Shown here piece after piece: positions 1-37,386 of a stretch of 37,386 bases of DNA. Below the pieces are notes generated by a model. It made no database searches, was not told the DNA's origin, and was given only the letters and a program-made list of their open reading frames with translations. Numbering within the stretch: the stretch's first letter is position 1; each line of letters opens with the position of its first letter. The translations under genes were made by a program, and so were the position numbers. Location of the stretch: contig JAHITE010000100.1 of assembly GCA_018817585.1 (NCBI GenBank), forward strand, positions 1-37,386, written 5' to 3'. This DNA comes from Candidatus Omnitrophota bacterium. GTDB taxonomy: Bacteria; Omnitrophota; Gorgyraeia; B26-G9.

Positions 1-1
1 G

Positions 2-436
2 GTTGATAAAATTATTGATAAGAATAATGAAATTATAAAAGATATTGAGTTTGAACCGCAATCGCGGATTATCAGTGATCAGACGGCAGAAACAATGCGG
101 ATGATCTTAAAAGGAGTTGTCGATAACGGTACTGGTAAAAGCGCGCAGGTTAAAGGATATTCCACCGCGGGAAAAACCGGTACTGCTCAAAAAGTAGTAC
201 CCGGAGAAGGTTATTCCCATAATAAATTCATTGCTTCCTTCATTGGCTTTGCTCCGGTGGATAAACCAAGAGTAGTGATTGCCGTTGTATTTGACGAACC
301 AAAGCCATTTTATTATGGCGGGACTGTTTGCGCGCCGATATTTAAGAATATCGCGGAAAAAGTGTTAAAATATCTGGATGTGCCGATGGAAAAAGGTTTG
401 GAAAATAGAGATAGTACTGTAACTGACAAAGACTAG
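2..436 (+). CDS. ftsI: Peptidoglycan transpeptidase FtsI/PBP, C-terminal part (5' end outside window)
   Basis: This is the last 144 codons of a class B penicillin-binding protein; the frame is open from base 2 and the start lies upstream of the window. The visible part is the end of the transpeptidase domain, with the KTG motif in GKTGTAQK at bases 173-181, followed by the usual SHNKFIASFIGFAP strand. FtsI cross-links septal peptidoglycan in the periplasm together with FtsW. The next gene is murE, as expected in a dcw cluster. The tail after the domain (GLENRDSTVTDKD) is short and hydrophilic, with no PASTA domain. Assignment to FtsI rather than a Spo-type paralogue rests on the neighbourhood. 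Confidence 0.9.
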   Translation, partial: VDKIIDKNNEIIKDIEFEPQSRIISDQTAETMRMILKGVVDNGTGKSAQVKGYSTAGKTGTAQKVVPGEGYSHNKFIASFIGFAPVDKPRVVIAVVFDEPKPFYYGGTVCAPIFKNIAEKVLKYLDVPMEKGLENRDSTVTDKD

Positions 437-445
437 CTGAAAAAC

Positions 446-605
446 CGAAGACAGAGACCGGAAAAACAGCGGGTAAAGGTTTAACGGTAACGAAGCCCGT
501 ATCGGTAACGTAGAACGGTTAGGGTGAAAACAATAAATTTAAAGACGACAGCCCTTACCGTAAGACGAAACGGGCATCGTAACCCTGACCGTAACCTTGT
601 GACCT
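446..605. repeat. Imperfect palindromic intergenic element, copy A (ftsI-murE spacer)
   Basis: The 191-base spacer is filled by an element that recurs between murE and murF. Its core is an inverted pair: GGTAACGAAGCCCGTATCG (486-504) and CGAAACGGGCATCGTAACC near 567-585. The arms match at 16 of 19 positions, and the three mismatches are all A facing A. Both arms are flanked by short degenerate repeats of the type GTAACCTTGTGACCTTG. Bounds are approximate. It may be a MITE-like or REP-like mobile repeat; no ORF of note is inside. Confidence 0.75.
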
Positions 606-627
606 TGTAATATAATGGAGAATTATT

Positions 628-2109
628 GTGCAGGCATTTCAGGCTTTAAAAATACTCGGGAAAAATCGCGAAGATTATCAGTTCGCGGATTTTGCTTTGC
701 GCGGATTAAGCCTTGATTCTAGAACCGTTGCTTTGGACTATTGTTTTGTGGCGATAAACGGCGCCAACCGCGACGGCAGCGGCTTTATCCAGGCAGCGAT
801 TGATAAAGGCGCCAGGCTGATTGTTTATGAACAAGACAATAAACCGGTTAAGCTTAAGGCAGCAGATCGCGTAGTATTTGTCGAAGTGGACAATGCCCGG
901 ATCAGCGCCGGCAAATTGGCCGCGGAATATTTTCATAATCCCGGAGCTAAATTAAATTCAATTGGGATTACCGGAACCAATGGCAAGACAACAATATCTT
1001 ATTTAATCGAGCATATTTTAAGGACCAATGGATTGAATTCCGGAATAATCGGGACAATTCAGTATAAAATATCAGACCATATTGTTCCGGCAATAAATAC
1101 AACTCCTGACGCGATTAAGCTGCAGCATTTACTGCGTCAGATGGTTGAACATAATTTAAGCCATAATATCATGGAGGTTTCTTCGCATGCCCTGGATCAA
1201 CATCGGGTAGAGGGGATAAAATTTAAAACCGCGGTTTTCACTAATCTGACCCACGATCATTTGGATTATCATAAAACCAGGGAGGAATATTTCGCGGCCA
1301 AAGCAACTTTGTTTTCCGGCTTATCAATTGATTCAACCGCGATTATCAACAGTGATGATCCGTACGCTGAAAAGTTAAAACAACTGACAAAAGCTAAGGT
1401 AATCAGCTACGCGGTCAATGATAAAACCGCTGAGATCAGAGCAAAAGATATTGTTTTAGATTTAACAAAAACCAGCTTTACTCTGGTTTGGGATAAGACG
1501 GAATATCTGATACAGACAAATTTGATCGGCAGATATAATGTCTATAATCTCCTGGCGGCAATTGGCGCGGCCATGGCTGAGGGCATATCAATCAGCCAAA
1601 TCAAAGCATCACTTAAAACCATTGAGCAGGTTAGAGGCAGGCTGGAGCGGATTAAACATGATCAGGGATTTGAAGTGTTTATTGATTACGCGCATACTGA
1701 TGATGCTTTGCGAAATGTTTTGAGCACCTTAAGGGAATTAAAGCCTAATCAGCTGATTACGGTTTTTGGCTGCGGCGGGGATCGCGATCAGAAAAAACGC
1801 GGTTTAATGGGAAATATCGCCAGCCGGCTTTCTGATTTTGTTATTCTGACTAATGATAATCCCCGCAGTGAAGATCCGCTGCGGATAATTGAACAAATAA
1901 AAAGCGGTTTTCTGGAACAGTTTAAAGCCTATGAAATAATTCCCCAGCGGGATAAAGCGATTCAAAGAGCCTGCGGCTTGGCCGGACAAAGAGATTTTGT
2001 GCTGATTGCCGGCAAAGGCCATGAAACCAATCAGGTGTTTAAAGATAAAACAATTGAGTTTGATGATAAGAAAATTGCTCTGAAGTTCTTGACAGAAAAT
2101 GGTCAATAG
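628..2109 (+). CDS. murE: UDP-MurNAc-tripeptide synthetase MurE (meso-diaminopimelate type)
   Basis: A 493-residue Mur ligase of normal length that adds the third amino acid to UDP-MurNAc-L-Ala-D-Glu in the cytoplasm, using ATP. The N-terminal substrate domain (about 1-105) carries SLDSRTV. The ATP loop GITGTNGKTT is at 113-122. The Mur ligase motifs EVSSHALDQHRVEG and TNLTHDHLDYH follow, and the C-terminal domain holds DNPR at 410-413 within DNPRSEDP. In this family DNPR marks meso-diaminopimelate rather than lysine specificity, which points to a Gram-negative-type wall. The start is a GTG at 628, preceded by GGAG with a 7-base spacer. The spacers on both sides hold copies of the same palindromic element. 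Confidence 0.96.
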   Translation: MQAFQALKILGKNREDYQFADFALRGLSLDSRTVALDYCFVAINGANRDGSGFIQAAIDKGARLIVYEQDNKPVKLKAADRVVFVEVDNARISAGKLAAEYFHNPGAKLNSIGITGTNGKTTISYLIEHILRTNGLNSGIIGTIQYKISDHIVPAINTTPDAIKLQHLLRQMVEHNLSHNIMEVSSHALDQHRVEGIKFKTAVFTNLTHDHLDYHKTREEYFAAKATLFSGLSIDSTAIINSDDPYAEKLKQLTKAKVISYAVNDKTAEIRAKDIVLDLTKTSFTLVWDKTEYLIQTNLIGRYNVYNLLAAIGAAMAEGISISQIKASLKTIEQVRGRLERIKHDQGFEVFIDYAHTDDALRNVLSTLRELKPNQLITVFGCGGDRDQKKRGLMGNIASRLSDFVILTNDNPRSEDPLRIIEQIKSGFLEQFKAYEIIPQRDKAIQRACGLAGQRDFVLIAGKGHETNQVFKDKTIEFDDKKIALKFLTENGQ

Positions 2110-2130
2110 TCGATGGCTAATGGTCGATAG
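2101..2130. repeat. Left arm of nested inverted repeat (heptamer-like)
   Basis: The end of murE and the bases after it are built from degenerate 7-base units of the type GGTCAAT/AGTCGAT. GCTAATGGTCGATAG at 2116-2130 is the exact reverse complement of 2370-2384, so the arms enclose the copy B element. A related block (GGCTGATAGTCGATAGTC) sits at 4939-4956 after mraY. Confidence 0.7.
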
Positions 2131-2159
2131 ATAAAATATGATATCCTGAAATAGGTTGA

Positions 2160-2318
2160 CAGAAAACAGAGAACAGAAGCCAGAAAAAGAGCGGGTAAAG
2201 GTAAATGGTAACGAAGCCCGTATCGGTAATGTTTAACGGTTACGGTTAAAAATTTTAAGCCGATAGACTTTACCCCCAAACGAAACGGGCATCGTAACCT
2301 TAACCATAACCTTTTAGA
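2160..2318. repeat. Imperfect palindromic intergenic element, copy B (murE-murF spacer)
   Basis: Second copy of the element at 446-605. GGTAACGAAGCCCGTATCGG and CGAAACGGGCATCGTAACC recur unchanged and in the same arrangement, while the centre is more divergent. The 324-base murE-murF spacer (2110-2433) contains this element, an outer pair of inverted heptamer-like arms (2116-2130 and 2370-2384) and the murF ribosome binding site, and nothing else that I can see. Exact ends are uncertain. Confidence 0.75.
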
Positions 2319-2369
2319 AAGTTTAAAAAGTTATCAAGGTATAGTTTTAAGAACTGTTTTATTTTTTGA

Positions 2370-2400
2370 CTATCGACCATTAGCTATTGACCATTGACTA
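2370..2400. repeat. Right arm of nested inverted repeat (heptamer-like)
   Basis: Degenerate heptamers (GACTATC GACCATT AGCTATT GACCATT GACTA) cover about 2367-2400. The first 15 bases of this feature, CTATCGACCATTAGC, are the exact reverse complement of 2116-2130. The two arms could pair across about 240 bases holding the copy B element. Confidence 0.7.
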
Positions 2401-2433
2401 GTTTTTGCGCGATACTCAATAGGGAGTAACAAC

Positions 2434-3819
2434 ATGTTTACGATTCAGGAAATACTTAAATTCAGCAGCGGAATTCTAATCAATCAGAATCCAGATGAAA
2501 ATCTGATTATCAGCGGGGTATCGATTGATTCCCGGACCATAAAAAACAATGATCTGTTTATCGCGGTATGCGGCGATAATTTTGACGGACATAATTATTT
2601 GGCTGCGGCAATAAACCAGGGCGCGTCAGGGCTTATTGTCCAAAATCTCTGGGCCGAAAAACACGCTGATAGTTTAAGCCGGCTGAATAAGCCGGTGATT
2701 GCTGTGGAAAATACAATTGCCGCCCTAGCGTGTCTGGCTCGGCATCATCGGAAAAAGTTTTCGATTCCGATTATCGCGGTCACGGGATCAAATGGAAAAA
2801 CAACGACCAAGGAAATGATTGCCTGTGTTTTAGCAGCTAAATATAAAGTATTAAAAAGCAAAGCTTCATTTAATAATCACATCGGCGTGCCGCTTACTTT
2901 GCTGGAGCTTGATTCCAGTTATCAGGCCGCGGTGATTGAAATCGGGATGAATCATAAAGGCGAAATCCGGGGGCTGGCTGGAATTGCCTGCCCGAATATC
3001 GGGGTGATTACTAATGCCGCCAATGCGCATCTTGAGTTTTTTAACAGCGTTTCTGATATAATAGAGGCAAAATGCGAACTGCTGGAAATGCTGCCAAGCT
3101 CTAGCTTTGCTGTAATTAACGCGGATTGTAAGCCGCTGTATGCTCGCGCCAATGATTTCGGGATTGAGCTTGTGACTTTTGGTATAAACAGCGCCTGCGC
3201 TTATCAGGCTTCAAATATTGTTACTGATTCACAGGGAATCGCGTTTACGGTTAATCAGAAGTATACTTTTCGCCTGAATGTTTTAGGTGAGCATAATGTT
3301 TATAACGCATTGGCGGCAATCGCGATTGCTTGGCATTTTAAAATTGATTATAATCTGCTGCGTCAAAGCTTGCAGGAATTTAAACCTGCGGCCATGCGCA
3401 TGCAGATAACCAGGTTCCAAGGCGCAAAGATTATCGCGGATTGTTATAATGCTAATCCTGATTCCACGCGGGCGGCGATAAATACACTGCGATCAATAAA
3501 AGCAAAAGCCAAGAAAATTTTTGTTTTTGGTGATATGCTGGAATTGGGAAAATTCAGCAATCAGGCGCATCAGCGAATTGGCAAACTGATCGCGGAAAGT
3601 TTAATATCTAAACTGATTACTATCGGCGATAAATCTGAGTTAGCCGCTGTTTCGGCAATTGAGCAGGGAATGAACAAACAAGATGTTTATGTTTGCCATG
3701 ATCCTGAACAGGCCGCGGCGGTTTTAAAAAAAATAATCAGTCAGGATGATCTGGTATTGCTCAAAGGCTCAAGAGGCATGCATCTTGAACAAATAATCGA
3801 TTTTTTAAACACTAATTAA
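2434..3819 (+). CDS. murF: UDP-MurNAc-pentapeptide synthetase MurF
   Basis: A 461-residue Mur ligase that joins D-Ala-D-Ala to UDP-MurNAc-tripeptide, giving the cytoplasmic pentapeptide precursor used by MraY. The N-terminal domain has SIDSRTI and the typical DGHNYL stretch near 51. The ATP loop AVTGSNGKTT is at 115-124. GMNHKGEIRGLAGIACPNIG and ITNAANAHLEFF follow, and the C-terminal domain has DCYNANPDS and FVFGDMLELG, all MurF-like. The ATG at 2434 has GGGAG at 2422-2426 with a 7-base gap. mraY follows after 21 bases, so the two are probably cotranscribed. Confidence 0.96.
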   Translation: MFTIQEILKFSSGILINQNPDENLIISGVSIDSRTIKNNDLFIAVCGDNFDGHNYLAAAINQGASGLIVQNLWAEKHADSLSRLNKPVIAVENTIAALACLARHHRKKFSIPIIAVTGSNGKTTTKEMIACVLAAKYKVLKSKASFNNHIGVPLTLLELDSSYQAAVIEIGMNHKGEIRGLAGIACPNIGVITNAANAHLEFFNSVSDIIEAKCELLEMLPSSSFAVINADCKPLYARANDFGIELVTFGINSACAYQASNIVTDSQGIAFTVNQKYTFRLNVLGEHNVYNALAAIAIAWHFKIDYNLLRQSLQEFKPAAMRMQITRFQGAKIIADCYNANPDSTRAAINTLRSIKAKAKKIFVFGDMLELGKFSNQAHQRIGKLIAESLISKLITIGDKSELAAVSAIEQGMNKQDVYVCHDPEQAAAVLKKIISQDDLVLLKGSRGMHLEQIIDFLNTN

Positions 3820-3840
3820 AAGAATAAGGATTAATATATT

Positions 3841-4932
3841 ATGCTTTATCATTTTTTATACGCTTTAAAAGATCGATTTTCAGGGTTTAATGTATTTAAA
3901 TATATAACATTTCGGATTTTTGCCTGCGCGATTACCGCGTTTGTTCTCAGCGCTATTTTAGGTAAGCCGGTGATTAAAATGCTAAAAAGGCTTAATATCG
4001 GTGAATCAGTGCGCAAGACCAAAGATGTTGCCTCATTGTATGAGCATCATAAGAATAAAGAAGGTACTCCGACCATGGGGGGAGTATTGATTATTTCGGT
4101 TATTGTTTTATCAGTTTTATTGTGGGCGGATTTGTCCAATAAGTATATTTGGATTGCTTTGTTTTCCACGGTTTGGCTGGCAATAGTTGGGTTTATTGAC
4201 GATTATATCAAGCTGACCAGGAAAGAATCCCGCGGTTTAACTGCCGCGGTTAAGCTTGCCGGACAAATGGTTTTAGGCCTGCTTATTGGCTTTTTATTGT
4301 ATTATGATCCGAATATCGGTGATAGACTGGATGTGCCGTTTTTTAAAAACCTGATTGTTCATCTGGGGACTTTTTATGTGTTTTTTTCCGCTTTAGTGAT
4401 TATCGGAACTTCCAACGCGGTTAATCTTACTGATGGTTTAGACGGCCTGGCGATTGGCTGCGTATCGATTGTTGCCCTGACTTATTGCGGAATAAGTTAT
4501 GTTACCGGACATTATGTGATCAGTGATTATCTGCAGATTATTTTTATGCCGCAAGCCGGAGAACTGGCTGTTTTTTGCGCCGCGATTTTTGGCGCGGGCT
4601 TGGGTTTTCTTTGGTATAATTGTCATCCAGCGGATGTGTTCATGGGAGATACTGGTTCTTTGGCTTTGGGCGGAGCCCTGGGGACTGTGGCGATATTAAT
4701 TAAAAAAGAATTACTTCTGGTGATTGTCGGCGGAATTTTTGTCGCTGAGGCTTTATCCGTAATTATTCAGGTTGTTTCGTTTAAGACCAGAAAAAAAAGA
4801 GTATTTTTGATGGCTCCATTGCATCATCATTTTCAGCTTAAAGGCTGGGCTGAGTCAAAAATAATATTTCGCTTTTTAATTGTGGCGATTATTCTCGCGC
4901 TATTTAGTCTGTCGACGTTGAAACTGCGGTAA
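3841..4932 (+). CDS. mraY: Phospho-MurNAc-pentapeptide transferase MraY
   Basis: A 363-residue polytopic inner-membrane enzyme that transfers phospho-MurNAc-pentapeptide to undecaprenyl phosphate, making lipid I. Family hallmarks are present in order: GTPTMGGVLI near 77, FIDDYIKLTRK, NAVNLTDGLDGLAIG with the key Asp at 198, FMGDTGSLALGG, and MAPLHHHFQLKGW near the C-terminus. About ten hydrophobic segments are visible. The start at 3841 has a weak AAGGA-type site 9 bases upstream, and the length fits the family. The 170-base spacer to murD carries a 126-bp repeat element. Confidence 0.97.
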   Translation: MLYHFLYALKDRFSGFNVFKYITFRIFACAITAFVLSAILGKPVIKMLKRLNIGESVRKTKDVASLYEHHKNKEGTPTMGGVLIISVIVLSVLLWADLSNKYIWIALFSTVWLAIVGFIDDYIKLTRKESRGLTAAVKLAGQMVLGLLIGFLLYYDPNIGDRLDVPFFKNLIVHLGTFYVFFSALVIIGTSNAVNLTDGLDGLAIGCVSIVALTYCGISYVTGHYVISDYLQIIFMPQAGELAVFCAAIFGAGLGFLWYNCHPADVFMGDTGSLALGGALGTVAILIKKELLLVIVGGIFVAEALSVIIQVVSFKTRKKRVFLMAPLHHHFQLKGWAESKIIFRFLIVAIILALFSLSTLKLR

Positions 4933-4963
4933 ACTTATGGCTGATAGTCGATAGTCAATGGTT

Positions 4964-5089
4964 AGGCAAAAATTCTCTTTGAGCGGCGCTTTCGAACGTA
5001 ATTTTGACAGGGATGTTAAAATAGAGAGAACGCGCGGCTGAGACTGCACGATGCAGTCTCAGTCTTAGCGAAAAGATGTGTTTTTGCCT
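4964..5089. repeat. 126-bp structured repeat element, copy 1 (mraY-murD spacer)
   Basis: A 126-bp unit with perfect 9-bp terminal inverted repeats, AGGCAAAAA and TTTTTGCCT. It contains two hairpins: ATTTTGACA-GGGA-TGTTAAAAT (5001-5022) and CTGAGACTGCA-CGA-TGCAGTCTCAG (5038-5062). TTCTCT (4973-4978) can also pair with AGAGAA (5025-5030) around the first hairpin. A copy of the same length is at 7635-7760, differing at 7 positions, several of them compensatory. It could be a MITE-like mobile palindrome or a conserved structured RNA. It lies just upstream of the murD start. Confidence 0.85.
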
Positions 5090-5102
5090 AAGGTAAAGGC
5101 AA

Positions 5103-6494
5103 ATGTATACTATGAACAGAAACATTAAAGATAAAAAAATCGTGATCATCGGGCTTAGCCGCTCAGGATATGCCGCGGCTATTTTAGCGCTTAAACATAA
5201 AGCAAAAGTTTATGTTAGTGAAAATTCCGATAATAAAGCTTTGCGCGCTAAAGCAAAAATCCTGATTAAAAAAAAGGCTAGGGTGGAACTGGGCGGACAT
5301 AATCCGGAATTTTTTAAAGCAGCGGATTTTTTTATTACCAGCCCGGGAGTAAAAAATAAAGCTTTGCCGATTGTTTGGGCGAAAAAAAATAAAGTAAAAA
5401 TTTACAGTGAAATCGAATTTGCCTCCTGGTTTTGTCCTGCTCCGATTATCGCGATCACCGGCAGTAATGGCAAAACAACAGTAACCACTTTGCTGGGAAA
5501 GGTGCTTAAACAGGCGGGGAAAAAAATTGTGGTTTGCGGAAATATCGGCAATCCGTTTAGCGGAGAATATCTTAAATTTAAAAAAGCTGATTTCATTGTT
5601 CTGGAAGTCAGTTCTTTTCAGCTGGAATATATCCAATGGTTTAAACCTTGCTTGAGCATTATTTTAAACATAACCCAAAATCATTTTGATCATCATCGCG
5701 ATATGGCGGATTATGCCAAGGCCAAAGCGAAAATTCTCCTGAATCAGGATAAAACCGATTTTACGGTTTTAAATGCCGCGGATAATCTGCTGCGCGAAAT
5801 AGCCAAAAAAGCCAAGGCCAGAGTTTTGTTTTTCAGCCGCGATAAAAATCTGCCGCGGCTGGCGGCTGAGGATCTAAACTGTTGTTTGGAAAAAGAAAAG
5901 TTTATGGTTCAAGTTGATAAAAATAATAAATTTGATTTCGCGCTCAACGCGCTTAAAATCAAAGGTGAGCATAATCAGGAAAATGTGATGGCTGTGAGTT
6001 TGGCGGCAAAAGCTCTGGGAATAAACAATCAAGCAATTGCTGCTGTCTTAAGCCGATTTAAGGGCCTGGAGCATCGCTGTGAAAAAGTCGCGGGCATCAA
6101 TGGGATTAGTTTTATCAATGATTCTAAATCAACCACTGTGGACGCGACGGATAAAGCTTTGTCAGTATTTGCTGATAAATCCGTAATTCTGATTTGCGGC
6201 GGTAGAGATAAAGGCAGTAATTTTGCGGTCTTAGAAAAAAAACTTAAACAAAAAGTTTTATGCGTGATCGCGATCGGTGAAGCCCGGCAAAAACTGCTTA
6301 CTGCTTTTTCCCGATTCAGCCCAGTGCTAACTGCGGACTCTTTGAATCAAGCTGTGCGAATCGCTTTTAAACAGGCAAAATCCAAGCAAAGCATCCTGCT
6401 TTCGCCGATGTGCGCGAGTTTTGACATGTTTGATAATTTCGAACATCGCGGACAGGTTTTTAAACAAATAGTTCAGGGGATAATTAAAAAGTGA
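5103..6494 (+). CDS. murD: UDP-MurNAc-L-alanine:D-glutamate ligase MurD
   Basis: A 463-residue Mur ligase that adds D-Glu to UDP-MurNAc-L-Ala in the cytoplasm. The Rossmann-like N-terminus reads KIVIIGLSRSGYAAA. The ATP loop AITGSNGKTT is at 117-126, followed by LEVSSFQLEYI, LNITQNHFDHH and the C-terminal INDSKSTTVDAT and CGGRDKGSNF motifs. All are MurD-specific. Two in-frame ATGs (5103 and 5112) are possible; 5103 sits about 9 bases after AGG. It overlaps ftsW by 4 bases (GTGA), which suggests translational coupling. The preceding 126-bp repeat lies in its likely leader. The protein is rich in Lys, typical of AT-rich coding. Confidence 0.95.
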   Translation: MYTMNRNIKDKKIVIIGLSRSGYAAAILALKHKAKVYVSENSDNKALRAKAKILIKKKARVELGGHNPEFFKAADFFITSPGVKNKALPIVWAKKNKVKIYSEIEFASWFCPAPIIAITGSNGKTTVTTLLGKVLKQAGKKIVVCGNIGNPFSGEYLKFKKADFIVLEVSSFQLEYIQWFKPCLSIILNITQNHFDHHRDMADYAKAKAKILLNQDKTDFTVLNAADNLLREIAKKAKARVLFFSRDKNLPRLAAEDLNCCLEKEKFMVQVDKNNKFDFALNALKIKGEHNQENVMAVSLAAKALGINNQAIAAVLSRFKGLEHRCEKVAGINGISFINDSKSTTVDATDKALSVFADKSVILICGGRDKGSNFAVLEKKLKQKVLCVIAIGEARQKLLTAFSRFSPVLTADSLNQAVRIAFKQAKSKQSILLSPMCASFDMFDNFEHRGQVFKQIVQGIIKK

Positions 6495-7594
6495 ATTTAA
6501 AACAATTAAGAATAAATTTAGCGGCAATCACCCTGATTCTGATTTGTGTGGGGATTGTGATGATTTATAGCGCCAGCGCGATATATGCCTATGAGAATCT
6601 GGGGGACAGCGCTTATTTTCTCAAACGTCATTTATTTTATGTTTTAATCGGATTGCTTGGCGCTTTACTGGTGATGAGTGTTGATTATCGATTTTTTAAA
6701 AAAGCGGCTAAACCGATGATTCTGATTTCCATTGGCTTGCTGGTATTGGTGCTTGTTCCCGGGATTGGCAAACAGGTGGGAGGCGCGCGCCGCTGGTTTC
6801 GGCTGTTTGGCTTTAGCTTTCAGCCTTCAGAGTTTGCCAAATTCGCGATGATTGTTTATACCGCGGAATTTTTAAGCCGTAAGAAATCAATGGTTACTTC
6901 TTTTTTTCAAGGTTTTCTGCCTGTGCTGATGGTTCTGGGATCACTGTGCTTGTTGGTTATTGTTCAGCCTGATCTGGGAACTGTTTTGGCAATGAGCAGC
7001 ATTTGTTTTATTTTATTTTTTGTTGGCGGAGTGCGCTTGGCGCATATAATTTCCTTTGTGCTTTTATCTTTGCCGGCTTTGTATTTTCTCGTTTTTAGTG
7101 TGCCGTACCGCCGGAGAAGAATTTTGGCATTTATTGATCCTTGGGCTGATCCGCAGGGCACTGGCTTTCAGATTATTCAATCCTTAGTTGCTTTAGGTTC
7201 CGGCGGGGTTAATGGCTTGGGCTTAGGCCAGGGCAAACAGAAATTATTATATTTGCCGGCAGCGTATACTGATTTTATTTTTTCGATTATTGGCGAAGAA
7301 CTGGGGTTTATCGGAGCAGCTTCAATTGTTGTTTTATTTGCTTTATTCCTGATTCAGGCCACAAAAATTTGCTTAAAAGCCAGCGATTCCTTTGGCCAGT
7401 ATTTATCTTTTGGTCTGATTTCCTGTCTGGTTATTGAAGCTATTGTGAATATGGGAGTAGTTACCAGTCTTTTACCGACCAAAGGTTTACCTTTCCCCTT
7501 TATTAGTTATGGGGGGACATCTTTGGTGTTTAATATGATTTATGTTGGTCTAATCTTAAATGTCGGCAGAATAAAATCACAAGTCAAACAATAG
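6491..7594 (+). CDS. ftsW: Lipid II polymerase FtsW (SEDS family)
   Basis: A 367-residue SEDS-family glycosyltransferase with about ten membrane segments that polymerises lipid II at the septum with FtsI. Family motifs are GARRWFRLFGFSFQPSEFAK near 98, VQPDLGTVL, AFIDPWADPQGTGFQIIQS, FSIIGEELG and the C-terminal GLPFPFISYGGTSL. The start is a GTG at 6491 inside the last codons of murD. FtsW is preferred over RodA because of the dcw location between murD and murG. The stop overlaps a short run of GACACAA heptamers. Confidence 0.95.
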   Translation: MNLKQLRINLAAITLILICVGIVMIYSASAIYAYENLGDSAYFLKRHLFYVLIGLLGALLVMSVDYRFFKKAAKPMILISIGLLVLVLVPGIGKQVGGARRWFRLFGFSFQPSEFAKFAMIVYTAEFLSRKKSMVTSFFQGFLPVLMVLGSLCLLVIVQPDLGTVLAMSSICFILFFVGGVRLAHIISFVLLSLPALYFLVFSVPYRRRRILAFIDPWADPQGTGFQIIQSLVALGSGGVNGLGLGQGKQKLLYLPAAYTDFIFSIIGEELGFIGAASIVVLFALFLIQATKICLKASDSFGQYLSFGLISCLVIEAIVNMGVVTSLLPTKGLPFPFISYGGTSLVFNMIYVGLILNVGRIKSQVKQ

Positions 7595-7614
7595 ACACAA
7601 GACACAAGACACAA
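7594..7614. repeat. Three tandem GACACAA heptamers after ftsW
   Basis: GACACAA occurs three times without interruption, starting in the last base of the ftsW stop codon. The same 7-base periodicity, with other unit sequences, is seen in the spacer after murE. Confidence 0.8.
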
Positions 7615-7634
7615 GGTTGCTAGGTAAAAGCGTA

Positions 7635-7760
7635 AAGCAAAAATTCTCTTTGAGCGGCGCTTTCGAACGTAATTTTGACAGGGATGTCAAAATAGTGAGA
7701 ACGCGCGGCTGGGCCTGCACGATGCAGGCTCAGGCTTAGCGAAAAGATGTGTTTTTGCCT
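7635..7760. repeat. 126-bp structured repeat element, copy 2 (ftsW-murG spacer)
   Basis: Second copy of the 4964-5089 element, also exactly 126 bp. Hairpin 1 is ATTTTGACA-GGGA-TGTCAAAAT (7672-7693), here perfectly paired. Hairpin 2 is CTGGGCCTGCA-CGA-TGCAGGCTCAG (7709-7733), where an A-T pair of copy 1 has become C-G on both arms. The first base of the left terminal arm pair is kept (AAGCAAAAA against TTTTTGCCT, one mismatch). It again precedes a mur gene, murG, by about 32 bases. Confidence 0.85.
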
Positions 7761-7792
7761 TGCGCGAACGCGAGTAACAACGGAGATGTCTC

Positions 7793-8905
7793 ATGAAGAT
7801 TTTGATTTGCGCTGCTGGATCAGGGGGGCATATTTATCCAGCGCTTAGTCTGGCTCAATCCTTGCAAGCAGCGGATAAAAATATCCAGATATTTTTTTTA
7901 TCAAATAAAAAAGCAATTAGTCGGGAAATTTTTAAAAAAACCTCAGATAAAGTATTTATCGCGGATTTTATTTCGCCTTATCGAGGTAAATGGACAAATC
8001 CGTTTAAATTCTTCTTGAAGAATCTGGGTTTTCTGCTAAAATTTATATCAGAGACGATAAAAGTATTTTTTTTAATTCTAAGCCTAAAGCCAGACGCGGT
8101 GATTGGTTTTGGCGGGATTGTAAGTATTACCGCGATCAGCTTTGCGCGGCTGCTTGGGGCTCCGACGCTGATTCATGAACAGAATATAATGCCTGGGCAG
8201 GCGAATAAGCTGCTAAGCCGCTATGTGACAAAGGTGGCGGTTGGCTTTAAGCAAAGCAGTAAATATTTTAAACAAGCTGTGGTGTTTACCGGTAATCCGC
8301 TGCGTCAGGATATTGAACAGGTTGATCAGCTGGCTGCCTGTGAAAGTTTAGGCTTGGGAAAAAATTTGTTTACGATTTTGATCTTTGGCGGCAGTCAAGG
8401 CTCGCGATTTCTTAATACAAGTTTTACTCAGGCAATTGCCGGCCTTGAGCATAATTTAAAGCATGATTTACAGATTATTCATATTTCAGGGACAAAGGAT
8501 GTCGCGGCACTTGTTGATTTTTATCAACAGCAAAATATTCAAGCAAAAGTATTCTCATATTGCGGCAAAATGTCTGTTGTATACAGTGCGGCAGATCTGG
8601 TAATTGGCCGCGCGGGAGCAGGAACGATCAATGAGGTTTGTTTTTTTGCCAAGCCAATAATTTTTATTCCCTATCCTTATGCCGGCGGACATCAAAAACT
8701 AAACGCGGAATTTATGCGAAAGCAGGGAGCGGCATGTTTATTGTTTGAAAATAATTTAACCGTAGAACATCTTCAACAAGATATTCGGCGTTTAATTGAA
8801 AACAGAGATGTTTTATTGAGTATGGGGCAAAAAAGCCGCGAACTTTTTGTTCCCCAATCAGAGGTAAAATTAGCAAAATTAGTTTTAGCGATGATTAAAG
8901 CTTAA
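7793..8905 (+). CDS. murG: Lipid II synthase MurG (GlcNAc transferase)
   Basis: A 370-residue peripheral membrane glycosyltransferase that adds GlcNAc from UDP-GlcNAc to lipid I, giving lipid II. The N-terminal glycine loop GSGGHIYPAL is at 9-18, followed by GFGGIVS, HEQNIMPGQANK near 124, FGGSQGS near 197 and the donor-site region GRAGAGTINEVCFFAKPIIFIPYP. The last stretch is the UDP-GlcNAc binding signature. The ATG at 7793 has GGAG at 7782-7785 with a 7-base gap. The 198-base spacer upstream holds heptamer repeats and the 126-bp element. murC follows after 52 bases. Confidence 0.97.
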   Translation: MKILICAAGSGGHIYPALSLAQSLQAADKNIQIFFLSNKKAISREIFKKTSDKVFIADFISPYRGKWTNPFKFFLKNLGFLLKFISETIKVFFLILSLKPDAVIGFGGIVSITAISFARLLGAPTLIHEQNIMPGQANKLLSRYVTKVAVGFKQSSKYFKQAVVFTGNPLRQDIEQVDQLAACESLGLGKNLFTILIFGGSQGSRFLNTSFTQAIAGLEHNLKHDLQIIHISGTKDVAALVDFYQQQNIQAKVFSYCGKMSVVYSAADLVIGRAGAGTINEVCFFAKPIIFIPYPYAGGHQKLNAEFMRKQGAACLLFENNLTVEHLQQDIRRLIENRDVLLSMGQKSRELFVPQSEVKLAKLVLAMIKA

Positions 8906-8957
8906 ATCAAAAATTATTTAAAAAGAGTAAGTTCTAAATCTAAGGTATAAGGAGAAT

Positions 8958-10346
8958 ATGCGAAAAATAACAGAACTTATCCCGAATAAAAGAGTGCATT
9001 TTGTGGGTATCGGCGGGGTAGGCATGAGCGCGTTGGCGCAATTGCTTTTGGAGCAAGGATATTATGTTATCGGGTCTGATCTTAAAAAAAGTAAAAATAC
9101 GGATCGCCTGGAGTCTTTAGGGGCGATTATTTTTTTTAGTCATCAGACCGAGAATTTAAAAGACGTGGATATTCTGGTTTATTCTTCCTGCATCAGGGAT
9201 GACAATCCTGAGATTATGGCCGCGAAAAAGAAAAACATTAAAATAATCAAGCGCGGTTTATTGCTTTGTTTTCTGATGCAGGGCAAGCAAGGTATCGCGA
9301 TTGCCGGAGCGCATGGCAAAACAACAACGACTTCTTTGATCTCTTTGCTTTTAACCACAGCAGAGCTTAATCCCAGCTTTGCGATTGGCGCTGATGTTGA
9401 GGCTTTAGGCGGTAATGCCCGGCATGGAAGCGGCGAATATTTTGTGGCTGAAGCTGATGAAAGTGACGGCTCTTTTTTATGTCTGCGTCCGGATTACGCG
9501 CTGATTACGAATATTGATAAAGAGCATCTGGATTTTTATCAGGATATGGCACATATCGTCCGGACATACGCGGAATTTATTGCTAATTTAAATCCAAAGG
9601 GCAGCTTGTTTTGTTATGGAGAAGATCAGCATCTTAAACAGGCTTTAAAATCATATACCGGGCAGCTGGTGACTTATGGTTTTGCTGAGGATTGCGATGT
9701 GCGGGCAGTAAATACGCGTTTTTGGGATATGCAGTCTGAATTTGAATGTGTTTATCGCGATGAAATCAGTATTAAATTTAAATTATCGGTTCCCGGTCAG
9801 CATAATATTTTGAATGCTTTGGCCTGTATCGCGTTGGGGATTAAACTGGGCATTGATCTGGATATTATTCAAAAAACGCTTGAGGAATTTAAAGGCGCGA
9901 AACGCAGATTTGAAGTGAGAAGTAAAAATAACCGGGTGATTATTGTCGATGATTACGCGCATCATCCCACAGAAATAAACGCGACTTTGCAGGCTGCTAA
10001 ATCCTGGAAAGACCGCAGGCTTGTCGGCGTGTTTCAGCCGCATCGCTATAGCCGGACGAAATTTCTTCAAGAAGAATTTGCCCATTGTTTTGATTACGCG
10101 GATCAGATTATTATTACGGATATTTACGCGGCCAGTGAACAGCCGATCAAAGGCATAGCCGCCCGGACGATTTATGATCAGGTAAAAAAAAGCGGGCATA
10201 AAAATGTGTTTTTTTCCCCGCGTAATGAATTGAAACAGCATTTATTGGATAATGTTCAGGACGGAGACTTGCTGATGCTTTTGGGCGCCGGGGATATTAA
10301 TGATTTGTCGGAAGAGTTATCGGAAAATTTTTCAAAACAGATTTAA
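8958..10346 (+). CDS. murC: UDP-MurNAc:L-alanine ligase MurC
   Basis: A 462-residue Mur ligase that attaches L-Ala to UDP-MurNAc in the cytoplasm, the first peptide step. The N-terminus has HFVGIGGVGMSALA near 14, the ATP loop AHGKTTTT is at 118-125, then FVAEADESDGSF, ITNIDKEHLDFY and the C-terminal VDDYAHHPTEI and QPHRYSRT motifs. GVGMSALA and DDYAHHPTE distinguish MurC from the other Mur ligases. The start has a good site (AAGGAG, 8949-8954). murB begins 25 bases after the stop, the usual murC-murB pairing. Confidence 0.97.
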   Translation: MRKITELIPNKRVHFVGIGGVGMSALAQLLLEQGYYVIGSDLKKSKNTDRLESLGAIIFFSHQTENLKDVDILVYSSCIRDDNPEIMAAKKKNIKIIKRGLLLCFLMQGKQGIAIAGAHGKTTTTSLISLLLTTAELNPSFAIGADVEALGGNARHGSGEYFVAEADESDGSFLCLRPDYALITNIDKEHLDFYQDMAHIVRTYAEFIANLNPKGSLFCYGEDQHLKQALKSYTGQLVTYGFAEDCDVRAVNTRFWDMQSEFECVYRDEISIKFKLSVPGQHNILNALACIALGIKLGIDLDIIQKTLEEFKGAKRRFEVRSKNNRVIIVDDYAHHPTEINATLQAAKSWKDRRLVGVFQPHRYSRTKFLQEEFAHCFDYADQIIITDIYAASEQPIKGIAARTIYDQVKKSGHKNVFFSPRNELKQHLLDNVQDGDLLMLLGAGDINDLSEELSENFSKQI

Positions 10347-10371
10347 GTTAATAAAATACGCTTAAGGATAA

Positions 10372-11331
10372 ATGAAAACAATAAGCAATATTAAAATCCA
10401 GGAAGATTTAGCGCGGGTGTTTAAAGGCAGAATAAGGCTGAATGAATCCTTAGCCGAGCATACTTATATAAAAATCGGCGGACCAGTGGATTTGTTTTTA
10501 AATCCCGAAGATATCGCGGATTTAAGGGCCGCGATTGAATTTTTAAATAAAGCTGATATTCCCTGGGTAATTATTGGCAAGGGGAGCAATCTTTTAGTCA
10601 GTGACCAGGTTTTGCCTATAGCCGCGATTGAATTAAACAATGATTTTTTTCAACAGATAAGCAAACGAGATAATATTGTATACGCGGCAGCGGGCGTTAG
10701 TTTGGCAAGGTTTGTCAATTTTAATAAAAGCCAGGGATTAGCGGGCAGTGAGTTTTTAGCCGGGATTCCCGGAAGCATTGGCGGGGCAGTATTTATGAAT
10801 GCCGGGGCGCGTGATCTGTATTCCGGAAGTTTAGAAAAAATCTGTTCAATTGCTGATATCACTGTCAAAGTTCAGGTAATGGATAAACAGGGGAATTTAA
10901 GAATTATAAATAAAAAAGATATTAAATTTTCTTATCGGAGCTGCGGTCTGGATGAGCAGATAATTCTCGCGGCCTGGTTTGAGCTCAAACCAGGAGTTGA
11001 ACAAAAAATCGACTTGGATATTCAGGTTTTTCTGAATAATAAAATAAAGACCCAGGAGCTTTGTTTACCCAATGCCGGCTGTATATTTAAAAATCCCGCT
11101 GCGACTAAGGTTAGTGCCGGAGCTTTGATTGATCAAGCGAGTTTAAAAGGTTTGGCAATTGGTGACGCGGCAATATCTTTTATCCACGCTAATTTTATTG
11201 TGAATAAAGGCAATGCCAGCTTTGCCCAGGTTAAATCACTGATTGTTAAAATTCAGGAGACTGTGAAAAATAAATATTCGATCTGTTTAGAGCCGGAAGT
11301 AAAAATTTGGGACAGGGAAGGATTAGAATAG
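10372..11331 (+). CDS. murB: UDP-N-acetylenolpyruvoylglucosamine reductase MurB, with Cys at the usual catalytic Ser position
   Basis: A 319-residue FAD-dependent, NADPH-using reductase that converts enolpyruvyl-UDP-GlcNAc to UDP-MurNAc. The FAD domain shows TYIKIGGPVDL and IGKGSNLLVSD, then FLAGIPGSIGGAVFMNAGA. The C-terminal domain shows FSYRSC, SAGALIDQASLKG and FIHANFIVNKGNA. The short length fits the type II class without the Tyr loop. In the usual AGS-FKNP motif, the Ser known as the proton donor in studied MurB enzymes is Cys here (NAGCIFKNP, Cys237). Cys could still act as an acid, so loss of function is not implied. The stop overlaps the ddl start by one base. Confidence 0.94.
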   Translation: MKTISNIKIQEDLARVFKGRIRLNESLAEHTYIKIGGPVDLFLNPEDIADLRAAIEFLNKADIPWVIIGKGSNLLVSDQVLPIAAIELNNDFFQQISKRDNIVYAAAGVSLARFVNFNKSQGLAGSEFLAGIPGSIGGAVFMNAGARDLYSGSLEKICSIADITVKVQVMDKQGNLRIINKKDIKFSYRSCGLDEQIILAAWFELKPGVEQKIDLDIQVFLNNKIKTQELCLPNAGCIFKNPAATKVSAGALIDQASLKGLAIGDAAISFIHANFIVNKGNASFAQVKSLIVKIQETVKNKYSICLEPEVKIWDREGLE

Positions 11332-12284
11332 TGACAATCGAAAACAAAACAATCGGGGTTTTAATGGGCGGATTTTCCAGTGAACGGGAAATTTCCCTTA
11401 AATCAGGCACAGCGGTTTGCCGGGCCTTAAAAAATCTTTACGCGAAAATTCTGGTTTTTGATTTTAAAACCGAGCAGGAGCTTGTTGCTAAATTAAAAAA
11501 AAGCAAAGTTGATTGTATGTTTAATGCCCTGCATGGCCGTTTTGGCGAAGATGGTCAGGTTCAGAAAATCCTCGATGATTTAAACATTGTCTATACTGGT
11601 TCTGGATCCGCGGCCTGCGCTTTGGCAATGAATAAAGTGGCAGCGCAGCAGGTGTTTAAACAACAGGGCTTAATAGTGCCGGAATATCAGGTTTTTAATA
11701 AACACTCGGTGCAGTCACAGGGATTCTACGCGGATTTTCCTTTGGTGGTTAAACCGGCAATGGAAGGCTCAAGCATTGGCCTGTCGATTGTTGATGACCC
11801 CCAAGAGCTGTTTCTGGCTTTAAAACAGGCTTTATTACTCGATCAGGATATTTTAATTGAAAAGTATATTTCCGGCAGAGAAATAACCATTGGGATTTTA
11901 GAAGATAAGCCTTTGCCGATTATTGAAGTAGTACCGAAAAATAAGTTTTATGATTTTCAGGCAAAGTACACAGTGGGAATGACGGAATATCGCGTTCCCG
12001 CTCAATTTCCGCGGGATATTATTGAACAGGTACAGGGGCTGGCCATAAAAGCCCATAAAGCGCTGGGCTGCCGCTGTTTTTCCCGGGTGGATATGATTAT
12101 TGATTCGCGGAATAATCCGTATATCCTTGAGGTAAACGCGATTCCGGGTTTAACTGAGACAAGTTTATTGCCGAAAGCAGCCAGAGCAGTTGGTATTGAG
12201 TTTGCTGATCTTTGTCAGATCATGATTCGGTCCGCGGAACAAGCAAAGATTAAAGATCAAGAGATGTTTTTAGTAAATGAATAA
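11331..12284 (+). CDS. ddl: D-alanine:D-alanine ligase Ddl
   Basis: A 317-residue ATP-grasp ligase that makes the D-Ala-D-Ala dipeptide used by MurF. The N-terminus GVLMGGFSSEREISLKSG is typical, followed by ALHGRFGEDG, the ATP-grasp core VVKPAMEGSSIGL and IEKYISGREITIGIL, RVDMI, and EVNAIPGLTETSLLP near the end. The GTG at 11331 is chosen over an upstream TTG at 11307. It directly overlaps the murB stop (TAGTG), has AGGGAAGGA 9 bases before it, and gives the family's normal N-terminus. Translation is probably coupled to murB. Confidence 0.95.
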   Translation: MTIENKTIGVLMGGFSSEREISLKSGTAVCRALKNLYAKILVFDFKTEQELVAKLKKSKVDCMFNALHGRFGEDGQVQKILDDLNIVYTGSGSAACALAMNKVAAQQVFKQQGLIVPEYQVFNKHSVQSQGFYADFPLVVKPAMEGSSIGLSIVDDPQELFLALKQALLLDQDILIEKYISGREITIGILEDKPLPIIEVVPKNKFYDFQAKYTVGMTEYRVPAQFPRDIIEQVQGLAIKAHKALGCRCFSRVDMIIDSRNNPYILEVNAIPGLTETSLLPKAARAVGIEFADLCQIMIRSAEQAKIKDQEMFLVNE

Positions 12285-12302
12285 ATAATCGCGGAGGAAT
12301 TA

Positions 12303-13136
12303 ATGGCCAGAACAAGAAAAGCAAAAAAAAGAAAACAAAAGATTTATTGGCTGAGCGCTAAACAAGTCCAGGAAACCGCGCGGAAAAACTGGGGAAAAAT
12401 ATTTTGCTCGCTTGTGGTGATCGGATTGATTGTGTTTATGGCGATAAGCTTAAATTCATTTTTGTTTGCTTCTGATTATTTTAATCTTAGTGAAATTGAA
12501 GTAATTGATCAGGATCCGGAAAAAATCGATTATCCTTTGGCGCGAATTGACGATCAGGCTAATATTTTCCGGATTGATCTTGAACAAATTGCTTCAAATG
12601 TTGAGCAAGAATATTATGATATTCAGAAAGCGATTGTTAAAAGAGTTTTACCGAATAAACTGGTTATTGAGGTTTTACGCCGCCGGCCGATTGGGCAAAT
12701 AGAAGTCGCGGAAAATCAGCAAGCGGGAAAAGCCGATCATTTCTTTTTGGTTAATAAAGACGCGTATGTATTAGCGGATATCGGCAGTAAAAAACGTAAA
12801 GCATTGCCGGTGATTGTCGGAGCTGAACTTACGGCCCAGGAAATTGAAGTCGGACGGGCTTATCCCAAACCAAACTTGTTATGCGCCTTGGAGTTTTTAG
12901 AGGAATTAAATAATAGCGGCTTTCTCGATAAATATAATGTAACGCTGGTTGATGTTACTCAGCCGCGGATAATGTCTTTTTATGTCGATGATCTGGAAGT
13001 GAAAATCGGCAATCGGAATTTAAGACAAAAGATTGAAAATTTAGGCGGAATACTCGCCAGTAAAGATATTGACTATTCCCAGGGTTATTATATTGATCTA
13101 AGGTTTAAAGATATTGTTTTTGGAAGGAATGAATGA
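12303..13136 (+). CDS. ftsQ: Cell division protein FtsQ/DivIB (POTRA domain)
   Basis: A 277-residue bitopic inner-membrane protein. A very basic N-terminus (MARTRKAKKRKQK) is followed by one membrane helix at about 33-55 and then a periplasmic region. The start of the periplasmic part (NLSEIEVIDQ, about 61-130) resembles the POTRA domain, and IVKRVLPNKLVIEVLRRRPIG is the classical end of it. FtsQ bridges early and late divisome proteins, including FtsW and FtsI encoded upstream. The gene sits between ddl and ftsA, its canonical place, and overlaps ftsA by 4 bases (ATGA). Sequence conservation is low, as usual for FtsQ. Confidence 0.9.
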   Translation: MARTRKAKKRKQKIYWLSAKQVQETARKNWGKIFCSLVVIGLIVFMAISLNSFLFASDYFNLSEIEVIDQDPEKIDYPLARIDDQANIFRIDLEQIASNVEQEYYDIQKAIVKRVLPNKLVIEVLRRRPIGQIEVAENQQAGKADHFFLVNKDAYVLADIGSKKRKALPVIVGAELTAQEIEVGRAYPKPNLLCALEFLEELNNSGFLDKYNVTLVDVTQPRIMSFYVDDLEVKIGNRNLRQKIENLGGILASKDIDYSQGYYIDLRFKDIVFGRNE

Positions 13137-14416
13137 TAAATATTGATTCGCTAGTAGCCGGGCTGGATATCGGAAGCGCTAAAACCACGGTTTGTTTGGG
13201 AAGTGTTGATGCTCAGGGCCGCGTTGAAATCCACAATGCTTCGATGGTCAAGACTCGGGGCATGGAGCGGGGCGTGATCACTGATTTGGGTGAGGTAGCG
13301 GCTTGTATTGAGGAAGTGATTAAAAAAGTCGAAGCCAAAACGCAGCGTTCTGAACAGACAAACACGCTTTGGCCGAAAAAAAATTTTAAGATTAATTCGG
13401 TTTACGCCACAATCAGCGGGGAGCATGTATTGGGCAATAATACCAAGGGTATGCTTAATTTATCTAACCGTCCGATTGAAATCAGCCGTAAGGATATGCG
13501 CAAAGCAATTGAATCAGCCAAGTATTTATCAAGTTCAATTGACCGGGAAATTCTCCATGCTTTGGCCCAGGAATATGTGATTGACGGATACAAAAGAATC
13601 AAAGATCCTTTGGGAATTTATGCCACGCGTCTGGGAGTGAATCTGCATATTTTAACCGCTGAATTATCGTTTATCACTAATGTGGTTAAAGCGATTAACC
13701 GCGCGGGTATTGATGTTGAACAGATCGCTTATTCCGGGTTGGCAACCAGCCTGGCCACGATTACTGAGCAGGAAAAACAGGCGGGAGTGATTTTATTAGA
13801 GCTGGGCGCGGGTACAGTTAATATTCTGTTTTTCAATGAAGGCAGTTTGCAGTACACCCGTGTTATTCCGGTCGGCGGGCAGGATATTACTCAGCAGATC
13901 AGCAGTTTGCTGAACATTGATTTTGCCCAGGCGGAAGAGTTGAAAATGCAGTATCGAAGCCGCTGCGGCGGGGATTTTGATCAAGCGAGTTGTGAAGATA
14001 AAATAATAATCAAAAAAGACGCGGCTAATTATGAAAGCATTACCCGAAAAGAACTGGCGGAGATTATTGATAAAAAGCTGGATACTATTTTGGCAATGAT
14101 AAAAAAAGATATTGAACTGGCCGGGATTTTATCGCGGGTTAACTGCGGAGTGGTAGTTTGCGGCGGCATGTCTTTTATGGATGGGATTATCGAACGTTTA
14201 GAAAAAATAACTAAACTTCCGGTAAGCATGGGGATAATGCGGGGATTTGTCAGCAGCTCTTCGGGGATGAGTAATATCTTTTACGCGACCGGGATTGGTC
14301 TGGTTATGCACGCGCTTAATGAACGCCGGAATTTTAATCAGGGTGTATTTTTAACTAATAGTGTTTTTGGGAGAATATTCGCGAAACTCAAAAACATCTA
14401 TGAGGAGTATTTTTAA
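13133..14416 (+). CDS. ftsA: Cell division protein FtsA (actin-like membrane anchor)
   Basis: A 427-residue actin-fold ATPase that tethers FtsZ filaments to the inner membrane. The phosphate-1 motif GLDIGSAKTTVCLG is near 10-23. An SHS2-type insertion (about 80-160) includes ATISGEHV, and ELGAGTVNILFF is the phosphate-2 region. VVVCGGMSFMDGI is the adenosine region. The C-terminus VFGRIFAKLKNIYEEYF looks like the membrane-binding amphipathic helix. Retention of this helix suggests a working FtsA, although no ftsZ follows in this window. It overlaps ftsQ by 4 bases, and the next gene starts one base after its stop. Confidence 0.94.
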   Translation: MINIDSLVAGLDIGSAKTTVCLGSVDAQGRVEIHNASMVKTRGMERGVITDLGEVAACIEEVIKKVEAKTQRSEQTNTLWPKKNFKINSVYATISGEHVLGNNTKGMLNLSNRPIEISRKDMRKAIESAKYLSSSIDREILHALAQEYVIDGYKRIKDPLGIYATRLGVNLHILTAELSFITNVVKAINRAGIDVEQIAYSGLATSLATITEQEKQAGVILLELGAGTVNILFFNEGSLQYTRVIPVGGQDITQQISSLLNIDFAQAEELKMQYRSRCGGDFDQASCEDKIIIKKDAANYESITRKELAEIIDKKLDTILAMIKKDIELAGILSRVNCGVVVCGGMSFMDGIIERLEKITKLPVSMGIMRGFVSSSSGMSNIFYATGIGLVMHALNERRNFNQGVFLTNSVFGRIFAKLKNIYEEYF

Positions 14417-14417
14417 A

Positions 14418-15386
14418 ATGAAAGATAATGTATCGATAATGCTGATTGATCAAAATAGCGAGATCTTAGATTCTTTTGCCAGCTTGTTTATTGCTGAAGG
14501 CTATCAGGTTACCAAGGCGATGAGCTGGTTTGAAGCAAAATCATTTATTAAAATGAAACCATTTAATATTATTATTGCTGATGTTAAGCTGCCGGATATA
14601 AGCTATCAGGAAATGATTGAAAAAATCCGGCAAGAAAATAAATACGCTTTTATTATTACTACTGCTGGATTTTCTGATATTGAAATGGCCATGGAATCAA
14701 TTCAATTAGGCGCGCATGATTATCTGAGTAAGCCGTTTGATCCAACAGATACAATTGTTTTGATCCGGAAATTAGTGGAAAAACAGTGTTTGCAGGCTGA
14801 TAATATCCAGTTGTTTGATACAATTAAAGTTTTGGCCATGGCTTTGGATGCCCGCGATAATTATACGCATAATCATTCCCAGGAAGTTATGGAATACTCT
14901 GTAGCAATTGCCCGGGAAATGGGCTTAAGTGTCCGGGAAATAGAGATAATCCGTGATGCCGGAGCATTGCATGATATTGGAAAAATCGGTATCCCGGATG
15001 CCGTGCTGTTAAAGCCCGGCAGATTAACTGACGCGGAATATGAACAAATAAAAAAACATCCGGAAATCGGAAAAAATATTCTCGAACCCGTGAAGTGTTT
15101 GGCAGACAAAATCCCGCTGATTTATCATCATCATGAGCGGATTGACGGGGCTGGCTATCCCGTGGGTTTGGTCGGTGAGGATATTCCTCTGGGCGCGAGA
15201 ATTCTCGCTGTGGCTGATTCTTATCAGGCCATGACTTCTGATCGGCCGTATCGCAAGGCCTTGTCCATGCAGGTGGCGATTAGTGAATTAGAAAAATTCA
15301 AAAACCGGCAATTTGATTCTAAAATAGTTGATGTTTTTCTGCGAATTTTAAAACGTATGGGTAATGGGAAAATTAATCAGGAATAA
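14418..15386 (+). CDS. Response regulator with HD-GYP phosphodiesterase domain, in the ftsZ position
   Basis: A 322-residue two-domain protein. A receiver domain (about 5-120) has phospho-acceptor Asp55 in IIIADVKLPD and Lys105 in YLSKPF. An HD-GYP domain (about 135-315) has YTHNHSQEV, the metal-binding HD at 185-186 in ALHDIGKIGIPD, and HHERIDGAGYP with GYP at 246-248. HD-GYP proteins of this type hydrolyse c-di-GMP, and all visible motifs look intact. The start at 14418 is one base after the ftsA stop, with TGAGGAG at 14401-14407 inside ftsA. An upstream in-frame codon at 14361 inside ftsA is rejected. It lies where ftsZ is usually found, and pilT is 18 bases downstream. Confidence 0.93.
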   Translation: MKDNVSIMLIDQNSEILDSFASLFIAEGYQVTKAMSWFEAKSFIKMKPFNIIIADVKLPDISYQEMIEKIRQENKYAFIITTAGFSDIEMAMESIQLGAHDYLSKPFDPTDTIVLIRKLVEKQCLQADNIQLFDTIKVLAMALDARDNYTHNHSQEVMEYSVAIAREMGLSVREIEIIRDAGALHDIGKIGIPDAVLLKPGRLTDAEYEQIKKHPEIGKNILEPVKCLADKIPLIYHHHERIDGAGYPVGLVGEDIPLGARILAVADSYQAMTSDRPYRKALSMQVAISELEKFKNRQFDSKIVDVFLRILKRMGNGKINQE

Positions 15387-15404
15387 AACTCAATAGGAGT
15401 TATT

Positions 15405-16502
15405 ATGGAAATTGATTTGTTAGAGATGCTCAAAACAATGGTAAAGCAAGAGGCTTCAGACGCTCATTTCAAAGTCGGCCGCTCCCCGGTATTTAGAATA
15501 AAAAAAGAATTACTTAGTTCCTCGTTTCCGGTTCTTGCTAATAAAGATATTGAGAAAATCGCTTATTTTATGATGCGCGAGCGGCATAGAAAAGAATTTG
15601 AAAAAAGTAATGAAATTGATTTTTCTTATCAATTGCCGGAGATTGGCCGCTTTAGGGTAAACGTGTTTCGGCAAAGAGGCGATGTGGGGATTGTTATGCG
15701 GATTGTGAAAAACAAAGTCCCTTCTTTTGATGATCTGATGATTCCGGCGGTGTTTAAAAAAATCGCGATGTATGAACGAGGAATTGTCCTGATTACCGGA
15801 GCAAGTTCGCAGGGTAAATCAACAACTTTAGCAGCGGTTATTGATTATATTAATAATAATAAAAAATGCCATATTATGACCATTGAGGATCCGATTGAAT
15901 ATATTCATGAGGATAAACAGGCTTTGATCAATCAACGCGAAGTCGGCTTGGATACTGATTCGTTTAACATGGCTTTGCGTTATGTTATTCGCCAGGATCC
16001 GGATGTTATTCTGATTGGCGAAATGCGCGACGCGGAGACTTTTCAGACTGCTTTATCCGCCTCGGAAACAGGGCATTTGGTTTTCGCTACTTTGCATGCT
16101 TCGGATACTTCCCAGGTTGTCGACAGAATTCTTGATTTTTTTCCTGTGTCTCAGCACAATATGATTAGAATGCAGTTATCATTTAATCTCAGAGCAGTGA
16201 CTTGTCAGCGTTTGATGCCGCGGGTTGACGGCGAAGGGGTTGCTCCGGCAGTGGAAGTGATGCTGATTAATCCCACGATTGAGAAAATACTGCGGGATAA
16301 TAAGACAGACCGATTAAGCAATACCTTGCAGGCTTTTTCTAAGGAGGGCATGATCACGTTTAATCAATCCTTGGTAAATTTAGTCAAAAGCAAAATTATT
16401 TCTCTGGAAACCGCGCTGGCTACTTCCAGCAATCCGGAAGCTTTAAAAATGAATCTAAAAGGGATTTATCTGGATGAAGAACGCAGGATATTAGGTGAGT
16501 AG
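15405..16502 (+). CDS. pilT: Type IV pilus retraction-type ATPase, PilT/PilU family
   Basis: A 365-residue hexameric-type ATPase that powers pilus retraction or twitching at the inner face of the membrane. The N-terminus has the family's ASDAHFKVG (ASDLH-like) stretch. Walker A is GASSQGKS at 132-139, the Asp box IEDPIEYIHED follows, then Walker B DVILIGEMRDAET and the His box FATLHASDTSQVVDRILDFFP. The C-terminus ending in LKMNLKGI is PilT/PilU-like. The Walker A loop is ASSQ rather than the common TGSG-like form but still fits GxxxxGKS. The start has TAGGAG about 6 bases upstream. It overlaps the next gene by 8 bases. PilT and PilU cannot be separated by eye. Confidence 0.9.
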   Translation: MEIDLLEMLKTMVKQEASDAHFKVGRSPVFRIKKELLSSSFPVLANKDIEKIAYFMMRERHRKEFEKSNEIDFSYQLPEIGRFRVNVFRQRGDVGIVMRIVKNKVPSFDDLMIPAVFKKIAMYERGIVLITGASSQGKSTTLAAVIDYINNNKKCHIMTIEDPIEYIHEDKQALINQREVGLDTDSFNMALRYVIRQDPDVILIGEMRDAETFQTALSASETGHLVFATLHASDTSQVVDRILDFFPVSQHNMIRMQLSFNLRAVTCQRLMPRVDGEGVAPAVEVMLINPTIEKILRDNKTDRLSNTLQAFSKEGMITFNQSLVNLVKSKIISLETALATSSNPEALKMNLKGIYLDEERRILGE

Positions 16503-17898
16503 GTATAATTCTTCTTACCTGGCTAATGAAATAAATACTCTTGTCTTGAAAAGAAACGCCAGATTTAAAATTGCCTTGGTATATCCGAATAGTTACGCGA
16601 TCGGGATGAGCAATTTAGGGGTGCACAGTGTTTATGATCTGTTTAATCAAAGTCTGGATGTAGTCTGCGAGCGGGTTTTTTTTGATCTAAAAAAAAAACA
16701 GCTGTTTTCTCTGGAAACCGGACAGGCTTTAAAAGCTTTTGATATCCTGGCATTCTCAATTTCTTATGAACTTGATTATTTTTATGTTTTAAAAATCCTC
16801 AAAGATCTTGATTTGCTCGCTCCGGCGGAGCAAAGGCCGGTGCGGCCTTTGCTTATCAGCGGCGGCATAGTTCATTCATTTAACCATCGGCCTTTAGCCA
16901 AGTACTGTGATTTAATATTTGTCGGAGAAGCCGAGGAGTCAATTCCTTTGCTGATTAAAAGATTATGCGAATTCCCGAATATTAATTCTTTGTTGAAAAA
17001 AAATGATTTTTTAAAAAGTTTTGCTGATGTTGACGGGTTTTTTGTTCCGGGATTTTCTGATCCGCGGGCAGTTAAGCCCTGTTTTATCCAGGATTTAAAT
17101 AATTTCCCGGTATGCTCAAAGATAATCACCCCGGATACGGAATTTTCAAATACATTTTTAGTGGAAATATCGCGGGGCTGTCCCTGGAACTGTAAATTTT
17201 GTGTGACTTCGGGAGTTTGCGGCAGCTTTCGCCCCAGAGCAATTAAGCTGCTGATTGAACAGATTGAGCAAGGTCTTAAATTAACCCCGAAAATCGGCTT
17301 GGTCGGCGCCGCGGTGTCGGATTATCCGCAAATCGAGGAACTAGTCGCTTTTTTGCGGATGAAAAACGCGAAAATATCAGTATCCAGTCTGCGGGTGGAA
17401 ACAGTTAAGCATAGTCTTTTAAAAGCACTAGCCCAGAGCGGGCAAAATACAATTACTTTTGCTCCGGAAACAGGCAGTGATCGATTGCGTTATTTTCTAA
17501 ATAAAAAAATAAGCAATAAACAGATTCTGGAAATAATTTCCGCGGCAAATAATCTGGGAATAAGAAAAGTTAAATTATATTTTATGATTGGCTTGCTGAC
17601 TGAAGAGGCGGCAGATGTTTTGGCGATTGTCCGGCTGGTTGAAGCTGTTTCTGAAATAGTGTTTGTCAAAGTTTCGATCGGAATATTTGTGCCTAAGCCC
17701 AAAACCCCTTTTGCCGATCAGTTGATGGAAGACAAAAATATTTTGTTTAAAAAAATTAAATTGCTAAAAGCGGAATTAGCTTTGCTGAACAATGTTGATT
17801 TTAATACCGCGAATATAAAAGAAGCGAAAATCGCGCATTTGCTTTCTTTTGCCGATGAAAATTTTTTTCAGGGTTATTTTATGAAAAACTCCTTATAA
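16495..17898 (+). CDS. Radical SAM protein with N-terminal B12-binding-like domain
   Basis: A 467-residue protein. The first part (about 20-200) reads like the cobalamin-binding Rossmann region seen in many radical SAM proteins (IALVYPNSYAIGMSNLG, LLISGGIVHSFNHRPLAKYC, FVGEAEESIPLL). The radical SAM core has the 4Fe-4S cluster cysteines at 229, 233 and 236 in CPWNCKFC, with the LVEISRGC lead-in, and later FAPETGSDRLR. The reaction cannot be told from the sequence. The GTG at 16495 overlaps pilT by 8 bases, so it is probably translated from the same transcript. It ends the operon before a 127-base gap with a new promoter. Confidence 0.85.
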   Translation: MSRYNSSYLANEINTLVLKRNARFKIALVYPNSYAIGMSNLGVHSVYDLFNQSLDVVCERVFFDLKKKQLFSLETGQALKAFDILAFSISYELDYFYVLKILKDLDLLAPAEQRPVRPLLISGGIVHSFNHRPLAKYCDLIFVGEAEESIPLLIKRLCEFPNINSLLKKNDFLKSFADVDGFFVPGFSDPRAVKPCFIQDLNNFPVCSKIITPDTEFSNTFLVEISRGCPWNCKFCVTSGVCGSFRPRAIKLLIEQIEQGLKLTPKIGLVGAAVSDYPQIEELVAFLRMKNAKISVSSLRVETVKHSLLKALAQSGQNTITFAPETGSDRLRYFLNKKISNKQILEIISAANNLGIRKVKLYFMIGLLTEEAADVLAIVRLVEAVSEIVFVKVSIGIFVPKPKTPFADQLMEDKNILFKKIKLLKAELALLNNVDFNTANIKEAKIAHLLSFADENFFQGYFMKNSL

Positions 17899-17949
17899 TC
17901 CCGATAGCGGGGAAATTAGCCCGGATTAGGATTTTTAATGTTGGTTTAT

Positions 17950-17979
17950 TTGACAATAATACAAACAATATGGTATGAT
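17950..17979 (+). promoter_or_regulatory. Sigma70-type promoter for the two-component operon
   Basis: TTGACA at 17950-17955 and TATGAT at 17974-17979, separated by 18 bases. Transcription would start near 17986, about 40 bases before the histidine kinase ATG at 18026, which has AGAGGA before it. Confidence 0.75.
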
Positions 17980-18025
17980 TTATACTTACCTAAGGCAATA
18001 CAAAAAAAGATCTTAGAGGAAATAT

Positions 18026-19378
18026 ATGGGAAACCGCTTGATTTTGATATTAGGAGTATTAAGCCTTGCCTTTTTAGTTGTTATTGTTAGTTCTCATAGC
18101 CTTTATCATTACCATCATAGTGTTAGCGATCAAAAGGAGAAAGGCTGGGTGCTGGCCAATACGATTGCTAAATCTTTGGAGTTGCCGATGCTTGAAGGCG
18201 AAATGACCACTGTTCAGGAAATGCTGGTTACAGTTGGCGAGCTGGAGAATTTAAAGCGGATTCATCTGACTGATTGTGAGGGAATTATTCGCTATAGTTC
18301 CATACCCAGCAGAATTAATACGCCTACTGGATCAGATGTAATCAGAAGAGCTTTAACTGAAAAGCGGGAAGTTGATGCTTTTGAGCAAAGAGGCGCTGAC
18401 TATATTTTTTCTTTAGCCCTGCCGATATACAATGAAAAACGCTGTCAGTCTTGTCATGGAAATAAGATAGATATATTAGGTGTTTTGCGTGTCGGGATGG
18501 ATTGGGAACCGATCAGGAAAAGTTTAATGACTGTGCTCAGGCGCGATGTAATTGTTTCCGTGACTTTTTTTGTGTTTATTGTGGTTATCTCGATTTTATT
18601 TCAAAGACTTTATAATAATGCCCAGCAGGCATATGTTCATTTGCAGCAGACTCAGCAGCAATTAATAAAAACCGAAAAAATGGCGGCGATTGGCCAGATG
18701 GCCGCGGCAATCAGCCATGATCTGCGCAATCCTTTGACTGGAATAAAAATGGCTACTTATTATCTGGGTAGTAAAATCGATAAGTCTGAGGTTGAGATCA
18801 ACAGTATTCTCCAGGATATTGAGCTGGAAATTGATTACGCGAGCAATGTGGTGACCAATATCCTGACTTATTCCCGGCCCACAGAACTTATTTATACAAT
18901 GTCTAATATTAATAAGATAATCGAAGACACAATGCATTTTGTTAATCTTAAGAATCGGGACAAAGGCATTGAGCTGATTAAAGAATATGATAATACAATT
19001 CCGGAAATTTTATTGGATAATAAGAAAATAAAGCAGATTATTGTTAATCTATTGTCTAATTCTATGCAGGCAATGCCGAATGGCGGACAGTTAAAAATCG
19101 GCACAAAATTAAATCAGGATAATGTGCAGATAATTGTTTCTGATGCCGGCAGCGGAATTGAAAAGAGTGTGCAGGAAAGAATTTTTACTCCATTTTTTAC
19201 AACCAAGGCAAGAGGCGTGGGGTTAGGGCTTTCAATTGTAAATAATATTGTCCAAAAGCATGGTGGTAAAATTGATTTAATCAGCGAAATTGACAAGGGA
19301 ACAGTATTTACTGTTACTTTGCCGATCCGCAAGCAAAGTGATATTGTTCTTGAGGATGATGAGCATGTCAGATTATAA
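18026..19378 (+). CDS. Membrane sensor histidine kinase with extracytoplasmic CXXCH motif
   Basis: A 450-residue kinase. Membrane helix 1 is at about 4-24 and helix 2 at about 174-195. Between them lies an extracytoplasmic sensor domain of about 150 residues containing CQSCHG (Cys140, Cys143, His144), a c-type haem attachment motif within PIYNEKRCQSCHG...ILGVLRVG. A coiled coil rich in Gln leads to the HisKA domain, with His231 in AAAISHDLRNP. The HATPase domain has an N box near NLLSNSMQAMPNGG, DAGSGI and GVGLGLSIV. No HAMP domain is obvious. It probably senses redox state or small ligands through haem, by analogy. It overlaps the next kinase gene by 14 bases. Confidence 0.9.
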   Translation: MGNRLILILGVLSLAFLVVIVSSHSLYHYHHSVSDQKEKGWVLANTIAKSLELPMLEGEMTTVQEMLVTVGELENLKRIHLTDCEGIIRYSSIPSRINTPTGSDVIRRALTEKREVDAFEQRGADYIFSLALPIYNEKRCQSCHGNKIDILGVLRVGMDWEPIRKSLMTVLRRDVIVSVTFFVFIVVISILFQRLYNNAQQAYVHLQQTQQQLIKTEKMAAIGQMAAAISHDLRNPLTGIKMATYYLGSKIDKSEVEINSILQDIELEIDYASNVVTNILTYSRPTELIYTMSNINKIIEDTMHFVNLKNRDKGIELIKEYDNTIPEILLDNKKIKQIIVNLLSNSMQAMPNGGQLKIGTKLNQDNVQIIVSDAGSGIEKSVQERIFTPFFTTKARGVGLGLSIVNNIVQKHGGKIDLISEIDKGTVFTVTLPIRKQSDIVLEDDEHVRL

Positions 19379-20261
19379 AAAACTTATAAAAATAATTCAA
19401 CAGGCAGCGGATAAACATACTTTGATTGAGCAGCTTGTTGCCGCCGTTGATATTGGAGATAAACAGCAGCAGCGGGAAATCATTACTCAGTTAGAGTCAA
19501 AATTAAATGAATTTAAACAAAATGATTTAGAACCAGAAGAATCTTCTTTGCGGTCCATGCATTCAACTCGGCTGAGCGCGATGGGGCAAATGGCGGCGGC
19601 AATCAGCCATGAATTAAGAAATCCGCTGAGCGGGATTAAAGTCGCGGCAGAATACCTGATGCGTAAATTAAAAAACCATCCGGACGCGATGGATATTATT
19701 ATTAATATCCATAATGAAGTTATTTTTGCTAATAATATTATTACCAATATTCTGGAACACGCGCGGATTGGCAAACCTCAGTTGGAAACAATAAACATAA
19801 AAAGAATAATTGATGAAGCAATCATAACCATTGCTCAGCAGGGATCATTTAATAATATTGAAATCAAAAAAAAACTTTCCAATGATTTGCCGGATTTAGA
19901 ATTGGATGTTTCACAGCTAAAACAAGTTTTTATGAATTTATTTATTAATGCCGCGGAAGCAATGGTCGGCGGCGGAGTTTTAACGATTAATGCCTTAAAA
20001 CAGGATAACGCGGTGATTGTCGAGATTGCTGATACTGGCGTGGGAATTGAAAAAGACAATATAGATAAACTGTTTGAGCCGTTTTTTTCAACCAAAGTTA
20101 AGGGCGTTGGCCTTGGCTTGGCGATCAGTAAAGAAATAATTAAAAACCACCGCGGTTCAATTAGTCTGGAGAGTAAATTGGCTAAAGGAAGTCTGTTTAC
20201 CATATCCTTGCCGCTGGCGCGGGATTGTATTGAAAAGCCTAGAAACCTAAACAAAGATTAG
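19365..20261 (+). CDS. Soluble histidine kinase
   Basis: A 298-residue kinase without membrane segments. A helical N-terminal region (about 1-65) has no domain that I recognise. HisKA follows with His82 in MAAAISHELRNP, then HATPase with NLFINAAEAM, DTGVGI and GVGLGLAIS. The ATG at 19365 is chosen over upstream in-frame starts at 19290, 19356 and 19359 because TGAGGA at 19351-19356 is about 9 bases before it. It overlaps the membrane kinase by 14 bases. The region around its H box is very like that of the upstream kinase (GQMAAAISH-LRNPL-GIK), which suggests duplication. Partners are probably the two receivers downstream. Confidence 0.9.
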   Translation: MSDYKKLIKIIQQAADKHTLIEQLVAAVDIGDKQQQREIITQLESKLNEFKQNDLEPEESSLRSMHSTRLSAMGQMAAAISHELRNPLSGIKVAAEYLMRKLKNHPDAMDIIINIHNEVIFANNIITNILEHARIGKPQLETINIKRIIDEAIITIAQQGSFNNIEIKKKLSNDLPDLELDVSQLKQVFMNLFINAAEAMVGGGVLTINALKQDNAVIVEIADTGVGIEKDNIDKLFEPFFSTKVKGVGLGLAISKEIIKNHRGSISLESKLAKGSLFTISLPLARDCIEKPRNLNKD

Positions 20262-20294
20262 TTATTTCGCCGAATAATCAGGACATTATAGTTT

Positions 20295-20675
20295 ATGAGT
20301 AAAAAAAACTTTTCCGTATTGGTTGTTGATGATGAGCAGGTTGTTAGGGAAATGGTCAGAAAGATTCTGTTTGATGAGGGATTTAAGGTTTTTGTTGCCG
20401 AAGATGGAAAATCAGCGATTGAAGTCGCCAGAAATCAGAATTTTGACGCGGCGCTTTTGGATATTAAACTTCCGGATATTAGCGGCGTAGAGGTCTTTGA
20501 AAGAATAAAAGTGTTTAGACCTAATGTGGAAGCTGTGATTATGACGGCCTATGAAATAAAAGAAATGGTTAACCGCGCTTTTGAATTGGGAGCTTTTGCT
20601 TGTCTGCATAAGCCTTTTGATATTAAAAAACTATTACAGATTTTAAATGACATTAAACGGAAAAATGAACAATAA
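20295..20675 (+). CDS. Single-domain response regulator (receiver only)
   Basis: A 126-residue stand-alone receiver. VVDDEQ (11-16) gives the acidic pair, the phospho-acceptor is Asp56 in ALLDIKLPD, Thr84 is in IMTAYE and Lys106 in LHKPFD. There is no output domain, so it is likely a phosphotransfer relay or a protein-binding switch of the CheY/Spo0F kind. It starts 33 bases after the soluble kinase and overlaps the diguanylate cyclase gene by 11 bases. A relay from kinase to receiver to cyclase is plausible but not shown. Confidence 0.92.
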   Translation: MSKKNFSVLVVDDEQVVREMVRKILFDEGFKVFVAEDGKSAIEVARNQNFDAALLDIKLPDISGVEVFERIKVFRPNVEAVIMTAYEIKEMVNRAFELGAFACLHKPFDIKKLLQILNDIKRKNEQ

Positions 20676-22098
20676 TTCTGAAAAATCAAAAATTCTATTA
20701 ATTGATGATGAACCAGTTATTCGAGAGACTTTATGCTCGATTTTAAAAGATGATGGGTATTTTGTTGCTACCGCGGATACCGGAGCAAAAGCAATTGCTT
20801 TAGCTGAGCAAGGTGATTTTGATGTGGCGATCATTGATTTAAAATTACCGGACGCGGAAGGTACTTTTGTTTTACACAATATTAAGAAAACCAACCCCGA
20901 AATATGCGCGATTATAATCACGGCCTATCCCACCACTGAATCAGCAATCCGGGCAATTCAGGAAGAAGCCTATGAATATATCACAAAACCGTTTGATATC
21001 GGCCATGTAAAACTAGTGATCAAACGCGGTTTAGAAGAAAAAAAACTGGGGTTTGAAAATAAACGGCTTTTAAATAATTTAAAAAAAGAAAAAGCAAAAC
21101 TTGAGACAATGCTTCAGATCGGCCACGCGATGAGTTCAATCCTGAATCTGGATGAATTAACCAAGTTTATTGTTAATGAAATCACAGTTGTTTTAAAGGC
21201 GAAAATCTGTTCATTGATGCTGATTGACCATGAGGATGAAACTTTGGTGATTAAAGCCGCGGTTGGTTTGGATGAGGCAATTATCAAAACCACCCGGATT
21301 AAACTGGGACAATCAATCAGCGGCTGGGTGGCGCAGCAGGGCGAGCCGGTTTTAATTTCTAATATTGAAGATGATATTCAGTTTGGCCGAGCGAATCTGC
21401 CGAAATATGAGACAAAATCATTGCTCTGCATTCCTTTAAAAGCAAAAGATAATATTCTGGGGGTAATCAATGTCGCGGATAAAACTATTCCGGAACAGGA
21501 AAATATCTTTACCGAAGAAGATATGCGCTTTTTAGCAATAATCTGCAATTACGCGGCAATTGCTTTGGAAAACGCTTTATTATATGGAGAGGTTAGAAAT
21601 CTGGCGATTACTGACGGCCTGACCAGTTTGTACAATCACCGCTATTTTCAGACAAATATAAATTCCGAATTAACCAGAGTGCTGCGTTATCCGCGGCCTT
21701 TATCTTTGATTATGTTTGACATTGATTTTTTTAAAACCTTTAATGATACTTATGGCCATCCGATGGGAGATCTTGTTTTAACCGAAATTTCCAAGGTAAT
21801 TAAAAAAAATGTGCGGAAGGTTGATATTGCCTGCCGTTATGGCGGCGAAGAATTCGCGGTTATTCTGCCGGAAACAAAAATCAAAGAAGCGATATTGGTT
21901 GCCGAGAAGATCCGGACTACAGTGGAAAAACTTCGGTTTAACACGGGACGGGGAAATAAGAAAGAAAAAGTGACAGTCAGCGGCGGGGTTGCTCAATTTA
22001 AATCCGGGATGACCAAAGCTGATTTTGTGCGCTGTGCTGATGATTCGCTTTATAAAGCAAAAAGCGAGGGGAAGAACAAAATTTGTATCTATTCTTAA
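20665..22098 (+). CDS. Response regulator diguanylate cyclase (receiver-GAF-GGDEF)
   Basis: A 477-residue protein. The receiver domain (about 8-125) has Asp58 in AIIDLKLPD and TKPFD. A linker coiled coil leads to a GAF domain (about 145-300; ISGWVAQQGEPVLISN and KSLLCIPLKAKDNILGVIN are GAF-like). The GGDEF domain has DGLTSLYNHRYF and active-site GGEEF at 393-397. RKVD at 384-387 lies exactly five residues before it, which fits the product-inhibition I-site RxxD. It should therefore make c-di-GMP and be feedback inhibited. The start at 20665 (MNNNSEK) is preferred over ATG 20647, though both are possible; the ribosome site is weak in either case. Confidence 0.93.
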   Translation: MNNNSEKSKILLIDDEPVIRETLCSILKDDGYFVATADTGAKAIALAEQGDFDVAIIDLKLPDAEGTFVLHNIKKTNPEICAIIITAYPTTESAIRAIQEEAYEYITKPFDIGHVKLVIKRGLEEKKLGFENKRLLNNLKKEKAKLETMLQIGHAMSSILNLDELTKFIVNEITVVLKAKICSLMLIDHEDETLVIKAAVGLDEAIIKTTRIKLGQSISGWVAQQGEPVLISNIEDDIQFGRANLPKYETKSLLCIPLKAKDNILGVINVADKTIPEQENIFTEEDMRFLAIICNYAAIALENALLYGEVRNLAITDGLTSLYNHRYFQTNINSELTRVLRYPRPLSLIMFDIDFFKTFNDTYGHPMGDLVLTEISKVIKKNVRKVDIACRYGGEEFAVILPETKIKEAILVAEKIRTTVEKLRFNTGRGNKKEKVTVSGGVAQFKSGMTKADFVRCADDSLYKAKSEGKNKICIYS

Positions 22099-22156
22099 AA
22101 ATCCAGCCAATCTGATTTAATCTGATTAACCATAAATATTATCAAAAAGTCAGGAT

Positions 22157-22870
22157 ATGAATTTAAAACAACGCGTACAGTCAATTGAAAATGAGATCAA
22201 GCAAACCCTTGTTTGCGCTGGGTCCAAGAGTGATAAAGCGCAGATTGTCTGTGTGACAAAATACGCGGAAATTGAAGCTGTGATTGAGATCATTAAATTA
22301 GGATATTATGATATTGCTGAAAATTATTTGCAGGAAGTAAATCGGAAAATACTGCTGTTAAAAAAAGCTTTATCTCCCGAACAAATTGCCCGGATTAATT
22401 GGCATTTTATTGGTCATCTTCAGAGAAATAAGGCAGCGGATGTAATTAAGTTTGCCCAGCTTATTCAAAGTGTGGATAGTTTGCGCCTGGCGCGGCGGAT
22501 TGATCAAATCGCTGCCAAGGAAAATATCGCGGTGAATATTCTGGTCCAGGTAAATATATCCGCCGAAGAGTCAAAATTCGGGATTAGTTTTTCGGCCGCG
22601 GAAAAATTAGTCAAGGAGATTTTAAAATTGCCGAATATAAATATCCTGGGATTGATGGGGATTGGGCCATTGGTTGAAGATCCGGAAGATTCCCGCCCGG
22701 GATTTAAGCGGCTTAAGCTTTTCTTTGATAAAATAAATCAGGATTTGTCGGAAACTGAATATCCGCTTATGTCGGTTTTATCCATGGGCATGAGCAATGA
22801 TTATAAAATCGCGGTGCAGGAAGGCTCGACAATGGTTCGGATCGGCAGCGCTATTTTTAAAGGAGAATGA
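22157..22870 (+). CDS. YggS-family pyridoxal phosphate-binding protein
   Basis: A 237-residue single-domain PLP protein of the YggS/PROSC (PLPBP) family, which handles PLP homeostasis rather than a known dedicated reaction. The expected PLP lysine is Lys35 in VCVTKYAE. ENYLQEVNRK, WHFIGHLQRNKA, QSVDSLRLA, VQVNISAEESKFG, LMGIGP and the C-terminal SMGMSNDYKIAVQEGSTMVRIGSAIF-type end (MVRIGSAIF) are all family hallmarks. It is 58 bases after the cyclase gene and 4 bases before proC. The yggS-proC pairing is very common in bacteria and supports both calls. Confidence 0.93.
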   Translation: MNLKQRVQSIENEIKQTLVCAGSKSDKAQIVCVTKYAEIEAVIEIIKLGYYDIAENYLQEVNRKILLLKKALSPEQIARINWHFIGHLQRNKAADVIKFAQLIQSVDSLRLARRIDQIAAKENIAVNILVQVNISAEESKFGISFSAAEKLVKEILKLPNINILGLMGIGPLVEDPEDSRPGFKRLKLFFDKINQDLSETEYPLMSVLSMGMSNDYKIAVQEGSTMVRIGSAIFKGE

Positions 22871-22874
22871 AAAT

Positions 22875-23672
22875 ATGGCTAAAATAAAAATCGGTTTAAT
22901 CGGCGCCGGGAATATGGGCCAGGCAATTATCCAGGGGCTTGCCGCGGATAATTGTTATGAAATCTCGATATATGAAAAAGATGTAAGCCGCGCTAATCTG
23001 ATCAGTCGAAAATATAAAGCGCGAAAAAAGAAATTAGAACAATTGACAAATGATTGTAATCTGATTATTATTTGTGTTAAACCGCAGATAATTGATTCTG
23101 TGCTTGATTTAATAAAAAATCAATTAAAGCCTGATCAATTAATTATCAGTATTGCCGCGGGAATAAATACCCGGCATATTGAACAGCGACTGGGAAAAAA
23201 CATTCCGGTAATCCGGGTGATGCCGAATATGCCGGCTTTAATTGGTCAAGGTATTTCCGGATTTTGTCTGGGCAAATACGCCAGGACAATGCACGTAAAA
23301 CAAGTAATCAGGATATTTTCGGCTGTAGGCACGACTATCGCTATCGACGAGAAACAAATGGATGCTTTTACTGCCGTGGCCGGAAGCGGTCCGGGTTTTA
23401 TTGCCTATATTACTGACTGTTTAATCAGCGCGGCGATTAAGGCCGGCTTAGATAAAAAAACGGCAAAATCCTTGTGTGTTCAGACTTTGCAAGGAACAAT
23501 TAATTTAATCGCCCAGACTGGTATTGAGCCCAAAGAACTGGCAGAAAAAGTTGCTTCAAAAGGCGGAACAACTGAAGCGGGTTTAAAGGTTTTAAAAACA
23601 AAACAAACCGCGGCAATTATCCAGCAAACGATAAAAGCCGCGGCTAAAAGAGCAAAGGAGTTGAGTCGATAA
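22875..23672 (+). CDS. proC: Pyrroline-5-carboxylate reductase ProC
   Basis: A 265-residue NAD(P)H-dependent reductase for the last step of proline synthesis. The Rossmann N-terminus IGLIGAGNMGQAIIQGL is at about 6-22. CVKPQ, ISIAAGI, RVMPNMPALIGQGISG and the C-terminal FTAVAGSGPGF and KVASKGGTTEAGL signatures follow. The ATG at 22875 is chosen because AGGAG lies 10-14 bases upstream and MAKIKIGLIG is a normal ProC start; an in-frame start inside yggS (22797) would add 26 unrelated residues. ileS begins 5 bases after the stop, so yggS, proC and ileS are probably cotranscribed. Confidence 0.96.
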   Translation: MAKIKIGLIGAGNMGQAIIQGLAADNCYEISIYEKDVSRANLISRKYKARKKKLEQLTNDCNLIIICVKPQIIDSVLDLIKNQLKPDQLIISIAAGINTRHIEQRLGKNIPVIRVMPNMPALIGQGISGFCLGKYARTMHVKQVIRIFSAVGTTIAIDEKQMDAFTAVAGSGPGFIAYITDCLISAAIKAGLDKKTAKSLCVQTLQGTINLIAQTGIEPKELAEKVASKGGTTEAGLKVLKTKQTAAIIQQTIKAAAKRAKELSR

Positions 23673-23677
23673 CTATC

Positions 23678-26515
23678 ATGGAAAATGAATTTGACTATAA
23701 GCAAACAATTAATCTGCCGCGAACTGAATTCTCAATGAAGGCAAATCTTCCGACCAAAGAGCCGGTTTTGATTGAAAAATGGAATAAACTGGATATCTAT
23801 AATAAAATTATTGAGCGGAATAAAAACAATCCGCGGTATATTCTGCATGATGGACCGCCATATGCCAATGGTAATATTCATATTGGCCACGCGCTGAATA
23901 AAATTTTAAAAGACATTATTCTGAAATACAAAACCTTGAGCGGTTTTTCCACACCGTATATTCCGGGCTGGGATTGTCATGGTTTACCGATCGAGCATCA
24001 GCTGTTCAAAAATCTGGGTAAAAGCAAAGATGAAGTCGGACAAATTGAATTTCGGGAAAAAGCGCGTGATTTCGCGATGAAATACGTGGATATCCAGAAA
24101 AATGAATTTAAACGCTTGGGAGTTTTCGGCGATTGGGATAATCCCTATATAACTTTGCTGCCGGAATATGAAGCCGGGATAATTCGTTCCTTTGGTAAAC
24201 TGGTGGAAAAAGGTTATATTTATAAAGGAAATAAGCCGATTAACTGGTGCTGCAGCTGTGAAACCGCTTTGGCGGAAGCGGAAGTCGAGTATGACAATCA
24301 CGTATCGCCGTCGGTTTATGTCAAGTTTCCGATTACGGAAATTAAAAAAATTCCTGGCTCTGAAAATTTCGGCAAAGCGAAAGTGTTTATTCTGATCTGG
24401 ACCACAACACCTTGGACTTTGATGGGAAATGTTGCCTGCGCGGTGCATCCGGATTTTACTTATGTACAGTTAAAGCTGGATAATGAAATCTTAATTATGG
24501 AAAAACAGCTTTCGGCTTTTGTTATGGAAAAAGCGGGAATAAACGATTATACGATCATTGGCCAATGCCGGGGTGTGGAGCTGGAAAATATTGAGTATGA
24601 GCATCCTTTTGGTTTGCGCGCGGGCAGAGTTGTTTTAGCGGATTATGTTTCTTGTGTTGACGGCTCAGGCGTGGTACACACGGCTCCTGGTTATGGCGCG
24701 GAAGACTTTCTTACTGGCAAACGCTATAATCTTGAGGTTTTGATGCAAGTTGATGCTAAAGGTCATTTTTTTGCTAATATCCCGGAAGTCGGCGGGATGT
24801 TTGCTTTAAAAGCCAGCAAGCATATTATCGAAAAACTCCAGGAAAGCGGATTGCTTTTTTTCGGCGGAACAATTGAGCATTCTTATCCGCATTGCTGGCG
24901 CTGCAAAAAGCCGATAATTTACCGGGCAACTGATCAGTGGTTTATGCGGATTGATCATCAGGCTTTGCGTGATAATATTCTCAAAGAAATTAAAAACGTT
25001 TCCTGGGTGCCGCATTTTGGCGAAAATCGGATTACCAGTATGGTGGAAAACCGGCCGGACTGGTGTCTTTCCCGCCAAAGATTATGGGGCGTACCGATCC
25101 CGGTTTTTTACTGTGAAAAATGCAATACTCCGGTTTTGGATGAAAAAGTTATTGAAAATTTTGCCAAAATCGTGGAGAAAGAAGGAACTAATTCCTGGTT
25201 CAAGAAAGAGGCGGCGGAGTTATTGCCAGCGGGATATGTTTGTGCTGATTGCGGACATAAAAAGTTTAATAAAGAAAAAGATATTCTTGATGTCTGGTTT
25301 GATTCCGGAGTCAGTCATCAGTCGGTTTTAAGACAAAGAACTAATTTAGCTTATCCCGCTGATTTATATCTGGAAGGTTCTGATCAGCACCGCGGCTGGT
25401 TTCAGGCGGCATTTATCACGGGAATGGCAATTGAAAATAAAGCGCCGTTTAAACAGGTTTTAACTCATGGCTTTATTGTCGACGGCGAAGGCAAGAAAAT
25501 GTCCAAATCCCGGGGAAATGTTATTGCTCCGCAGAAAGTTATTGATAAATTGGGAGCAGATGTGCTGCGTTTGTGTATTGCTTCCGCTGATTATAACGAT
25601 GATGTCCGAATGTCACAGGAAAGTATTGACCGGGTTAGTGAGAGCTATCGCAAAATCAGAAACACTTTGAAATTTACCTTAGGCAATCTTTTTGACTATG
25701 ACCCGGCCAAAGACGCGCTGGCTTATGCCGAATTATTGGAAATAGACCGCTGGGCTTTATCGGCTTTGCATTATTTATTAAAGCAGGTAACAACTGCTTA
25801 TGATAATTTTATTTTTCATCAGGCAGTTAAGCTGATTTATAATTTTTGTGTTGTCGAGATGAGCTCATTTTATCTGGATGTTTTAAAAGACAGACTGTAT
25901 ACTGCCGGCGCTAAATCCATTGAGCGCCGATCAGCGCAAACGGTTTTATATGAGATTTTAACTGTATTAACTAAGATTATTTCTCCGATATTATCTTTTA
26001 CTGCCGAGGAAACCAATGATTTTATCCCGTGGAAAAAACAGGAGAGTATTTTCTTAACTAATTGGCCGCGGGTGAATAAGGCTTATATTGATGGGAGCTT
26101 AAACAGTACCTGGAGATTATTACTCAATGCGCGCAATTGCGTGTTAAAAGCTTTGGAGCAGGCAAGAAGTGAAAAGCTGATTGGCAATAGTCTTCAGGCA
26201 AAAGTGACAATTTGCGCCCAAAGCAGTGGGGGGATTATCGCGCAAACCATAAATAAATATAAAAATGAGCTGGCCTCTGTATTTATAGTCTCGGAAGTCC
26301 AGTTGAACTTGAGTGTTGACAGTCTAGACGCGGAAGTATATAATATTGAATTTATAAAGAATAATACGGTTGTAGAAAACGGTAAGTTTAATATTAAAAT
26401 TGCCAAAGCTGTCGGCGACAAATGTATTCGCTGCTGGAATCATAGCCAGAGTGTGGGGGAGGATAAACAACATCCCCAGATTTGTCAGCGTTGTGTCGCG
26501 GCGATTACAATTTGA
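23678..26515 (+). CDS. ileS: Isoleucyl-tRNA synthetase
   Basis: A 945-residue class I synthetase of bacterial type. HIGH is at 68-71 in NGNIHIGHAL and KMSKS at 607-611. The editing (CP1) domain has WTTTPWTLMGN and GVVHTAPGYGAEDF. WFDSGVSHQSVL and GSDQHRGWFQAAF belong to the catalytic core. The C-terminus has a zinc-finger-like CIRCWNHS...CQRC pair. It charges tRNA-Ile in the cytoplasm. The upstream gap is only 5 bases, so there is no room for a T-box leader. ileS followed by lspA is a common bacterial arrangement; here a DksA/TraR-like gene is between them. Confidence 0.97.
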   Translation: MENEFDYKQTINLPRTEFSMKANLPTKEPVLIEKWNKLDIYNKIIERNKNNPRYILHDGPPYANGNIHIGHALNKILKDIILKYKTLSGFSTPYIPGWDCHGLPIEHQLFKNLGKSKDEVGQIEFREKARDFAMKYVDIQKNEFKRLGVFGDWDNPYITLLPEYEAGIIRSFGKLVEKGYIYKGNKPINWCCSCETALAEAEVEYDNHVSPSVYVKFPITEIKKIPGSENFGKAKVFILIWTTTPWTLMGNVACAVHPDFTYVQLKLDNEILIMEKQLSAFVMEKAGINDYTIIGQCRGVELENIEYEHPFGLRAGRVVLADYVSCVDGSGVVHTAPGYGAEDFLTGKRYNLEVLMQVDAKGHFFANIPEVGGMFALKASKHIIEKLQESGLLFFGGTIEHSYPHCWRCKKPIIYRATDQWFMRIDHQALRDNILKEIKNVSWVPHFGENRITSMVENRPDWCLSRQRLWGVPIPVFYCEKCNTPVLDEKVIENFAKIVEKEGTNSWFKKEAAELLPAGYVCADCGHKKFNKEKDILDVWFDSGVSHQSVLRQRTNLAYPADLYLEGSDQHRGWFQAAFITGMAIENKAPFKQVLTHGFIVDGEGKKMSKSRGNVIAPQKVIDKLGADVLRLCIASADYNDDVRMSQESIDRVSESYRKIRNTLKFTLGNLFDYDPAKDALAYAELLEIDRWALSALHYLLKQVTTAYDNFIFHQAVKLIYNFCVVEMSSFYLDVLKDRLYTAGAKSIERRSAQTVLYEILTVLTKIISPILSFTAEETNDFIPWKKQESIFLTNWPRVNKAYIDGSLNSTWRLLLNARNCVLKALEQARSEKLIGNSLQAKVTICAQSSGGIIAQTINKYKNELASVFIVSEVQLNLSVDSLDAEVYNIEFIKNNTVVENGKFNIKIAKAVGDKCIRCWNHSQSVGEDKQHPQICQRCVAAITI

Positions 26516-26552
26516 ATTATTCTTCGAATAAAGAGTGATGATTAATAGAGCA

Positions 26553-26579
26553 GTTGAAATGAGTTTATTGTATTTCAGC
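26553..26579 (+). promoter_or_regulatory. Hairpin in the leader of the DksA/TraR-like gene
   Basis: GTTGAAAT (26553-26560) can pair with ATTTCAGC (26572-26579), with one G-T wobble, across an 11-base loop. It ends 7 bases before the ribosome binding site AAAGGAG (26587-26593). No T run follows, so it is not a clear terminator. A regulatory role is only a guess. Confidence 0.35.
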
Positions 26580-26601
26580 CTTGGAGAAAGGAGCAATTGT
26601 G

Positions 26602-26985
26602 GTGAATAAAAAGGATGCTGGTGAGTTTAAAAAAAGACTTATTGAGTTAAGAACTAAAGTTTCCGATGAGATGCGGCAAATCGGCGGAGGCAGCCTTAAA
26701 CAGTCACAAAGAGATGCAAGCGGAGACTTGTCCGCGTATACTTTTCATATGGCTGATGTAGCTAGTGATAGTTTTGAACGTGAACTCTCCTGGGATAGAG
26801 CGAGTGTGGAACAAAAAGTATTGTTCAGTATTGACGATGCCTTGAAAAAAATTGACGATGGGATATATGGTCAATGCGAAGCTTGCGAGAAAAAAATTAA
26901 TAAAGAAAGACTTAAGGCCATTCCCTATGCTAAACTTTGCCGCAACTGCAAGGAAGCTTATGAGAAAAGTAAAAAAACAGTCTAA
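26602..26985 (+). CDS. DksA/TraR-family zinc-finger protein
   Basis: A 127-residue protein. The N-terminal half is a probable coiled coil (FKKRLIELRTKVSDEMRQI). The C-terminal C4 zinc finger has Cys92, Cys95, Cys113 and Cys116 (CX2CX17CX2C) within IYGQCEACEKKI and PYAKLCRNC. This is the DksA/TraR signature; such proteins bind the RNA polymerase secondary channel and modulate transcription with ppGpp. The GTG at 26602 is chosen because AAAGGAG ends 8 bases upstream; a GTG at 26599 is the alternative, and a TTG at 26581 is rejected because it lies before that site. It sits between ileS and lspA, 11 bases before lspA. Confidence 0.88.
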   Translation: MNKKDAGEFKKRLIELRTKVSDEMRQIGGGSLKQSQRDASGDLSAYTFHMADVASDSFERELSWDRASVEQKVLFSIDDALKKIDDGIYGQCEACEKKINKERLKAIPYAKLCRNCKEAYEKSKKTV

Positions 26986-26996
26986 AATGCTTTCTG

Positions 26997-27452
26997 ATGA
27001 GTAAAATATTCCTCATTGTTCTCTTAATTTTTTGTGATCAAGTCTCTAAACTCGCTGTATTAAAAAGGCTGCATCAAAATGAAAGTATTGCGGTTATTGC
27101 TAATTTTTTTCATATAACTTTGGTGTATAATACTGGTTCTGCCTTTGGCGCTTTTCGTGATCATAATTGGTTATTATCCTACATCGCGGTATTCGCCATA
27201 ATCCTGATTCTTTATATGCTGGTACGCAGACCGAGGTTCTCGTCTGATATTTATATGCGTTTATGGCAATGGGCTTTATTGTTTATTTTATGCGGCGCTA
27301 CGGGAAATCTTATTGATAGGATAAGACTGGGCTATGTTGTTGATTTTCTTGATTTAAGATTTTGGCCGGTTTTTAATCTGGCTGATTCTTTTATTACTTG
27401 CGGAGTTTTCGTGCTTTTGTTTTTGCTGTTTAATAAAAAAGCGATTGAATAA
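26997..27452 (+). CDS. lspA: Prolipoprotein signal peptidase LspA
   Basis: A 151-residue inner-membrane aspartyl protease that removes lipoprotein signal peptides after Lgt has acted. Four hydrophobic segments are visible. The catalytic pair is Asp116 in GYVVDFLD and Asp130 in FNLADSFI, with the conserved NTGSAFG near 45-51 and GATGNLIDRIRLG before the first Asp. Length is typical. lgt begins 2 bases after the stop, so the two steps of lipoprotein maturation are encoded together. The pair supports a membrane with lipoproteins, as expected for a diderm. Confidence 0.96.
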   Translation: MSKIFLIVLLIFCDQVSKLAVLKRLHQNESIAVIANFFHITLVYNTGSAFGAFRDHNWLLSYIAVFAIILILYMLVRRPRFSSDIYMRLWQWALLFILCGATGNLIDRIRLGYVVDFLDLRFWPVFNLADSFITCGVFVLLFLLFNKKAIE

Positions 27453-27454
27453 TT

Positions 27455-28186
27455 ATGCGCCCCATTCTGTTTTCTTTTTTTAAGATAAATATCTATTCTT
27501 ATGGCTTAATGGTTGCCTTAGGAATTGTTTTGGCAGTTTCTCTGATCGAGCGGGACGCGTTGAAAAGTGGTTTGCCCAAGGATGAAATTATTGATTTAAT
27601 TTTCTGGGTCGTGATCTGGGGACTGGTGGGAGCGAGAGTAGTTTATGTCTTGCTTTATCCAGAGGCCTATTTGGATGCTCCCTGGGATATTCTAAAAATA
27701 TATCAAGGCGGTTTAATCTTTCACGGCAGTTTGATTTTTGGCACAATCGCGGCATTAATAAACTTTAAAAATAAAAAACTTCCGGTATTTAAAACCTTGG
27801 ATTTACTGATGCTTTATCTGCCGCTGGCGCACGCTTTTGGCAGGATTGGCTGTTTTTTAAATGGTTGTTGTTATGGTAAAACAACTGATTTAGCTTGGGG
27901 GATTAGGTTTTCCGAGAATCTGGAAACAGTACATCCCAGTCAGCTTTATTCGGCTTTTTTGCTGTTAATTCTTTTTTTGGGATTATTTTTAATCCGGCGC
28001 AAGCAAGTATTTGACGGTCAGATATTTTGTTTGTATCTGATATTTTATGGACTAATCAGGTTTTGTATTGAATTTGTCCGGGATAATCCGATTTTTGCCT
28101 GGGGCCTGAGTATTTATCAATATATAAGCTTAATTCTGATCGCGGCAGGTATTTTTGCCTATATCAGGTTAAAGAAAGCAAATTAA
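27455..28186 (+). CDS. lgt: Prolipoprotein diacylglyceryl transferase Lgt
   Basis: A 243-residue polytopic enzyme that transfers diacylglycerol from phosphatidylglycerol to the lipobox Cys of prolipoproteins in the inner membrane. The family pattern is clear: YSYGLMVALG, WGLVGARVVYVL, GGLIFHGSLIFG near 85-96 and the signature HAFGRIGCFLNGCCYG near 126-141, then HPSQLYSA. The last motif (GLIRFCIEFVRDN) is also typical. It overlaps the pseudouridine synthase gene by one base (TAATG), suggesting coupled translation. It is slightly short compared with many Lgt proteins, but all motifs are present. Confidence 0.96.
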   Translation: MRPILFSFFKINIYSYGLMVALGIVLAVSLIERDALKSGLPKDEIIDLIFWVVIWGLVGARVVYVLLYPEAYLDAPWDILKIYQGGLIFHGSLIFGTIAALINFKNKKLPVFKTLDLLMLYLPLAHAFGRIGCFLNGCCYGKTTDLAWGIRFSENLETVHPSQLYSAFLLLILFLGLFLIRRKQVFDGQIFCLYLIFYGLIRFCIEFVRDNPIFAWGLSIYQYISLILIAAGIFAYIRLKKAN

Positions 28187-29115
28187 TGAATGAAACTAAT
28201 AAAATTTTAAATTTGCAAATAGGACTGAAGGATATTATCGGCAGACTGGATAAATGGCTGGCTGATAAATTAGCCAAGGACTTATCGCGTTCTGATATTA
28301 AAAAGCTGATTGAGCAAGGCAATATTAATTTAAATGGTTTGGTGGTTAAGCCTAATCATAAAATAAAACCTGGCGATTGGATTACGATAATCTTAGAGGA
28401 AAAGCCGGCGGCACAAGGCTTGGTCGCGGCTAATATTCCCATTGATATAATTTTTGAAGATAAGTATATTATTGTGGTTAATAAGCCGGCAGGCTTGGTT
28501 GTTCATCCCGCGGCTGGCCATTTTAATGATACCTTGGTCAATGCCTTAAGCTTTTATTGTAAAAATCTTTCAGATATTAATGGACCGATGAAACTGGGAA
28601 TTGTGCACAGACTGGATAAAGATACGTCCGGGTTATTGGTCATTGCTAAAGATAATAAGACGCACCGGAACCTGGCTAATCAATTCAAGAAACATACGAT
28701 TGAAAAAACCTATGTAACAATTGTCCAGGGCAGCGTGAATTATGATGAGGGGGTGATTGACGCGCCTTTATCCCGTAATCCGTTTAACCGGAAAAAAATG
28801 AGTGTTTCGCATGCCAGCAGCCGGCAGGCAGTTACCCGCTACAAGGTGCTCAAACGTTTTGCTAATCTGAGTTTGCTGGAAGTTTATCCTCAAACAGGGA
28901 GAACTCATCAAATAAGAGTACATATGGCGCATTTAGGCTATCCGATTTTAGGGGATAGTACTTATAATAAGGCAAAAGGGATAAAAGGTTTGATTCTCAG
29001 ACAGGCTTTACACGCGGAAAAAATCCGATTCAAGCATCCCCATACAGCTAAAATAGTTGAATTCAAAGCGAAAATACCAGATGATATCCGGGCTGTAATA
29101 AATAAACTGGGATAA
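28186..29115 (+). CDS. rluD: Ribosomal large-subunit pseudouridine synthase, RluD/RluA family
   Basis: A 309-residue enzyme that isomerises uridines in 23S rRNA. An N-terminal S4 RNA-binding domain (about 18-70; RLDKWLADKL, IKKLIEQGNINLNG) is followed by the catalytic domain. That has NKPAGLVVHPAAGH and HRLDKDTSGLL at 141-151, with catalytic Asp144, then PQTGRTHQIRVHMAHLGYPILGD. The S4 domain and HRLDKDTSG favour RluD, but RluC or RluA-like specificity cannot be excluded. It starts on the last base of lgt. A transposon relic lies directly after its stop. Confidence 0.93.
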   Translation: MNETNKILNLQIGLKDIIGRLDKWLADKLAKDLSRSDIKKLIEQGNINLNGLVVKPNHKIKPGDWITIILEEKPAAQGLVAANIPIDIIFEDKYIIVVNKPAGLVVHPAAGHFNDTLVNALSFYCKNLSDINGPMKLGIVHRLDKDTSGLLVIAKDNKTHRNLANQFKKHTIEKTYVTIVQGSVNYDEGVIDAPLSRNPFNRKKMSVSHASSRQAVTRYKVLKRFANLSLLEVYPQTGRTHQIRVHMAHLGYPILGDSTYNKAKGIKGLILRQALHAEKIRFKHPHTAKIVEFKAKIPDDIRAVINKLG

Positions 29116-29119
29116 TTTA

Positions 29120-29146
29120 GTAGGGGAGGGCCTTGCGTCCTCCCGT
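29120..29146. repeat. REP-like hairpin, left of transposase relic
   Basis: GGGAGG (29124-29129) pairs with CCTCCC (29139-29144) around the 9-base loop GCCTTGCGT, preceded by GTAGG and followed by GT. The reverse complement of 29293-29319 has the same flanks and the same loop but a different stem. It begins 5 bases after the rluD stop. Confidence 0.8.
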
Positions 29147-29148
29147 AT

Positions 29149-29283
29149 ATTAATATCATTATTGTACAAAATACCATGAATGTGGTTAGGACTAACAATG
29201 TATTTGTCCAATTCAATATCATCGTATTGATTTGGTATATCAATCCATTGATTATTAATAATTTGGCTAATTTTTGATAAATT
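29149..29283 (-). pseudogene. Remnant of HUH (Y1, REP-associated) transposase
   Basis: On the minus strand about 45 residues read like the middle of a Y1/REP-associated transposase: ISQIINNQWIDIPNQY, DDIELDKYIV and SPNHIHGIL. The HIH of the last stretch is the HUH metal-binding motif and is encoded near 29176-29184. There is no N-terminal region before it and no catalytic Tyr region after it, because the frame runs on into the REP-like hairpin and then the reverse strand of rluD. This is therefore a broken internal fragment, not a working gene. The 331-base rluD-cheC spacer holds this relic, its two hairpins, a 12-bp tandem repeat and the promoter of the next gene. Confidence 0.7.
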
Positions 29284-29292
29284 TATATTGTC

Positions 29293-29319
29293 ACGGGCCG
29301 ACGCAAGGCCGGCCCCTAC
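29293..29319. repeat. REP-like hairpin, right of transposase relic (inverted copy)
   Basis: GGGCCG (29295-29300) pairs with CGGCCC (29310-29315) around ACGCAAGGC, the reverse complement of the left hairpin loop. It is followed by CTAC and six or more T residues on the + strand, so it might also terminate transcription coming from rluD. Confidence 0.8.
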
Positions 29320-29353
29320 TTTTTTAGCTTTGCAATTTTGTGTCCTTGTCACG

Positions 29354-29377
29354 TGGGTCTATATTTGGGTCTATATT
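29354..29377. repeat. Tandem 12-bp repeat
   Basis: TGGGTCTATATT occurs twice in direct succession, 12 bases upstream of the predicted -35 of the cheC-like gene. Confidence 0.85.
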
Positions 29378-29389
29378 TTCTCAAAGTTA

Positions 29390-29418
29390 TTGTAGTAACT
29401 GGTTTTATATGCTATACT
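29390..29418 (+). promoter_or_regulatory. Probable sigma70-type promoter for the cheC-comFB-cheR genes
   Basis: TTGTAG (29390-29395) and TATACT (29413-29418), spaced by 17 bases. The -10 is good and the -35 is weak. The predicted start is near 29425, about 20 bases before the ATG. Just before the ATG lies an uninterrupted run of eight G (29438-29445), which includes the ribosome binding site. Confidence 0.5.
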
Positions 29419-29446
29419 TATATTCTAAGTAGTTAATGGGGGGGGT

Positions 29447-30106
29447 ATGAAGAAAACGCTAACTGAAAATGATATTATTACTGAAGTAGGTAGTATCTGC
29501 GCCTGCAATTCTACACATGCTTTTTCCCAAATGATTAATCGGACTCTGCGGCTTGAGTCTCCGGCGCTTCAAGTTATAAAATTTAAAGATGTTGAGTCTA
29601 TTTTACAAAGCAAAGATAATATTGTTATTGGCGTGCATTGTCAGATCCTGGCAGGTATTTTAGGTCAGGTTTCTTTGCTGTTTAAGGAAAAAAGCGCTTT
29701 TGAATTTGTCTCAATTTTTGCCTCAAAAGAAAAACAATCCGCTGGTTTTTTAACTCAATTAGGAGTTTCTACGATTAAAGAAGTAGGTAATGTCGTTATT
29801 TCCGCGTATTCCGGAGCAATGAGTTTGCTGCTGGATGTCCCGGTTATTCCTTCGATTCCAGTATTGACCAGTGGTCCGTTAAAAGAAGTTATAAAATTCG
29901 GGATGATGAATCTGAATGAAGAAGATAAAGTTTTTGTGCATACAATGACTTTTCTCGATGAGCAAAGAAAAATAAACGGATCATTTTATTTAGTGCTTGA
30001 GCCGGAAACAGTTAAAAAAATAGTGGTGATGATGCGTAAACAGCTGGCTAATTTAAATAATTTAGACAAAGAAAAACTCGGGGCGAAAAAGTATGAAAGC
30101 TCATAA
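29447..30106 (+). CDS. CheC-like phosphatase/adaptor with one degenerate active site
   Basis: A 219-residue protein of the CheC/CheX/FliY phosphatase fold. CheC proteins dephosphorylate CheY-P through one or two sites of the form D/S-x3-E-x2-N. The first helix here reads ITEVGSICACNSTHAFSQMIN; Glu13 is kept but the Asn is Ser16, so site 1 looks impaired. The second site is intact: STIKEVGN with Ser108, Glu112 and Asn115, followed by IPSIPVL. It may act on the receivers encoded upstream or on a CheY elsewhere. The ATG at 29447 follows a G8 run. It overlaps the ComFB gene by 14 bases. Confidence 0.75.
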   Translation: MKKTLTENDIITEVGSICACNSTHAFSQMINRTLRLESPALQVIKFKDVESILQSKDNIVIGVHCQILAGILGQVSLLFKEKSAFEFVSIFASKEKQSAGFLTQLGVSTIKEVGNVVISAYSGAMSLLLDVPVIPSIPVLTSGPLKEVIKFGMMNLNEEDKVFVHTMTFLDEQRKINGSFYLVLEPETVKKIVVMMRKQLANLNNLDKEKLGAKKYESS

Positions 30107-30356
30107 TATAATGGAAGACATTGTAGAAAAATATCTTAAGGAAATGATTCTTGCTGACAAGACAGTGTGTAAGTGTGAAAGCTGTTATGATAAAATGATT
30201 GCCGAAGTTTTAAGTAATATTCCGGCTAAATATGTTACTTCAGAAACCGGAGCAATATACGCGGTGATTGAACAGGTTCGGGTAGAACAATCATCAGTTA
30301 TTTTAAAAGAATTAGTTAAAATCATGAAAAATTTAAAGCCGCATTCTAAGACCTGA
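30093..30356 (+). CDS. Stand-alone ComFB-domain protein
   Basis: An 87-residue protein that is essentially one ComFB domain: NIMEDIVEKYLKEM, then CKCESC with Cys26, Cys28 and Cys31, then IAEVLSNIPAKYVTSETGAIYA. ComFB (late competence protein family) domains have been reported as cyclic dinucleotide receptors in cyanobacteria; that is my recollection of the literature, not something visible here. It overlaps the cheC-like gene by 14 bases and lies 39 bases before the ComFB-CheR fusion. The fusion's N-terminus matches it almost without gaps (MKA-NIMEDI--KYL-EM, same Cys spacing), so the two arose by tandem duplication. Confidence 0.82.
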   Translation: MKAHNIMEDIVEKYLKEMILADKTVCKCESCYDKMIAEVLSNIPAKYVTSETGAIYAVIEQVRVEQSSVILKELVKIMKNLKPHSKT

Positions 30357-30395
30357 TTTATTAGTTAGTTAATAATAAAAGCGGAGTGTTTTGTT

Positions 30396-31493
30396 ATGAA
30401 AGCATTTAATATCATGGAGGATATTACAAAGAAGTATCTTGATGAGATGCTGTCGATGCGATTTGACATTTGCACTTGTGATCTCTGCAAACAAGATATT
30501 ATTGCTTTTGCTTTATCCCGGATTCCTCCCAAATATATTACTGTTGATTCTTTTACGGATAAATTGATTCAACAAATCCGTACAGAAAATTCCCAACTCA
30601 TAGTAAAAGAGCTGGTTGCTGCCGTCCGGACAATAACCTCAAATCCGCGGCATGAAGAAGGTTTGGATCGGGAAAAAGCCTATCATTTATTAATGAAGCA
30701 GATTAAGGATGACAGGGGTGTTGATTTTTCTCATTATCGCGATCGAGTTTTAAAGCGGAGGATTGCTTTGCGGATGCGGGCTAAAAATGTGCAAACATAT
30801 TCTGAATACCTTCAGGTCTTGATTCATAATTCTGAGGAGTATGAGGAATTATTTAATGTCTTAACGATTAATGTTTCTGCTTTTTTCCGGGATAAGCCAA
30901 TATGGGATAAACTTAAACAGGATGTTTTTCCCGCGCTTATTGCCAAGAAATTAAAAGAACATGGTTTACGGAGAATAAGGATCTGGAGTGCTGGGTGTTC
31001 GCATGGAGAAGAGCCCTATTCATTAGCGATTATGCTCTATGAACTGACGGAAAAAATGCCGGAAAAAATAAAAATAGAAATTTACGGCAGTGATATTGAT
31101 CGGGAGTGTTTAAAACAAGCGATGCTTGGGCAATATAACAGTGAAAGTGTTAAAGGACTGACTCCTTATCAACTGCGGCGTTTTTTTATACCGATTAATG
31201 ATAAATACCAAGTTGTTCCGCAGATAAAGGAGCTTGTTCAGTTTAAAAATCGTAATCTGATTCATGATCCGGCTTTTTCGGGTGTTGATATGATTACTTG
31301 CCGCAATGTATTTATCTATTTTAACCGTAGTTTGCAAGAGTATCTTATAATGAAATATCATGAAGCTTTGGTTGATGAAGGCTATTTTGTCATGGGGACA
31401 TCAGAAAATCTTCTGGGTGAGGCCAGACAGGTTTTTAGCGGCGTAGACAGCAGTTATCGAATTTATCAAAAAATCTCAATCAAGAAATATTAA
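30396..31493 (+). CDS. ComFB-CheR fusion: ComFB domain joined to a chemoreceptor-type methyltransferase
   Basis: A 365-residue protein with two domains. Residues 1-85 are a ComFB domain (MKAFNIMEDI, Cys26, Cys28 and Cys31 in CTCDLC, ALSRIPPKYI). From about 90 it is CheR: the all-helical N-terminal part (FSHYRDRVLKRRIALRMR, LTINVSAFFRD), the SAM-binding AGCSHGEEPYS at 199-209, YGSDIDRECL, and ITCRNVFIYF near 300, ending FVMGTSENLL. CheR transfers methyl groups from SAM to receptor glutamates. No receptor, CheA, CheW or CheB is in the window. A ribosome site (GCGGAG, 30381-30386) precedes the ATG. The fusion suggests that a cyclic dinucleotide controls methylation. Confidence 0.88.
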   Translation: MKAFNIMEDITKKYLDEMLSMRFDICTCDLCKQDIIAFALSRIPPKYITVDSFTDKLIQQIRTENSQLIVKELVAAVRTITSNPRHEEGLDREKAYHLLMKQIKDDRGVDFSHYRDRVLKRRIALRMRAKNVQTYSEYLQVLIHNSEEYEELFNVLTINVSAFFRDKPIWDKLKQDVFPALIAKKLKEHGLRRIRIWSAGCSHGEEPYSLAIMLYELTEKMPEKIKIEIYGSDIDRECLKQAMLGQYNSESVKGLTPYQLRRFFIPINDKYQVVPQIKELVQFKNRNLIHDPAFSGVDMITCRNVFIYFNRSLQEYLIMKYHEALVDEGYFVMGTSENLLGEARQVFSGVDSSYRIYQKISIKKY

Positions 31494-31654
31494 GCGATAT
31501 TTAATTTTCCGCGAGTCAATATCTTCCCTAAATTAATCAAAAAAAAGACAAAACGTTTATAAAAATAGACGCTTTTCTCTAATTATCTAAATCAGCATTT
31601 TTAGCTAAAATTGTAAGACGTTTATTTGTAACAATTTGCGATTATTTACTATTT

Positions 31655-31672
31655 CTGGCATGTAAAGTGCTA
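31655..31672 (+). promoter_or_regulatory. Sigma54-type promoter upstream of the PilZ gene
   Basis: CTGGCATGTAAAGTGCTA has the sigma54 signature: GG (31657-31658) and GC (31669-31670) separated by exactly 10 bases, with TGGCA and TGCTA around them. The predicted start is near 31682, about 135 bases before the PilZ ATG. A second copy differing at 2 of 18 bases is at 32707. TTTTAGCTAAAA, a perfect palindrome, lies 45 bases upstream (31599-31610). The 323-base spacer 31494-31816 holds this, the palindrome, two ACGTTTAT words and a sigma70-like promoter. Confidence 0.65.
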
Positions 31673-31703
31673 TGATTTGTTGATTGTTGTTTAGACATTT
31701 AGT

Positions 31704-31732
31704 TTGACAAAAGCCCGTGGATTGATTATATT
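31704..31732 (+). promoter_or_regulatory. Sigma70-type promoter upstream of the PilZ gene
   Basis: TTGACA (31704-31709) and TATATT (31727-31732), spaced by 17 bases, downstream of the sigma54-type site. Two promoters of different classes may serve the same gene. Confidence 0.6.
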
Positions 31733-31816
31733 TATAAACAAGGCAATTTTTTGCTGATTTAATTGTTTTAAGTTTTAGCTGGATTTAGTGTGTGTGTAAC
31801 CTGGAGCGATAAGTTT

Positions 31817-32506
31817 ATGGCGGCAAATAAAAGAAGATATTCCCGGCTGGATTCTGTGATTAATGGAACATTTCTTTCTAGAGAAGATAATGCCTGCGGC
31901 GATATGCTGATGACAAATTTTAGCCGCGACGGATTTAAAGCAGCGCTAAATCGCCCAATAGTTCCTGGAAGAATTATTCAGTTTCAAATGCGATATCTGA
32001 ATTATACCATGCCGATTTTTGCTACAGGCAAAGTAATGTGGGTTAAAGCCAAAAATCAGGATTTAACTTATGGCTTTGACGCCGGCATACAGCTTATTGA
32101 GCCGGATGCTGTAACCCGTCAAAAAGCCAGTGAATATGATTTTGATAATTGGCATATTAAGCAGGTTGCTGAATTCGCGAGGCAAAGAGGTTATCTGGCC
32201 AAGCATTTTCCTGAGCCGGGTTTGAAATTATCTTGTTTTGTGCCCAGTTTTTTATTAGGCTACTTTGTCTTAGGCGCGATAGTTTCTTTTTTTAGTATAA
32301 ATATGGCTTTAATATACTCCGCGAGTATTATGGCTTATTTCTTATCGATATTTGCCACAAGCGCGATCTGGCTGTTAGTAGAAAAGAGCCAGAAATCCGG
32401 GGTTAAAAAAATGGCTTTGATCGTGCCGGTTAGCGCGGCGAGAATCTCCGCGCATATAAGCTATGGAGTGTTTTTTCTGCGGGGTTTATTTTCCCGGAAA
32501 ACATAG
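31817..32506 (+). CDS. PilZ-domain protein with C-terminal membrane segments
   Basis: A 229-residue protein. An N-terminal PilZ domain (about 5-105) has both c-di-GMP binding motifs: R-x3-R as Arg6-Arg10 in KRRYSRLD, and N-x-S-x2-G as Asn34, Ser36 and Gly39 in TNFSRDG. After a linker, residues of about 140-200 form two or three hydrophobic helices (FLLGYFVLGAIVSFF, MAYFLSIFATSAIWLLV), so it is predicted to be anchored in the inner membrane with a basic tail. The ATG at 31817, with GGAG at 31802-31805, is preferred over a GTG at 31790. c-di-GMP binding follows from the motifs; the output is unknown. Confidence 0.85.
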   Translation: MAANKRRYSRLDSVINGTFLSREDNACGDMLMTNFSRDGFKAALNRPIVPGRIIQFQMRYLNYTMPIFATGKVMWVKAKNQDLTYGFDAGIQLIEPDAVTRQKASEYDFDNWHIKQVAEFARQRGYLAKHFPEPGLKLSCFVPSFLLGYFVLGAIVSFFSINMALIYSASIMAYFLSIFATSAIWLLVEKSQKSGVKKMALIVPVSAARISAHISYGVFFLRGLFSRKT

Positions 32507-32706
32507 GAATATATTTAATATTCGCTTAATCCCTGAATAATTTTTGAACTGAGCAGTCAATCCTATCTTAATTTAAACAATTTTAAACCACATACTGTTT
32601 ATTTAATTATACAGATTTAGCTGAAGAATAATAAGCTAATATCTTTATAAAACTTTTTGTTCTTTACTGTTCAGTGACATATAACTATTTAAATAAATAA
32701 ATAAGC

Positions 32707-32724
32707 CTGGCATGGATAGTGCTA
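32707..32724 (+). promoter_or_regulatory. Sigma54-type promoter upstream of the 78-residue orphan gene
   Basis: CTGGCATGGATAGTGCTA has GG (32709-32710) and GC (32721-32722) with 10 bases between, and matches the site at 31655 at 16 of 18 positions. The start would be near 32734, about 92 bases before the GTG at 32826. Upstream are two ACTG-N2-CAGT palindromes (32548-32557 and 32666-32675), possible activator sites. The 319-base spacer 32507-32825 is otherwise AT-rich, with an AAAT run at about 32691-32704 and nothing else that I recognise. Confidence 0.65.
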
Positions 32725-32825
32725 TTTTATATTATAAAAATCCATTTGATTTTTATTACCAGAAAAAGATGCTTAAGATTTTTAAGATAGGCTGGTTTTA
32801 AAGGTGATCGGCTAGAGGATATTAT

Positions 32826-33062
32826 GTGATAGATTATAATCAATACAAAGAGGCAGTTATTTACGCCGGGCTAGAAGAATATCCTGTTTTAGTTGATACC
32901 CGGACAGATAAAGTTGTGGAAGCTTATGTCAGAGGTAAGTGGATTAGTACCAAATATTATACAATCTGGCAAGAATACTATGAAGCGCAGAAATCTTATC
33001 GAGCGGAAAAACTTAAATCACGCGGAGCGCGGATTAAAAATAAAAAGTCAGTGAAAAGTTGA
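32826..33062 (+). CDS. Small orphan protein, 78 residues, unknown function
   Basis: I do not recognise this protein. It has 78 residues, no signal peptide or membrane helix, many aromatic residues in the first two thirds (YNQY, KYYTIWQEYYEAQKSY) and a strongly basic tail (KLKSRGARIKNKKSVK). The start is a GTG at 32826 with AGAGG at 32814-32818. An ATG two bases earlier is in another frame. Coding is supported by the ribosome site, the sigma54-type promoter upstream and an uninterrupted frame in AT-rich DNA, but no homologue is known to me. The basic tail could bind nucleic acid or membrane lipids; this is a guess. Confidence 0.6.
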   Translation: MIDYNQYKEAVIYAGLEEYPVLVDTRTDKVVEAYVRGKWISTKYYTIWQEYYEAQKSYRAEKLKSRGARIKNKKSVKS

Positions 33063-33073
33063 ATTATTATATT

Positions 33074-33102
33074 TTGACAATTGAAAATTTGCTTGCTATA
33101 TT
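33074..33102 (+). promoter_or_regulatory. Sigma70-type promoter for the YihY-MscS genes
   Basis: TTGACA (33074-33079) and TATATT (33097-33102) with a 17-base spacer. The predicted start is near 33109, about 60 bases before the ATG at 33171. Confidence 0.75.
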
Positions 33103-33109
33103 ATAGCAA
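33093..33109. promoter_or_regulatory. Perfect palindrome overlapping the -10, possible operator
   Basis: TTGCTATA-T-TATAGCAA is a perfect 8-1-8 dyad that covers the whole -10 element. A repressor bound here would block RNA polymerase. No regulator gene of an obvious matching kind is next to it. Confidence 0.5.
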
Positions 33110-33135
33110 TTCCCCTGGATAGCGGCCATGGGAAT
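33109..33135 (+). promoter_or_regulatory. Hairpin at the start of the YihY leader RNA
   Basis: ATTCCCCTGG (33109-33118) pairs with CCATGGGAAT (33126-33135) at 9 of 10 positions around a 7-base loop. It begins where transcription should start, so it may be a 5' stabilising hairpin. No T run follows, so it is not a terminator. Confidence 0.5.
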
Positions 33136-33170
33136 CATTGTATGTCTGAGCGTAAATCAGGGAGGAAAGA

Positions 33171-34493
33171 ATGATCGCAAAAGTAATAAATTTTATAAAA
33201 ACTGATATCTGGCGGATCCGCACGAAAAACCTTTCCAAAACAAAATCAATTCTGTTAAAACCGCTGATGATTATTATCTTGGCATTGCGCAGTTTTGATG
33301 AGGATAAATGCCAGCTAAGAGCCTCAGCCTTGACCTTTTTTTCCTTGCTTTCGATTGTGCCGATAATGGCTATGGCTTTCGGGATTGCCAAAGGCTTTGG
33401 TTTTGAAAAAGTTCTGGAAACGATTATGCTGGAAAAATTTTCCGGGCAGGAAGAATTTATTACCCGGGTTATTGGCTTTGCTCAGGTTCTTTTGGATAAT
33501 ACCCAGGGCGGGATGATTGCTGGAATTGGTGTGGCGGTTTTATTTTGGACAGTAATAAAAGTATTGGGCAATATTGAGAAATCGTTTAATGATATCTGGG
33601 GAATTAAGACATCAAGAAGCATGGGCAGAAAATTCAGTGATTATCTATCAATTATGCTGATCTGTCCGCTATTGTTTATTATTTCCAGCTCAGTAACTGT
33701 GCTGATTGCCAGTCAGATAAGGCTTATCGTGGAAAAAATAGCTTTTCTTGGTGTGTTTAGTCCGCTTATTTTGTTATCTTTGAAAATATTGCCATTTATT
33801 GTGATCTGGGTTCTTTTTTCGTTTATCTATGTTTTTATGCCTAATACAAAAGTTTATTTAAAATCAGCCTTTGTCGGCGGGATTGTTGGTGGAACATTAT
33901 TTCAGATAATGCAGTGGGCTTATATTGCTTTTCAGGTTGGAGTGGCTAAGTACAACGCGATTTACGGCAGTTTTGCCGCATTGCCATTGTTTTTAGTTTG
34001 GATGCAGATCAGCTGGCTGATTGTCCTGTTTGGCGCTGAGATTTCCTTTGCCTGTCAGAATCTGGAAACCTATGAATTTGAGCCGGATTGTTTAAGTGTC
34101 AGCTATAGTTATAAACAACTGTTGACAATTAATATTGCCCATCTGATCTTTAACAGCTTTAGCGCTGGCGGAAAGATCTGGACTGCCGCAGCTATATCGC
34201 ATGAGTTAGAAATACCAATTCGCTTAATCCGGCAGATACTGTTTGAATTAGTCGAAGCTAATGTTTTGATTGAAACAAAGGAACTGGCTGGGGCGGGTCT
34301 GGGATATCAGCCAGCGCATTCTCCTGAAAATATAACGATTAAAGATATTATTGATAAATTAGAACATAAAGGTACAGATAATATCCCAGTGGTCCAGAAC
34401 AGTACTTTTAAGACAATTAAAGAGTCATTGCTAGCCATGGATAAGTCTCTGAGTAAGTCCGTGGCTAATTTGAAGATAAACGAGATTAAATAA
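33171..34493 (+). CDS. YihY/BrkB-family inner-membrane protein
   Basis: A 440-residue polytopic protein of the YihY (formerly 'RNase BN') family. The conserved start of the domain, QLRASALTFFSLLSIVPIMAMAFG, is near 46-69. About six hydrophobic helices follow, with FNDIWGIKTSRSMGRKFSDYLS, YVFMPNTKVYLKSAFVGGIVGG and LPLFLVWMQISWLIVLFGAEISFA typical of the family. A soluble C-terminal part (about 310-440) resembles a winged-helix region (AAAISHELEIPIRLIRQILFELV), an extension seen in some members. The biochemical role of the family is not settled. GGAGG precedes the ATG. mscS follows after 12 bases. Confidence 0.88.
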   Translation: MIAKVINFIKTDIWRIRTKNLSKTKSILLKPLMIIILALRSFDEDKCQLRASALTFFSLLSIVPIMAMAFGIAKGFGFEKVLETIMLEKFSGQEEFITRVIGFAQVLLDNTQGGMIAGIGVAVLFWTVIKVLGNIEKSFNDIWGIKTSRSMGRKFSDYLSIMLICPLLFIISSSVTVLIASQIRLIVEKIAFLGVFSPLILLSLKILPFIVIWVLFSFIYVFMPNTKVYLKSAFVGGIVGGTLFQIMQWAYIAFQVGVAKYNAIYGSFAALPLFLVWMQISWLIVLFGAEISFACQNLETYEFEPDCLSVSYSYKQLLTINIAHLIFNSFSAGGKIWTAAAISHELEIPIRLIRQILFELVEANVLIETKELAGAGLGYQPAHSPENITIKDIIDKLEHKGTDNIPVVQNSTFKTIKESLLAMDKSLSKSVANLKINEIK

Positions 34494-34505
34494 AAAGGAG
34501 GGAAT

Positions 34506-35321
34506 ATGGAAGATCTAATCCTAAAAATAAAAGAATATATTTTACTCTACGGGATAAAAGTTATTGCGGCAATCCTGATTTTTGTGATTGGAAAGTTTCT
34601 AGCTGGTCTTTTAACCGGGGGATTGAAGAAAGTAATGCTCAAAGCAAAAGTTGAAGAAACTTTAGTTAGTTTTGTGCATAATATTGCTTATGTCGGGGCT
34701 ATGACATTTGTCGTGATTGCCGCGATTGGTCAGCTGGGCGTGCAGACAACTTCGTTTATTGCTGTGCTTGGGGCTGCTGGTCTGGCAGTTGGTCTGGCTT
34801 TGCAGGGATCGCTTTCTAATTTCGCGGCTGGGGTGATCTTAATATTGTTTAAGCCGTTTAAAGTCAATGATTTTATTATTGCCGGCGGAGAAATGGGCAC
34901 GGTTAAGGAAATTCAAATTTTTAATACAGTGCTGGCGCATCCGGATAATCGGAAAATTGTTGTGCCTAACTCCCAGGTAACTGGGGCAACAATAACTAAT
35001 TTCTCAGCAATTGATAAACGCCGGATTGATTTAGTTTTTGGGATTTCCTATACTGATGATATGAAAAAAGCCAAAGACGCGCTGGCTAGAGCTGTGGCCA
35101 GTGATAAACGGATATTAACTGAGCCTAAACCAGTGATTGCTGTCTCAGAATTAGCTGAAAGCAGTGTAAATCTGGTTTGCCGGCCCTGGGTAAAACCCGG
35201 TGATTATTGGGATGTATATTTTAATATTGTGGAGCAGGGTAAGCTTGAGTTGGAGAAAAGCGGAATTACGATTCCTTTTCCCCAGAGAGATATTCATGTT
35301 TATGAGGAGAAAAAAGGATAA
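34506..35321 (+). CDS. Small-conductance mechanosensitive channel, MscS family
   Basis: A 271-residue channel of typical MscS length. Three membrane helices lie at about 15-37, 58-80 and 83-115; the last is the pore helix with the Gly/Ala pattern AAGLAVGLALQGSLSNFAAGV. The cytoplasmic beta domain has LFKPFKVNDFI, VPNSQVTGATITNFS and the C-terminal FPQRDIHVY. It opens under membrane tension to release solutes after a drop in osmolarity. AAGGAGGGA lies just before the ATG. Cotranscription with the YihY gene suggests an envelope-stress role for both (inference). A strong terminator follows. Confidence 0.94.
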   Translation: MEDLILKIKEYILLYGIKVIAAILIFVIGKFLAGLLTGGLKKVMLKAKVEETLVSFVHNIAYVGAMTFVVIAAIGQLGVQTTSFIAVLGAAGLAVGLALQGSLSNFAAGVILILFKPFKVNDFIIAGGEMGTVKEIQIFNTVLAHPDNRKIVVPNSQVTGATITNFSAIDKRRIDLVFGISYTDDMKKAKDALARAVASDKRILTEPKPVIAVSELAESSVNLVCRPWVKPGDYWDVYFNIVEQGKLELEKSGITIPFPQRDIHVYEEKKG

Positions 35322-35405
35322 GTAAATTTGATTCTGCTGATTTTAAAAATCTAATTCAGCTTGGATATTTCAGCTAAAAAGTTAAAAATCGATATTTGCT
35401 TTTTT

Positions 35406-35455
35406 AAGGAAACCCGCGTTTCTTAAAATTAATGCGGGTTTCCTTATATTTTTTT
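35406..35455 (+). terminator. Rho-independent terminator after mscS
   Basis: AAGGAAACCCGC (35406-35417) and GCGGGTTTCCTT (35434-35445) form a perfect 12-bp stem, followed by ATATTTTTTT. The stretch before it ends in a T run as well (and is A-rich on the other strand), so it could work in both directions. It separates the YihY-MscS unit from the polysaccharide locus. Confidence 0.9.
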
Positions 35456-35508
35456 ATTATATAAGTATTTTAATTTAAATGAATTAGATTGATTTAGCCT
35501 CTGCGACC

Positions 35509-35537
35509 TTGCAAAAATAAATTTTGTCATGTATACT
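35509..35537 (+). promoter_or_regulatory. Sigma70-type promoter for the polysaccharide export genes
   Basis: TTGCAA (35509-35514) and TATACT (35532-35537), spaced by 17 bases. The start would be near 35544, giving a leader of about 73 bases before the ATG at 35617. Confidence 0.6.
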
Positions 35538-35616
35538 TAATCAACCACTTTTAATAAGTGTATTTAAAAGTTAGTTTTACTGTAAAATTTTTAAGTTGAA
35601 AATAGGGGACAAAAAA

Positions 35617-36399
35617 ATGATTAACAGAAATAAAATATCAAGTATTTTAAAATGGTTCAAGTCCGGAGCAATTACTGTTTGTTTGCTGCTGATTATTTCA
35701 ACCCTGTCATATGCTTCAAATAGTAAATTGAATGAACGCGAATATGATCCTAACCAGGCTTATAGTAATGGAATCAGCGCGCAGCCAGAGATAATGCCGG
35801 AATACTTATTAGATGTAAGTGATGTTATTGAAGTCGTTGTCTGGCGTAATGAAGATCTTAGCCGGGTTTTAAAAATTCGTCCTGATGGCAGAATATCTCT
35901 GCCTTTGGCCGGAGAAATAAAAGCCAGCGGACTCACACCCCAACAGTTAAGTGATCTAATTGCCGCGACTCTGGAACGTAAATATATTCTTAATCCTCAG
36001 GTAACGGTAATTGTTCAAAAAGTGGAAAGCAAAACAATTCTGGTCCTGGGCCATGTTAATAAACCCGGACAATACAGTATTTCTGAAAAAGTTACGGCTT
36101 TACAGGCTATTGCCAAAGCCGGCGGGAATTCGCAATTTGGCCACATGGAAAGTGTGGTTGTTGTGCGCAATGCTTATGCCATGAAACCAGCGATTTATAA
36201 TATTAATTTGCAGAAATCAATGAATGAGGCGAATTTCAGCAATGATATGGCATTACAGCCTGGAGATATTGTCTATGTGCCGAAGAATTTCTTGGGTAAA
36301 ATTGATGATGTTATGGGTTTTTTCAGACTTAATATTCAGCCGACTTTGAGTTCTTATCTACAGTACAGAACTTTGGAAGCAGTTGAAGACAATAACTAG
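35617..36399 (+). CDS. Wza-like polysaccharide export protein (outer membrane)
   Basis: A 260-residue protein. An N-terminal signal sequence (basic start, hydrophobic 17-32, SYA then SN) targets the periplasm; no clear lipobox Cys is present, unlike classical Wza. The export domain spans about 62-137 (YLLDVSDVIEVVVWRNEDLS, IRPDGRISLPLAGEIKASG, NPQVTVIVQ). An SLBB-type domain follows (ILVLGHVNKPGQYSI, ALQAIAKAGG, LQPGDIVYVP). Such proteins form the outer-membrane exit channel for capsule or exopolysaccharide. The ATG at 35617 has AGGGGA at 35604-35609; a TTG at 35596 lies before that site and is rejected. A Wzz-like gene follows 21 bases later. Confidence 0.92.
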   Translation: MINRNKISSILKWFKSGAITVCLLLIISTLSYASNSKLNEREYDPNQAYSNGISAQPEIMPEYLLDVSDVIEVVVWRNEDLSRVLKIRPDGRISLPLAGEIKASGLTPQQLSDLIAATLERKYILNPQVTVIVQKVESKTILVLGHVNKPGQYSISEKVTALQAIAKAGGNSQFGHMESVVVVRNAYAMKPAIYNINLQKSMNEANFSNDMALQPGDIVYVPKNFLGKIDDVMGFFRLNIQPTLSSYLQYRTLEAVEDNN

Positions 36400-36420
36400 T
36401 ATATTAAAAGGGGATAATCC

Positions 36421-37386
36421 GTGAGCGAAAAATTGCAGGATAAAAAGGATGTGGATTTAGTGGATGTTCTGGATATTATTAAAAGAGGCAAGCTGATCAT
36501 TGCTCTTTCAGTAATCCTGACATTGGCAGCAACTTTTTTTGTCACTAAAGTATTGATTACTCCGGTTTATGAGACAAGCGCCAAGATTTTGATGCGCGAA
36601 GAAAAGCTGAATCCTAAAGATGATTTTGCGACATATGAAACAGGTTTGCAGTTCGCGATAACTCAAACTGAAATTATTAAAAGTAAAAATGTGATCAGCA
36701 AAGCTTTGGATAAAATTGATTTTTCTTCGACAAAACTAAAGGGATTTGACCGTAGCTCTTTAAAAATAAGCAAATTACAGAAAAATATTAAGCTGAATAT
36801 CCTTGAGGGCACAAATGTTTTAGAACTTAATATCGCGCAAACTAATCCGGTATTTGCCGCGAAATTAGCAAATGCTATGGCGGAAACATATATTCAAGAC
36901 CGTGTAAGTCTGAAGCAGCGAACGGTTGAGCAGATTATTGCTTCCTTGGACACCGAAATCCAGGCGGCAAAAAATGATATTATTAATGTGGAGAATGAGT
37001 TAAGCGAAATCGCCAGCCAGGATAATATGATTATGTTATCCGGATCAGATATGGTTTTGGATTTACAGAAATACGCTGACTTAGATATGCATTTAATGAC
37101 AGTTGACGCGGATATTGAAATGGTTAATTCTCAGCTTAACGCGATTAATCAGAGTATTAAGCAACAGGGAAATCCTGAACAACTTAACTTGAAATTTATT
37201 GCTAATAGTGATATTATAAACGACTTGAAATCTCAAATTCGTTTAGCTGATTTGAAACTGGAACTCTTGATGAGTCAGTTTAGTCCTAATCATCCTGATG
37301 TAATCGCTGCTATGGCTGCTAATACTATTTTGAAAAATGATATTGCCCTGGAAGCAGGGAGAATTATTAAAGCGGAAATCGAATCA
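36421..37386 (+). CDS. Wzz-like polysaccharide co-polymerase, 3' end outside window
   Basis: The first 322 codons of an open frame that runs off the right edge. The start is a GTG at 36421, with AAGGGGAT before it. The Wzz domain begins at once: DLVDVLDIIKRGKLI, a membrane helix at about 24-44, then TPVYETSAKILMRE. A long periplasmic region is rich in coiled-coil sequence (about 165-320), including SQFSPNHPDVIAA, a stretch typical of polysaccharide co-polymerases. Whether it carries a C-terminal tyrosine-kinase domain cannot be seen. With the Wza-like gene it marks the start of an exopolysaccharide or capsule locus. Confidence 0.88.
   Translation, partial: MSEKLQDKKDVDLVDVLDIIKRGKLIIALSVILTLAATFFVTKVLITPVYETSAKILMREEKLNPKDDFATYETGLQFAITQTEIIKSKNVISKALDKIDFSSTKLKGFDRSSLKISKLQKNIKLNILEGTNVLELNIAQTNPVFAAKLANAMAETYIQDRVSLKQRTVEQIIASLDTEIQAAKNDIINVENELSEIASQDNMIMLSGSDMVLDLQKYADLDMHLMTVDADIEMVNSQLNAINQSIKQQGNPEQLNLKFIANSDIINDLKSQIRLADLKLELLMSQFSPNHPDVIAAMAANTILKNDIALEAGRIIKAEIES

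Follow-up and report, generated by a model that had tools for sequence, protein, structure and literature searches.

A ComFB domain is joined to a CheR methyltransferase in a single protein encoded in the window (the whole 37,386-nucleotide stretch of Omnitrophota DNA analysed here), and this ComFB-CheR fusion is both real and conserved. Judged by its sequence, the protein is a predicted chemoreceptor methyltransferase with a zinc-type ComFB domain at its N-terminus. It represents a likely ComFB-CheR partnership in fused form; elsewhere in Omnitrophota, ComFB is encoded by its own gene directly before cheR. Our explanation as a whole, in which ComFB and CheR are partners, CheR would be controlled via ComFB and the input would be a cyclic dinucleotide, is finely balanced, and we give it an even chance.

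Domain architecture of the fusion protein

The fusion is encoded by an uninterrupted reading frame with 365 codons of protein (Table 1). The original prediction assigned residues 1-85 to ComFB and the remainder to a complete CheR enzyme, and both assignments held. A Pfam domain search placed ComFB at residues 5-84, followed by CheR_N and CheR, with every domain scoring above its cut-off, and the FFR, SAGCSHGEEPYS and CRNVFIYF motifs of the CheR half are intact. The fused ComFB was found again by an independent genome-wide HMM search, and the linker that separates it from CheR_N is about a dozen residues long. No PilZ domain was detected when the ORF was searched with Pfam.

Structural models agree with this domain assignment. 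AlphaFold2 produced a confident model of the whole fusion (pLDDT 86.6) and a model of the ComFB domain alone with a pLDDT of 92.8. In Foldseek searches the fusion model matched Bacillus subtilis CheR (5ftw) at 4.5e-22, and 5xly, which contains CheR1 together with c-di-GMP-bound MapZ, was also among the high-ranking matches. The top match to the ComFB domain model was B. subtilis ComFB (4wai; 1.2e-04, TM 0.68-0.70), followed by Synechocystis CdgR with c-di-GMP (8hja; 2.2e-03), and the next match had an E value of 3.3.

Table 1. Position in the window of the fusion, its domains and putative zinc ligands, and neighbouring genes.
Feature	Position	Strand	Evidence
ComFB-CheR fusion protein, 365 aa	30396..31493	+	ComFB, CheR_N and CheR each above Pfam cut-off; 31 homologous ORFs in 27 genomes
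ComFB domain, residues 5-84	30408..30647	+	Pfam E 1.8e-13, 50.8 bits against a cut-off of 25
Codons of C26, C28 and C31, three putative Zn ligands	30471..30488	+	Match B. subtilis ComFB zinc cysteines (PMC4381287); invariant in fusions
Codon of H86, putative fourth Zn ligand, ComFB/CheR_N junction	30651..30653	+	Alignment
CheR_N, all-alpha domain, residues 96-145	30681..30830	+	Pfam 44.8 bits
CheR SAM-binding methyltransferase domain, residues 159-352	30870..31451	+	Pfam 4.6e-53, 180 bits
ComFB2, stand-alone ComFB gene, 87 aa, directly upstream of fusion	30093..30356	+	Pfam ComFB 4.3e-13
CheC-like phosphatase gene, overlaps ComFB2 start by 14 nt	29447..30106	+	NCBIfam CheC 1e-21, under the model's curated cut-off
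PilZ protein downstream of fusion	31790..32506	+	Pfam PilZ 2.1e-05, above cut-off; RxxxR and NxSxxG motifs
REC-GAF-GGDEF protein, c-di-GMP synthesis (context)	20647..22098	+	
REC-HD-GYP-type protein, c-di-GMP breakdown (context)	14361..15386	+	Pfam HD_5 1.8e-39

Zinc site and dimer interface

By alignment, the fused ComFB carries a putative zinc site of the B. subtilis type, made up of three closely spaced cysteines and a distant Cys or His, either of which can act as the fourth ligand in ComFB (PMC4381287). Among the fused domains tabulated, the three cysteines are present in 25/25 and the histidine in 24/25; in the alignment, histidine occupies the H86 position in 91% of one fusion group and 100% of the other. 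B. subtilis ComFB is a dimer (PMC4381287), and its interface residues N4, E7, D33, Y46 and T48 align with N5, E8, D34, Y47 and T49 of the window protein. Most of the B. subtilis interface positions are kept in the window fusion, and the interface residues are weaker in fusions outside family f1.

Distribution of the fusion and probable pairing of ComFB with CheR

The fusion is present in 11 of the 12 sampled genomes of the host family, and the family sample together with a survey of the phylum gave 31 fused ORFs in 27 Omnitrophota genomes belonging to four families. Some of the fusions outside the window's family have a degenerate ComFB domain that Pfam missed or scored below the cut-off. In a tree of CheR sequences the fusions form one clade (SH-aLRT 89), beside CheRs that are preceded by a ComFB gene. 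The fusions probably arose once, though a quick tree with no bootstrap, as used here, does not prove it.

Chance and assembly error were considered as sources of the fusion and excluded, since 31 ORFs from 27 genomes share the domain order. Tandem pairs of fusions occur in three genomes (L131:1764-3874, L132:251-2488 and L133:5450-7683); the ComFB domain of the downstream L131 fusion is too degenerate for Pfam, and one of the L132 copies seems to be interrupted by an in-frame TAG.

A scan of contigs, made with a ComFB alignment that favours close relatives (a wide alignment had no stretch conserved enough), returned ComFB-CheR fusions at Omnitrophota loci only. In a sample of 399 genomes centred on a Firmicutes MAG, one frame among the ComFB matches listed exceeded 300 aa (304 aa, judged on length only).

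The association of ComFB with CheR extends beyond the fusions. We found 72 ComFB matches and 139 full CheR matches in 384 Omnitrophota genomes, and 53 of the 72 ComFB genes are tied to CheR, 26 by fusion and 27 by lying directly 5' of it on the same strand; these cases are not independent events, because they were counted inside one phylum. Such a combination of fusion and adjacency usually marks proteins that work as a pair. A ComFB-CheR partnership in Omnitrophota is likely, because so large a share of the ComFB genes is fused to CheR or sits immediately before it. The ComFB genes immediately 5' of CheR are mostly found within chemotaxis operons, and at least a dozen loci place ComFB inside operons of the form CheY-CheC-CheA-CheC-PilM/FtsA-like-ComFB-CheR-CheY-CheD-CheB-CheC-CheW, the gene content of one of which (L152) was confirmed by Pfam. 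With operon adjacency and fusion together, support for a functional link is much stronger than was apparent in the original prediction. In Firmicutes, 30 ComFB loci inspected out to about 1.5 kb on either side had no adjoining CheR.

Several further arrangements of ComFB were seen. A protein of about 715 aa is encoded directly 5' of ComFB in the che operon of L152 (4415-6565), and likewise at L144, L146, L151 and L154; Pfam identifies the L152 copy as an FtsA/PilM-like ATPase with a ThiS-like C-terminus. At loci L086-L115 except L097 (Lachnospiraceae and related), ComFB forms the C-terminus of a protein of 227-474 aa that has a long, variable, low-complexity N-terminal part and starts MARKSNKTAHVLNL. 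Omnitrophota family f7 (e.g. L030, L034-L039) has ComFBs with N-terminal extensions and an LNRLWPMY motif that lack the zinc cysteines, mostly in genomes without a full CheR.

Genomic neighbourhood

Two genes upstream of the fusion, a second ComFB gene (ComFB2) and a CheC-like gene, were absent from the original prediction. ComFB2 is 42% identical to the fused ComFB domain and lies among or beside the fused f1 domains in a ComFB tree that is poorly resolved and has few alignment columns. The order of ComFB2 followed by the fusion recurs in four relatives (L043, L044, L045 and L049), and a PilZ homologue lies nearby, after the fusion, in four (L043, L045, L047 and L049). A CheC-like gene precedes the fusion in most f1 loci. 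In f1 the fusion lies outside the che cluster, with lsp, lgt and rluD-like genes as its neighbours. The genome as a whole encodes three ComFBs and four CheRs. The third ComFB gene, on contig 94, is 42 nt upstream of a separate cheR, and two other CheRs have no ComFB; contig 107 holds a full che cluster whose CheR is without one.

The original prediction also placed c-di-GMP synthesis, degradation and PilZ reading in the window, and the GAF-GGDEF (20647), HD-GYP (14361) and PilZ (31790) genes bear this out. Both motifs of the PilZ protein at 31790-32506 are intact and its C-terminal part is hydrophobic. The REC-HD-GYP-type gene sits directly 5' of a PilT-like ATPase gene, and this pair (14361-16502) takes the place expected of ftsZ, after ftsA in a mur/fts cluster. 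Positions 33171-34493 encode a BrkB-family membrane protein whose C-terminal region is Rrf2-like, scoring just below the Pfam cut-off.

Residue conservation and the question of nucleotide binding

That ComFB domains bind cyclic dinucleotides, as originally stated, is true of relatives. Synechocystis ComFB, a dimer, has low-micromolar affinity for c-di-AMP and c-di-GMP (PMC12313861), and CdgR has been solved with c-di-GMP (PDB 8hja).

A comparison of the zinc ligands and of N41, K/R57, Q64 and D68 separates the domains into three classes; the latter four positions are conserved in stand-alone ComFBs, although the family is not formally defined by them. The stand-alone ComFBs of che operons keep the zinc ligands as well as K/R57, Q64 and D68 (18/18). 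In the f1 stand-alone ComFBs beside CheR the zinc cysteines are mostly gone, and K57, Q64 and D68 are kept in 7/7. The fused domains retain the zinc ligands, and K/R57 or N41 is kept in none of 25; position 57 is aliphatic or other and position 41 is S/T or other in all 25, and Q64 and D68 are mostly changed. ComFB2 resembles the fused domains at 57, 64 and 68 and is half-changed at 41.

Positions 57, 64 and 68, spaced by 7 and then 4 residues, would share a face of the model's long helix (residues 55-82), and they form a candidate ligand site because they are conserved in stand-alone ComFBs. Sequence alignments to CdgR end near the end of the conserved core. The loss of K/R57 and N41, and in most cases of Q64 and D68, raises the possibility that the fused copy does not bind nucleotide. 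A direct-sensor reading of the fused domain is plausible, tempered by these losses; because the conserved residues have gone, and because their ligand role is itself that of a candidate, we lean somewhat against the prediction that this domain binds a cyclic dinucleotide.

Second messengers and probable output in the host

The host encodes a c-di-AMP cyclase as well as GGDEF and HD-GYP-type proteins, which makes it plausible that both c-di-AMP and c-di-GMP are available. Its genome has seven candidate MCPs. Flagellin and FliF gave no match in the host genome, nor in nine of the ten relatives tested. PilM matches, full-length ones among them, were obtained in all 11 genomes tested (the host and ten relatives), with a profile (PilM_2) that also picks up FtsA-like proteins. 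Because of the seven MCPs, PilM, the PilT-like gene and the lack of flagellin and FliF matches, the output is likely to be type IV pilus motility or surface behaviour. The effect of losing ComFB in Synechocystis, namely hyperpiliation with less of the pilus and phototaxis proteins, among them PilN, PilJ and CheA (PMC12313861), fits such an output.

Proposed mechanism and alternatives

We think it probable that ComFB contacts CheR and controls its activity, with the fusion dimerizing through ComFB, either with itself or with the co-encoded ComFB2. The input would be a cyclic dinucleotide received via the ComFB family, with either the fused domain or a stand-alone ComFB that has the usual conserved residues binding it. 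In this chemosensory system, which has type IV pili as its probable output, receptor methylation would then follow an internal second messenger, a proposal that we hold at slightly under an even chance. It is doubtful that the fused ComFB itself binds c-di-GMP or c-di-AMP and switches CheR on or off in systems steering type IV pili, not flagella; if true, a single protein would connect the second messenger with receptor methylation. Against ComFB control of CheR stands the full che cluster of contig 107, which has a CheR without ComFB in the same genome.

No feature of the fused domain is better conserved than its zinc ligands, N41, K/R57, Q64 and D68 are lost, and the B. subtilis dimer-interface residues are kept in the window (as N5, E8, D34, Y47 and T49). 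All of this would also suit a zinc-stabilized module with a structural or dimerization role only, one that pairs two CheR chains, or anchors the enzyme to a pilus complex or receptor array, and does not respond to nucleotide. We regard this as rather unlikely: the stand-alone ComFBs beside CheR keep K/R57, Q64 and D68 in both the che-operon (18/18) and f1 (7/7) sets, which suggests that the ancestral ComFB-CheR association was regulatory, and the dimer residues also weaken outside f1. The same ligands might instead make ComFB a sensor of zinc or redox state through Cys3His that relays to CheR, given the invariant CxCxxC, the placing of H86 at the CheR_N junction and the proposal of such a role for B. 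subtilis ComFB (PMC4381287). The zinc in that study was, however, tightly held, more like a structural site (PMC4381287), and f1 stand-alone ComFBs paired with CheR are mostly without the cysteines, so that zinc or redox sensing appears improbable.

The chemotaxis reading could also be wrong for this paralogue, if the fused enzyme methylates a target other than a chemoreceptor, such as a pilus or envelope protein. Its location in f1 outside the che cluster, beside lsp, lgt and rluD-like genes, would allow for this, as would the presence of two other CheRs without ComFB. Yet a CheC-like gene is directly upstream in most f1 loci, CheR_N and the catalytic motifs are intact and the genome has seven MCPs; there is little likelihood, in our estimation, of a non-chemoreceptor target.

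Control of CheR by ComFB would have consequences beyond this protein. Adaptation by receptor methylation is usually taken as a response to outside stimuli. After PilZ-MapZ, a conserved ComFB-CheR pairing would be a second, unrelated route by which an internal messenger sets adaptation, and one that would operate in uncultured bacteria without detected flagella. The pairing also suggests a role for ComFB itself, few of whose target proteins are, to our knowledge, established. ComFB-CheR pairs are small, expressible proteins, and the idea is directly testable.

Comparison with known systems

The original prediction knew of no description of this architecture, and in the literature that we searched we met none, nor any of ComFB joined to chemotaxis; the two papers naming both ComFB and CheR are, by title and abstract, competence papers. 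A 2024 preprint outside that literature reportedly finds that several ComFBs, that of B. subtilis included, bind c-di-GMP and that ComFB is a wide family of c-di-NMP receptors. Novelty is provisional, because this preprint might list architectures.

With the ComFB family (PF10719; 4wai, 8hja) the fusion shares the profile, the fold, the zinc cysteines (as in 4wai) and most dimer-interface positions, but its ComFB is joined to CheR and has lost N41, K/R57 and mostly Q64 and D68 of the stand-alone members. It has CheR_N and CheR, the motifs and the fold in common with the CheR methyltransferases of B. subtilis (5ftw) and Salmonella (1af7), from which it differs in its N-terminal ComFB and in a host without detected flagellar genes. 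The likeness to MapZ-CheR1 of Pseudomonas aeruginosa (5xly, 5y4r), where c-di-GMP-bound MapZ inhibits CheR1 methylation of MCPs (PMC6370697), lies in the coupling of a putative c-di-NMP receptor to CheR. The fusion would serve a comparable purpose with another domain. The parallel drawn in the original prediction is only a partial one, because in the host of the fusion there are pilus genes while flagellin and FliF gave no match, as is also the case for nine of the ten relatives: MapZ is a PilZ protein that acts in trans in a flagellated cell, whereas here ComFB is placed in cis.
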